NCBI GenBank assembly: GCA_030770425.1
Contig: JASJFT010000184.1
Span: 28,864 to 92,863 of the forward strand
DNA: 64,000 nucleotides
DNA from: Darksidea phi
Lineage: Eukaryota; Ascomycota; Dothideomycetes; Pleosporales; Lentitheciaceae
Direction of reading: 5' to 3'
The translations under genes were made by a program, and so were the position numbers. Within the stretch, counting starts at the first letter, position 1. Every line of letters starts with the position of its first letter. The notes under the pieces are model-generated. The model worked only from the letters and a program-made list of their open reading frames with translations. It was not told the DNA's origin and did not search any database. Below are positions 1 to 64,000 of this stretch, piece after piece.

Positions 1-1915
1 TCGCCAGTCTTGTCCCACTCTTCTGATCGCATCTCTCCGCCCTTTTTCCTAAAGAGCGTTTCAATGTCAACAGGCCTCTTCGTCTTTTCCGTTGAACTTG
101 TAATCCAAATCAAAGTCACGACGTCCAGCAGACCAAAGACGGTAGGTATGCTCTCGTTGTGCCACATATCCACATACAGCAGCTTCGAGTCTCCGAAGTC
201 AGCGTGGGCGAGCACGAGATTCCGTTGGTAGGTGTTCAGTTTGTCCAGCGTTTCCAATGGGCCACGGTGTTGTGCTTCTTGCTCCTGTAGGAGGCCGCGG
301 ATCTCTATTTCCGGCAAAGTGAGTTCTATGACGCCTAGAGAAGCGCCAAAGCCGGAGCTTAGACCAGGAAGCACGCTGGATATCCAGGCTTGGAGAAGAC
401 CATGAACATCTTTCGCTTTAGTACCGAGAGAGTTTTGGTTCGGTTCGTTGACATCGATGACCTCGCTCTCCTTGGGAGCTTCCTCCGATGGTTTCTGTTG
501 GCGTTGCTTACCCTTGTCCAGTAGGCCGGCATTTGCTTCTGTTTCGATGGATGGCCCAGATGTTTTCCCTCTTGGTTCAGAAAGCGTGTTAGTCGGCGGT
601 TGACTTCGGGATACATTTTCCTCGGCCAATGTCTGCACAGCTACATCAGCGGCCAGAGGGGTTGATGTGTTGGGACCTGCTTCCCTTCCCCCTTGCTCTA
701 CGCTGCTAGCAGGTGTTCTCTGCAGCAAGCTGGTCTGATTCCTCTTTATTCTCACCATCGGTACCCTCCTGGGCGGCCTCAGCATTTGATGTTGCGGACA
801 GGATGGCGATTGATTCAATCATACCTTCGCCGTCCTCAGCTCTTACATTGGCCAGTGGTACCTCTGCAGGCAGACTACTGGAAACCGGAGGCGGTGTATG
901 GTCCGGATTAGATGCTGGCAAGGCCGGCCGGTTTTGGGAAGCGGAATCGGTTGCTGCAGCCGCTGCTTGGGACGGTTGACTTTGCTCCGGGGTTGCTTCA
1001 TCCGATACGACTCGTCTCGCTCCTGTAGCGGCTTTCGCATGTTTCTCGCTGTCCTCATCCCCATTGTCATCGACATCATCTTCCAACTCTCTCCTACGCC
1101 CACCCTTCCAAAAGCTAATCTTTTGAAATAGTCTCTTGATCCTATTCTCCTTCTCTTCATCAGACTGATCATCCAAGCTCCTCACTTCCAGCGTTCCCGC
1201 CCTCTGCAACCTCACAATCGTGGCCTTCATCTCTGTCTTCTCCCGTTCATCCATCCGCCGGCCGGGGCTTTTTCTTTGCGCAATTGCTAAATTAGCCACC
1301 GTCACCATCAATAGGAGATTGTTCTTAGAGTCTCGAAGATCGTTGCGCAGCTCACGAAACTGGGGTTGCAAGAAAGGCCATTTGGCTTTTTCGAAGCGAG
1401 AGAGCTCAATCTTAGAGTTGGGTCGTGGTACGACTCCTTCGACTTGTTTAGTCGCTCGTTTAAGGTACTTATTAATCTGGCTGAAGATAGATCGGCAGTG
1501 GTGCACAGCCCAACAGATGTCGGAGAGCGCAGTGGAGTTGAAGATGGAGGTGTGGGTGCCATTGGGTCCGGGTTGAGGCGTTATGAGGTCCCCCAGTTGG
1601 CTTCTGTATTGCAGTCAACGTGAAGCGCGCCCACCAGTATCACACCAAAGGAGAGATGTAGGGATACATAGGGAGAAAGAATTATGCTCTTATGTACACC
1701 ATTGAGCAAGGTTGTAACCGAGAGATGATTTGGCAGGCATAAGAAGAAAGGACGACTCACAAGATCCCGCAGGTACTATTGATATCATTCGCAATACTCT
1801 CAGCCCTCTCGCTTGCAGTGCTGACTGTCTCTGCAAGCGCAACAAGCGAAGTGGATACCTTGGCTCCTACAGTCGCGATACCCACGACCGACCCTGCGAC
1901 GCTTAATGGATCCAT
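1..1915 (-). CDS. Fungal_N-type (STAND N-terminal domain) protein, 3' end beyond window
   Basis: The gene runs leftward from an ATG at 1913-1915 and is cut by the left edge, so its C-terminus is missing. Three exons join in phase: 1761-1915, 756-1603 and 697 to beyond position 1. The first exon begins MDPLSVAGSVVGIATVGAKV, the alanine/glycine-rich amphipathic start typical of the fungal STAND N-terminal domain (Fungal_N, PF17111) seen on many NLR-like and regulatory proteins. The middle is acidic and low in complexity, with a basic RRREL patch. The last exon is open to the edge and contains a WISSVLPGLSSGFGASLG stretch. Intron 2 (698-755) is only 58 nt; without it the frame stops at a TAG just inside the intron. 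No NACHT, ankyrin or WD repeats are visible in the part present. The family fits; the function is unknown. Confidence 0.7.
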
Positions 1916-2474
1916 CGTGGCCGCTTTGTGGGTCAAGCTATTTCATAGTGGATGCTGAAGCTAGCGCAATATGCGCTCAAGGCGTGTTGTCGATGACTTA
2001 TTACACCCGACTGTGTAGCCTAAAGGGCCTTGGCACGCTATTCTACATACATCCTTCCATAACTTAAGTGGACTCAGGTGCAGAGAAGGAAAGGTTGCTA
2101 CCTAACAGCAGCAGGATAGTAACGAGAACGAAAGAGAGAGGAGTGGGAAGAAGATGGGGGCTACGGAACACAGGAGGCCGCAGGAGTTCCCCGCAGACCC
2201 GCACCGCCTCCTTCCTCCGAGTACCCGCCATGATTTTCTCGTTGTCGCTGGTTTTCATAATCCCGTTTCCGGGTGCATGACTAAGCCCAGCTAGCGGGTA
2301 TCTGTTACCGACCGTACGAAAACCGGATATTTTCAAGGGGAATCCGCTTTTTGAGAAAAGCGAGAAAGCGATACCGATGTTAAGACGAGAACCGACATTC
2401 GATAGTTGTCAAAGAAGTGTCTTTATTATAGATTAAATTACTCAGGTTTTTTAACATGAAAATTTACTGTCATC
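1916..2474. other. Spacer between the Fungal_N gene and tRNA-Ala
   Basis: Holds the upstream region of the leftward gene and the 5' flank of the tRNA. Short open stretches exist on both strands at about 2064-2336; the minus one ends in a hydrophobic run, but nothing in it is recognisable and none is called as a gene. Confidence 0.5.
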
Positions 2475-2546
2475 GGGCGTGTAGCTCAGTGGTAGAGCGC
2501 CCGCTTTGCATGCGGGAGGTCTAGGGTTCGATCCCCTACCCGTCCA
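2475..2546 (+). tRNA. tRNA-Ala (anticodon TGC)
   Basis: A complete cloverleaf can be drawn. The D arm is GCTC/GAGC; the anticodon stem CCCGC/GCGGG encloses the loop TTTGCAT with anticodon TGC at 2507-2509; the T arm is TAGGG-TTCGATC-CCCTA, and the discriminator base is A. The G3:U70 wobble that marks alanine tRNAs is present in the acceptor stem. Position 6:67 is a T-C mismatch, which is unusual. There is no intron. A run of Ts from about 2553 fits a Pol III terminator. Confidence 0.95.
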
Positions 2547-2550
2547 CAGA

Positions 2551-2562
2551 ACTTTTTTTTTG
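2551..2562 (+). terminator. Pol III oligo-T terminator of tRNA-Ala
   Basis: A run of at least eight Ts begins a few bases after the tRNA 3' end, as expected for RNA polymerase III termination. Confidence 0.75.
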
Positions 2563-2713
2563 TCTTTTTATGCATGCCTGTTCAATTTTCGTGGTGAAAG
2601 AGACCTGACAGGGATCTTCATAAGCGAGGCGCTAAGGGCTTGCTGGTCAACGGGTGCGGCGCGCCACATGCTAGACACCGGATGGAGAACACCACAATTG
2701 CACCACGGCCACG

Positions 2714-3867
2714 ATGAGGATGCGCCACGCCTTCGTATGGCGTGCGACGGCCGTCTTCTTTTTGCTGGCTAGGGTCGCGCACGCCTCGCTTGGCGACAGG
2801 TTGCCAGAGTTCAAGCATTGTCTGGCGGTATGGAGCTGTCCCCAAACCCGAAGCTTGAAGCTAATCGTACAATTGCAGACATGTGAAGAAGCAAATTGCG
2901 GAGAAGATGCTACACCCATACGTACGCATTCTTTTCTTTTTTATTTCAAGCTCCCTCAATGCTGACAAGCTCCTAGCGATCCACCGCCGGCTCCTCCTCT
3001 GGGACTGCCCCGCCGAATGCGACTACACCTGCCAGCACATCATAACCGAACAACGCCTCGCCCGCGCGATACCCTACATGCAGCCCGTATACCAGTTCCA
3101 CGGCAAGTGGCCCTTCTACCGCTTCATGGGCATGCAAGAGCCCTTCAGCGTCATCTTCTCGCTCTTCAACTACCTCGCGCACGACTGGGGCATGACCCAG
3201 CTCCGCGAAAAGGTCCCGGCCTCATACCCGCTGCGCAAATACTACATCATGTTCGGCTACTTTGGGCTTGTGAGCTGGTTCTTCAGCATGGTCTTTCACA
3301 CGAGGGACTTCAACATTACGGAGAAGCTGGATTACTTTGCGGCGGGCGCAAGTGTGTTGTATGGGCTGTACTACACGCCGATACGACTGTTTAGGCTGGA
3401 CAGGAATGAACCAATGAAGCAGTCAGTGCTCAGGATATGGACCACAGTCTGCATACTATTGTATACGCTGCACGTCTTGTACCTGACGCTATGGTCGTGG
3501 AACTATACGTACAACATGGCTGCTAATGTCGCTGTCGGCGTGGTACATAACTTGCTGTGGAGCACCTTCAGCTATGTGCAGTACAGAAAGGTGGGACGGA
3601 TATGGGCAGTGTGGCCGGGTCTGATTGTTGCGTGGATCATTATGGTGATGAGCTTGGAACTGCTGGACTTTCCACCGTGGAAGGGCATGATTGATGCGCA
3701 TAGCCTGTGGCATCTGGGTACGGTTGGACCGACGATATGGTGGTACAAGTAAGTCTCCAAGTACCCTTCGCAGAAGCGTAGGGATAAAGAGGATGACACT
3801 GACGTTCGACAGTTTCCTTCTCAAAGACGCCCAAGAGGACCTAGCAGGTGCTAGACTCAAGCGATGA
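2714..3867 (+). CDS. PER1: Per1/PGAP3-like GPI-anchor remodelling protein
   Basis: Four exons (2714-2827, 2879-2921, 2977-3748, 3813-3867) give 327 aa in phase. The product belongs to the Per1-like family (yeast Per1, human PGAP3), ER/Golgi membrane phospholipase-A2-type enzymes that remove an acyl chain from GPI anchors. Visible hallmarks are an N-terminal signal peptide (FFLLARVAHA), a Cys-rich lumenal region (CLATCEEANC), the family signature LLLWDCPAECDYTCQHIIT, then VYQFHGKWPF and several hydrophobic helices. The conserved histidines in VFHTRD and in DAHSLWHLGT match catalytic-type positions of this CREST-superfamily fold. The C-terminus DAQEDLAGARLKR is also typical. The start is the first ATG that gives the signal peptide. 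The assignment is secure; substrates are inferred from the family. Confidence 0.93.
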
Positions 3868-4410
3868 TGAAGAAGTGGTGTATAGGAGACCTTTTTGCTG
3901 TACTGTTACCAATATAGTTGTAGGGTAAAACAGAAACAAGTTAAAAGTATATAGGAAACCTAAGGGCGAAGCAAGTCTCTGAGCACGTAGAAATTAATTC
4001 TTATATTTCTGATAATAAAATGAAGCAAGCCTCCACTATTACTTGTTATGTACATGGTATCGGCGTAACTCAATACTAATCTATACATGGAGGTGTAATA
4101 GAACAAGAGTTGAACATGTGCGAGGGACGCTGATACACTTTGAGGCGATTGTGCTTAAAGCAAGCAAGTTCCTAATAGATATATAGAGCACTGGGAGGAT
4201 TAAAACTGGTTTGTCAGTTGTGTAATTCAGCCATACTCACCCCAAGAAACCGACTTTTATTTGAATCAGTGTGATGCATCCGAGATCGTTGGTGATTGGG
4301 TAGACCATCGCTGATTGGCTAACGCGTTTCTGCCGAAGATTCACCGACTCCGAAAAGTTCAGCATCTGAGAAGTTGTCTGCAGCAGCGCTCCATCTTCAT
4401 CTCCACTCCA
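3868..4410. other. Spacer between PER1 and the mL50-like gene
   Basis: AT-richer spacer with the PER1 3' end and the promoter of the next gene. No coding potential is recognised. Confidence 0.5.
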
Positions 4411-6562
4411 ATGCGCCGAATACCTCGCCCGCAACGGGCAATTGACCCTTCGCTACCTCTACCGTCTATCTTGCGCCATCAAATACCTCCTCGATCGTGC
4501 CTACGCGTCGCTTCGCCCTACTCCCATCTCCGCACCACCTCCGCGTCCTTCTCCACTACTCCTACCTTCTCCTTCCTCCTTGACGGCAGACAAGACAAGA
4601 AGAAGCATCAACAATCCATACGTAGATGGCAGAAGCGGTTGCTCGGTGACTCGGAACCTATTGGCTCGCATGTTGATCCGTACGATCCCACCTCGCCGGT
4701 CCGGATAGCTCCTGAGGAGCAGGGGGAGGAAGTCGAAATTCTGGAGGATGCACAATCATTGGAATCACTAGACTTAGGGCCAGTGTATAAAGAGGCACAT
4801 AATTGGGATCGATTGAGGCACGTGGGCGGCGAGGAATGGATACAGCAGTTGGAAGAGTGCAAGCTTGCCAAGGAGTATGAGAAACTTACGATGCGGACGT
4901 ACACGCCCTTGGATTTGAAAATGGCGGATCAGATCGAGGACTTGACTGGCTCGATGTATACCCTGCGTGATGAGAATCTTATGATGGCGACGGCTTTCCA
5001 TGAATTCACTGGCAAGCCCTACACCGACTGGAGGTAAGCTTCTTGTTTTCGAGCGGCTTTACAACCAGCTAACGCTTGTAGTTTCGGCCGGCGGACACGC
5101 GTTCGCAATCCTGATGCTCTTCGAAAGAACTTCCACCGAGCTGTGGTAGAGATATACGCTCTGAAGCAGGCTGGGAAGAACCTGGACATCTCAAGACTTC
5201 CCAACCGGGGAATATACGATGCCCCAGGATGGATCAAGGATGTGAAGCTACAGAAGTTGGATAACAGCGAGTTCGTGCTTGCTCTCCCAGGGAAGCAGAG
5301 CTTGGAAACACTCCTGGAGAAGATGCAGAGCGTTCCAGAATGGGTCACGGAGCAGCAGCAGCAAGACCTCGAAGAAGAATTCCTGGCCGAGCAAGAAGAG
5401 GAGCTGGTGGTGGAGCAGCCTGAGCCGCCAGTGATGGATCCCGAGACCCCCGCCTACCGAAGAGCTGCGTTGGTGAAGCAAGACGCGGAGAAGAGATTTG
5501 ATTTCATGTCGAACAGGCCGGTGCCGCGGACGCCGCCTGTGGAACCGGTTGCTGAGCCCGTACAGACGACCGAGGAGACGGGGGTTGTGGAAAAAATCAC
5601 GCCGGCCGCTGAGCCTGTGAAGACGGCCAAGGAGACCGTACACATGGCGGGGAAGGCAGAGCCAGAGCCAGCTTCATCCTCGCAAACGCCAAGCGTCGTA
5701 GCTCCCTCGTCAGCCACCACTGAGATGCTCGAGTCTTCCACTCTAGCAAGCGAGCAGACCGTTGCTGCTCTACGGGAAGCAGTGCGTCACAGCGTCACCG
5801 CCTTCTCCAGCAAATCTGTTGAACGTATCACACCTGCCGAAGTCGAAGCAAAGTGGCGGCATGTCCCACTGACGGAGCTGGATATCAAGTTTGCGGTAAG
5901 CATCCTGCAGCACGCTTCGTTGTTATGAGGCTAACTGTTTGCAGCTCACGAAACGCTTGACTCAGCTCACTGGCCTCTACATATCCGACCCGAACCTCAC
6001 CTCCGCCAATACCCTGGGCGACTTATACCACCACTTTTGCGTCGCCGCGAAACCGGAGCTGGCGAAAGTGCATAAGTTTATTCAAGTTGAGGGAGGCAAG
6101 GAAAATCACAAGGCGAATCAGTTGGCTCGGTCGCAAGACGCCCGGACCAGACCAGAAAAGTCACGCCCGCACGTCGGTGAGCTCCTCAAACTCGGAAACG
6201 TCCAAGTTCACAGCAAGAGGCCCACCGCCAAGGATGAACGCAAGAAAACCGGTTTGCACAAGGCAATCCGCCGAGAACTTAAGAAACGCGATCTCTTAGA
6301 CCACAAGGCTCTCTCGCGCAAACAGAAATTAGAGCAGATGCACGAGGCGCGGTTGAGAAGCAGGGAGACCAACATGATTGAGGGTACGAGAGTTGCGCCT
6401 CAGTTTGGCACTGTGGTTGCGCGTGGGGCGGCGCATTTGCTGAAGGAGAGGACAGAGAGGAAGAGGAAGGAGCTGGTGGATTCAAAGCTTGCGCCTAATG
6501 TAGGTGTCGTGGATCAGCTTGTGAGGGCGCGAAACCTTGCGCCGGCGACGCGTGTAGTGTAG
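4411..6562 (+). CDS. Probable mitochondrial large-subunit ribosomal protein mL50
   Basis: Three exons (4411-5033, 5082-5895, 5945-6562) give 684 aa in phase. The start is the ATG at 4411 (MRRIPRPQ); the frame opens earlier, but only with non-ATG codons. The first 50 or so residues are rich in Arg and Ser with almost no acidic residues, as in a mitochondrial presequence. After an acidic middle, the segment reading WRHVPLTELDIKF and KRLTQLTGLYI with DLYHHF resembles the ribosomal L50 family core (PF10501) used by mL50 of the mitoribosome. The C-terminal ~180 residues are very basic (KKTGLHKAIRRELKKRD), fitting rRNA contact. The protein is much longer than human L50, as expected for fungal homologues. 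The mitoribosomal role is well supported; the exact subunit name is less sure. Confidence 0.65.
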
Positions 6563-7083
6563 AGATATATGATGAATCGGTCAGGAAGAGGAGCTGTGGT
6601 CATGTATGATATGTAAGTTTCCGGGATGTACATGTACATTTAAAGGTCAGCATAGTTCTAAACAAAAGAATGCGTGGCCTGTACATAGGCACGGTTGTAG
6701 GTGTCTTTGCATCCACTACGTTTTAAAATCCCTCACTTGCCGTCTGTGCCACATACCTATCCCAGCAGAGTTCTCAAGATGACCAAACTGCCATAATCCA
6801 ACATCTGCACGTGTTTCGTCTGTGACGAGATGGAGCAGGAGTATAAAAGCATGGCATAGGGAGTGATAGAAGTAGTACGTCATAAAAGGGTCCCAAGTGG
6901 ACATGAGATGAATAAATAGGATACGTCGCATAGAACTGGCGCACCTAGCTAAACTAAAGTACTTCTAACTTACCACCCACGAACTCTTCTTCTTCACACA
7001 TATCCCAAAACCGTGCCTCCGGTCCTCTCCCCCGCCAGGCACCGCCCCCTACCCGTACCAGTACCCGTACTAGCTAGCACACC
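6563..7083. other. Convergent spacer
   Basis: 3' flanks of the mL50-like gene (+) and the DUF7704 gene (-). AT-rich, no gene recognised. Confidence 0.5.
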
Positions 7084-7629
7084 TCACCGTCTTGCCACAC
7101 GGCCAAACAGCCCAAGCAGCGTAGCAACCCGATTGAGATGCAAAAACGCGCTGACGCCAATATTCCCCCACATCATGGCATTATACGCACCAAAGTCCCA
7201 GAAGACGTCCGGCCCCATGACCCTGTAACTCGCGTAGATATGGCCCAGATCGGCCACGGCGATGATACCGAGGTACCACTTTGTGACGCGGGCTTCGCGC
7301 GTGATGGCGGTGCAGAGGACGGCGAGGGCGGCCAGCACGAGGAAGATGTTGCCTAGGGTGTGGGAGAGGATGAGGGCGCCGCTTGGGATTGGGGCGAGGG
7401 TTGTGCTGGTGGAATGGGGGAGTTGGTCGAGGACGAAGGCCGTGGGGCTGGTTTGGGTGGCGTGGAAGCCGCTTATGCTGTTGGTTGGGGGGATTTGGTT
7501 AGTTTGTGGGTTGGTTGATTGGGGTGGGTGGATGGATGGGATGGAAGGAAGGAAGGATTACAGTGCGAGGGGCTCGAGGTAGGTGAATATGAGGGCGGGC
7601 CAGGTGGGGAGGGTTGTTCCGAGGGCCAT
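7084..7629 (-). CDS. DUF7704 family small membrane protein
   Basis: Two exons (7562-7629 and 7084-7477) give 153 aa in phase, starting at the ATG 7627-7629 (MALGTTLPTWPALIF). The order of motifs is that of the fungal DUF7704 family: an N-terminal TYLEPLAL helix, a loop carrying the FVLDQLP motif, then hydrophobic helices including AVADLGHIY and a C-terminal segment with YNAMMWGNIG. Three to four transmembrane helices are predicted by eye. The biochemical role of the family is unknown. It converges on the mL50-like gene, with about 520 bp between their ends. The 84-nt intron is pyrimidine- and purine-biased but has standard borders. Confidence 0.8.
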
Positions 7630-8108
7630 GGTGTTTGTTGGTGCTGGGTTGAGTTTTTCTTCGTTTGTATGTTTAGCTTGTTTGCGTTTTGCGTATGGTG
7701 TTTAATGGGTTGATAGAAGTTGGAGATGGATTTTCGCGGAGTATCTATCGGCTCATGTTGTTGTTGTTGTCGTTGCGGCGAAGTCGGCGTGTTGGTGCTT
7801 ACATCTCCCGCTCGGAACCTTTTCCGATGCTTTTCCCCCTTACTGGGCAAACCGCGGGAATTGTTGGTCCCTTATGGCTTACATAACGCTATAAGGGCGA
7901 TCTTGGAATTCAACTGGAAAGAGCAATATACCTGTCTATCGGGCAGTAAGATTAGGATTTAGTCACTACGTGCATCGACATTCTATAGCTACATCTATGT
8001 AGTATATCGCGATATATGTCGTACGAGTGACTCTGAGACCAATACACTAATGCTAATGAAAAATGCACATGAACTCAATCGGCATAATAGCGTCCAAAAG
8101 ACTAGACT
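7630..8108. other. Spacer with short simple repeats
   Basis: Contains GTT-type short repeats at about 7758-7770 (upstream region of the DUF7704 gene) and AT-rich sequence before the end of the HET gene. No gene seen. Confidence 0.5.
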
Positions 8109-10055
8109 CTACACAAGCTTGATTTCGGTGCGGACAGCATCGGACGTGAGCGCCTCCCCCTGCATAAAGCCATGAATATACGCCCCTCCTATGAGGCGAT
8201 ATTCATTGCGCGAACCAGCTTCTCGTAAGATGAGCGGCACTCGGGAGCCGGGCACGATCCAAACAGCATCACCCTCTCTAACCGATGTTGTTGCGAGGCC
8301 GAGATAGTTGGCGCTAGTCCGTAGGAGCCTGATTTGGGAAGAGTGGTGGAGGATGGCATCGTAAGTATCTGCGTCTGGAGGTTCACTGTTACCTATATTC
8401 ATATTTGCGGAGTGAGACAATGAATTGGTCGCTAGCTCCATGTCTCGTTCTTCCACATTGGATGGTGGGATTCCTATCACGTCTGAGGCGACAAGGCAGT
8501 CAAGCCCTTCTAAAAAACGCTTCTTTTTCATAGAGGGCGGTTCGTCCGTCCAGCGCTGCACAATCCGCGCTATCCAGTCGCAGAATGCAAGTCTGTATTC
8601 CTCTGCAGCCGGGTGCCGTGCCGGGTCAGGAATGCGGGCAGCTGTGTCCGTAATGAGCGTTCGCCAGAACACTTCGCTCCTTGACTGTCCGTTGTGGTAT
8701 ACGAGTGGAAGAGCAAACAGGATGGAAACCCAATCGGGAAAGTACTCAGGCTGCCTGTGAATGAGCGCCTCTTGCTTGGATTCGCCGACTTGGACGACCC
8801 GGTCAAATCGCAACCCGTGAAGGGCTAATGACATGTTTGATTCGTCAATATTCAAACTCCTTGGTAAGTTTCCTGCAGCTGCGAACCTCTTATACCCGAC
8901 TATTCCGAGGCCCAGGGGCCTTGCACAGGACCAATCCGGAACCCAGGATGGGAGACCTTCAATCCGGTGGAAGTCTTGTCCCTCGGAATGAGCAAGAAGT
9001 AGTAGATCGTCTGTGTCTTCCAAAACCTGAATCGCAGTGGAAATGTAGGTATCGACAACCGAGCGGTCGCCGTAGATAGGTCGTAGACGCGGCTTTCGCT
9101 CAGTGTCGACCGCCCCAAGCCCAAGCAGAGCATACACCTTGTCCCTAGGGTCGGAACACTCGAACCGTCGTGCCCAAACGAGAGCGTAGAGTAGAGCGTA
9201 ACGCCCCGCTCGCTCACGCTTGCCATTCGTTTTGAGATACAGTGGCAGGGCATGATTTGAGTACTTTGGATCTTTTGGGTCATGCACTCCCGCGTTAAAG
9301 AACCGTGTCCAGGGAGTGACGGTCGAAAAGAGCGACGCTTGAACAATGTGGTCCCAGTCAAGGGTATGGCCGCCACACTTGGCTATCACTTTCTTAGCTA
9401 GTGCCACCTCTTGAATGATCCAAGCTCGCTTGAAGTAGGTGCGCCGCCAAAACTGTCTCAGCGATTTCCAGACGCGATCCTCAGCAAGACCGCCTAGAAT
9501 ACTTTCAAAAGCTTCGGAGCCTCTTTCCTTGGGCATGATCTGCTTACGACAGCTGGGGCAGAGACTTCCAAAAGCTTTGATAAGCGAGAAGGCGTCCTCG
9601 GTATAGGCATCTTCCTCGCCTAGCCACGCAACGACCATGGTGGCCGAGCGGTAGATTGACGCCATAAAGCTCACCTGGCTGCTCCTCTCGGTGAGATCTT
9701 GCTGGTTAATACATATAGCATCTATCCATAACCTCTGCGAATTAAGCTCGGGTTCACGGCGCGCCCTCCAAAGAAAGTCATACAAGTTCCAGGGGAGCTG
9801 GAAAACTTCCCCATTGCACCTAATAGCGCGGACTGGGATGCTTGTAACCACTGCTGCACCGGCGGTTTCGGTTGTAGGAGGTCCCCACGTGTACGAGAGG
9901 GCGACATAGCTGGGGCTGTCTTTCAGATTGACAGTTTCGAGCTCGCATTCAATTTCTTCGCTTCCTGCTGCTTCCGCTGAGACTTTCAGCAGCCTGATCT
10001 GGCCTTTAGCGCTTAGCCTTGAGGGAAAGCAGGAGTTGCTGTGCAAACTGGACAT
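8109..10055 (-). CDS. HET-domain (heterokaryon incompatibility) protein
   Basis: A single open frame of 648 aa from the ATG at 10053-10055 (MSSLHSNSCF). The frame extends 17 codons further upstream but has no ATG there. The N-terminal half is a HET domain (PF06985): the first block reads YVALSYTWG, the second LWIDAICINQQD, and the third is the FKRAWIIQEVALAK-type block followed by the DPRDKVYALLGL motif. The C-terminal part is the usual variable fungal tail, with VWIVPGSRVPLILR and GGAYIHGFMQGE near the end. HET domains trigger regulated cell death on non-self recognition; in many genomes they are numerous and lineage-specific. No STAND, ankyrin or prion-motif partner lies beside it. Domain call is secure; allele-recognition function is not shown. 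Confidence 0.92.
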   Translation of the reverse strand: MSSLHSNSCFPSRLSAKGQIRLLKVSAEAAGSEEIECELETVNLKDSPSYVALSYTWGPPTTETAGAAVVTSIPVRAIRCNGEVFQLPWNLYDFLWRARREPELNSQRLWIDAICINQQDLTERSSQVSFMASIYRSATMVVAWLGEEDAYTEDAFSLIKAFGSLCPSCRKQIMPKERGSEAFESILGGLAEDRVWKSLRQFWRRTYFKRAWIIQEVALAKKVIAKCGGHTLDWDHIVQASLFSTVTPWTRFFNAGVHDPKDPKYSNHALPLYLKTNGKRERAGRYALLYALVWARRFECSDPRDKVYALLGLGAVDTERKPRLRPIYGDRSVVDTYISTAIQVLEDTDDLLLLAHSEGQDFHRIEGLPSWVPDWSCARPLGLGIVGYKRFAAAGNLPRSLNIDESNMSLALHGLRFDRVVQVGESKQEALIHRQPEYFPDWVSILFALPLVYHNGQSRSEVFWRTLITDTAARIPDPARHPAAEEYRLAFCDWIARIVQRWTDEPPSMKKKRFLEGLDCLVASDVIGIPPSNVEERDMELATNSLSHSANMNIGNSEPPDADTYDAILHHSSQIRLLRTSANYLGLATTSVREGDAVWIVPGSRVPLILREAGSRNEYRLIGGAYIHGFMQGEALTSDAVRTEIKLV

Positions 10056-12057
10056 TGTCGGCTCTAGGCACTGATGTTGGAGGTAACGGGCACTGCTGTC
10101 TTCCAAGGCACCGTTCTCCTCCCATATCCCTAATTTGACTGCTGTAGGTAGCGACGGCTTCCGGAGCGATTGGTGATTTGCAGTTATTGCGTTTAGTATT
10201 AGGTTCTGTGAACCCTCTTGTTTCTAGTGCGGAGACACTAGGACCAGGCTATGTATGACAGGCAGCGAGGCACCCCGCCAAGCCTAGGCCTATCTAGGCT
10301 AGGCTAGCCTTGCGCAGCTTCTCTATCCACCATATTCTACAGTAATTGTACCCTCAATATGAAACCGGCCCGTCGACCATGAGCGGTTCATCTTCAACCC
10401 CAACGTCGTAATGTTTCCCCTTTCGTCTCTTCATCGCGAATTTAGATGTGTGTAATTCGTCCTCAAGCTCTATATATGTTTCTGCTCCTGTTGTGCACAA
10501 CAGCTGCGGTTTGAGTACGATGCTCTTCACGTGATTGGTGGATGTACTCAAAGGTAGTTACGACGAAGAAAGAGTTCTACGAGCTGAGGTTGGCTGAATG
10601 GAAAGTTCAATGCGACGGGAAGAAAGTATGCATGCCCAACGAAAGACGGATAACGCGTGTCTCTTGGCTTGGCCTGCCATAACCTTGTCATATCGGACAG
10701 ACGCGCTACGAGAGACTTTGTAACAGCTGCGGGGTAGGAACAGCGTCCGACTTCAGTTGTTGGTAAACTATCTTTCCGTGTCATCAACGTACCGTTCTGT
10801 GGCGCGCCTTATAAGGTTTTAATAGGAATAAAGGTCAGAGAGCGGAGCCGGTCGAGTAAGGAGGCCTGTACGTGCGAATAGATGAATCAGCCCAGCGCCA
10901 CAGCCGCTCGCTTCGTGGGATGGGAGCTGAGGAGAGACGAGCCGATGTCTGTTTCGTCATGGGTGGAATTAAGCACGGGGTTTGGCGTTGGTGGAGAAGA
11001 GGGGGAATTTCCGTGTTCCTGCCTCAGGGAGAGGAATTAATTAACTGCTGAATGATGTCAGATGCCCTGCTCGCTTTGGCAATTCGCTCACCGAGACGAT
11101 GACAAAACACGCAGATCGGACCACCAGTCTCGCGAAGAGCCAAGGCGCGCGCAGCGTACACATGAGAACAGGGCCCCCGAAGAGGCTTCGGGGTTCGCTT
11201 GCTGAGGCTGGCGGCGGCATGCACGTGAGCGCAGAGGCAGAGGATCGTCAGCAACGGCGCGTGGTTTGTTTACCACAGACCAATGCGCGAGCCTTTCGCG
11301 AGGGCGCCGCGTGCGTGGGCCGAACCAGCCAGTGGGATGCATCGGTGGCGCAGGGCCGTAAAGGTGGTGCGGATCCGGCAGCAAATTTGAGGATCCGGAG
11401 GAAGATCGTCATCTTTCCATCCCGCGGCGGCGGGAGCACCAGGCCAGCTGCTTCGCGTTGGCCGCCCGTTTCTGATTTCCACAGGGCGAATTTGCTACGC
11501 TGGGCGTGGATGGCTTGACTCGTTCTCCGGAATAAGAAACAAACTGCCCGCTCACGCAGCGCAGTAGTGTGCAAAGCCGGGGTCGCAAGCGGCGCGTCTC
11601 GAAGCCGTGGAAGCGCAATAGCCGGCATACTATGCGGGCTGCCGCAGATGCCGTTTCGACAGATGAGCACTGCATGCGTTCACGAGCGCCAGGTCCGGGC
11701 TGGAAGGGGCAAGAGCATTACTCGATAGGGGCACGAGAGGTAAGATGGGCCGGGCTGAGATGAGCGTGGCCGGCCGTGGTTGTGTGGTGAGGGGTGAGGG
11801 GAGGGGAGGCACACAGAGAATGGTGGATTTGGCTGAGCATGCAGGAGCGGGTTCTCGCGATGGCCAAGGGGGAAAGTGGCACGGAGCGTCGGGGCGACAG
11901 GCGCAGGGCCAATGAGAGCAGGGATGGGGGCCCATGACTCCGGTTCGTGGATGATTCGCTCGCTTGTCATAGCCGCAGAGGGCATGGCGTCAGGAACGAG
12001 ATGCGGGCGCTGCTGCCGGCCAGGACGGACGCCCGTCTCCGCGTTTGCATGGCCGCG

Positions 12058-12124
12058 ACTCTCCACCACCCCCCTCCCCCCTCCCTTCCCCCTCCCTCCA
12101 TCCCTCCATCCCTCCATCCATGCG
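12058..12124 (+). repeat. Polypyrimidine (CCCTCC/CCAT) tract
   Basis: About 65 nt of almost pure C and T with repeated CCCTCC and TCCATCCC units. The opposite strand has at least four G-runs of three or more with short spacers, so it could form a G-quadruplex. Confidence 0.8.
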
Positions 12125-12787
12125 TCCAGGACACAGCACCCGCCGCGGGCGCTGTCTCGCGAAACGAGGGCCAGCGTGGCGACGCAGCCGATGGGCGCAC
12201 GCGATAGAGTGGGACGCGGTGCACACATTGGCCGCAGCAAGCATACCTACATACGTCCAGATCGCCCTGTGTGGCTTTCCCGTCCCGCGCCGGGCCAGGC
12301 ACAGCTCGCTGCGTGCGGGCATTGGCCAGCGCGACTATTTCGGCCTCCCGGTGCATCTGGCTTACGGGCCCGATGCCGCTCGTCTCCAAACCATGTGCGC
12401 TGCCGTGGCTGCATCGTGGGGCCAACGGCGGCGAGAAGGGGGCATCCCATCAGCTGAGTCGCTGTCGACGTCCTGCACCCGCCTGAAATTAACAAAAACC
12501 GGCGAAACAGCGCCCGCAGCACCCATCTAGCGCCCGTTCTGGCCGCAGTGTTTCCTTTCGACCTCGGCCAGTGGTTGCATCCGCGCCCGCGACGCACCCG
12601 TTGGCAGCGGTCGAGTTCGTCGTCCTACTGCACGAGGCCGGCCGCCGTGCAGCCGCCGTGGTAGCCGGCCTGAACCTTCTGGCGAGGGCGTCGAGGGTCC
12701 CTGCCGTCCATGTATCACCCTCAAGCGCCAGCAGCGCACGGCCATGGCCTCGCGAGCCTAGGGGACCGACCCCTGTCGCGCACTCAA

Positions 12788-12852
12788 ACACCTCGCACCT
12801 TGCACCTCGCGCCTTGCACCTCGCACCTCACACCCTGCACCCTGCACCTTGT
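12788..12852 (+). repeat. Short tandem array of CACCT-containing units
   Basis: Imperfect 7-10 nt units of the kind CTTGCACCTCG repeat about eight times. They lie 0.8 kb upstream of the large disordered-protein gene. Confidence 0.75.
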
Positions 12853-13511
12853 CAGTCGCTGCCCTCCCAATCCTTTTCGAGCCAATCTCGCCCTCACTCT
12901 CGTTCCTTTCCTTCACCATCGCACTCGCAGCGCGCGGCGACCCACGCTCATTGCCTCTTCACTGCCAGCTACCGTCGCTCTTTACACCTCACGCCAAACC
13001 ACTCAATCCGTCGCTACGGCTCCCCTTTACCGCCACCCAAGCATCCTCGAGAGATCCGCCCGCTCGCTGTTCCCCAACCTTCGACGCCATTAGTCTCAAG
13101 TCCCGTGCATCCTCCCACGACATACATTCCTTGGTCACAACATCTCTCCTGAAACCCATAATATAATCGACGCCTGCCTGACACTGCATGGAGATCGCGC
13201 CCACTCCGCTCAACCCTAGCTCCGCTCCACGCCCGTCCACCACGCATTGGTGAGGAACATTGGCAGACGTTGTGGTTTGTGTACGTCATCCACCCCGAGG
13301 GTTGTTGTGTTGCTGGGGAGAGTGCACTTGGAATGCAGACGGAAAACTACGTGCCGGTCCCATCGCTAACTTGACGCCCACGAACAGTAGTCCTGCGCCC
13401 AGTTCTGCGCCGGCAAACGACTGCTCGTCCAGCACCCACTGCACACTGGCAGTGAGCCTATACAGCGCACCTTCCAGCTCGGACGGCTTTTAGACGCTCC
13501 CGCTACAATCA

Positions 13512-13614
13512 GTAAGACACTCCTCGCGCCATGGACACGGTCCATGCGCATGCGAGCTGTCGCTCGTCGCTCAGCTGCCTCGTTGCTCGACTCAAAGTTC
13601 CTAACATCTACCAG
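13512..13614 (+). other. Probable 5'UTR intron
   Basis: Donor GTAAGA at 13512, branch-like CCTAAC about 10 nt before the acceptor, and CCAG acceptor at 13611-13614. The next bases are GCCACC then ATG, a perfect Kozak-type context. Removing this intron deletes the upstream in-frame ATG at 13531, which supports 13621 as the true start. Confidence 0.65.
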
Positions 13615-13620
13615 GCCACC

Positions 13621-16600
13621 ATGAATCGCTTCCTCACCAGAAAGAAGGACAAGAAGAAGGCGCCGCCGGAGCCCAAGCCTGAGCTCAATCTCGCCACGGC
13701 GCTGCCCAAGGTGGATGACTTTAGGACGAGTCTGATTATGCCAGGCCTGTCGACGCGCTTCAGTATGCTGAGAGAGCAGGACGACCCGGCGTCCAAGATC
13801 GGAAAAGCAAGTGACGACAGCGTGTTGCAACCGAAACGGCAGTCCCGTCTCCACGAGTTCGGCTTCGTCCCTGGAGGGCTCTCTGATATAGCCGAAGTTT
13901 CATCGCTTAACGGTTCCGTCCGCCCGCCCTTTGCAAACGAGCGGCAAAATTCCTTCGATAGTTCCGCGGATGATGGTGGAAGCATGATGAGCCGCGCGAG
14001 ACCCGGCGAGGGTAATGTTTTGTTTGGTGGCCGGCAGAAGGTGTACAAGATATCCGGGGCTGGGGGCTCAAAGGGCAGGTTGCTTTACGACGACGATGTG
14101 CATCTATCCACGTTCCAGAAGCTACGGCAACAGGAGAAGGAGCGACTTGCTCAGGAAGAGACAGAGCAGACTGAGGAGCCGCACGAGCCATCAAGTCCTA
14201 CTAAGGACGGAGACTCACCCATGACAGAAGGCTTCAGTCGACGAAGAGAGACCTCGTCTTCGACCAACTCTGGCAGCAACGCTCGCATATCGACGGCCGC
14301 CACCTCGATTGCCTCGCAGGGCGGCAACTCGGTGTCCGCTGCGCCCGTTTCGCCGACCGACATCACACGCTCTACCACCAAGGCACGGCGGCTCTACGAC
14401 CAAGGTCTGGACCAGCAAATGTACGAGCAGCAGTCGTCCGCTATGCATAGACTCAACTCGATCCAGAGGACGCGCGCTCCAACGGGCCGATCGACCCCGC
14501 CATTGCTGTTTACTCAAACGAGGTCTGCGACAAATCTGAGCGACCGCTTCAACCGGGGTATCCCCTCCCGCACTGACAGTCCTACCCCGTCCGCCCACTC
14601 TGGAACTGTGAATGGAAGGGATGCCCATTCGGATGCATCAAGCCCCATTGTCTCACGACCCACATCGCCCCCGCCGTTGAGTCCTCTGGTTAGCGACAGC
14701 GAGCTGAATACCGCAGTGCAGTATCAAGATCGTGGAAAGGCTACTGCCCTGGGCGCCTTCAACAAGCCAAAGCACGCTTTCAGCGAAGAACAGTATGCGG
14801 AGCGTCTCAAGAAACTGCAATCGGAACGCGATGCCCCAGCACCCAAGCTCGACAGCCCACGCAAGCCCTCGCTGCGAGAGCGCGCTGAAACAGAGAGGCG
14901 TAAGCGCGCCGAAGCTAATGCAACGGAACGACAGCGGTCGAAATCGCCACCCGAAGAAAAGCAAGCACCGTCTGCCTTCTCAGTGTTCCAGTCTGCCGCC
15001 AATCAGATGAAGAGCCCGACCATGCCTTCTCATCCGACACAAAAGCAGCCACTGCCATCTCCTCAGAGTCTACAGTCACCCGACTCGCAGCGAGACAAGA
15101 CCTTCTTGGCTTCTCCGGGTTCCAGCGATGATGAACAAGAAGCGTTGCAGCCCACCATTACAAAGCCCGCTTCTGAGCGAGGCAGGCGGATGGACAACCT
15201 GCCTGTCGCCACTGGACCTGCTCCCCCGCTGCTAGATCATCCCGCTCTGCGATCACGGAGCAACTCGCGGCTTTCTCCCGAGCGGGTGGATCCCCCAGTT
15301 CTGCGCCCTCGCAGCAATTCGCGACCTGAGCCACGAGCATCCCCTAGTGCCGAGAACACGGTCAAACCTAATGATGCCGACATTGATTCTCCAACGCTCG
15401 GTCCCAACAGTGGGGGTCTCAGTGGTCTGATCCGCCAGCATTTGCGTAATGTCAGCAATGTCTCGTCCAATTACGATGACAATCGCCAGAGCATGATGAG
15501 TACATCGCCATCACAAACGCAACAATTTGGCTTCCAGCCGCGGCAACCTACCTCGGAGACGGATACTCTTGCCACGTCAAGCTACAGCCACTCGAACCCG
15601 TGGGATTTGGATGATATCGAGAGCAATCCATACGCTACTGAGAGAGGCAGCACAAGCTCTGTAAGCCCAGTCGACGCGCCCAAATCGAAGACACAGCCTT
15701 CAGCCCTGAGCACTCCATCCAGCAGTGGCACAGAAAAGGGCGAGGATCCCATGCATCGGCGCGGCCGTAGCGTGGAGGAGCACGAGGCCTTCCAACGCGA
15801 CCTAGCCCAGCGTCAACGTGCCATTCAGGAGAGTCTGCGCGCCAAGGCTGAAGGCCGGTCCACGAGCCCCGCTCCTGCACCCTCAAGTGGACTGAAGACG
15901 GCTTTGAATATGTTGCGCGCCAAGTCGAGCCGAGAATCATTTGCAACCGTTGACAACCAGAAACCGCAGGATGCTCCTTCTAAAGCTATCAAGAAGCTCG
16001 GACTGGGTATCAATTCAAACGCCAGCAGCTCGTCATTGGCGTCTGATCGCTGGGGGGACGGGCCATCGCTGCGCCAGAAGCCTATGCGTATGCTCCAGCA
16101 GAGCGAAAGGGATGCCCAACGCGAGTTGGGTGAGACACGACAGCGATCAGGCACTGAGGATAGTCACCGCGACGCCCGGCCCAAAGGCAGGTCGCCTCCC
16201 GCCTCTAGTCACAGCTCGACGAGAGATCGATCAAGCTCTGAACTGTCGTCTGGTCGTTCTCGAAGTCGTGGTGGCCGCTACCGTGACGATCTTGAACAAG
16301 CCATGGCTGAAGGTCTTGGCTCCAGATCTGCTGCGTACCCGTCGAACCCTAGTCCTTCTTTGCCGGGATACGTTGCCAATCCGACTCAGCCACTGCCTGC
16401 CGAGAGGCCATCGATTGACAGCCAAGGCAGGAAGAGGTCGCGAAGCAACAGCAGGACTACTGCTGCGAGCCACTTCGAGTCGAAGCATCTTCAGCCAATC
16501 CACACTGGAAATGGCCCGATCAATGGCAAACCCCTGCTCTCTCCCGCTGGCAACGGCTCTAATATCAAACCCCCGCAGTTCTCCCCTGGTCTCCCGGTCT

Positions 16601-17244
16601 CACCTCGCCCTTCGCCAGGTGGCCCCAGCCCCAGCTTCACTGCGTTCCGTCCTCAAGGCTCTCCTGTACCTCCGTTCTCCGCCAATAACACTCCTCCCGT
16701 CTCGAATCCCGGAACACCAGTCACCCCTGCCTTTAACCCTAATGCCGCGCCCCAACCCATGGGAAAGGCTGGCCCGCTGCGCAAGAAGTCGATTGCAAAG
16801 TCTGAGATCTCTGACCCGGTGTTCATCTCGACGACCTCCGTCATCGATACTATCAATCTGCCTCCTGGTGCTTCCCTCAAGAATGGCATGGACTCGGCGC
16901 CGCCACCAGTTCCTCCAATCAACCCTATGCGGAGACGTTTCACATCTGGACGGAAAGACATCCAGGATCCCGCCATCCATGCCGGCCTCGGATCGCCCCC
17001 TCTTCCGTTTGCGGACCCAGTGAGGACCAATTCGTCTGACGCGCTCTCGAGCCAGACTGCGCTGCCTAAGCCGCGTCTTAGAGAGACGGCAAGCGAAGGC
17101 AAGAGTCTGCGTGGAGCAGCGCAGGCGACGGCTGGAGCTAGCCCGGCCATGCCACCGGGTGTCTTTGGACGGAAGCAATCGCCGCCCCGACCAATCAACC
17201 AGCAACACTTTCCTCAACAGAACATGGATGGCGCCATGTTCTAG
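13621..17244 (+). CDS. Large intrinsically disordered conserved fungal protein
   Basis: A single exon of 1,207 aa from the ATG at 13621, which follows GCCACC. An in-frame ATG at 13531 exists but probably lies in a 5'UTR intron. The first ~190 residues look ordered and conserved: a lysine-rich start (MNRFLTRKKDKKKAPPEP), then FRTSLIMPGLSTRFSMLREQ, SDIAEVSS, RPGEGNVLFGGRQKVYKI and a short helical LRQQEKERLAQEE segment. The rest is Ser/Pro/Arg/Gln-rich, with SPT- and RSRSNS-type sites (15240-15330) that look like phosphorylation targets, and a proline-rich tail. No enzyme motif or transmembrane segment is seen. I recognise the N-terminal block as recurring in filamentous ascomycete proteins without an assigned function. 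A scaffold or cortical role is only a guess. Confidence 0.8.
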   Translation: MNRFLTRKKDKKKAPPEPKPELNLATALPKVDDFRTSLIMPGLSTRFSMLREQDDPASKIGKASDDSVLQPKRQSRLHEFGFVPGGLSDIAEVSSLNGSVRPPFANERQNSFDSSADDGGSMMSRARPGEGNVLFGGRQKVYKISGAGGSKGRLLYDDDVHLSTFQKLRQQEKERLAQEETEQTEEPHEPSSPTKDGDSPMTEGFSRRRETSSSTNSGSNARISTAATSIASQGGNSVSAAPVSPTDITRSTTKARRLYDQGLDQQMYEQQSSAMHRLNSIQRTRAPTGRSTPPLLFTQTRSATNLSDRFNRGIPSRTDSPTPSAHSGTVNGRDAHSDASSPIVSRPTSPPPLSPLVSDSELNTAVQYQDRGKATALGAFNKPKHAFSEEQYAERLKKLQSERDAPAPKLDSPRKPSLRERAETERRKRAEANATERQRSKSPPEEKQAPSAFSVFQSAANQMKSPTMPSHPTQKQPLPSPQSLQSPDSQRDKTFLASPGSSDDEQEALQPTITKPASERGRRMDNLPVATGPAPPLLDHPALRSRSNSRLSPERVDPPVLRPRSNSRPEPRASPSAENTVKPNDADIDSPTLGPNSGGLSGLIRQHLRNVSNVSSNYDDNRQSMMSTSPSQTQQFGFQPRQPTSETDTLATSSYSHSNPWDLDDIESNPYATERGSTSSVSPVDAPKSKTQPSALSTPSSSGTEKGEDPMHRRGRSVEEHEAFQRDLAQRQRAIQESLRAKAEGRSTSPAPAPSSGLKTALNMLRAKSSRESFATVDNQKPQDAPSKAIKKLGLGINSNASSSSLASDRWGDGPSLRQKPMRMLQQSERDAQRELGETRQRSGTEDSHRDARPKGRSPPASSHSSTRDRSSSELSSGRSRSRGGRYRDDLEQAMAEGLGSRSAAYPSNPSPSLPGYVANPTQPLPAERPSIDSQGRKRSRSNSRTTAASHFESKHLQPIHTGNGPINGKPLLSPAGNGSNIKPPQFSPGLPVSPRPSPGGPSPSFTAFRPQGSPVPPFSANNTPPVSNPGTPVTPAFNPNAAPQPMGKAGPLRKKSIAKSEISDPVFISTTSVIDTINLPPGASLKNGMDSAPPPVPPINPMRRRFTSGRKDIQDPAIHAGLGSPPLPFADPVRTNSSDALSSQTALPKPRLRETASEGKSLRGAAQATAGASPAMPPGVFGRKQSPPRPINQQHFPQQNMDGAMF

Positions 17245-18680
17245 GCTTCATTCCCTCTCATCGGCCACGGAGTTTTCAAGGGTTCACCGGCGCCCAGTCA
17301 AAAGCAACAATTTCTCTCGGGTTTACAGCGTTTATTACGTCGGATTCACATACTGTCTAACTTTTACTCGACCTCTCCTTGGGAGCGATAATTTCTCTTG
17401 GGACTTTTTGGGCAACTTCGTTATCTGCGACAACGGCCTCCATCTCTCTTTGTTCACCTGCAATATACCTCTTTCTTTTCTTTTTTTCGGAATCTAGGGT
17501 AGACTGCAACCTCCCCCTTCACGGGCACACAACACGAAGAACGGACACCGTCGTGCATAGCTGGGATATGGATGCGGTGTTGCTATACTTGGAGGCGCAG
17601 TGCTGGTCAGTAGGGAGGGCAATCTGTCGAGGTTTGGGTGTTATTGTGTACTAGTAGTAAAAGGGCTATAGTCTGGGTGCCCTGAGTATCGGAGGTGCGC
17701 GTGTTGCTTAGATGACACGCGAGACGCAGGGGTGGTGTTGGAATGGACACGCACTTCATATTCACAACATTTCCTCTATGATGTGACAACTATTGCTCGT
17801 ATCTACATGGGCAGCCTAGGAGACATTGCGGCCTTGGCGAATCTCGTCGACGAGGGGTCCGGTATGGAGACATGGGCAGACAGCTGTCGTGCTTTTCCGG
17901 CAGCTGTCACCGGGCTTTTGACTCGTGTTCACGCTCGAGACTCGTTTTGGCGTCCGCGTACTACGGTGTTTCTGGGTGCCTCGAGGGAGGGGAGCCCTAC
18001 CATCATTTTTCTGGGCAGACGGGGCGCCTTCGGTGCTTTTGCGGGTCCTGAACTTTAGGTTTTGGAAGGAATGAGTGGCGTCATCGCGGTAAATTTGTGC
18101 TGGCTGCCGTGATACGTATGCACGCATCTTCAAACAGGAGAGGGTGGGAAACCTAATGCAGAAAAAGCATTTTGCGAATGCAAACGCTCGCGCAGGAATC
18201 CCTGACGGTCGAGTCAGGTCCTCCCTGTGCGTCCTTGTGAAAATGAAGCGTTTGCTTTTTTAGTTTTTTTTTTTCTTCTCTCTAATGTAAATGAGCGTGT
18301 TGGGATAGACCCCTGCAGGCTGCACGAGCTGCGTTAGCGCCATCGCTCATGCAAGGGGTGCCTTTGTGAGAGTTGGCGCGGCCTCGATTGGGGCGGAAGT
18401 GGAGAAGTGTGTTTCAGATTTTTGGCGGGAAGCTTTGCCGCGATTTTTGGCGTGTTGCGTTATCTGTGCGTGGGGATTGCGATCGAGATGAGGATGAGGA
18501 TGCGCTCGAGCGATCTGCATGGGGCTTTTTTGTGTTGGTGGGTTTGAGAGAGAGAGAGGGGGCGTGGTAAAGCGGCAGGACCACTTTTGAATTTAAAAAG
18601 GAGAGAGAGATAATAGCAGCAACGAGGACGCGAAACTGCGAAAAAAAAAAGCAAGGAAAGGAAACCCCCATTCGCTCACC

Positions 18681-18705
18681 TGCATGCATGCATGCATGCA
18701 TGCAT
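18681..18705 (+). repeat. (TGCA)n microsatellite
   Basis: Six uninterrupted TGCA units, a self-complementary tetranucleotide repeat. Confidence 0.95.
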
Positions 18706-19260
18706 CATCGTACAAAACCCCGAACCCACCCCTCCACCCCACACCTCTCCCTTCTCTCGAAACCTTCCCCTTCGAAAAGCAAACCCCATCACATCGCATA
18801 CTCGTCGCACCAACTTCCCCATCCCATCCAACGTACATATCACAACCCCCCCGCCGCCCGTTATCCGCACCACCTCGTCTCCTGCATCACCTCGTTGTCT
18901 CGCGTGCCCCATCAGCACTGAATCATGTTCCGGTGCTAGTGCGAGGATAGTGACAGCCGGACGTAAGGAAGTCTTCAGCCTTGAGTCGGGGACTTTGGTG
19001 CTTCCGCGGAGAGTTGTGTTGTGGTGTGTTGTGGTGTGGTGGAGAGGGCTAGGATATGGATATGAATGGTTGTGCAAGGTAAGACAGGGCAAGGCAAGGC
19101 GGCTTTACTTTCGTACCAAGTCACCAAGTCATCACGTAGCAGCGTGCGTGTCTTTCACCCCAAGCACCGAAAATCAACAACAACAATGACGCGTATTTGT
19201 GTCCTATTATACCATCATAACGATGATCAGAGTAATCGCCATCATCCATCACCCTCACCT

Positions 19261-19303
19261 ACAGACAGGTAGATAGATAGACAGACAGACAGATAGACAG
19301 CCA
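19261..19303 (+). repeat. GATA/GACA tetranucleotide microsatellite
   Basis: Mixed ACAG and ATAG tetranucleotide units, about ten in a row with one interruption. Confidence 0.9.
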
Positions 19304-19803
19304 GCCCCATCCATTAACAACCCCCCCAAGCCCACCGCAAAGACCCGCAAACAGACCCACAAACCATCCATCCGCCCCAAGCACCGCGCGTCTCGACATC
19401 CACCACACACACCAATTACAAACTCTCCTCCTCCCCACAAAGTCTCCACAACGCCTCCCTAAGGGTACCGCAAACGGTCCGTCGCAACCTTGATTTGCGC
19501 ACAACTGCAAATGAAGTTCGGCGGAGTGGCTTCCACGCGAACTGGTTAGTGTGCGCATGGAGCTTTTCAGTTTTTGCCCGTTTGGGATTGCTGGGCGGGG
19601 TCGCGCGACATTGGCTGACTATTGGGGTTTTGTTAGGGGCCGCTGCTACTACTAAGTCGATATATCGCGCTGGTCTTGGATGTTGAGCAACTCTTCATCG
19701 TCTTTTTAACTTCTCATTTGACATATATATATCCTCTGAAATTTCTTGTTGTGCTGCTTGCCTGGATAGGAAAGTTATTTATCACATACTCATATCCTCC
19801 AAC

Positions 19804-20538
19804 ATGCGCTTCTCTCTTTCCGCCATTGCCTTTGCGGCTTCGCTCGTCATCGTTGCTGCTCAGGACCTCCAGGGCATCCCGACTTGCGCTGTAAGTCGCC
19901 CATACTGCATCTCCTCCAGCGCATCCAACACCCTGCACCCACCATCCCACGACTCCCAACATCAATGCAGCTATGACCTTCCATTCACGAAATGATCTTT
20001 ACAACCCGCGCTCCACCCACTCCTCCGCCAGTTCCAAGCCTACCGCCTGAGAATCCGTATCACTAACAAGCATCGATATAGCTCGCCTGCTTCGCCGCCG
20101 CCGTCCCCACCTCAGGCTGCGAACTCACAGACACAAAATGCCAATGCACAACAGGCCGCGACTCCATCCAGCAGAGCATCACCGACTGCGTCCCCAGCAA
20201 GTGCTCACCCCAGGATATTGCCAGTACGTTGGAACCACAAGCCCAACCCGCAATCGCTCCTTTTCGACCCATTCCATATAGGATGACGCATGGCTGATAA
20301 TCATACAGGCATCGTCCCCGCTATCGAAGGCATATGCGGCCGCGCCGGTGTCTCCATATCCAATCTCCCCACAGTCTCCACCATGAGCGGTATGAATACA
20401 GCGAGCCGCACTGCTAGCACGACGGGTGCTTCTTCGCCAACCGGTGACACGCCGGCGCAGCAGACGTCGAACGCAGCGGTCGCGAATATGGCGGGTGTGG
20501 GCGCTGCTGCGATTGGATTTGCTGCTATTTTCTTGTAA
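19804..20538 (+). CDS. CFEM-domain secreted/GPI-type protein
   Basis: Three exons (19804-19890, 20082-20223, 20309-20538) give 152 aa in phase. A signal peptide (MRFSLSAIAFAASLVIVAA) precedes a CFEM domain with eight cysteines in the expected order: PTC, LAC, GC, KC, QC, DC, KC and IC. The Asp three residues before the fourth Cys (TDTKC), used as the axial haem ligand in haem-binding CFEM proteins, is present. A Ser/Thr-rich linker follows, and the protein ends in a hydrophobic segment (GAAAIGFAAIFL), so GPI attachment is likely. CFEM proteins act in haem or iron uptake, cell-wall structure, or as effectors; the sequence does not decide which. Introns 1 (191 nt) and 2 (85 nt) have GTAAGT and GTACGT donors. 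Confidence 0.88.
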
Positions 20539-20687
20539 AGAGACGAGACAGGACGGAAAATGGCGGCATTGTCGATGATGGGTAGAATGAATTCGAAGGT
20601 TTCGTATAGTTTGGGTTGATAGGGTTTTCGATTTATTGAGCATACGATAGCGTGGTCAAAATTTCAGGTACATACGATATATCCAGT

Positions 20688-21848
20688 TCATGCAGCATCG
20701 AAAGCATCTACCCATTTTCCAGACCACGCGGTGAACTCGTCGTCTACTCCAACCCAGTTGTGCTTCACTAGAGCCACTACGCTCTTCGCCTCTCCACTGC
20801 ATTTATCCAGTGTCTGCTTCGCTTCGTCTTCGTCGAGGTCGTAGAACGCGCTCGCGAGATCGTCGACTGTTTCTGGTATGGCCTTGAGGAGGGCCATGAG
20901 CTCATCGAGTTTGGCTACCGGGTCGGAAGATGGTAGACTAGAGTCGCCGTTCGTCGTGGCTTCGGGTGCTGACGATGAAGCCTTCGCGGATGCTGTCGTG
21001 GAGAAGGTTTTTAGCCTCCGTTTGATGAGCGCCTGATACAGCATTCCCACCATCTTCAGCTTCTTCGTGCTCAGATCCAGTAGTGCCTTCAACTCCTTGT
21101 CGCCTTTCCCTAACTTGTTCGCCGCACCAAAGATATCGTCTTGGTCGCCAAACTCGTCGTCACTCCCCGCCGCATTATCATCCTCGTCATCAACGTTCTC
21201 GCCCCACTCCTTCAACTCCTCCACGGCATCAAGCAACACGCTCCTCAACTCCTGCGCCTTCTTCACCACAAGCCCAACCACACCGTCCGCACAGAGCTTG
21301 AGCAGCGCATCGCATGCTTCCCAGACAACGCCAGTCGCAGCGAGTACATCCTGCTTCTCGCTCTCTGTAGGACCTTCATCTTTTGTCTTCCCCTTGTCTT
21401 GATCGCTTTGTCGTCGCTCAGCGAGCCGCAATACGATCGCTAATACGTCTTCCCACGTCCCAATCAATCTCCTTGCTTGTGCTCTGAGCTCTCCCCTCAT
21501 CAACACGCCCAACTCATCCTTCTGCCCTGCTTGTGGTGTAGATATCGCCGCGGCAACGAGGCCACTCAGTGCACCTGAACTCACTTCCCCAATCTTTGTG
21601 ATCAGCGCGGAGGGCGTGAGGGGCGGCGTGAGGAGGAGGAGCGAGAGCGTGGTCGTGTGTGATTTTAGGAGCGTCGTGCAAGTCTTGATCACATCGAGTG
21701 AGTTTGGGAGGTCCGTCGAGGACACTTGTGGGTTGGAGACATTCGGAGTAGCGGACGAGGGCGCGAGCGATGATTGGAAGTGTGCGAGGAGCGTCTGTGT
21801 GGTTTTCGTAAGGTCGATCAAGGCACGAATATCGTTTGGTTTCGCCAT
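20688..21848 (-). CDS. GCIP-like (Grap2/cyclin-D-interacting) protein
   Basis: A single exon of 386 aa from an ATG in good context (CCGCCATGGCG). It resembles the fungal members of the GCIP family (PF13324; human CCNDBP1). Features seen are an N-terminal helical start (DIRALIDLTKTTQTLLAHF), a long helical bundle with TWEDVLAIVLRLAERRQ and a conserved WEACDALLKLC, an acidic low-complexity insert (DDEDDNAAGSDDEFGDQDD), a KKLKMVGMLYQALIKRRL helix, and a C-terminal segment with DDLASAFYDLDEDE. It is all alpha with no enzyme motif. Human GCIP binds cyclin D and HLH proteins; the fungal role is not established. It converges with the CFEM gene, with 149 bp between stop codons. Confidence 0.7.
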   Translation of the reverse strand: MAKPNDIRALIDLTKTTQTLLAHFQSSLAPSSATPNVSNPQVSSTDLPNSLDVIKTCTTLLKSHTTTLSLLLLTPPLTPSALITKIGEVSSGALSGLVAAAISTPQAGQKDELGVLMRGELRAQARRLIGTWEDVLAIVLRLAERRQSDQDKGKTKDEGPTESEKQDVLAATGVVWEACDALLKLCADGVVGLVVKKAQELRSVLLDAVEELKEWGENVDDEDDNAAGSDDEFGDQDDIFGAANKLGKGDKELKALLDLSTKKLKMVGMLYQALIKRRLKTFSTTASAKASSSAPEATTNGDSSLPSSDPVAKLDELMALLKAIPETVDDLASAFYDLDEDEAKQTLDKCSGEAKSVVALVKHNWVGVDDEFTAWSGKWVDAFDAA

Positions 21849-22723
21849 GGCGGCTGTGGGTTGACGTGCTAGAGGGAGTATTTGTTCGGGGGAGATTTAA
21901 CCCTACAGAAGTCTTTAAGGGGTTTCGATCGTCTTCTCCGGTGAAGAGAAAAAGAAGGAGACGTTCTGGATTATGCTGTGTTGTGCTGGTAACAAAAAGC
22001 TGGCGGGGAAATTTCTATTGGGCTGCCCGCAATGACTCGGCGAAATCGTTATCGATAAGCGCACCGCATCAGCAAGTCGTTCTCAGAGCAGATGTTACGG
22101 GGCCAATCTGGGTACTGTTACTTGAGAATGCCTTCAGGTCGTAATGCTACTTGTCGGACAACTCCAACATCCCCGTTCCCCCACTCATGCGCTCTTCCCA
22201 CCCCTCATGCTCTTTTCCCGCCTCTCAACTACGGAACCCTAGTGTTAGATGAAGCCAGTGTCGACTGGCCTCGCTGTCCCACCCGACGTGCACGTGACGG
22301 ACGGTTGAATCAGCGGTGCTTTTCGACGTCAACTATTCAATTATGGCGTGTATAGGATATGACATCAGTGCTGGTTTTCAGATATGTATAGTTTCATTAT
22401 TAGATATCATTACTACAATAGCATCGTTGCGCAATGCAGCTTTCCTGGAAACAAAAAAAAAAAAAAAAAAAAAACTTATCATGCCAAGAACCGTACACAT
22501 AGACGACGATTTCTTTGCATTGCTTAACTTGTGCTTCAGATGTACCAATATCACCTTAAGTTTTATTTACCTTTTAGGAGAAATCAAGTTATTGGTATGA
22601 GCTGATCGCTTCCCCTAAAGAATCATCGATTGAACTGACACATTCATACGTTCGTGTCTGTCTCAAACACATTCACCTGTATACTTCATAAATAGACGCT
22701 CTTAAATAGATAAAACTCCATTT
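21849..22723. other. Spacer with poly-A run
   Basis: Holds the upstream region of the GCIP-like gene and the 3' flank of the kinase gene, with a run of 22 As at 22453-22474. No coding segment recognised. Confidence 0.55.
22453..22474 (+). repeat. Poly-A tract (22 nt)
   Basis: Uninterrupted run of As in a spacer. No retrotransposon sequence or target-site duplication is recognised beside it. Confidence 0.95.
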
Positions 22724-25700
22724 TTACATCTGTCTCTTCGAAACAATCCAATTTCTCCATTTTCTTGCCCATTTCCATTTCCCCAAGCTTTTGTCCTGTG
22801 TGCTGCCTTCCTGTATCTCCATCCCATCTGGCAATTCTGAGCTTGGCACCGTTATCCCCGTTAATATTGTAGACTGAGTTTCAGATGAACCAACTTCAGT
22901 AGAGCTAGGCACCCTTTGGGTGCCACTGCTCTCTCCTGTACTCCATGTCCCTTCGTCGTACGCTTCATTTCCTTCGACGGTCTGCTCCTCCTGCTTCGAT
23001 CCCATTAACGACCAATGCCCAAAGATCACGGCCCCTTTCTCATCAAGCTTCGCTAAATCAACCGGGACTGACCCCCTTGGCGCATTCTTTGGCTTCCATG
23101 ACTTCTTTGATACAAGAAACTGTACCGGGTCAAGAGGACATTTCCCATCGGCTATATTACCACCTAGGCATTCACAACGCTTGAACGGCTGACAAGGCGA
23201 GGTCCACAGTATCTTGCTCGTCATCTCGCCGATACCCAAGTCTGGTTCAGCCCTCTGGAGCCGCTTGTCGTATAGCATCTTGAGGGTGGACACAGAAGCA
23301 GTCATATATTCCTTGCCCTTAGGTACGGATTTCCAGCGACTGCAGACTGAGTCTGGGTTGTTAGGGCGAATAAGGTCGCCAAATCCGTTACCGAATATCG
23401 TAGTAATCCCGATGGAAGATATCAAATCGACCCAGCCATGGCCCCACCTGTTTAGAGGCTTGCTGCGCGTATTGACAGGACCGAGGGGATTGATGACATC
23501 GAGAGCGTCGAACCCAACAATGCATCTCCTAGGGTCTAGAGTCTGTGAGATCCTGATACCATCCTGCGAAGCTACCCCCGCCTGTTTGTCGACGAGAATC
23601 TCAATCGTATGTAATATCTTTTTGACTAGTTCGCCGAGGGTAGAATATTCTTTCTGAAACACTCCACCACGCATCCGGCTCTCCTTGACATATATATTTA
23701 GGTTGAGATTATCCCAACTCTTTAGTGTCTTCAGCGCCGCAAGACGTCCAGTGCAGCCATCCCAGGTATCCTTAAGTTTGCTGATGTCAAACACCCAGTC
23801 GAAGGGAGACTCATCCTCATTCTCGTCCAAATAGAGCGACACGCGTACCAGATGAAGTAGTGCGGATACTCCGTCGACGAGCCACGCTCGCTGATCTGAT
23901 ACATCGTAAAAAACGATAGGCTGGAGAGCAATCCACTTGAGTAAGCTGGGATAGTCGCTCTCTCTCTCAAGCCAGAATGGCTTGTCTTTTTTGTTTATAC
24001 ACATGTTGAGCCCACCAACCATTTCCGAACCCGCCTCGATATACAGGCGATCAATGATAATGGATGACGGTGAGTTTGGCAATCCAGATGCCGAAATGTT
24101 TTGGTTGGCCATTGTGTTTCCTTGGTTGAGGTGTTAGTGATGCTTCTGCCCTTCCAAGAAGGGGTATTGCTTACCGCAGAAGTCGGTGGCACTAGCACAC
24201 CATCCAATAATGTGACGGCTTCCTTCGACGGTCCGAAGAGAGAGTTCTTTGGGCGTGATGATATCCAATGCATCAATCCGAGGGTCGGTGTATGAAATGC
24301 GTTCGTCAGAGCCCATATTGATGAGTAAATGCCAATGAATGACGTTAGTGGTAGCCAAAGTTGCAACTAGAAGCGACCTGAATCCTTTCACGATTATCCT
24401 CTCACCCCATTGCACTACGTGCTGAGTTTGCATAAGGTAGGCCATAGTACCTAAAGACAACTCCAGACCAGTGTTTCGCTTAGGTCTTCGAGGAATTGGA
24501 TAGCCGCTAACCAAGACTGCGCTGCGGAAAAGAGGGCCCCAGCAGAGCCCACGAATAGTGTTCCAATGTTCGGGACCTTCTTGAAAGTCAAATGCGATTC
24601 GACAGGACCCTACTACCACTGTTGGTGTCGGAGACTCTTTCTCCTCAGTCTTCAAGTCGAGATTCTCAATACGTGGGGAGCAGGCTACAAAATGTTGACT
24701 TGATGGCGATGATCGCAAGGCCGAAGCCAACCATCCGATTTGCTCGGCTATTTCGGACACGTAGTAAAGCCCTCCTGTAACAGCGATTGAACAAAAAGAT
24801 GGAGGCTGAATTTGTGCTCTGAGATGTGCGCCCTTCGGCCCCGGAAGCTGGTCTATAGGGATAGGGAAATCATTAGCATTGTGCTGTTGAATGATACTCT
24901 CAGAACTTACGGGTATGTTCCTGACCTGCCGGAAGAGACATAAGCTCTTGAAACAAGTTGATGATGGAGTACCCTGTAACAGGCCACGTTTGGCCGATAT
25001 ACTCCCTTACAGTGGTAGCCTGAGCATCGTCCCATGAGCCTGTTAAGCAAAGGATTTTGCCTAAGATATCTGAGAGAGGGGGAGCTAACTCCTGATCATT
25101 GGTCAAGTACATGGGGTTCCAATCAAGATTAAATGTCATTCTCACTAATGAGGGTGGTCTTCGGCGACTCATCTGACGTAGCGGCTTTTGTGCTCGTAAC
25201 TGGTCCCGAAACATTACTCCGATATCTGACATCAAATCAGCATTTTCGCAGCCTAGTCGGTTATGCTGAGATACGCTAGATAGAAGCCACTGGTAAGCCT
25301 CTGACTGCTGGATGAATTCCTCGTAGTTTGGCAACTGATAAAGGGGTGGCTCATTGGCGTTGGCATCAGATATATTCACATTCCCACCAAGAACTGTTTG
25401 GAATGGGGCGGTTTCAGGTGGCCACTCCGATTCTTCGGGCCTTGAATCCGACGGCTTAACACCGGCGACCCAATCCAAGAGCATATCTGGGGGTTTCTCG
25501 AATGACAGGTGCTCTGACGACTTGTCTTCCTCTCCTGTAGTGTTTGACTGACTGTGAGCCTCGCTGTCTAATAGTCCGATAATTGCTCTACACATCATGT
25601 TAGTGCTTTTGGCCCCTTACGAAACCTGCATAATTACACATACTCCCGATTCCGATGAAGGATGACGGATGCTTCCCATTGAAATGGGTCAGAAGACTCT

Positions 25701-28700
25701 CCATACAACTTCCACGCAAATGTCTTCAACACATTGTCAAAGTATGACGATTGTATATGCGAAACGTTCGAAACACTTGGGATATTCTTGATATCCTGAG
25801 AGAGTTGACGAGCAAATTCCCGGATATAGAGTAGTTTTGGATCATCTGGGGTAGAGTCAACGGAGTAAGCGGTTTCTGCATCAAAGCCACCCATAGTGTC
25901 GTGCTTTTCAATTCTTGGGACGAGATTGAACTCGTCCATCGAGGCTTCGGCATTATCAGCGCCCAGAAGGCATGACTCCTTGGAACCTGATCCTTCTGGA
26001 ATACTGAGAGCTGGAAGCGGCGCTTCTGCTTTGGTCATGGGTAGTGAAGTGGCCGCTGTCGATGAGTAGTCTGCCCTACTCGACTCGTCTGCCCTACTCG
26101 ACTCGTCTGCCCTACTCGACTCGTCTGCCCTACTCGACTCGTCTGCCCTACTCGACCCGTCTGTATCCAAAACAGTAGACTGCGGCAGGCTTCCGACACT
26201 CTTTCTTTGATGATCATCTCTATAACCCCTTCGTCTAATTCTCGAAGTCTCTACAAACAGTTCTTTCTCTTCATTCGACGCTGGTGTCGTTTCTGGAATT
26301 TCTAGGTCTTCTGGAGTTTCTGGACAATGTTCGTCCCAAGTCCGATTGATCGATCCAAGCAGCATTTTATAAACGTTCCCGCTCCATGGTTCGGTATCGA
26401 TGATATCCCTAGTTAATGTCAGCTTACTTATTGCGCCGCGGGATTGGCTTACCTCGCAACGCCATGGTTAAGCAACTCATTATCCAGCACTTCGAGTCGT
26501 TTCGTACCTTCTTCGTTATTGCCGAATTGTATGAACTGGATCCCTACCTGGTCCAGCGCCATTCCCTTTTCGGAAAGTGATTTGATAAGTTCGACCACGC
26601 CGTCTAACCAGGAATCCCCCTCTTCCCATATTGCGTCGGTGAGAATATATATATTAATGCCCCATTTTTCCTTGCGCAATAATGAGGACAGTTTGCTTCT
26701 CTCTCCGGAAGGATTGAGATTGTACTCTCTTAATATCCTGCCGAGGAATGCCGTAATGTCCGACTGCCCAGCGGGTATTCTGCGGTTCAGCAATGCTACC
26801 AGCGGATCTCGGTTTTTTCTGTGACCCTTGTATGATGCAGGAGCATTGGCGAAGCGGAGTTTGATGCCGTCTGGATTCATTCGCTTGACCAGATAAGCTA
26901 GGGTCGAGAATGTACGCTTGACATCATCCCAGTGCTCTTGCATTGAGCTAGAGTCATCAATCACGAATATCTACGGATAGTCAGTAAGAAAACTCACGGA
27001 TGACTCAATCAGTACGTACCTGATCTCTTCCATCAAGTCTATACAGATATTTGTGACCAGGAAGTGGGGAACAGGAAGAATTCCGCTTCTTTTTCTTTAT
27101 CCATTCTTCAGCATCATCGATTGTAGCGTGCGGAAACTTTTCTCGACTTTGAAACTTTTTGGAACGTGATCCGGAAGTCTTTAGAGCAAAACTGGGATTC
27201 TTGATGTCATTGGCCTCTCGTTTGCTGGAAGGTTCGGTACTAGGCGCAGCATGCCCCCAGGTAATAGAAGCTGTCCGGTTGGCCTTCGGCGCCACATCCT
27301 CTAAAGGTGTTTTCTCCTCTTTTCTGGGGAAGGTGCGAGACTCGTGTCGACCGGAGTAAATTGTACGAGACGAACTTTCATTCCGATCGTGACCGGTTCT
27401 ACCCCTCTGGACGACCTCCTTATTGTATTCCATAAAATATCTAGAGCGGGCGCCGGTATTGTGCATGCACAGAGCGGTTTCATCAAGGTCGGATGCGGAG
27501 GATGAAGCTGAAAGAGATGGATATTCACTGTCCACGGCGCGTGCATCCCAGGGATGCAATTTTTGCCGCGCGGCTTGGACTTCGGGCGGGAGTTGCGGTG
27601 GCTGTCGAAGTTCAGTTTGGAAGATGCGTGGATATAGGGACTCAGGAAGGCCATTGGAGTCATACTCTGAACAGGCTTTGGCACTTTCCAAAGCCCGTTT
27701 GAACCGCTCGTAAATGTTGTTCGCGTCAGGGCGTTTGTCGGCTGTCAGAAGCATTTCTTCGATGATCGGCACTACCTCGGTTGCAATATAGTCATTCCTG
27801 CGATGTTCCCGGCGAACACGGACATGCATACTACGCACTGCTTCAAGCACGTTTTTGCCGTCGTGAAAGCAAATCTCATATGCCGTACCTCGAAGACCTG
27901 GGAGCTCATCGGTTGCGGCTTTGCGATTATTCTCGTATTGAACTAGGCCGTTCTTTCCCAAGACTGACCATACGAGAGCTTCGCTATATACACAGCCGAG
28001 GCTCCAGATATCTTTACTTGGATGCGCATCGAGTATCTTGTGTTCCGAGAAGGAGTCTTGTTCGTCCCGAAAGCATTCGGGCGCACCTATCGCGAGTCAG
28101 CAAAAAATCATAATGTTAGGAGGGGAGAATGATCAGACTGACTGAACGTTTGCGTGCCCCTCACATCTCGTCTTGGAGATTGCTTCCCCTCCTTCCCTGC
28201 GAGCTCGAAATCGGTGAGGCCTAGATCGGCAAGTTTGAAGGTAATGTCGTACTCGGATGGGCCGATATGCGACACGAGAATATTGCTAGCTTTGATGTCA
28301 TGGTGAATTCTGTATTCAACTCGTCAATAGATTGACGAACCCAAGAACGAGGAGCCTTACCCTATCAAGTACCGATGGCTGTTGCCAGGGTATGGAAGCC
28401 TATGAATCACGATGACTGGCTTGACCAACTCAAACAAGTTTCCCCAAAACGTCAGTATGTCTTCTCCTTTCCTGGGTGGGGCATGCTTCTCGAAGAAGTC
28501 ATCTAAGCTGCCACCGTCCACGTATTCTAGGAGCATATTGTATCTTTCATTCTGCGCCCACGATCCATAAAAGCGCGCCATGTTACGCAAGTCGCCATTC
28601 TGGTGCCTAATGATTTTGTATGCCTCAACTTCAGAATCATGATTTGGTACATCCTTTGCACGGCAAGTCTTGAGGACGAAAGCGTTCGATTTGGGGTTGT

Positions 28701-29302
28701 TCAGGCTCTGTGCAATGTCCTGTTAGTTTGTTCACTATAGTTACTTTCAGACCTTAAATACGTACTTGATCTTCGAGGAAGTTATAATCGGGATGGATAG
28801 TAACTTTGTATGTACTAGAGTCCGTACCTTCCTTGAGAGGCGTGAATGAAGTGAACGGCATTATCAGCTCTTTCGGGAATCTCTTGTCGACTAACCGATC
28901 CTTGCGGAAGGATTGGGCGCAAAATCGCCATCGTTCTGTTGCGAATTGTGGGAAGAAGTAGTTGCAGTCATCTGGTAGGTCTGAGGCACGAAGGGAGGGT
29001 AGGCAATCGTCGATTAGGCGCTCGTAGGGAATGAAGTGTGTGATGTATGTGCCCTTGTCGATGCTGATTAGCACGGCAAAGACCACCAAATATCCCGACT
29101 GGATGTATCTCCATAGAGCTGCTGGTTGATGATAGTGTTTCAAGAGCGTTAGGATTCTGGGCTTGTCGAGATAACGTCGCAGCGCTTGAATGGGTACAAA
29201 CGAACGCCTCAGTCCGGGTGAGCTCGGGTCGTTGGCCAATACCTCGATTTCTCGGAGGTGCTCGAGAAAATCAGCTGCCACGCCAGATGGGGACGCCATC
29301 AT
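22724..29302 (-). CDS. Protein kinase - vWA - C-terminal module fusion (block A)
   Basis: Nine exons join in phase to 2,052 aa: 28766-29302, 28361-28707, 28143-28309, 27020-28086, 26453-26970, 25638-26408, 24911-25587, 24175-24852 and 22724-24120. An N-terminal region of ~150 aa leads into a kinase domain with a glycine-loop-like EGTDSSTYKV, VLKTC lysine, HHDIKASN catalytic loop, LADLGL (DLG for DFG) and SAPEC. A linker rich in Ser and charged residues leads to a vWA domain with the MIDAS motif DDSSSM and LTDAIWEEGD. Then come an SSRADE hexapeptide array and about 1,000 further residues, including LTGSWDDAQATTVREYIGQ, GYPIPRRP, DPRRCIVGFDALD and WGHGWVDLISSIGITTIFG. That region is a large module I recognise from other multidomain fungal proteins but cannot name. 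The first four-fifths of the kinase-vWA part is paralogous to the gene at 34858-37851. All kinase residues are present, so activity is plausible. Confidence 0.8.
26066..26162 (+). repeat. 18-bp coding minisatellite (SSRADE array)
   Basis: About five units of 18 bp, almost identical to each other, encode SSRADE repeats on the minus strand inside exon 6 of the kinase-vWA fusion. The length is a multiple of three, so copy changes keep the frame. The block B paralogue ends before this position. Confidence 0.92.
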
Positions 29303-30226
29303 TGCGGCTACTGGATAGTAGAGCCGCGGGCACAGCACGAGGAAAGAAGGCTTCTGACCGTACAAAAGCAAAGACCGTTCGTGAAGCGGTCAGACCACTA
29401 CGAGGAAAGACGAGTAGTGTCCGCCGGAGGCTCTAGCTGTCTGGGAAGGGTGGCGCAGGAAATCAAGAAAGCCGTACCGCAGCGAACCAGCCACCACCGC
29501 GGCCACTGGTCTGTCGCGACGGAGCGAGCGTGTTTTTCGCTACGCGATCCTTATGAACCCAGAGGTCCTCGAAGAAACCTGGGGAACCGAGATGAACAAA
29601 GGCGCGTGAATGGCTTTTAGCGTTGAGAATGTTCACAAACAAGCGCGTAGAGGGTATCCAAGAACGAGGGCAAGGAGAGCAATCGAAAATACTGTATTTT
29701 TCTCCCGCTGCCAGTTTGGGGGGCGGACGTGGTGTGTGCGGGGAAAGCTGCTCTCAGGCAGCTGCATGACGGGGAGACCGAGTGCGCCTCGGCGGTTTAG
29801 TCCCCACCATGCAAACATCAATACATGTAGGCTGAGCTGCGATGCGCAAAGCAAATCAGCGGCCATGGAGTAGACTTCGGAGAGGACGTCGGAATTAAGT
29901 AGGAATCCTTAGACAAAGGGTCTTGATAATGGCGTCTACTATGTCAAACGCGGCTAGCAAGCGCGGCCATGTGTTGGTAGCACCTCGGAACATCGACCGA
30001 CCAGCACCCTTTGAATATTGATGTGTGCATGCCTAAGTCCCTAGCCGTTACCCGGTCAGTGTGACGTCACAATGCCTTGAAAAATTTCATGGGCCGGCAC
30101 GTGCCATTCGGATAGGCGCGAGTCCCATCGTGCACAGCCTTCGAATTCACAAGTATATGGAATACGAGATGCGCGAGGCACCAATATAACGATGTTGAGG
30201 TGATGAAAAATTTCACTACGAGAGTT
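29303..30226. other. Spacer inside block A
   Basis: Lies between the start of the kinase-vWA fusion and the end of the CorA-like pseudogene, equivalent to 37861-38966 in block B. It contains CAGTGTGACGTCAC near 30057, a CRE-like palindrome (TGACGTCA). No gene seen. Confidence 0.5.
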
Positions 30227-32560
30227 TTATACTAAACAAAAGATGGCGCAGAGAAGACCGCGCCAACCGCGAACAAGCCCTTGTCTAGTACAGAAGGAAA
30301 GTATACGTGCGTCACTGTATAAGGTGTGTAGTCTGACCCGAAGAAAAGCATCATTTTGAAGAGACAGGCTTTCGGACGCTCCATTACATGGCTGAGATAA
30401 TACTCGGACGGCATGCAAGTGACCCACACTTCCGCTAGATCGTCTCGGAAACAGAGAGCCTCCCTTTGCTCCACGATAGATCATGTACCACGCAAAGAAC
30501 GTGAGCGCAGTGAGGGGCAGCGCGATCGCAAGGTAGAGCCTGAGTCCTTTGATCTGAACATCTTGCCCACCATCTTCAAAATTTAAAATATTGGTGCTCA
30601 TGAATGTCTGTGGTCCACTTAGCTCTAAACTTTCAATTGCCGCTGGGATCCCACATACTGCAATGAACGTGGCTGGAAGGAAAAATAACGTGACGCTAGT
30701 GATAACCCGCATCCATACTGTTTCTTGCTGCGTCTTCTTTGCGATAGCTGCATATCAAGCGTTATTACATGCGCTCTTTTAGCGAACATTTCGTTCGCTT
30801 TCACACTGCGGTAGCGGAAAATGCCGTTGAGCTAGTGGCACAATTTAGTATGACCACTTAAGGCTTAAGGTGAAGCGCTTCGTACCAAATTCCTTCGGGT
30901 CTCGATCATTTTTAACAAAGTTTGTATTCGAGATTGCAACATCACATTATCCTTCTCCGCGCTAAGCACACACTTGTGGAATCGTTTCAAGTCTAGCTCG
31001 CAATCAGAGTGCAGATCTGAGGGGAAATCCGCATGATTTGTCGCGTATTCGTAGTGCCCCCGTAATTCTTGAAAGACTAGCGAGTTCTCTTGGACTACGA
31101 GGAGAGCCTCACGTGCCTTGTCTTCAATCTGCTGTACTAGCTGTAGATTGCCGAATGAGAAACAATCTCGTGGAGTCCCGTCGCCATCATCTGGAAGCGT
31201 TGGTGGGAGTTCAGGAGGGGCCAGAATAGTTTCGGAACTTTGAGGCGATGTTTTTATCCCGCTGGTTGTAACAGGTCGTCGTTCTACGTTTTCTGGCCGT
31301 GAAATGTTGTCACGGCCCAGTCTCTTGATGTAGCCACACAGTGAAGCATTGCGACTCTTCAGAGTACTCGTGTTTACTTCTTTAGCCCATTTACTGTGAA
31401 TATCGCAGCTTTTAGGCGCAGAGACGGTCTCTTCCAGAACTTCTACCAAAGTAGGCGTTCGTGAAGGTGTAGTAGGAGAGAACGGGTCCCATTGTGTGTC
31501 TGGACTACTGGGCGACTGAGCTGTTGTGGTCCGTGATAGTAGCGCAGGACGTCTAACCCAGTCGTGATTTGTAAAGATTGGACTGGGCGAAGCGAAGGGG
31601 CCTGGGTTCTCCTCTATGGGGATAGCCAACGCGTTGGCCGAGTATTCTTGAAAACGATTATCTAGATCATTGATGTACCATAGCCAGTTCTCGCATGCCC
31701 AGTCGCATAACAGCAGATGTGTTCCCAACGAGGCAGAAAATGCCCCACTAAGTGACCCCGTCCGATACCCAGGAAGTGCGGTAGAAGCTTCAGTGATTCG
31801 CTTCTTGATCAACTGATTGCCTTTGACGTTGATCCACAGGGAATGACCAGTGTCGAGGTCGAACGAATGATACATTGCAGATTGCCGGATTGACCACGGT
31901 AGATGTCCCTGGCTCTTCGCTGGTTCCACAGACCGCAGGTTGTAACAGAAACGAAGCTCTTTTCCGGATCGGCCCAAGTTCGGGATTTTTGGGCCCCGAC
32001 ACCTGTCGTCGAGGCGGGATTCCTCTCTTAAGCCGCTGAAATAAAAGTCTTGCGGGTGCACCTGCCTGCCGAACGGATAGATGAAGTCTATGAATGATGG
32101 AATAACTTGATGATAAGAACAGATGAAATTTAACATTGCGCGCGTATGTCTTCAAGGGGGGTCGGCTGTGAGAAGCTTGTAAGAAACTGAGGTTGTTAGG
32201 TCTAGCGCTATTAACTTGTGCGATGTACTTGCATAAATCGACATTGTGGATCTCCTGCCCCAATTGCTCTGCGCAGCACTTCCTTAAGCTCGTCGAGCGT
32301 GGTCGCGCAAGTTGGCTGAAAATCTGCGAACCCCGCTTTGTCAACAACTTGTTAGCGTTCAATTGGAGGTAACCTTCACCTTCATCCCCACTTGCGAGAT
32401 CCTAGAAATCCACAGCAGCCTGTTTTTCATCGAAAAGGCGGTTTTCATCGGATCGTAGCCGATCTGAATATGCTTTTAGGTTGTGTAAGAGCGACCCATG
32501 CTGAAGGAGATTCTGAGGATAGGTATCGAACTGCTCGCAGGATTGAATCAAAGAGTCCAT
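30227..32560 (-). pseudogene. CorA-like membrane protein, disrupted copy (block A)
   Basis: Aligned by eye with the intact copy at 38967-41180, this copy carries several lesions. (1) The first exon (ATG 32558-32560, MDSLIQSCEQ) has an in-frame TAG at 32402-32404 where the intact copy has TTG. (2) One extra base just before 32136 shifts the frame relative to the paralogue. (3) About 22 nt are missing at 30741-30776, so the helix before the first TM segment (LNGIFRYRSVKANEMF) no longer reads into MRVITSVTLFFLPATFIA. (4) The stop that ends the intact copy is lost, and the frame runs about 60 residues further. The second intron also has a GC donor (GCAAGT). The 423-codon middle, from 32136 to 30865, is still open, so decay may be recent or a truncated soluble product may be made. 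Confidence 0.78.
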
Positions 32561-32985
32561 TGTCACAGCAAGACGTTAAGAATCATGAAGCGCTCAAGTG
32601 CATTTAGTTCACCCGTGAAGGAGTTTGATATGACAGCACAGCCGCTTTCAGCTTGACCGCCGAAAATACAGCACGTGATCCCTTGCCCCGCTCGGCCGCC
32701 CTTTTTGACGCATGTCATGGAGAGCCTTGAGATAGGCCCAAATATGGCACGAGATGGCCCCAAGCCAATGAAAACCCCGTGTATCCTCGAGGATCGTAGT
32801 TTACCTTGTGTATCTCTCCTTCCGTAGCGCAGACCAGCAAGTTCGTCCCGTTCTTCCCAGTTTCAAGTTAGCAACAGTGTGAACACCTCAAAACGAGCGC
32901 ATACTTCGCTCAAACTCCGGGGAAACCAAAACTGGTATATGCTACCTATGACCTGGGAATAGATGTTTAGTAGCCCCATTTTGCG
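32561..32985. other. Spacer inside block A
   Basis: Between the CorA-like pseudogene and the companion relic. No open frame of note. Confidence 0.5.
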
Positions 32986-32989
32986 TAGG

Positions 32990-33210
32990 GCAATTTTCCT
33001 TACGCGAGTGTAAAAGCCATGAGGCCCGAATTTTATCCCTCAAAGAAATTTTCCAATGTCGCTTTGGGCAACCGGTAGGTGTCGAAAGTGTCCCACATGT
33101 ATCTCATTTCGGTAAGGCTGATTCCACGTACGTGGCAGTGAGGAATGCCAATAGATGCAGGTGTGTGCCAAGAGGACCGGTGTAGGTACCGGAAGTTTGC
33201 GCGTAATGTG
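32990..33210 (-). pseudogene. Relic of the short companion gene (block A)
   Basis: Matches the block B companion in pieces and in three frames: a YWHSSLPRTWNQPY piece, then MRYMWDTFDTYRLPKATLE, then KFGPHGFYTRV. The corresponding block B residues are YWVLVLPRSPSNQPY, MTYGWDTFPTYNLALADLE and KFGHYDFFIKV. At least two frame changes separate the pieces, and a stop (TAA) falls between the second and third. The order is preserved, so this is a decayed duplicate rather than chance similarity. Confidence 0.65.
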
Positions 33211-33700
33211 AAGAAGGCTGAGGCGGTAAGCCTCATTTCACGGTTCCTTCGGCAATTTATGTCAGGCCATCAGTCTGGCTTCTGAGGCTCTGCGAGATCG
33301 GACTGAGAACGATGATTACCTCCAATTCCCACGTCTGGCCTTCAGCTAGCGCACATGGAGCCAACAAAAAGGCAAATATGCGCCTGAAACGAAGTAAACA
33401 GACTTCCATCTAAGTCTTGTCGAATGGTAGGCAGAACGCCTCTAGCTGCGCGCCAGGGAGCCGTAAAAGTATCGTCAATTCGCATGCATGTAGTGTGTTG
33501 TAAAGGCCTAAATGCGACGGGCGTAGACCATTTCGTTACTGGCTGGATGTGCTTAGCTCTGACTAAATTGCTCTTTCGGTAGATGCGGTCGCTGTGAGCA
33601 TGCAGCAAGTCTGCAGGAGGGTCACGGGTCGGCCTCGAGTGAAGTTCAGCCTTGTTGATAAGGCAATTTTACAGGTATCAATCAGCAAATCCCAGCATGA

Positions 33701-34857
33701 CTGGTGTTACTTCTTCCACCAATAGAGCGAAGACCATCCCACGTCGTATCGGCGATAGTGATGTGGTTGTGGGTTCGTTTCGGTACTGCAAACGTCAGCG
33801 AGGAGGCAAAGGTCAGGTGAACATGTGCATGAGGGGACTGCAGCAGACAAACAACGCTTGTAGAGCGATTAAAGAAGGCAATGATTAAAAGCAATGAGCG
33901 GTAGAGACGGTATACCAGACCAAGGGTAGCAAACGTAACCGACTGTCTACTTATTATCTTATAGAAAAATTCTTTATCAGCTCTTTAACTACGATATTAC
34001 TCATCCCCATCTCTTAACCCTAAAAAGCGCCTGCGGGGCTATATCTCGAAATTCATCTGCCATTGTCCGGTACCGTTGATCGATCGTCCCATAACTTCCA
34101 ACGTAGCCACGCAACTGGAGGGCGGCGTCGCCACAGGCGCGTCGGTGCATCGTTATCTCTAACCCCGCGTTATCTATAGCTATTATTCAAGTTTTAACGA
34201 CGCGATGGCTGCTACTCATTCGATAAGTATTTGGTTTGGATTTGCATAGTGGGAGTCTCTTTGTAAGGTCCGCACGAAACGCGGTAGGAGTTTGTATGCA
34301 ATGTGGTCCTATATCCCAACCTTATACACGATATGTCGGAAAATCGTATATATAGGTGCCATGCTCTTTTCATCGTATAGAACATGAATCTGCATAGCAA
34401 TTGCTAAATACAAACAATGCTCATTACATAAGTCATTAAGTTTTTACTTCGTAGGCCGGTACTACCCGTGCGCAAAGTAGATGTAGTGGAGTAAGTGATC
34501 GTTAATACAAATAGTACGAGTATCGAGCGTACCGTCGTACGCTGTAGAGCGAAGAGGAAAACGTTTGTTCGAAATAAATGCTGATATCCGCCCACTACAA
34601 AGAGAAAGTTACAAGGAAGTGAAATAATAGGCGTAGTATGGGTATCGGGTATAAAGATAAGGACGTGAATAAAAATCAAATAACTGCGTATCGGAAACAA
34701 GTCGGTCCGCCAAAGCGGGCAAGGTAGCAATTCGAATTCGTTCTGCGCAAAACTGCTGACGAGGGTATCGGTTTCCCAAGTACACCGTGGGAAGCTTTTC
34801 ATGAGAGAAAATATCAGATCGTATGGTCGCAACAAAAATGAGAAATGACACGTCAAA
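33701..34857. other. Spacer between block A and block B
   Basis: AT-rich spacer and 3' flank of the block B kinase gene. Includes TATATATAGG-like motifs near 34349. No counterpart of the C-terminal module of the block A kinase is seen here. No gene called. Confidence 0.5.
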
Positions 34858-37851
34858 TCACCTCCCGGATTGGTTGAGCGGCGTTGATACATTTGAAGGC
34901 CCAGCGACCATAGGCGGCTGCGCTGGATTGGGGCGATATTCGTCCCAGGTTCGGTCAATTGCTCCAAGAAGCATCTTGAAAAAGTTGCCACTGTAGTGCT
35001 CAGTATCAACGATATCCCTGTCAAACGTCAGCTTCTTCTTTTTATGTCGCGATATTACCTACATTGTAACGCCACGATCACGCAGCCCATCATCCAGTAA
35101 TCTTAATCGATATGTCCCCTGTACGTCGTCGCCAAACTGCACAAACTGAATTCCCACCTGTCCCGACTGTAAGCCCACGTCCACTAGGCCCTTAATAGCA
35201 TCAACGACACTATTTAGCCCACCATCGCCGTCTTCCCAGATACCATCTGTAAGAACATAGATATTTAAGCCGAACTTCTTCTTTCGGAATAAAGAAGAAA
35301 ATCCCTTTTCCTCTGTAGAGAGTTTGAGCTTGTACTCCCCGAGTATCTTCCCAAGCGTGAGTCCGATGTCACATTGCCCGCCGCGGTCTATACTTTCCAA
35401 GAAGGAAATTAGCGGTTGGCGATGTTTACTCCGACGTTTGCGCAGAGGATTGCTAGTGAGACGTAATTCCATCCCGTCGGGGTCCTTTCGTTTGACAAAA
35501 TAACCCAGTATTTTCAGCGTACGCTTGATCTGAGACCAGTATGGGTCCATCGAAACAGAGTCATCGACTAGGAAAACCTGATCTCTTCCATCAAGGCGAT
35601 TCAAATATGCTTGACCTTTCAGTGGAGGCGTTCTGGGGTCTCGCCCCGCTTTCTTTATCCAGGCCTCAACCTCGTCAAGTGTGGCCTTCGGCAACTGTTC
35701 TCGGACTGTAGTGCCGTTTGTATATGTTCTGCATGGTTGTGAAGAATGAGCATGCGCATTAGAAGGTTGGTCCTGCCGTTCGTTGGAGGTTTCAGGCTGA
35801 GGCGTGAGAGACGGCGCCAAGACAGAGGCCATCGACGTCCAACCTGGAGAAGGTGCAGTGTCGTGCTCCCTTGCTTGAGGATCAGATGTCGGACGACTAG
35901 GGCTCGAGATCAGAGGCGAGCCATTGGAGTGTTTCTGCGAAGCGGTTCTAAATAGTCCATTTCTTCCACTATGTCGATGCGCGATGTATCCGGGATCTGG
36001 ACTAGGGAAAGAGGGGGACATCTCCCCGCTACTAGATTCTGAAATAAGTGGCGGAGGGGATGGTACTCCATTGACCCTGGAATTCCTGCGCGAAAAGTTC
36101 ACTGGATGTGATGTCATGGACGTCCCAAATTGGATACCAAGGGCTGGGGCCGAGAATTCAGGGGGAACCTCTGGGGGCAGCTGACGGTCTGTAGCCATAT
36201 CGCTGGGGATGCGGAAGGCAGGAGGCCATACGGGTGGGCTGTGTTGGCTAGTCGGAGATTGTGGGTTTGCTTTAGCCTTTCGCAGGACCCGACCGAAAAA
36301 GCGTTCATGAATGCGCTGGGCATCGCAGCGGGATGAGGCATTTTCAAGCATATCCTCGATGATGCCGACAATGTCCTTGATAATAGGATCGCAAATTCGA
36401 GATTCTTCGCAAATTCGAGTATGCATCTCGTCCACTGCAGAGAGAACCTTTTCGCCATCGTGAAAGCCGCCGCTATATGCCGAGTGACGGAGGCCTGGGA
36501 GCTTGTCGGTTGCCATTCTTCGCTGCCTTCGGTATTCGTGCAGTCCTTCTATGCCTAGAACTAACCACACCGCGACTTCGCTGAAGACACATCCCATGCT
36601 CCAAATATCTTTGCCGGTTTGAGCTTCGCGGATCGCATGCGGTGAGGAGGAGTTGGTCTCATCTCGGTAGCATTCAGGTGCACTATACATCTGAGTTCCA
36701 TGAATATCGCGCCTCCGAAGCTCGTTCTTCTTTTGGCCTGGACGCTCAAAATCGGCCAAGCCGAAATCGGCGAGCTTGAATGTGACATCAAATTTAGATG
36801 TACTAGTACGGTTGTTCGAGACGAGGATGTTGCTGTCTTTGATGTCATGATGGATGCTATGTTACTAGTCAGTTTTGTTCAAACTAAAACTCTAGACTTG
36901 GATGCTCTACTCACCCTTGTAGATATCCATGTCTGTTGTTTGGGTCGGGGTGCTTATGAACTCGCGCGAGTAGGGTGATTAGGTCAAACATCTTCTCCCA
37001 GAATATTATTATATCCTCGCGTTTAGTCGGTGGCGCAGTCCTTTCGAGGAAGGACCGTAGTGTGCCTCCATCTGCATACTCTAGGAGTATGTTATGAATC
37101 TGCCTTTGTCTCCATGACCCGTAGAAGCGCAGCATGTTACGTAAGACGTCTTGCTGACTACCCAGGTCTTTATAAGCTTGAATTTCGCCGTAATGGTAAT
37201 GGACTTTGCTTGCTGGGCAAGTCTTGAGAACGAAGGTGCTCGTCGCGGGCGCGTCGTACTCTTCCTGCGCGTGGCCAGTTAGTGTCTTACTTCGCTTATA
37301 ATATTGAACAACGACATGCGCACCTCTTCCAGAAGTTCATTATAGCCAGGGTGGATATCGACCTTGTACGTGCAGGAGTCGGGCCCTTCACAGAGGACGT
37401 CGAAGTTCGTGATCGGGAGGATCCGCTTGTCGTGGAGATTTGTCTCGTTTAGACGGCCTTTCCTGAGGCGCTGAGCGCAGAAACGCCACTGCGCTTCATA
37501 AAAATCGGGGAAGAAGTCCTTGCATCCATACGGTAGGTCGTTGTTGAGCAAAGGTAGAAACTCGTCGGCAAGATGCTCGTGGGAGAGGAACTGGATGATA
37601 TGTGCACCCTTATGGATAGAGAGCAGGATGGCAAAGACAGCCAAGTAACCCCGCTGGATCGACCGCCACTCATTTGCGGGGTTGCTGTAGCAGTCCAGAA
37701 GGCGACGAATGGTGGACTCGTTTAGGTAGCGACGCAGCTCGGCTTCGGGCACGAATGAACGCTTCTCATCTGGCGAGGTCGGGTCATAGGCCAACACCTC
37801 TGCCTGCCGTATTTGCTTGAGAAAATCATCGACGTATGGCGGAAATTGCAT
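34858..37851 (-). CDS. Protein kinase - vWA fusion (block B, intact)
   Basis: Four exons (37324-37851, 36915-37264, 35063-36856, 34858-35017) give 943 aa in phase. The start may instead be three codons earlier at 37860. Residues ~1-150 form a helical N-terminal region shared with the block A copy. The kinase domain has TFVLKTC (VAIK-type Lys), HHDIKDSN (catalytic Asp and Asn), LADFGLADF (DFG), SAPECY (APE) and KDIWSMGCVFSE. A ~250-residue Ser/Pro-rich linker follows. The vWA domain starts RDQVFLVDDSVSM with the full DxSxS MIDAS motif, and also has LTDGIWEDGDGG and VGIQFVQFGDD. It ends about 50 residues after the vWA. The last intron uses the donor GTAGGT; reading through would hit a stop at once. 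Kinase-vWA fusions recall alpha-kinase/vWA proteins in layout only, since this kinase is of the ordinary Ser/Thr fold. Confidence 0.87.
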
Positions 37852-37860
37852 GGTGACCAT

Positions 37861-38966
37861 TTAGGGTAGTCGTCGGGTCGGTACCTGGGGGGCGGAAGCG
37901 GTGCAACAGGAGATGGGCGTTGTGACATCTATATGCGAGAAGAGAAAGGCGGCCTGGCTCACGACCAGACGCGAAGAACAATGCGCGTGCGTGCATCTGC
38001 GCGTCACCTGCAGACCGAGGCGGGCAGTGCGACATGTGCCTTAGGGTTTGTTCGAGCCCGGCGGGAGTTCGTACGGCTGAAAGCCAAGAGTCAGATCTGC
38101 AGAGGGACGTAGCCTCATCTAGGTGCATCTGTCGGCCGAGTCGATGACAATGAAAAGAACTCGTTAATATGAACAGCGGTGTGCGATGGCCAGAAAAACG
38201 GCAAACATAGATTGTATCTTTCATACGGTATCAAGGGATCAAGGTTGAAGCTGGGGGTGTGGTAGCGACGGGCTCTCTGGCGGGCAGCGGCGGTAGCATC
38301 ACATCCATATGGCTGTGCTCAGGCGCTTTTCGCTTTTCTGCATGTGTGCTGGTCAAATTTGCATGCCCAGAAAGAGACATTGACAGGTACGCATCGGCAA
38401 AGGCCTGGAGAGGACGTTGAATTTGGGACGAATCCTGAGAGACAAGCACTCAACAGTGGGGTATACTATACCAGACGCGGTTAGGTAAGGCATCTGGGGT
38501 GCTGAGCCACAGCAAGTGTGGAGTTTAAGGTTCCGACGTCAACTGCGCCCCGGCTTTATTGTGTTCGCCGTTAGAAGTACGCCTCGTAAATACACAGCCA
38601 CTTGAAGGACGATACCGAAAGCTAAAACACCACTTCTGCGAGGAGATCCACACCTTATCTCTACGATTTTGGCTTCTATGTACGCAGCCTTGACGCCGCA
38701 GTCTAGCTAGCGGTTTTGTACAGTATGCATATACGATGTGGACTTTTGGCTATGACCAAAGGCCTTTCCTTCCGCTTTAAGAGAATGTGACGGATATCCA
38801 TGCACTGTGAGTGCGGAAGTGAGGTATTAAGCGAGCGTGCAGGGGTGTTGTGAAAGCCCCGGTACGAATGTGGGTTTGCACTGTCCCAGCTCAAGAGCGC
38901 ACCAGAGCTGCAAACCCATCCAAGGTATACAAGAGGATAGCAGCCGAAGCGACGGAAGTATAATAT
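37861..38966. other. Spacer inside block B
   Basis: Between the kinase-vWA start and the end of the CorA-like gene; probable promoter of the kinase gene. No gene recognised. Confidence 0.5.
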
Positions 38967-41180
38967 TCAGACTTCCTCGACGTCACCACCGGTTCGTTTC
39001 CAAAGAGGAGTTCCCCTCTTCGCTGCCCATTGATAAATGAACCAGGCTAGAAATGTGAGCGCTGTCAAGGGTACTGCAATTGTAAGGTAAAGAACAAGAC
39101 CCTGCTTCTGCAAATCCTTTTTACCATTATCGAACTTTAGTATATCGGTACTCATGAATGTCTGCACGTGTTATTACGGTTCTAGTGCAGAATGTTGAGC
39201 CATACTTACTGCAATGAACGTGGCGGGGAGGAAAAAGAGGGTCACGGTTGTAATGACACGCATTGAAACCGTTTCTTGCTCCGTCTTTTTTGCGATATCG
39301 TGCGTTTCCAATGTTAGCATCTCCATACGGTCCGCTGATAGTTGCGCCTTTTTTGCGAAAGCTTCATTCGCCTTGATGCCCCGATGCTGGAGGATACAGT
39401 TGAGCTTGCGGAACGAGTTAGTAGCTGTTTTTTAGTGCTTTTAATTGGATCCATCTCACCAAGTTTCTACGGTTCGCTAGCGACCGTAGTAGAGTTTCTG
39501 TCCTTGACTGAAGCATCGAAAGGTCCTTTTCCACCCCGAGTAAGCATTTTTCAAACCGCGCTAGATCCGCTTCGCAATTAGACCTTAATCGTGAAGGAAA
39601 TTCCGAATGATTTGTCGTATATCGATAATGTTGCCGTAGTTCTTCAAGCACTCCCGAATTGAGTCGGAGCACGAGTAGAGCTTCCTGTGTTTTATCTTCA
39701 ATATGTTGGACACGCTGTAGATCTCTGAAGGTGAAGTTATCTGTCGGCTTATCATCGCCGTCGTCGGTAAAGGTAGGTGGTAGCACCGGAGGCTTCAGTT
39801 TGTTTTGCGAAGTTGGAGGTAAGGTTTGTAAATCGCTGGTTGACTGCTCCACCGTACTAGATCGCCACCATTTGTATAGACTGACCGACTTAATGCGAAC
39901 ATAAAGCGAAGCAAGGCGTTCCTTTAGAGCATTGTTGTCAGCGACGTTATGTTTGGTCCGCTTATGATTATTGTGACATGGCCCATCGACAGCTACTGCA
40001 GAGTGCGAGCAATCTTTCAACGTTGTAGTTCGCGAAGGTACCGTAGATGAAAACCCGCCCCACTTGGTGCGGGAGCTGCTAGGAGACTGGGCCGTTACGG
40101 CTCGGGATAGCGGCGTGATTTCCCAAGATTGGACACGAGGGCTCATACAGAGCGGAACTGGCGAAGCAACCGGGCTCGGAGCTTTGTCGATCGGCAAAAC
40201 CAATGCGTCGCCAGAAAGAGCCCGAAGTTTATCCTCTAGATCGTTGATATACCACCGCCAGTTCTCGCCCGACCAATCGCAAAACAGCAGATGTGTTGAA
40301 AGCGATGCGGAAAAGGCCTCGCTACGTGACTGAGGAAAGGGCGCGGTGGTAGCCTCAGTGATTCGATCTCTGATCAACGTGTTGCCTTTGATATTTATCC
40401 ATAGCGATTTGCCGGTTTCGAGGTCGAATGAATGATACATCGCTGACTGGCGAATCGACCATGGCAACTCTGGATCACTTGACGAACGCTCCACGGACCG
40501 TAAGTTGTAACAAAACCGAAGCTCCCTCCCAGATCGCCCTAGTTCAGTTATCGGTATCCCTCGACGCTTTACTTCAAGCCGAGACTCCTCCCTGAGGCCG
40601 CTAAAGTGGAAATCTTCGGCGTAAATCTGCTTGCCAAACGGAAAGATGAAGTCCAACATGGATGGCATTACTTGATGATAGGAAAAAAGAAAGTTCAGCA
40701 TCGTGCGAGAAATCTTCAACGCGGCACGACTGTGGGGGGCATGTAGAAAACTGATGGTGTTAGGTGCAGTTTGATTGGCTCGTGACGTGTACTCACATGA
40801 ACCGGCATTGCGGATCGCTCTGTCCTGGCCTAAGTGCTTCGCGCAGCACTCTCACAAGCTCTTCCAGGGTGGCGACGCACTCGTGAGCACCTGCCAATAA
40901 TTCATCTCGTTAGCGCTCCGCGGCTGCTCAATTGCATGCAGGCAGTCTCACCTGGGTTTCCGCCTTCAAAATCCAAAATATCGACAGCTGCCTGACTCTT
41001 ATTGAAAAGGCGGCCCTCCTGTGATTTTAATCTGTCTGAAAATGCTTTGAGGTTATGATTGAGGTAATCATGTTGCACTAGGTTTCGCGGATACAGCTCG
41101 AAATCCTCGCAGGACCGATTGAGGGAATCCATCAGAACAGCATAAAATTGGAAACTAGAACCTCGTTCGACTACATCCAT
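38967..41180 (-). CDS. CorA-like two-TM membrane protein (block B, intact)
   Basis: Five exons (40952-41180, 40797-40890, 39460-40729, 39210-39404, 38967-39161) give 660 aa in phase. The N-terminal part is that of the fungal CorA-like family: LYPRNLVQHDYL, LLEELVRVLREAL-type helix with QCRFI, NFLFSYHQVMPSMLDFIFPFGKQ cut across exons 2-3, and SLWINIKGN. A helical stalk (FTFRDLQRVQHIEDKTQEALLVL, split here by position only) leads to TM1 (VITTVTLFFLPATFIATF) and TM2 (LVLYLTIAVPLTALTFLAWF). The TM1-loop-TM2 layout near the C-terminus is that of CorA magnesium channels, but the GMN motif after TM1 is absent; MSTDILKF stands there. The product is probably a plasma- or organelle-membrane protein and need not be a Mg channel. 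The branch point CTAAC in intron 3 is perfect. Confidence 0.85.
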
Positions 41181-41439
41181 CTGACCATCTACAATTTATA
41201 CGAAAAGAGGACGGTGTAAACAGAGGGCAACCATTCTAAATTTGCAGACAAGGTGCATTCGCGGTGCCAATCGCGCCGATGGCTTCGCCTAGGCTCACAC
41301 TATCACATGTCCTCAGCCCGCTGGGCAGCATATGTACTCGTGACGATCCATACATGCGTGAAGGCTGTGTTTGCCTTCTTCTAACCCTATCCCTTATTTT
41401 CCTTTCGCTTTTCAGCGAGTTCATTCTTCTCAGCCTGCA

Positions 41440-41763
41440 TCAAATGTCAGCGCGAGCGATGGCATTCAAATGAGTCCATACAGCCGTCAGCTTCCGCTGA
41501 ATCCAGAAGTAATATAAGCCACTGTCAACCTACAATCCGACAATTAGCGGGCAACACACTTGGACTAGCGCAACATCGACTCACCTTAATGAAAAAGTCG
41601 TAATGCCCGAACTTTTTCGTCAGGTACGCTTCAAGATCCGCAAGCGCCAAATTGTAGGTTGGAAAGGTATCCCAACCGTAAGTCATTGTGTAAGGCTGAT
41701 TTGAGGGACTACGTGGCAATACGAGAACCCAATAAGGATAGGTGTGCTTCTGGATCGGACCGG
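41440..41763 (-). CDS. Short companion protein upstream of the CorA-like gene (3' part)
   Basis: Two exons can be supported: one from about 41763 to 41586 (YWVLVLPRSPSNQPYTMTYG, WDTFPTYNLALADLEAYL, KKFGHYDFF) and one at 41440-41529 (VDSGLYYFWIQRKLT... to a TGA). The intron between them has a GTGAGT donor and TTGTAG acceptor and keeps phase. An upstream stop at about 41772 means at least one further 5' exon must exist, but I cannot place it. The aromatic-rich YYFWIQRKLT segment is also found beside CorA-like genes elsewhere as far as I recall. Paralogous pieces lie at 32990-33210. The function is unknown. Confidence 0.5.
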
Positions 41764-43318
41764 TCTATACACCGGTCGGGTAAAGTGGAGTACGACACGA
41801 CTAAGGCTACTCAGGTTGGCCTTAGGGAAACCTCGAAGAATTTATGTCAGGCCGATGTTCTCTTCTGTGAGGCTCTGCAAGCTTCAGCTCGAATGGAAAG
41901 CTTTCTGGAGCTTGCAATGCCAGTCTCAAGCTCTCTCGCCTCTAAATTGCAGCGAGGCAAATGTTCGCCTGTTCCGCACTGACAGGATCGTCTGTGTGAG
42001 TCGGCCCAATGGCAGACGTACATGCCCTTAGGTGTGCGAAGAGAAACAGCCAACATGCCATGTCCCTGTCATGTGCTGCAGAGGCATAAGCACGAGACAG
42101 ACCCTAAAAACACCGTCATTGGCCGCAGATGAGCGGTTCCGGGGGGAGAAATTATCGGTAGATATGGTTGCTGCAGACCGCCTGCGGGCGGGCGTCAAAG
42201 CCTTCTGGTGGATGGTTCGGCCTTGCTGATAAGGCAAACTTGCTTCCAGCCCGATCTGTGAACGTGTGCTTCAGTTAACGAATCAGAGCGCTAATGGCGT
42301 CACCTATCGGCCCGTAAAGATGAAGGCGGAACTGCAGCGCATCGACGATGGCGACGACACACTCTGCCTAAAGTATGCTGTGCGCAAGGTTAGCTTGAAG
42401 CCAAAGCCAAATGTCCAGGGAGTGCAAAAGGCGAACGAAGCTCTCACAACGTCGAGCAGGCAAAGGATGAGGGCAAACTCAAGCCGATAGACCATAAGGC
42501 AGCCTCATTCGAAAAGACGGTGAAGAGTGAATTGAGTAAATGCAGTCAGACAACAATCCGTGCATAATTGACGGCTGACATGGCACGGGTGGAAAAGAAA
42601 TGGGAAGGGCACAATGGTGGTGAGAACAGAGCCGCACGCCTGGCCAAAGCTTCTGGCTCTCTACCTATTACGTAAGCCATACTGGTTTTGGAGCTCACTC
42701 GGCCACTATCTAGCTACCATCACGTATCCAATGCTAACAATACCTACATAAAGCTGTATCTTACCCGACACTCGTACTTCGACCTAAATTAGCAAGCTTC
42801 TACAGTTATCGTTGTCACAAAGTACGCTTTCAACAACCATCTTACCGCCAACGTCGATCCAATGCCATCACGAATCTTTCGGCAGGTTACATGACTATCC
42901 ATTTGTTCTCTCTGCAGGATGGTTTTTATTCTGTGAATGCGCCGTTATTTGGACTCCTAACTTCTCCAAAGATCCCGACAGCCCAGGGGCGACTGTTCTG
43001 GAACGCAATATGGTTATCATTTTACTCCGCTAAATGTCCCTTTTACTAAAACAAAGATTCATATTCCAATTGCTTCGACTCATTCTGTTTGAAAACGAAG
43101 ATTAGATCTCAAGGTTTACTATTGTGGCACGTCAATGACACGTACTGAGCGAAGGCCTCTGCATTGAGTTAGGCCTAGCGAAGTACGGCTAAAATATCTA
43201 AAGGGAGTATCAAGTAGTAAATCCTAACAGGAAACTACTGTGGAGTGACGCAGGACCAGTGTAAGTTCTAAGCTTCACCTCGAAAGTTCATTTGGTGGAG
43301 CCGACCACGCGGATAAAC
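41764..43318. other. Upstream flank of block B and spacer
   Basis: 41.76-42.25 kb matches 33.2-33.7 kb in short non-coding pieces. Beyond 42.25 kb the duplication can no longer be seen. No gene recognised to 43318. Confidence 0.5.
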
Positions 43319-44100
43319 TTAGCCCAGGATATCCAGCAGATTCCGGTTGCTCTTGCACTCATCGTCACATGTAGTGATACGCGGCATCCCGTCCCTCCCC
43401 CCGTCATTCGTCATCTTCTTCAACCCGTCCGCCATATCAGCAATCTCCTTATTTCCCAAAGCCTTCAACTTGCGCACCAATACATCCAACGTCGCCTGGT
43501 CCATACCCGTCTCGCTTGTGCTCATGATATCAATTCCAGCAGGCGTCTTGGTAAGCTCGGTGAAAGTAGCATAGTTGACATAGTATGGGATCTCAGCCTC
43601 ATCGCAGCCCCAAGCCAGCACGCTATATTCACTCGTTGCGCCTTGAAGGATGCCGGTACCCTCGTAGTTGAAAACGGCGGGGTAAGTAGTGGACAGAGTG
43701 TCGACGCCGTAAGTGGTGTGGACGGTGTCGTTGTTGGGAACCTGGAAGGAGCCGAGGTCGTTTACTTGGCCGGTAGGATCGTTAGGGTCGACAGGGGTCG
43801 GGTCGTATTGGAAGTTTCGCAAAGCGAGATTGGCAGGGTTGGAGGCGAAGACCATATTCCAGGGCTTGAAGTAAAAGCCGATCGGGAACGGCACCCACCC
43901 CTCAGAGGATTCGCCCGAGTCAAAGGCGGGTGGGAGGCCTGACGATATGAGCAGTCAGTTTTCGGAAGAGCATGTGTATGAGGTAAGCACTTACGAACAG
44001 ATACAGCTTTCGCGCCGCATTTAGCTGCAGGTACCGCTGCAGCGATACTGAGGAACGCTGTTGTGCCCAGAAAGGCCAACTGCAGATTCATATAGACCAT
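43319..44100 (-). CDS. Secreted calycin-like protein
   Basis: Two exons (43995-44100 and 43319-43938) give 241 aa in phase. A signal peptide (MNLQLAFLGTTAFLSIAAAVPA, starting at residue 4) leads to a domain beginning PFPIGFYFKPWNMVFASNP. Following pieces are LRNFQYDPTPVDPNDP, GSFQVPNNDTVHTTYG, TYPAVFNYEGTGILQG and YSVLAWGCDE. This beta-rich pattern is that of fungal secreted proteins annotated as calycin- or lipocalin-like. Cys residues near both ends (AKCGAK; TCDDECKSN) may pair. A hydrophobic-ligand role follows from the fold only; it could also be an unrelated secreted beta-barrel. A TATATTT-rich stretch lies about 190 nt upstream of the start. Confidence 0.6.
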
Positions 44101-46982
44101 CGTGTCTGTGTAAGAGGAAGAGACGGAGGTTGCAAAATTTAATAGAAGACGCAGTTATGTCACGATTGCCTTGATGGCGAGCGGGTGATCGACCGGAAGG
44201 TACGTGCACGCGTCAGGATCGTGAAAAAATGACAGAGCTTGGAGCGTATGTTCAGCCGCTATGATCTGCCCAGAGAAGATGCTACAGTTGCAATATTTAT
44301 ACATACAAACAACAGAGACGCTATGTATGATTCTAATTCATCAGCATCAGCATCAGCATGTGGTAATTTGTTTTTGTCTCGCAGCCTGTAAGTGGGCGAG
44401 TGAGTGAAACTTAAAATCCTTCCGGGCATGTTCTAACCAGATTCTCACGGCCAAGCTATGACCAAGAATCATAGAAAGCTTAGGTAAGAATATTAGACCG
44501 TCTCAAAGGTTGGACAGAGCACTCCGTACAGTCCGGTGTAATGATCGATTTCAATGCTTTGCACACATGATTGCTACTCTGGAGTTACTAAACCAAATAG
44601 TACAACATCGTAGCTTATGCTTAGGTACTGTTCCCTCACTGCAGACTACGCAACTGCATTAAAACACCACAAACTTATTTTCTTTTTTAGGTATAAGTTA
44701 ACATTGTCTGGATTACGCCAGCACTAGTAGAAAGCTTTTGTACGAGATCTTATGGTATTACATCTGGTGCGTTTTGCAAGGAATGACCTTGAAAGGCCCT
44801 GTAGAAGGCCTTTATTGGTAGTCGTACTTGAATTCTCTCATGGTCTTCTACTGCATACGCTCCGTCGATATTGTCTCTAAATTTCGATACCCTCTAATTT
44901 AAGTGAAGCGAACGGAGAACTTGGTCTACCTAAGAGTGAAAACGAATTGCTACACAAGACATCACAGGAGAAACGATGCACTGCAACGTGGTTGCACACA
45001 CACACGCAACTGAACGGATTACTTAATGTTTATCAAACGCCACGAAGTCAACCATAAGTGGATTGCACGGGACATACACTACACTACTACCCCATTGGTT
45101 TGACCACTAGGCTGCGAGAGAAGAGAGAGCCAAATTTCAAGCCACTCGAAGGCCTATTCTATGAGCCAACCTTCTACTCCATCCTTGCCGGTCGAACTTC
45201 TAGGCCTGTTGGCTCACCATAAGACCCTGGAACTCAGTTCGCAATCCCACTTACAAAGACATCAAAACCGCAACCCTTCCAGTTCTATTGCCATGATCTC
45301 CGCCTGTGAAACTTCAGCCTCCTCGGCACGCTTAGCAATCTAGTCCCCATCATCAACCACCTTGGCAGCCTCGGCTTGTACCATCTTACTCCGGTGGCGT
45401 TCTATTTCAACTCCGATGGTGCATTGCTTTTTCCGACTTCCGTTCTAGCACAAAAGTAGAAGCGCCAGACGAGCAACGCTGCTTATACATCCATGCTGAC
45501 CTGCGCTATGCGCCCATTCAAATAAGAACCCTAGGTCGCGGAAAGGTGCGTCGTCATTGGAAGCTGCTATGACAGTAGCAACAAAATTAGGGATAGACTC
45601 GCCGATAGAGCGTAGAAGGCGGATGGGCAATTGGTCTATGTCACCGTCGGCGCCTAATCCATCACCAGCAGACGATAACCCATCGGGGGGTACGAAATAC
45701 GCAGCGTGAGAGTGTGCAGCCATTAGGCTGAGGTCCGAGAAGGCGTAGTGCGGGCCTGGAAGGATCCTTTTGATGATACCGCTCGAACCTATAGGAAACT
45801 TCGAGCTACCGTTATGATACCTTCGCAAGTAGCTGATTAAAATTCTAAATGAGGAGCTCGTTGCAAGCCATGTTACACATTTCTGGCAGAAGTTTGAAGA
45901 ATTGGGGAAGCACCCTAAGAGGAATTGACTTTATCTTGCACTTCTCCGGGGCTAGTGAGGTCTCGCTTGCCACTGTTGCTGACTCCTGAGTTTGTGTCCG
46001 AGTGTCGGTGCACGAGGCTTTGATTACCTCGGTTTAACGGGTGGTATTTGGTCTCATGGTGCAGAGCGCCGTCTCGATGCGAAGTACCGCTCTCTACTAA
46101 TAAGGGTTGACTCCTGTAGTATTGGATAGAGCATGCGGTGGATCGAAACGTGCTATCAAGTGCTTTTGACTAGTAAGCTATCTACGGTAGTAGCTATGAG
46201 TATTTGAATTTGCTTAGATCGACTCACATGGCTGTTACAGTACAACTAAAGAACAGAAAGATAAATGGTGGGCGATGTAGGAAAATATTGGTATAAAGGA
46301 TTCGCAAGTGACTTTGCCTCAGTCATCGGTAGCAGTTGTTGCTGCACCCTTCCCGACCCCTTCATAATATTGCAGGATTCTTATGCTTAATATGTCTTGC
46401 AAGGCGTTTTCATGTAGACTAGATCAAATCGATCTAAGAACCATCGTATAAACATCCCCTCGACGAATCCGTATCTACGGCGTTCTTACGTTATATTAGC
46501 TTATAGTAGAACGATCGCCTCTTGCGCGCAAAGCTCGTTTTGGGAACTTTACTGGAAATCTCGCCTGGCATATTAAGTCGCTTTGTCCCAAGGTCATTCC
46601 CATATCGTATAGATGGGATCCTGAAGTGCCACTTCAACATACCTCTGAAATTATATAAATCTTTATTACGGCTATTGCCTGTATGAAAATCTAGAAGGAC
46701 TACATATATCCCCCAAGAATACTTCTAGGGTTTTTCTGTTGTATGTGATGTGTCGAATGTCTGCTATCGTCATTCTCAGGCATCTCGGGGCACAAATTTA
46801 TATATGCTTATTGTGATTTCTCGCAGACGGGCGTTAATCTCGCCTCTAAACCGGAGATCGAGGAGGTGGTTAGGTAATTCCTCGGGCATTCTTCAATGTT
46901 GCGACACGTGCTAGCGTGTGATTACATAAGGCGCGTAAATTCACGGTTGGACAGCGCGATTACCACCACTCACGCCGACCCA
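44101..46982. other. 2.9 kb gene-poor stretch
   Basis: AT-rich relative to flanks. Open stretches at 45161-45343 (+) and 45445-45828 (-) have no family resemblance, and the latter has no ATG near its start. Contains a CATCAG trinucleotide-type mini-repeat at 44340-44360. May hold relics too old to recognise. Confidence 0.45.
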
Positions 46983-48422
46983 ATGCCACCGAAAGGCTCG
47001 AAGAAGGCGTCCGCAGCTGCGCAGTCCCAGACGCTCGTCCTCGACAATGGCGCCTACACGCTCAAGGCCGGCCTCGTGTCCACCTCTTCCGCAGACCCCA
47101 GCTATGACAGCTGCGCGGTGATCCCAAACTGTATCGCGCGTAGCACGCGCGACAAGTGCACCTACGTCGCCTCAGAGCTTGCGCAATGCAAAGACTTTGG
47201 TGAACTGGCGTTCCGCAGGCCGGTGGAGAGGGGGTTCATAGTTAACTGGGAGGCAGAAAAGGCGATCTGGGAGCATGAGTTCATGGGCACGGATGCGGGG
47301 GAGGGGCTAAGGGTAGGTACGATCTGAACTTGACCTGAATGGGTGCGGTATTGAAGGCTGATTGGGATAGTGTGACCCCAAGACGACAAATTTGGTCTTG
47401 ACGGAGAAGCCGAATTGTCCTAAGGAGCTCCAGAAGAACTGCGATGAGATTGTTTTCGAACAATTTGAATTTGCGGCCTACTATCGCTGCGTTGGTGCGT
47501 ACAGTTCACACCCTCCTTGATAGACAGACAACTAACGTTTGAAGGTGCAACATTGAACGCATACCACCCCTACAGCCCCGACTCCCTCTTCTCCCTTCCG
47601 CAAGAATGCCTCCTTATCATCGATACCTCGTATTCCGACACAACCATAACACCCATCTATAAAGGTCAGCTCGTTCAGCCCGCAGTACGGCGCCTCACCG
47701 TCGGCGGCAAGCTGCTCACCAACTACCTCAAAGAGCTGTCATCGCTCCGCCATTATAACATGATGGAAGAGACATACCTGCTCAACGAGGCTAAGGAAGC
47801 TGTCTCCTTCGTGGCGCCCTCAGCTGCGGAATTTTCCAAAGACCTGGAACGGACATGGAAGGGAAGGCTAGGCGACAAGAGGACACTTGATTCGAGCATC
47901 GTGCTAGACTACGTGCTGCCAGACTACGAACAGTCTATTCACGGCTATGCGAGGCCCCATGACCCTGTCAAGTCAAAAATGCGACGCGGTCTGCAACCGG
48001 TCCAAGGGCCGAGGGAAGACCTGCTTCCTCTAGGCAACGAACGCTTCACCGTTCCAGAACTACTCTTCAACCCCACCGACATAGGCATCCAAGAAGTGGG
48101 TCTCCCAGCGGCCATCATGGAGTCTCTCGGCACTCTTCCCGAGGTTTTGAAGGTCGGCATGCTGGCGAATATGGTGGTGGTGGGTGGGAACTCCCTCATT
48201 CCGGGCTTCATGGATAGGCTGGAGTCCGAGTTGAGAATGCTTGTACCAGCGAATTACTTGCTGAACATCGTAAGGGCAGAGGACCCGATCAAGCACACGT
48301 GGCTAGGTGGTGCGCGATTCGCAAGTGAACCACACAGGCTGAAGAGTGTTCTAGTCACAAAGGCGGAATATGATGAGCGTGGGTCTGGCTGGCTAGTGAG
48401 GAAGTTTGCTGGAGGAGTGTGA
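46983..48422 (+). CDS. ARP6: Actin-related protein Arp6
   Basis: Three exons (46983-47312, 47371-47494, 47545-48422) give 443 aa in phase. The start is the ATG at 46983 (MPPKGSKKAS); an ATG 29 codons earlier in frame is possible but adds nothing conserved. The nucleotide-fold signature TLVLDNGAYTLKAG is followed by IPNCIARSTRDKCTYVA, FRRPVERGFIVNWEAEKAIWEHEF and KELQKNCDEIVFEQFEFAAYYR, the Arp6-specific pattern. Later come LLIIDTSYSDTTITPI, LLFNPTDIGIQEVGLPAAI, MVVVGGNSLIPGFMDRLESE and TWLGGARFAS. Arp6 is a subunit of the SWR1 complex, which exchanges H2A.Z into nucleosomes, and acts in the nucleus. Conserved length and motifs make this assignment firm. Confidence 0.93.
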
Positions 48423-49040
48423 ACGAGAAGGACGTGTTCTTGCAGGGTAGCCGCGTGTATGAAAATTTATATCTGATCAGAGCTGACAATCTAAACTCCC
48501 CGGAACAAGTGCAGTCGATTACTATGACAGCACCTTCTCGTACCTGTCCTAAACGCCACGACTAAGTACAGTAGATGCGAAAGGTACCGCATTTGGTTTC
48601 GACCAAGAACCGAGCACGAAAGCGGAGTTACTGCACTGCCACCACCTGCCTATTCCGGCATCGCCTCCCGGCAGCTCTCGAACCCTGAGCGACTCACAAT
48701 CCTCCCCTCACCCCCGTGGTGTCTCTATAATTTCCGCCGAGCAGCGACCTCCTGCGCTTTGCTGAAGCCATCTTGCCAAGATGTGACGCTCGCAGCACGG
48801 GAGAGGTCGCATTCTTCCAGCCTTACTGTCATCGGCGAGCGCGATGCGGGAATGCTTTGCAGCTCCCATATTCAGGGCCAATGCATCCCTGCACGTGTGT
48901 TTATGTAGCTCATTGTAATCATTGGATACGAATTGCTCCTCGCGTGTTCCCGCGTGTTCCTAGTGCTCAGTGCAGGATATATATATAAGGTAGCTATTCC
49001 TCTGTTCCGAGATGGGCACACGACCAGTTTACACGCCAAT
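48423..49040. other. Spacer upstream of the phytase-like gene
   Basis: Carries the 3' flank of ARP6 and the promoter of the next gene. TATATATATAAGG at 48977-48989 lies about 55 nt before the ATG and looks like a TATA box. No gene seen. Confidence 0.55.
48977..48989 (+). promoter_or_regulatory. Candidate TATA box of the phytase-like gene
   Basis: An alternating TATATATATAA stretch 52-64 nt upstream of the ATG at 49041. Distance and sequence suit a fungal core promoter, but no transcription start is known. Confidence 0.5.
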
Positions 49041-50887
49041 ATGCTATTTTCCGTCCTTTTTGGTCTCCTTGCTCTGTCTCAGCTCGGAAGCGTCGTTGCG
49101 ACGCCCGTAGCTCGTGATGATCGGCAAGCACCGGCGGTCAACGTGACGACATGCAACGGCAAAAAGTACATCTATGAAGAGCTCGCTGGTTGGGGTATTT
49201 TGGCCGGTGACTCTCGAGACAAGTTTGGAGACACAATTGGTGGCATTGGTAGCGCTATTGCTCTGGACAAGAAGTCGTGGAAGAAGAAGGGCGATAAGGA
49301 GGGGTATGATGCGATCCTATACGGCTTGCCCGATCGTGGGTGGAACACCCAAGGCACCCAGAACACGCAGTCACGTATCCATAAGTTTGCCGTTTCGCTG
49401 GATATTGTGTCCGCGACCCTGGAGAAGCCGGCTTCACCCAATTTCCAGATCAAGTACCTTGACACTATTCTCCTTACTGGACCTGACGGTACTCCGGTGA
49501 CAGGTAAAACGGATCCTCGGATCGTATTAGAATCGATGTTAACCGTACGTCAGGTCTTGACGCCGACCCAACGGGCCACCTCTCCTACAAAGACTTCCCA
49601 GACCTCCCTGTTGCGACTTGTAAGTTTGGATCGGCTAGCGGACTATATTGCGGCTGACCCTTATAGATACCGGGGACGGGTTCGGAGGTGACGGACCGGG
49701 CGGTCAACGGATATCGGTGGATGCGGAGGGCTTGGTCCTGGGCGGCGATGATACTTTCTGGGTCAGCGATGAATATGGTGAGACATCAGGACAAGAAACG
49801 TGCAATACTGACTATCTTCAGGCCCATACATCTACCAGTTCGACAAGCGCGGCAAAATGATCAACGCCATCCGCCCACCGAATGCCTTTATTCCGATTCG
49901 TAATGGCACCGAGAGGCAAGTTAGCCACTTTCGCATGTACTATACTAGGCTGACCCTATCCAGTTTCAACGCTGCGTCGCCACCCATCTACAACCAGGAT
50001 TTCGAGGTCAACCCCGAGGATCCCGAGACGGGACGTGGGAACAACCAGGGACTTGAGGCTCTCACTGCCGACCCGAAGGGCAAGTATTTGTACGCTATGC
50101 TACAGAGCTCAACGTAAGTGTAATACTGTATCAGGCTGGAAAAAATACTGAAAATTATGGTAGCATTCAGGAAGGCGGCAAGAAATCGTCAAACCGCCGC
50201 AATACTCGTCTTTTGAAATATCGGATCAAAGGCAACAACGCCGAGTACGAGGCCGAGTATGTCGTTCAGCTCCCCATCCTTCCGTCTGGTAAAGTTGCAG
50301 GGCAGAGCGAGATCCACTTTATCTCCGAAACCCAATTTCTCGTGCTCGCCCGCGATGGTGACGCCGGTCACGGCCAAGAGAACTCGGAATCTCTCTATCG
50401 CAACGCAGATGTTTTCGACATCTCCAAGGCCACCAATATTAAGAGCGATAAGAACGACGCCTTCAGCGGAGCCGTCGCGAGCTCCAAGGGTGTACTCAAC
50501 GCCGACATCGTTCCTGCCACGTATTGTCCCTGGTTGTCCTTCAACAATAACGAGCAGCTCGGCCGCTTCGGAGCTCATAATGGAGGAGCACAGGATGCGA
50601 GCCTACTTAACGAGAAATGGGAAAGCTTTGCTCTGGCGCCAGTCGAAGACGAATTCAAAACGAAGGGCGATGGCGAGGAATACTACTTGATCTCGTTCGC
50701 TGATAACGATTTCATCACCCAGAATGGTCAGTCATTTTCACCCGACTCTCGTATTATTTACTGACTTGGTTGTGAAGGATACATCAACAGTGGGAAGAAT
50801 CAGTACGCTGACGAGTCGGGTTTCAACCTGGACACGCAAGTTCTCGTCTTCAAGGTCAGGCTACCGAAGGGCTCTGATCCATTGTAA
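49041..50887 (+). CDS. Secreted esterase-like / phytase-like beta-propeller protein
   Basis: Seven exons (49041-49503, 49554-49619, 49667-49777, 49822-49915, 49964-50113, 50164-50726, 50778-50887) give 518 aa in phase. A signal peptide (MLFSVLFGLLALSQLGSVVA) is followed by the phytase-like (PF13449) pattern: GGIGSAIALD, YGLPDRGWNT, GLDADPTGHLSYKD, DAEGLVLGGDDTFWVSDEYGPYIY split over several exons, NQGLEALTADPKGKYLYAMLQS, YVVQLPILPSGKVAGQSEI and FLVLARDGDAG, ending QVLVFKVRLPKGSDPL. Despite the family name, true phytase activity is not shown for most members. N-glycosylation sites occur (NVTT near residue 35, NGTER). Intron 4 (49916-49963) has a GC donor (GCAAGT). Introns are all 45-55 nt. Extracellular location is inferred. 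Confidence 0.88.
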
Positions 50888-51024
50888 CTGCTTGCTTTTT
50901 GATACCACCCTCGGATGGGGATTATCTTGATTCAATCGTCATCCCAAAAACATCTCAGCATGGCACCTCCATTCGAGCAATGTACTTTCGTGGTGCTTCT
51001 CAACTAATGCCGGCTAACGTTATC

Positions 51025-51545
51025 CGTGGCTTGAAGCCTCCACCCCCGTTAACACCACAACCAATATTGCGGCGTACAATCATGCCGTCAGCAGGTTAAC
51101 CAAAACAGGCCCAGACTCCACGACCCTTTGGCGTCCCAGGTTTGGTAGTCACGGCACTATCAGGTTCTAGGCCTTTGGCGTGTCTCTTTGACTCACACGC
51201 AGGTACCTCCTCGCCTCCGTAGTCCCCGCTTCCACCGAAGCCGGCCTGCCCATGGAATCCCTCCCCGCCCTCTTCGCCGGCATCACGACCGGCAACTTCA
51301 CCGCCGTCCCCGCCATCACTCCCGAAATCCTACTCACTGCCGGAGCCGCGGCCCAAAAAGCATATCTGGAGAGTTTTAGGATTGTACTTCTATTCTGCTG
51401 TTCTTTTTGGGATGTTGTTGATTCTTCTTTATATTTGAGCCCCAGTTTCGATATGTATTTGAGTATGAAGGTGGCGAAGAGGTTGCAGAACATGGATGAG
51501 AAGATGCAGGGCGAAGGGCATGAGAGGGAGGGTGGTGCTGTGTAA
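51025..51545 (+). pseudogene. C-terminal relic of an MFS (DHA14/TRI12-type) transporter
   Basis: Fragments of an MFS drug-efflux C-terminus lie in order but in different frames. A LEASTPVNTTNIAAY...TLWRP piece is near 51031-51130. RYLLASVVPASTEAGLP, SLPALFAGITTGNFTAVPAI and KAYLESFRIV follow at about 51203-51382. A TM-like FYSAVLFGMLLILLYI in another frame ends in TGA at about 51436. Then SPSFDMYLSMKVAKRLQNM returns to the earlier frame. The net pattern (LFAGI..GNFTAVPGI, KAY..SF..VFY, VAKRLQ) is typical of fungal 14-TM efflux pumps. The N-terminal ten or more TM segments are absent upstream, where the phytase-like gene lies directly. No function is expected. Confidence 0.65.
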
Positions 51546-52381
51546 GCTCTCTTACTCCTCTGAGCATGGAAGGGAGCCGGAAGGCTACGGGGTCATTGGT
51601 GATACCATAATAGTATGATTATTTCGAGGGTGTATAGTAGTTTGGACAATGAAGCTTGATGCTCTCAACCTTTTCATGCATCTGACTTCTTTGTTCATTC
51701 GCGGAATAGAGCATCAAGACGCACACAGGCCATGATAACGTTCTTCCCTAACCTTTTCCTTCGCCGCAATGAATCTTTCTAGGAACCTGAATCTTGGACG
51801 TGCGACCAACTCTTGCCATGTTTCCCGAGCCATTCTACCGGAACCGACCTTATGGGATAGTACACCATACTTTTCATGCAGATACACCGCATGTCCTGCG
51901 CATTCGAAAATTTTCCAGCAACCCTGATCTTCTTTCGTCCCGGTGTACGCTGCTGTAGTAAGCGAGCGGAGCAGTCCCGCTCCAAGAGTTGTGGCTCACA
52001 TGGGCTTCGCGTCGATGCCGTATGCGGAGTCTACCTCGTCCCACTCCCATTTTTATATGCACGCAGCTGAAAACGGTGCTCTTGCCTCGTCTCGTGGCTG
52101 CGCGTTTCGACTTGTATGATTCACGGACCGAAAAATACGTGTTGGTGATGAATCTACGTCTGTTGAGTCCGGGTTCTCTTTGATGGTTTATGCGTTCAAG
52201 CCAGTCGGATACTAGATTTCGCGACAGGAGAATGAGTTCCTTGTTCGTTTCGCCAGGAATGTGCTACTTCGATTTGGTTGTCGGCTTCTATCCAGATGCG
52301 GCGGATGACTTGGGCTCCCGAGCCGGCTACTTCGTTTGTTTCGATGCGTGCTATCCTTCCAGCGCGCCACCAGGCTCTTGA
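51546..52381. other. Spacer
   Basis: Between the MFS relic and the receptor-L-domain gene. Short open stretches only; nothing recognised. Confidence 0.5.
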
Positions 52382-53801
52382 TCAAGCAGGCAACTCATGC
52401 CGCACAAGCGGCGACAAACTCGAAACAGTCGTTACACTTATAGCGTCACTACTCGGCTCAACCTTCCTCGCTCCAGAACCCGCATCCAGTTCCGCCGGCC
52501 ACGCAGCGGGCAGCTCTTGCACCGTCCTCCCCGCCGGCATCTCCAGCCTGGTCTTTGGCGTCTCCAATTCCTTGAGCGACGTATGATTGCTTGATATTGA
52601 GTCGGGTAGCTCCACAGAGTCGGCTTTGGGGTCTTTAGGGGTGATTTCTTGGACTTGTTTGCGGACTCGGCGGCGGTTATAGAGGTATGCGCCGAGGCCG
52701 GCAAGGAGGCACATTATAATGCCGATAATTATGCCTGCGGTAGCAACCTTTCCCTGGACTTCTCCTCCACTGTTTGCTGCATCGGTAGCGGTAGCCGAGG
52801 TTGCCGTGGGCGTCGAGGCGGTGCTTGAGTTTCCTGATGTCGATGGAGCGCTCCCTGACTGCGTATTTGCCGTGCAATCGTAGTGGCCTGCGAGTTTTTT
52901 CTCCTTCAAACTATCACAAAATGCTTCGATATTAGCTGTAGACTCCACACTCAGCGCGCCATTGATCTGGCTCAGCGCAGGCATGGAGATGTTCGCGTAG
53001 TCCCCATTGAGTTGCACAAACCCCCCGATAGTCTCTAGCTTTGTAAAGGCAAGCGTTTCGACATTATTTCTGGATATGTCGAGGCCGCCGTAGATGCCAC
53101 TAATGGATGATACATCAATGATTTTCAGTGACGGGTTTGAAGAGAGTGTAAGCGCGCTGTTGGCGTTGATGGAGTTGTATGGTATCTTGAACGACTCGAG
53201 GTTGTCGTTCGCGGTAATGTTCAGGCCTGCGCCGACAGGCCATGTGAGCCAGTCTAGGCTCTTCAGTGAAGTATTGTAGATGGTGATTTCTTGAATTTCG
53301 CCCTCAATAGCTCCGGTTGCGATCTCGCAATTATCCAATTTGGGCAGCGCTGACCACTTCAACGACGAGAAGTTCTTGAGTGCCGGCACCTTCAATTCTT
53401 CCAGCAACGGTAAGTTGTTGAGCGTAAAGCTCGTTACTGATTCAAGGGATGTAGAAGATAGCGAGCGTAGTTTGGCAACATTCTCGATGTCGACGTTGCC
53501 TAATACAGTCTTCAGACCATCGAGCTTGATATTGTCGGGGCCATCCGCCGCAACGACGACGTTGCCCGTAAAGGTTGGACATTCAGAAAGGTCCGATACG
53601 TCTTGCGATGTCTTGATGGTGAGCGATTGAGACACGGGCGCGCAATCTGTGATAGAGGTTAGGATGTTCACTTCACCATTAGGAGACGCAACGGTAGCGT
53701 AGAAAAATGCACCCGAAGTGAATCAACATACCAGTAACACCCTGGACGCGCCAGATCACCGCCAGCACTACGAGCCAAAGGATTGATGCTCTGCAGTACA
53801 T
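52382..53801 (-). CDS. Receptor L-domain (Ecm33-like) cell-surface protein with TM tail
   Basis: Two exons (53732-53801 and 52382-53670) give 452 aa in phase. The first exon is a signal peptide (ILWLVVLAVIWRVQGVT). The extracellular part is a leucine-rich receptor-L-domain fold like Ecm33/Sps2: LTIKTSQDVSDLSECPTFTG, LDGLKTVLGNVDIEN, LESVTSFTLNNLPLLEEL, LSSNPSLKIIDVSSISGI and GGLDISRNNVETLAFTKLE. A Ser/Thr-rich stalk (STASTPTATSATATD) follows. Unlike yeast Ecm33, which is GPI-anchored, the end has a TM helix (VATAGIIIGIIMCLLAGLGAYL), a basic stop-transfer (YNRRRVRK) and an 85-residue cytoplasmic tail. A cell-wall integrity or sensing role is likely from the family; the tail suggests signalling, which is inference. 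Confidence 0.85.
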
Positions 53802-54570
53802 TCTGCTTCCGTGCGAGCCCAGAAGCACCCCTCAATCAAGCCATCAACACGCTTCCTATAAATCTGAAACAGCACAAAAATGGATAGAGAGCGACAGCGC
53901 AATGCAAAAGCGAGTGTATATCGAGACAAAACGAAGGGACGAAGAGTAACGAACCCCTCCAAGCCTAAGCAACGCGGGTCTGCCGGAAGTTTTGTCGCCC
54001 TCTCCCTGAATGCCATGACAATCTCTAACCCACGCGATCGGTATAGCAACGGGTCGGGGCCGACCAATGGGTCGTTTCCAAGCCGCGACACGCTCCACTT
54101 TCGACATGATGTCTCTTACCCTTTTGGGTCGTAGGATGAATCCCTAGATGCTCAGCCACGCTCACCGCGCGGAAACGCACGGTCGCACCAATGTATGAAA
54201 ATGACGTTAGAGGCGGGCTCAAAAGAACCTGGGAGACAACTCATATTGAAGTAGATGAAATATTCTAAGCAAGCATTTGGTGATGTAGAGTGCCTCAAGA
54301 GAAAAAGAACATGGACAGAAAGGTGTGGGGAAGATGAGGAAGATGGGGATGATTGACCGCACAGACCACGACACGCTCTCACAAGCAATTTCCGGGATTC
54401 GTTTAGTATGAACGAACCGTCCATAGAACCAACGGATTGCTCGTCAATGCAAAACACAGAGCAACCAAGGCTCTCTCTCAGCTTCTCAACCAGTCCGCAG
54501 AACCGAATCAACATGCCTAGCATAGACAGAGTTGTGGATGCATCCGTGATGAGCAAATACCGACGACTCG
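53802..54570. other. Spacer
   Basis: Shared upstream region of the receptor-L gene and the 3' flank of the Cys/His-repeat protein. No gene recognised. Confidence 0.5.
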
Positions 54571-57500
54571 CTACTCACTATCGGAACCCGATGTCGCCTC
54601 ATCACTTGAAGTTGTAGAATTAACCTCACTAGTGGGGCGTGACGTGTCGTGTCCGGACTCGTACTCTTCGACTCCCTCCATCTCGCCTTCGCTGAACTCT
54701 TGGTTGCCTCTCTTACGCGGAACTAAGGAGATTAGCAGGCCGCGGGTCGTGGCAACCTCATCCTGCCTATTGGCAGAGACGGATGAATCCTCCTCGCTAA
54801 TCTCTTGCTCCCGCGATGCATCAAGCTCCGTTTGTAGCTCTTCTTGCTTGATGCGGACCTCCTCGTTCTTAGCATCAAGGAAGGCATCGGTATCCGCAAT
54901 GGCAGAAGCTAGAGCTTCGTCATGCACTTGACCAACCTCAATGGCATCCCAGTAGTTCTTTGAGCAGATCTGATTATGGGTCGCGGTCTGCTTCCCTCTG
55001 CATTTCGAAGGCTTCCCGGTTCGTGTGATATTGTATGGCTTGCGTGGATGCCACTTGACCAGGCCCGGCGCATCTTGTCGAACGACGACTCCGTCCGGTA
55101 AATAAAAGTCCATTTCAGCATGTTTCCCTGAGCCAAACTTGTTCGATCCGCAGCCCGGACAGCTTCTCTTGTTGCCCGAGAGATAATAGCGCCCAAGCGC
55201 GTGATTCACGTCGCAGCGCCACGCAAACTCATCGCCTCGCTCTTTCTTTTCCCAATAAGCACAATCCGGAATATCTTGACCGTGCTCCATCATTTTCGAA
55301 CCACTGGGGTGAGGTCCAAGGTCAACAGGTTCAGGCTTAAGCTCAGGTGTAGGGTCCCGAGGCGGCGTCTTTGGACGGAGGAACTTTTCGACGGCCTCAA
55401 TTGCTCTCCGTCGAGCTACGTCGGCATTGGATCCTGTATTTATCGCATCCCAGAATGCCTCCTTGGCTATGCTATTGTGGGAGAGATGTTTTGAGCGCCT
55501 TGCTTTGACGTACTGCTTGCTTGGGTTCCAGATGACACCGGGCGCAGCTTGGTGGAAGTATGACCTAGATGGAAGATAAAAGTCCATCCATTTGAGACGA
55601 GGGTTATGATCGATAGAGGTGAAACAACCCACACAGTTCTTGCGGTCGCCGGCATTGTAGTAGTAACCCATGGCATGTTTGATACCACAGCGCCACACTG
55701 GCTTTTCTTCATCATAGGTCCGCTCAAAGTATGCGTCCGGCGGTAGCACCTGGTGAGGTTCAAGAGTGTTTGAGCCGCTAGGATGGGGAGGGAGGAGAAC
55801 TGGGCCTTCGGGATGAACTGCGACGCCACTGGTTGTCGGCCCAATTCTCCGTTTCTTTTTGGGCGGCTCCACAGATTCCGCCCTTCGCAGACTCTTTGCT
55901 TTCGATCGCTTATATTTCTTGGGTTTCGGAGCCTCCTTTGAAAGGGGCTGAGTACTAGCCTCGACATTATGAGAGGCTTCGGCAAGCTTTCTTTGTTGCA
56001 GAGCTGCCCGGAATATCTTTCGCTGTTCTATGGGCGCAGCAACATCGATCTTGTCCCGCACTTCAGCGTCGGGAGGCTTTAGGAAACCACGTGCCACGGC
56101 CTGTTCAACCACTGCCTTAATGTCGAGACCCGGACTCTGCGTTCGCTGTTGAGAGCGAGGCCATTTCGCAGTCAACCGGCGCTTGTGATCTTCAATAAGC
56201 CTGGTACGCCAAGCAAAGGCTTTCGGTCTCTGACTGTTGCCCTCCTCATCTTGAGGAGTTGCTGCCAGATTCTCCATAAGAACGTCAGGGCTGTAGCGGT
56301 CGATGAGCATCGCGAGGGGACTAGGCTCTTCATGTGTGCGACCTGCCTCAGGACGTTTTACGTTGTATGTGGCTGGGTCAGGACCGTGATGTCCCCCGGT
56401 GTAGATCTTACCTTTACCAGCAGAGATCTCTTTGTCCGATAAAGCATTGGAGACATGTCGAACGTCCGCAGCGAGAGACCGTTTAGGTTTAGAATCCGGA
56501 TTAGGAAGAGCTGTCAAGCCGTGAAGCCAATTCCCGCGGGTATCAATCTCAACCTTAGGACGAGTAGCGGCGCCGAGCGAGCTGCGATCCTTATTCTTCT
56601 TCGATAGCGGTTTTACTGCCCGACCGGTATGCAACACCTTCGTCTTGTCGTTGAAGAGTGTCCCAGCAACTTCGTCAATCTCCTCGAACGGCGAGCGATG
56701 CTTGCCAATGGGGTAGTCTTTCGTCGTGTATCGCACCATCGGGGGAGGATCAAAGGCTCGATGCCATGACTCATGCATCCGATGAACAACTGGAATGGCA
56801 TTTTCAGGGTAGAAGTCGTTGAACAGGCTCTTGTCGAACTGTTGAAAGTCCCAGAAGTGAACACTCTGCTTCCCACCATTGGCCAAGAGGTTGACGGTGC
56901 GAGAGTGAGCGTTCCAGACCATCTTGGTAACAATGTGGTTGACGCTGTTCGAAACCGTTTGCAAGTATCGCTTGACCCTCGTGTGGTCATCATGTGGTAA
57001 AATTGAACCTGAGTTGGCGAAGCATGTCAGAACAAATCAACAAGTGGGGTATCGGTACATGTAATCCTAGGTTCAAGGTCGCAGCGCCTTGTGAAATGTG
57101 ACGCTGAGATAAACGGTCCATACAGCTGGGTTACGCACCAAGTTGCTCAGAATGGAGTGCATGATTGATGAACGTCTTCAGGAACACAGCCTCGTACGTC
57201 TTTTGGTTAGCTTGGTACAGGACATAATCTGCGTAGTCTTCTCTAGTCGGTTCGCGTCGATTGGAATGTACCCCGATTCTGGATCGTTGCGAACGCGAAA
57301 GGCCGAACTTAGAGGACGGACGCACTTTAGCGGAGTCTACAAAGTTTTAGTGTTCAACTTATCATGCTACACTTGGAACATACCTAGAGGAAGAGGCTCT
57401 CCAAAAGGAAGATGCCACTGTTCATGAGACTCCTCCCCAAACTGAGCTGATTCCTGGTATGCTTCTTCGGCCGTTTGATCGGTAGCAACCGCATCGAGGA

Positions 57501-57579
57501 CAGGTTCACTGGGAGGTGGAGATTTAGGACCGAGAGAACCATCGCTCCAATCGATCTCGTCCTCAACGTCGTAACCCAT
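54571..57579 (-). CDS. 943-aa protein with duplicated Cys/His (zinc-ribbon-like) motif, function unknown
   Basis: Three exons (57384-57579, 57139-57336, 54571-57008) give 943 aa in phase. The start is the ATG at 57577-57579 (MGYDVEDEIDW). I do not recognise the family. The N-terminal ~200 residues are partly helical (YEAVFLKTFINHAL, RYLQTVSNSVNHIV). A basic linker (KPKKYKRSKAKSLRR, PPKKKRRIGP) looks like a nuclear localisation signal. Two related ~120-residue units follow. The first has PHPSGSNTLEPHQVLPPDAY, WRCGIKHAMGYYYNAGDRKN and CVGC; the second has PHPSGSKMMEHGQDIPDCAY, WRCDVNHALGRYYLSGNKRS and CPGC. Each keeps C-x3-H-x(14)-C-x2-C spacing and then MDFYLP, so metal binding is plausible. 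The C-terminus is acidic and Ser-rich. A nuclear, perhaps nucleic-acid-binding role is a guess. Confidence 0.75.
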
Positions 57580-58864
57580 TCTCCTAGGGGGCAACGTAAT
57601 GACTGATGAATATAATAGCTTCGTCGATGTGAAGAGGCAAAGAGAAGAGCCATGGAGCGAATGGGCGTTCGAAATGCATCACTACAGCGAGCATGCGCTT
57701 GTGCCTGATGCAAACGACCTTCCAAGGGGGCGGGTCAAAATCATGGACGATGAGTGTTGCCGTGTCGAGCGTTTGCTACCGGTGGACATAGGCAGCCCCT
57801 GGTCTCCAGACCCATGCCTTCAAGTCTTTTTCCCCTAGACATAAAAGAAAAGGGGCGTCTTTTGGAGAAATGATTGGCCGAGCAAAGCTTGTGGCCCTGT
57901 GCATTGAGCCTGCTGCACTCGGCTCGCTCAGCGGCGCGGGGGTACAAACGGGAGACGACATGATATATGCGTCAAGGCCGAGGAAATGGCCTCCCTATGT
58001 TGATTGCAAACCGATAAACGACTAAGCGGACGTCTCTGAAAGAGCAAACGAAGATCTCTGTACCAGCAATGATCGAGCTCTGCACAAAAAGGGAGCATAA
58101 AAGTGTACTCATCTGAGGAGTTGCCCACTAGGGAACGATAGACCAGTTCCATCAGCTAACACCGCCCGATCCTTGACAAGTGTCGCGAAAAGATATGGGT
58201 ATGCAATCCTGGTTGATTGGTGAGAGGCTGCTTTAGAGGTTAAAATTTCTAACGCAGCAGGCTTTAGTTGGTGGTTTAGGTATGTTAGTAGGTGCTGTGC
58301 TTCACCTAACAGCCTTTGGAAAGATTCACATCCCGAACCGTGATATGACGACCGAATCGCTAGAATTGGCTCCATTGGAGGGTGGCGAGAGCTTTCTGTT
58401 GCCGCCACAGAGGCTTCCTCGAAAGATACATGGATGAAGTGATTAAATCGTGAAGAAACCAGTGTCTCGCTATGCGGTGTCTTCATGGGGGAAGGAACCG
58501 CAAGTCTGATTGCATGGTTCTGGTACGGTGTGCTGATCGCAATCCGAGGCGGCGGGACAGGCACTGTCGCTAAGCGCAATTCCTGTTCCCAACAGCGACT
58601 TTTAAGCTCGAATGAGGGAAGCTCATAACCGTCATAACATGACTATCGTATCAGCAAGGAAGACAACGATGTTCCTCAATGGTGATGGAGCGAGAGGTGA
58701 GGCCGGGTTGAAGTGGGGACAGACGGGGTTTGCCAAGGTTAGCCACGATTGGCTAGCTTGTTTTAGCTTACACTCGAAGTATGAAATGTGGCAGCTCGGC
58801 GGCAGTCAAGTCCATTCCTCCCTGCAGACCAGTGAACACTCCTTAGATTTTGCGTTTATCAACA
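57580..58864. other. 1.3 kb spacer between divergent genes
   Basis: Separates the Cys/His-repeat gene (-) and the glucosidase II beta gene (+). A minus-strand open stretch at 58109-58579 (about 156 codons) lacks an ATG near its start and resembles nothing known to me, so it is not called. Confidence 0.5.
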
Positions 58865-60671
58865 ATGGGAAGGCGCGTGTCATTTTTCACCCTCTTCCTT
58901 CTCGCCACTGCGAATGCAGCATCAGAGGCTCCCCGACCGCGGGGAGTAGGTCCGGACTGTATGTGCACTCGAGCTCCCCCAAAGCTCATTGGACGCAATT
59001 GGGATGGCGGAGAGCTGACAGCCCGTAGTCGCGAAATATTATAAGGATTCGGGCTCATTCACTTGCATCTCGAACCCGTCCATCAAGCTAGACATCGCCC
59101 GATTGAACGACGACTTCTGCGACTGCCCCGACGGCAGCGACGAGCCCGGCACCTCTGCCTGCTCTTACATATCTCCACTATCCCCACAGCAGCCGTCCCG
59201 CTTCCCAACAGACAAGCCGAACGACTCATTAGCCCTCCCCGGGTACTACTGCAAGAACAAGGGCCACATACCCAGCTACATACCATTCACAAACGTCAAC
59301 GATGGCATCTGTGACTACGAGCTCTGCTGCGACGGCAGCGACGAATGGGACAATGTAGGAGGCGTCAAGTGTGAAGACCGCTGTGCAAAGATCGGCAAAG
59401 AGTGGAAGAAGCAAGACGAAGCACGGCAGAAAAGCCTGGGTGCTGCGAACAGGAAGCGGAAGGAGCTTGTCGCCGAAGCTGGCAGGCTAAGAAAGGAGGT
59501 TGAAGACCGGATTCAGACCCTGCATGCAGAGATCAAGGGCCAAGAGCTCAAAGTTGATGCGCTCACGAAGAGCTTGGCGGAGATTGAGAGGCAGGAGAAA
59601 GGCAAGATTGTCAAGGGTGCAGGGAAGGGTGGAAAGTTGGGCGTGCTGAGCGGGCTAGCGAAGGCTAGAATTGAAGAGTTGACGGACAACTTGAACAGAG
59701 TGAGGGGCGAGAGGGATTCTTCAAGGGGGAGGGTCGAGGAGTTGGAGGGTATCTTGAAGCGCTTCAAAGAGGAGTACAACCCCAACTTCAACGATGAGGG
59801 CGTTAAGCGGGCGGTCAAGGCATGGGAAGACTACGCTGCGCAGGAACGGCCTGGTCCGGATGATGCTCGCGACCGAGACCTCGACGAGATCCTAAAGCCC
59901 GATTCGGAAAGCGCTATCAAGTGGGAGGACTTCGAAGCTGAGGAAGAATCCGACATTGACGTCTGTATGTCATATTAACATTCTCACAAATGTGCTCGCC
60001 TCCACTAACATTCTACAGTATTTAAATTCGAAGAGTACCTCCCCACTCCCGTCCGCGACTGGGTTGACGCCAAACTCCGCGCTCTCCGCGTCACCATGAT
60101 CGAAAACGGCATCCTCGCCGCCCCCAACACAGATGCGCCCGAATCTAGCGCCGTAACCTCTGCCCGCAGCCAACTCACATCCGCCGAGACCACACTTAAC
60201 AACGACCGGAACGAACTCAAGAATCACGAGGAAGACTTGACAAAGGATTACGGACCTGATGAGGTGTTCCGTGCTCTCAAGGGGCGCTGCGTCGAACAAG
60301 ATAGCGGAGAGTATACGTATGAGCACTGCTTCTTGGAGAAGACGACGCAGAAGCCCAAGAAGGGCGGTGGGCATACGGGGATGGGCAACTTCGTCCGGAT
60401 CGAAACGATCACCGTTGATGACGACCTCCCCGCCGATGGTAAAGGTCTGGGTTCTGGCGAACGCTACGCGCTCAAGTATGAAAATGGCCAGCATTGCTGG
60501 AATGGTCCCAGCAGGAGCACACAAGTTATCCTTGCGTGCTCCGAGAATGACGAGATTTGGAAGATCGTGGAAGAAGAAAAGTGTGTGTATCGTATGGAGA
60601 TGGGCACACCCGCCGTATGTGGCCTGAAGGAGGGAGAGCAGAAGGGGGCGCCTGTGCATAACGAGCTATAA
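58865..60671 (+). CDS. GTB1: ER glucosidase II beta subunit (PRKCSH-like)
   Basis: Three exons (58865-58958, 59029-59964, 60019-60671) give 560 aa in phase. The signal peptide (MGRRVSFFTLFLLATANA) precedes two LDL-receptor-class-A-like calcium modules, DDFCDCPDGSDEPGTSAC and ICDYELCCDGSDEW, characteristic of PRKCSH-1 domains. A long coiled coil follows (~residues 150-300, e.g. RKRKELVAEAGRLRKEVEDR). The C-terminal mannose-receptor-homology domain shows GRCVEQDSGEYTYEHCF, GERYALKYENGQHCWNGPSR and TPAVC. The protein ends HNEL, an HDEL-type ER-retention signal. It would pair with the catalytic alpha subunit to trim glucose from N-glycans during ER quality control. The start gives the signal peptide. 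Confidence 0.94.
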
Positions 60672-61048
60672 GACGCTACGAAATCAAGATGGAAACGGTA
60701 GATGAAGGGATTTGTATATGAGCGATTGAAGTATCGGAGAGCGGAGAGACGGAAGGGTTTGATTGCATATGAGGTGAGGTCCTTCGAGCTTGAGTTTAAC
60801 AGAAAAGTAGACATAGATAACATGTCATAGTAGGCAAATTCGATACAGCGCAGGTAAGCTGGAATCCATTATTCCCTCGAGCTAGACGAAAAGGGGGTGT
60901 GCTTCAATTGTATTCATGCGTCATGGCTCTGAGCTCTGATATTTCGGAACGCTATTTCCCAAGAGACTAGCCTGTTGCGCTAGCCTCTATAGATGTTATA
61001 GGAATAGGCAATGAAGCGAAGAAGCACGAAACATCTCTGAGTGGTAGC
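60672..61048. other. Convergent spacer
   Basis: 3' flanks of the glucosidase II beta gene (+) and the P450 gene (-). No gene. Confidence 0.55.
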
Positions 61049-62687
61049 TTAAGCAGCATACATCCCAATATGAACCCCGTTCCCACTACAGCAAGTCAGC
61101 GCTAACCCCTCCACCCACTCCCCCGTCTCATCCCTACTCTCTACCCTCGCAAACTCCTGCGCCAGCCTACACAGCACATACCCGGCCTCGGTTAGCGCAT
61201 ACTGCTGTCCTAAACAAATCCTAGGGCCCCCATTAAAAGGCAGGTATTCCCAGCTCGGGCGAAGCGTTTCCCAGCGCTCAGGACGGTACTCGTCAGCGTC
61301 GGCGCCGTACAGGTCAGGCCGTCGGTGCATAGTGTAAAGCGAGTAGCCTACTGCAGTGCCGGCTGGCACGAAGAGTGGGGATTTGCCGTCCGGGCCCCCA
61401 CCCAGGGGGAGGAAAGTGTCGCGGATGGCGTAGCGTGAGTTTATAGGGACGACGGGGTGGAGGCGCAGGGCTGGATGGTGTTAGTTTGCAACTTTCCAGG
61501 AGGTTCTAATCGTCAAGAGAGACGATGGAGAGAAGTTGGACGAGATCGGAGCAAGGATGGGGGTAATACTCACATTCATTCATGCACCACTTGATATACT
61601 TGAAGTTCCTCAGCTCTTCATACGTTGGTTCTCTTCCCCCCAGCACCCCCACCTCCTCTCTCAACTTAGCCCAAATATCCGGTCGTTTTGCAATCTCAAA
61701 CATGGCATTACTCAAAAGACTGGCCGTCGTATCCCGTCCCGCAAGCAACACATTCATAAGTTCGCCCCTCACCCTCTCCTTGTCGTCCGTCTGCTTAACC
61801 AACTCCCTAATAAACACATACCTTCCGTCATCCGGCGACTTCCTAACAGCTTTGCCAGCATCGCGCTCACGTCGCCATTGGATCGCCTTGTCGACAAACT
61901 TGTCCGCGTACGCGTGGCATATGCGGATAGCCTCTTTGGCTTTCTGCTTTGGCCGGAGAGGATCGAGAAAATCCCAGCGCAGGCGCGCGGCGATGTCGGC
62001 TTGGGCGTAGTTGAAGGCTCGGCTGAAGATGGCATCTTCGTTGTTTTCATCGTCCGCTTCTGTCATGCGTAGTGAGTTGGTTGAGTGGTCGAAGAGAAAT
62101 TCCGTCGCCGAGTCCATCGTGAATTTGAAGAAGAGCGGCTGCAGGTCAAACGTCGATCCGTCCTGGGGAACATGCCTTAGCAAGAGCTTAAAATGGCGCT
62201 CCAAAGCCTCCAAGTTAGCCACCTGCTCGCGCGCGAAGTTCGGGCGGATCAAATGTCTGCTATTCGCCCATTTCTCGCCATCGTTGTTGAAAATGCCCTC
62301 TCCCAACAACGGCGTGAACGCCACCTGCCGATGCCCAAAGCTGTAATCTTGAAACTTAAGACTAAGAATCGCCTTGATATTTCCGGGTTCGCAGGTCGCG
62401 ATGATGGGCATGTGCATCAGGCGCGAGTGGAACGTGTTTGTGTTTAGCTTGGCGAAGCGGGAGCGGTTGCCAGCGAGGACACGTCGGAGCTTGTTGTTGC
62501 GAAAGTTTTCTTTAAAGACATTAAGTCCGATTATGTTATCGGTGTTGTAGATGTGCGGGCAGGGTTTGCAGCCATGTTCCGCGATCATGCGTTGGCGACG
62601 GCGGTGGAGGGTGATGCGGGTGTAGACGAAGTATGATAAGAAGGCGCCAAAGAAGGCGTAGAGGAGGGGGAAGACTGTAAAAACCAT
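61049..62687 (-). CDS. Cytochrome P450, CYP52-like (alkane/fatty-acid hydroxylase type)
   Basis: Two exons (61574-62687 and 61049-61470) give 511 aa in phase. An N-terminal TM anchor ([17 protein letters not shown]) and the CYP52-type start ([19 protein letters not shown]) are followed by [24 protein letters not shown], the I-helix [16 protein letters not shown], the K-helix ExxR in [14 protein letters not shown] (restored across the intron) and the haem loop [15 protein letters not shown] with the axial Cys. All residues needed for catalysis are present. CYP52 enzymes hydroxylate the terminal carbon of alkanes and fatty acids at the ER membrane; related fungal P450s also serve in secondary metabolism. 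It is on the same strand as the UstYa-like gene 740 bp away. Confidence 0.9.
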
Positions 62688-63424
62688 GATCGTGACGAAT
62701 ATGTTGGCCGAATGGCGAGGTAAGTTGCGGTTTGTCGCCTTATATAGAGTTCGAGCTTTTCTGGGACCGATGTTCCTTCTGGTCCACTTCCGAGGGTAGA
62801 ATGTAAGTTCAGCTCTTTCTGGACCGAATACAAGTTAGCCCTCAATAACACGAGACTCCGACTAACTATATCGCATAAGACGGCACAAATGTGACCCAAA
62901 TAAGAATAATCCCCCTACCTAGCGCAACCCACCTCGGCCGAGCCCTAATTGCAAATCAAGTAAACCAGAGTAGGAGGGGCGAAAGCGGAGGAACTGTTTC
63001 ACCGACTCTGAGCCGCTATTTGCTTGTGATCGAGTAAGATGCGGGGAAATTCGTCGTTTCCGCCCTTCCTCAGCTTATAAAGGGCGTCAAGAAGTACTTT
63101 GGCGCTGTAGGATGGAAGCTGTGGGACAAGGATAGAAGAATAGGCAAACGGGTGACCGTATGATGTAGATGGCGGCTGGTACCGGGGCCGAGGCACACAG
63201 CTCGCTCGGGTGAGGAACGCGCAAACAAAGTTCCGCCCAAGACAACCTCCAGTTACTATAATACGTATACATAGTTAAATACGCCGATAACGCCGGACCC
63301 CCCTATAGTAAGGTGAAGTAAATAGCGCTTTGGCTCCATAGTATTGCGCTAAAAGACTGTAGACCGTCATGAGCTTATAACGCATACGCCGCAATTAAAT
63401 TCACTAAACGTCTATATCCTACTC
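62688..63424. other. Spacer between P450 and UstYa-like genes
   Basis: Probable promoter of the P450 gene. Two short overlapping minus-strand open stretches (62999-63272) are not recognisable as genes. Confidence 0.5.
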
Positions 63425-64000
63425 CTAGTCGGAAGCAATCCACTTCACATGATTAATCGTCTCCTTCTCCAAATATGCATAAACTTGGCTGTAATCCTTA
63501 CACACATGCTTAGCATCCCAGCCATCACTACCTCCCAAATCTTCGCCCGTCACCGGATCGCCCGGGAATGTCGTAGCAGCGCCCTCTAGCGCGACATCGC
63601 CTGCGCACATGATTGCTTGTCTGATATACTCGAAGCAGTGGTTTATGTGCCACGGCATTTTTATAGCGGACGGGTCGGCGGAGACTTGGAGCGTATTGTA
63701 GGCGTCGAGGATGGTGTAGATGCAGTGAAGTTGATGTGTCATCGAGGTGGTAAAGACGGTGAGATTGGCGTAGTCGTGGATTGGGGTGGGGAGGTCATCG
63801 TAGAGGGAGGGTTCTTTGATGTGGACATAGCCTAGGCCCTCTATTGGATGTGTTAATTTGCGAGGAGCCATTAGGTTTTGGGGGGGGGGGGGGTAGTGGG
63901 TACCTGGGGCGATGGGGCGCCACGCTTGGGGCGGCGGGGTACGCCAAAACGAGGGGGGGTTTTCGGGGGCGTAGGTGGGTACGGGTTTGGAGGGGCCGAG
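63425..64000 (-). CDS. UstYa-like (DUF3328) protein, 5' end beyond window
   Basis: The C-terminal exon ends at the TAG 63425-63427. It holds both HxxHC motifs of the UstYa family: MTHQLHCIYTI and, 30 residues on, WHINHCFEYIRQAIMC. GLGYVHIKEPSLYDDLP precedes them. An upstream exon in the last ~90 nt (PAPPQAWRPIAP, read from about 63910 to the edge) joins through an intron with a GTACCC donor and AATAG acceptor, keeping the AW....G-G-V.I pattern of the family. The ATG at 63871 lies inside that intron and is probably not the start. UstYa-type proteins catalyse oxidative cyclisation or related steps in fungal RiPP and other metabolite pathways. The N-terminal TM helix should lie to the right of this window. 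Confidence 0.78.
   Translation of the reverse strand, partial: LGPSKPVPTYAPENPPSFWRTPPPQAWRPIAPGTHYPPPPQNLMAPRKLTHPIEGLGYVHIKEPSLYDDLPTPIHDYANLTVFTTSMTHQLHCIYTILDAYNTLQVSADPSAIKMPWHINHCFEYIRQAIMCAGDVALEGAATTFPGDPVTGEDLGGSDGWDAKHVCKDYSQVYAYLEKETINHVKWIASD
63880..63893 (+). repeat. Poly-G run (14 nt)
   Basis: Fourteen consecutive Gs inside the inferred intron of the UstYa-like gene. Homopolymers of this kind are prone to sequencing-length error. Confidence 0.95.

What the first reader, a model, noticed from the sequence alone, without database searches (positions are those of the whole stretch)
22724..42250. Tandemly duplicated module: kinase-vWA protein + CorA-like membrane protein + short companion
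Three adjacent same-strand genes occur twice in the same order. Within each copy the protein kinase is fused to a vWA domain and sits next to a gene for a two-TM CorA-like protein. Seen: paralogy of all three genes and of non-coding flank. Known: vWA domains act in ligand or partner binding and can change shape on metal binding; CorA folds form pentameric membrane channels. Inferred: kinase-vWA may be a sensor/transducer acting on the membrane protein, possibly a self/non-self or stress-response module. Conservation as a unit through duplication argues for linked function.
Basis: partly seen in the sequence, partly recalled or inferred. Interest (0 to 1): 0.85.

Follow-up and report, generated by a model that had tools for sequence, protein, structure and literature searches.

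The report
Recurrent fungal kinase–CorA channel gene trio
In this fungus and its relatives, a gene for a protein kinase, a gene for a CorA-like membrane channel and a tiny third gene keep turning up side by side even though their order and direction are shuffled, which suggests they form one working unit of unknown purpose, possibly a self/non-self or cell-death switch.

Summary
Two divergent copies of small gene, CorA-like gene and kinase lie on the minus strand. Copy 1 is intact; copy 2's small and CorA-like genes are broken, and its kinase–vWA frame runs on into an extra ~1,050-residue module. In this genome 9 of 10 CorA-like loci of this type have a family kinase within 3 kb (6 by search alone, 3 by reading DNA), against 0 of 39 Pfam CorA hit places. 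Of 16 tabulated fungi with both proteins, 13 carry them on one contig; Endocarpon has consecutive locus tags. The small gene's best candidates beat all controls at 8 of 9 paired loci, 6 clearly, and it is joined to the CorA model in 10 of 120 listed relatives. Order and direction vary, so linkage itself seems maintained. vWA was found in 3 of the 9 kinases; the kinase with its helical N-domain is the constant part. Best reading: the kinase controls a CorA-fold channel lacking the GMN filter, perhaps in recognition or cell death. Function is inferred, not shown.

The parts
41387..41686 (-). Copy 1 companion gene, 3 exons (41686-41585, 41529-41482, 41434-41387), 65 aa
   Evidence: Spliced model with GT..AG introns of 55 and 47 bp; homologous N-termini in 10 of 120 listed relatives; 63.1 bits with a profile that leaves it out, controls at most 8.3
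38967..41132 (-). Copy 1 CorA-like gene, 5 exons, 644 aa, CorA-type C-terminus with two hydrophobic helices
   Evidence: Model with GT..AG introns; up to 69% identical to PF26616 proteins; CorA fold for relative P0002
34858..37860 (-). Copy 1 kinase-vWA gene, 4 exons, 946 aa: helical N-domain, protein kinase, linker, vWA-like domain
   Evidence: model; Pfam Pkinase E 1.5e-16; relatives up to 56% identical; model of relative P0121
32866..33107 (-). Copy 2 companion remnant: start at 33107, in-frame stop at 33035, exon-2 remnant further on
   Evidence: best spliced candidate in the region 9.7 bits, carried by the exon-2 remnant
30416..32560 (-). Copy 2 CorA-like gene, broken: in-frame TAG at 32404-32402 and frameshift near 30745; long central exon still open
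   Evidence: tblastn of copy 1 against copy 2: pieces in frames 3, 2, 1, 3; longer branch than copy 1 (0.75 vs 0.15)
25644..29302 (-). Copy 2 kinase-vWA part, exons 1-6, open
   Evidence: model; homologous exon by exon to copy 1
22724..26408 (-). C-terminal module predicted to be fused to the copy 2 kinase-vWA (exons 6-9); similar sequence on 7 other contigs of this genome
   Evidence: open frame through 4 exons; no Pfam match
37861..38966 (.). CorA-kinase spacer of copy 1; 79 bp stretch shared with the copy 2 spacer (29303-30400)
   Evidence: 72% over 79 bp, E 5.5e-7; score 46 vs best of 50 shuffles 27

Best explanation
The window holds two copies of a recurrent fungal three-gene module: (i) a ~65-aa companion, (ii) a two-TM protein with CorA fold, PF26616 family, without the GMN ion filter, and (iii) an active-looking protein kinase with a helical N-domain and an exchangeable C-terminal part (vWA here). 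Shown by computation: the components, the CorA fold of a relative, conserved catalytic residues in relatives, and linkage of the genes at dispersed loci and in other fungi. Inferred: the C-terminal part senses a ligand or partner, the kinase phosphorylates or gates the CorA-like channel, and the small protein restrains or couples the two. Further inferred: the channel is a membrane executor in recognition or danger-induced cell death, which would explain why linkage is kept although order and direction are reshuffled, why one copy decays, and why the sensor end is swapped.
For: Own genome: CorA queries of two types find the same 10 loci with the N-terminal CorA-like domain; a third finds 6 of them and no new one. 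9 of 10 have a family kinase at gaps of 650-2,745 bp between matched pieces, against 0 of 39 Pfam CorA hit places; chance of 9 of 10 within 5 kb is 7.7e-20 to 1.7e-12 for 30-200 kinases placed at random. The kinases at C64, C424 and C379:252k were seen by reading fetched DNA; Pfam calls Pkinase in all paired kinases tested, and an N-domain profile from vWA-type proteins beats 2,000 shuffles for each of the 7 other paired loci. Other species: 13 of 16 named species in both lists share a contig of identical length (expected 0.46, P 2.5e-21 if genomes are 35 Mb, an assumed size); Endocarpon tags GJ744_000819/000820 are consecutive; one Teloschistes model (P0169) holds CorA and kinase parts. The linked species include Dothideomycetes, Eurotiomycetes and Leotiomycetes; Teloschistes is in Lecanoromycetes. 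Companion: best spliced candidates beat all 34 control regions at 8 of 9 paired loci, 6 of them clearly. Paired paralogues diverge together: Mantel r 0.86, 2/20,000 for 9 pairs; r 0.55, 135/40,320 without copy 2. In trees with 10 relatives each, copy 1 joins the Lentithecium protein in both families and copy 2 falls outside that pair. Catalytic K, E, HxD H, N and DFG D in 53 of 53 aligned relatives, HxD D in 50. CorA fold: all 50 structures listed are CorA entries (46 by title, 4 rows of 5jtg by recall), best E 9.8e-06. Outside: mimpvic32, CorA-like, one of two candidate incompatibility genes in Morchella (PMC8940278); fungal cell-death pathways often lie in 2-3 gene clusters (PMC12881547 passages); bacterial CorA effectors act in CRISPR immunity (PMC10600005 passages).
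Against: No experiment, expression or polymorphism data. A shared contig is not a measured distance. 3 of 16 species do not share a contig, and C120 is an orphan CorA fragment. By hit lists alone 6, not 9, of 10 loci are paired, and control loci were not read base by base in the same way. Eight more loci match only the C-terminal TM part of the CorA query and none is near a listed kinase; counting them gives 9 of 18. 32 of 41 kinase hit loci are not near such a CorA gene (many are general kinases). Mantel weakens to 416/5,040 and 386/5,040 when close relatives are left out. The companion query itself finds only its own locus in the genome at E up to 1, and the C132 companion alone does not clearly beat shuffles (173 of 4,000 score as high). 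Foldseek superpositions are loose (rmsd mostly 14-22 A over the whole chain). HET next to an unpaired family kinase was confirmed at 1 of 4 loci looked at; HET genes are numerous in fungi (recalled), so it is not used. Morchella mimpvic32 was reported as PF01544 and not tested here for PF26616; in that paper barrages also form between strains with the same alleles. Companion function and physical interaction are untested.
Confidence: 0.5

Rival explanations
1. A kinase-regulated ion channel for ordinary cation homeostasis or stress: the kinase adjusts a CorA-like transporter; the linkage is for co-expression.
For: CorA fold of a relative; catalytic residues; vWA with MIDAS-like pattern could sense metal.
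Against: GMN filter in only 1 of 120 listed relatives; broken genes in copy 2; gene order and direction not kept, which fits poorly with a shared promoter; Pfam CorA hit places show no such link in the hit lists.
Confidence: 0.22
2. A selfish poison-antidote or spore-killer-like element: the CorA-like protein is the poison, and the small protein or the kinase the antidote; tight linkage is needed for survival.
For: Linkage kept while order is shuffled; decay of the CorA-like and small genes in copy 2 while the kinase frame stays open.
Against: Nine paired loci in this genome and relatives in several fungal classes, more like a gene family than a driver; no presence/absence polymorphism data.
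Confidence: 0.13
3. The trio hitch-hikes as a unit (ancient segment duplicated and moved as a block) without functional tie.
For: Paired paralogues diverge together, as expected if blocks were copied whole; the tandem pair in the window is such a block.
Against: Different directions at C24, C132, C379 and C424 and a different order at C441 mean that the block was rearranged inside, yet stayed together; 13 of 16 species share a contig.
Confidence: 0.08
4. Local accident of one tandem duplication.
For: None beyond the single window.
Against: Linkage at 7 further dispersed loci and a shared contig in 13 of 16 species.
Confidence: 0.01

Closest known systems
NLR/HeLo gene pairs of fungi (nwd2/het-S, PNT1/HELLP) and protease/gasdermin pairs (PMC12881547 and PMC9815663, passages seen)
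   Same: Clustered 2-3 gene units with a receptor-like protein that has exchangeable C-terminal parts next to a membrane protein
   Different: Kinase instead of NLR or protease; CorA fold instead of HeLo or gasdermin; a shared amyloid motif was not looked for
CorA effector of type III-B CRISPR (SAM-AMP signalling; PMC10600005, passages seen)
   Same: A divergent CorA-family channel in a gene cluster with partner enzymes, thought to act on the membrane
   Different: Bacterial, bound by a nucleotide signal; here a kinase partner, eukaryotic, PF26616 N-domain
PF26616 'CorA-like transporter domain' proteins of fungi
   Same: The window protein is a relative by sequence (up to 69% identity)
   Different: I found no paper naming PF26616 and none describing a kinase partner
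RIPK3-MLKL necroptosis (PMC12881547, passages seen)
   Same: Kinase acting on a cation-permeable membrane executor (analogy)
   Different: No homology claimed; MLKL is a pseudokinase with a four-helix bundle, not CorA

Membership tests
PF26616 CorA-like transporter domain proteins | Sequence similarity to annotated members | tested here: met
   All 120 listed relatives (of 269) carry PF26616; the Pfam copy here lacks the model, so it was not run on the window protein itself
CorA superfamily (fold) | Alpha/beta cytosolic domain, long stalk helix, two C-terminal TM helices | tested here: met
   Model of relative P0002 (pLDDT 74.7), stalk helix 499-608, second helix 637-669; all 50 Foldseek rows listed are CorA entries (46 named so, 5jtg by recall), best E 9.8e-06, TM by target about 0.4-0.6
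CorA Mg2+ channels (functional) | GMN filter after TM1 (motif recalled) | tested here: not met
   GMN in the last 160 aa of 1 of 120 listed relatives; typical sequence there ATFMSTDI or STVMSTDI
Eukaryotic protein kinases | Catalytic K, E, HxD, N, DFG | tested here: met
   K, E, H, N and DFG D in 53 of 53 aligned (of 66 found), HxD D in 50 of 53; Pfam Pkinase
vWA domain | Pfam vWA over cut-off in the window protein; MIDAS DxSxS..T..D | tested here: inconclusive
   Pfam below cut-off; D 52/53, final S/T 52/53, T 52/53, D 39/53, middle S 29/53; P0127 and P0176 carry PF00092
Fungal NLR/HeLo incompatibility pair | NB-ARC/NACHT receptor and HeLo, HET or gasdermin executor | tested here: not met
   No such Pfam domain in the window proteins scanned
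Vegetative incompatibility system | Allelic differences that trigger rejection | not testable with these tools
   Single genome, no population data

The most novel reading that the evidence does not exclude
A so far undescribed class of fungal recognition/cell-death system: a sensor kinase with exchangeable C-terminal domains gates a CorA-fold membrane executor with the help of a ~65-aa partner, present as nine linked, divergent sets in this genome and kept linked by selection in several classes of Pezizomycotina.
Probability: 0.3. Interest if true: 0.9.

Novelty: new variant of a known kind. Interest (0 to 1): 0.72.

Why it matters
Two fungal protein families for which I found no described role, PF26616 CorA-like proteins and N-domain kinases, are tied together by linkage, along with a tiny gene that some database models fuse to its neighbour (10 of 120 listed). 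That gives each a partner and a testable role. If the trio is a recognition switch, CorA-fold channels would join HeLo and gasdermin proteins as executors in fungi, parallel to CorA effectors in CRISPR immunity.

Tried and rejected
Rejected: chance neighbourhood; a plain Mg2+ channel by motif; vWA as the defining partner (the window's vWA part is found at C95 twice and C434 among paired loci, and at two loci away from them, C223:352k and C212). The idea that other family kinases sit beside HET or NB-ARC genes was confirmed by Pfam only for HET at C379:222k, 1 of 4 loci looked at, and is not used. WD40-like tails at C441 and C424 were an impression from reading; Pfam found none. The first companion model (2 exons) was replaced by the 3-exon one. 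The first stitching of loci used a wrong orientation and was redone. The companion query found nothing in the protein database and only its own locus in the genome. Scans for CorA relatives in viral and prokaryote contigs found none. Paper searches for a published kinase-CorA link found none (open-access papers only; two searches listed 20 of 41 and 20 of 30 papers, mostly seen as listing; the one paper, PMC5371717, seen in passages, names a CorA-like protein only in a gene table); controls are mostly shorter (3.2-7.5 kb) than the test regions (6.3-10.5 kb); C24 (9.4) and C95b (9.7) are only just above the control maximum of 8.3, C120 and C64 are below it, and the C64 companion was seen by eye only. 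Only 120 of 269 CorA relatives were listed, so absence of a species means nothing. Rows left out: P0159, P0165, P0167-P0169, P0175, P0178-P0180, P0182-P0184 and P0186 from the kinase alignment (53 of 66 used); 40 of 120 listed CorA relatives were aligned for the fold; 10 relatives per family in the trees; the eight TM-only CorA hits in the 9 of 10 count.
Full report
WHAT IS IN THE WINDOW. The window is fungal DNA, G000:C95:28864-92863 (fungal by its relatives). Self-comparison shows two divergent copies of a minus-strand block. Copy 1: companion 41686-41387 (3 exons, 65 aa), CorA-like 41132-38967 (5 exons, 644 aa) and kinase-vWA 37860-34858 (4 exons, 946 aa). Copy 2: companion remnant with a stop at 33035, CorA-like gene with an in-frame TAG at 32404 and a frameshift near 30745, and an open kinase-vWA gene 29302-22724 of nine modelled exons that runs into a further ~1,050-aa module. 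Sequences similar to this module lie on seven other contigs. The duplication is old: in both families, in trees with ten relatives each, copy 1 groups with the Lentithecium relative and copy 2 lies outside that pair.

The kinase query and the CorA query gave hits on the same distant contigs. Ten loci carry the CorA-like N-terminal domain: all ten are found, six of them again, which adds none. Eight further loci match only the C-terminal TM part and were set aside; none is near a listed kinase. Reading DNA already held, plus 25.5 kb fetched, nine of ten have a family kinase near by: C95 twice, C434, C441, C24, C132, C64, C424 and C379; the exception, C120, is a fragmentary CorA gene beside an esterase-like gene. 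Gaps between matched pieces are 650-2,745 bp. Of 39 hit places of the ordinary Pfam CorA model, 0 have such a neighbour in the hit lists. Three of the nine kinases were found by direct reading, which the controls did not get; by hit lists alone the count is 6 of 10. With 30-200 kinases scattered at random the chance of 9 of 10 within 5 kb is 7.7e-20 to 1.7e-12.

ORDER AND DIRECTION. Companion, CorA, kinase on one strand: C95 twice, C434, and C64 (companion by eye). C24: companion divergent. C441: CorA, companion, kinase. C132 and C379: kinase divergent from CorA. C424: kinase convergent. Linkage therefore survives rearrangement inside the block.

OTHER SPECIES. The protein search lists give each protein's contig length. 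I tabulated 46 names among the 120 listed CorA relatives (of 269) and compared them with the 66 kinase relatives; sixteen names are in both. In 13 of 16 both proteins are on a contig of identical length, including contigs of 39, 69, 143 and 174 kb; Glonium, Peltula and Oculimacula do not match. This shows a shared contig, not a distance; in Endocarpon, however, the locus tags are consecutive. In Teloschistes one gene model (P0169) contains CorA, kinase and further parts, most simply neighbours merged by annotation. The species include Dothideomycetes, Eurotiomycetes, Leotiomycetes and, for Teloschistes, Lecanoromycetes (one species each). In ten of 120 CorA models the companion forms the N-terminus, six of them joined at or within a few residues of the same inner CorA site. 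I read these as merged neighbours, but a real read-through transcript is not excluded.

THE COMPANION. Direct searches with the companion found only its own locus in the genome and nothing in the protein database. A script listed two-exon candidates with GT/AG borders in ten test and 34 control regions and scored them with profiles that left out the locus under test. Controls reached at most 8.3 bits; C95a 63.1, C379 33.9, C441 28.5, C424 22.2, C434 20.4, C132 13.2, C95b 9.7, C24 9.4, C120 7.1, C64 4.3. Test regions are longer than most controls, so the two values just above 9 are weak. Against their own shuffles and a profile built without them, C441, C434 and C424 are reached by 0 of 4,000, C379 by 1, C132 by 173.

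COMPONENTS. CorA-like: in the Foldseek search of a relative's model all 50 rows listed are CorA entries (46 by title, the four 5jtg rows by recall; best E 9.8e-06, loose superposition); GMN in 1 of 120 relatives. Kinase: catalytic residues conserved in 53 aligned relatives; the fold search lists kinases, IRAK4 first; a helical N-domain precedes it, and a profile of this domain from vWA-type proteins finds it in the seven other paired kinases, 0 of 2,000 shuffles each. vWA: among paired loci found in C95 twice and C434 only. C132 has a DUF7580 match behind the kinase.

CO-DIVERGENCE. Identity matrices of paired kinases and CorA N-domains correlate: r 0.86 (2 of 20,000 permutations) for nine pairs, 0.55 (135 of 40,320) without copy 2, 0.42 (416 of 5,040) without copy 2 and C434, 0.47 (386 of 5,040) without both C95 copies (an earlier run with eight pairs, before C379 was known, gave 0.90, 0.68 and 0.61 for the first three settings). 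So the signal rests partly on the close relatives.

MECHANISM. Inference only: sensor end, kinase, channel, with the companion as restraint or coupler. The recognition/cell-death reading draws on the kind of linkage, on the decay of copy 2, on the Morchella candidate gene (PMC8940278, section 15 and passages) and on clustered cell-death genes in fungi (PMC12881547, passages and first part of section 11; PMC9815663, passages). I put the functional tie at about 0.9, kinase control of the channel at about 0.5 and the recognition role at about 0.3.

NOVELTY. Searches for a published link found none, within an open-access library that lacks most subscription papers and seen mostly as listings.

Noticed in passing
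22724-26408: C-terminal module of the copy-2 kinase-vWA gene belongs to a family with relatives on seven other contigs of this genome and no Pfam match; predicted fusion.
   Followed up: partly
26069-26163: 18-bp tandem repeat (5.3 copies) in frame in the linker between vWA and the C-terminal module.
   Followed up: no
L025:2601-3542: A HET-domain reading frame (PF06985, E 2.2e-16) directly follows another kinase of the same N-domain family at C379:220-222k.
   Followed up: partly
P0007, P0020, P0024, P0032, P0078, P0090: Six database models join the companion to about the same inner CorA site (before the SFLDF-like motif); annotation artefact or real alternative transcript.
   Followed up: partly
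L019:10-2358: C132 kinase is followed in the same frame by a DUF7580 match (PF24476, E 2.9e-10).
   Followed up: no
2475-2547: tRNA-Ala (TGC) gene on the plus strand.
   Followed up: no
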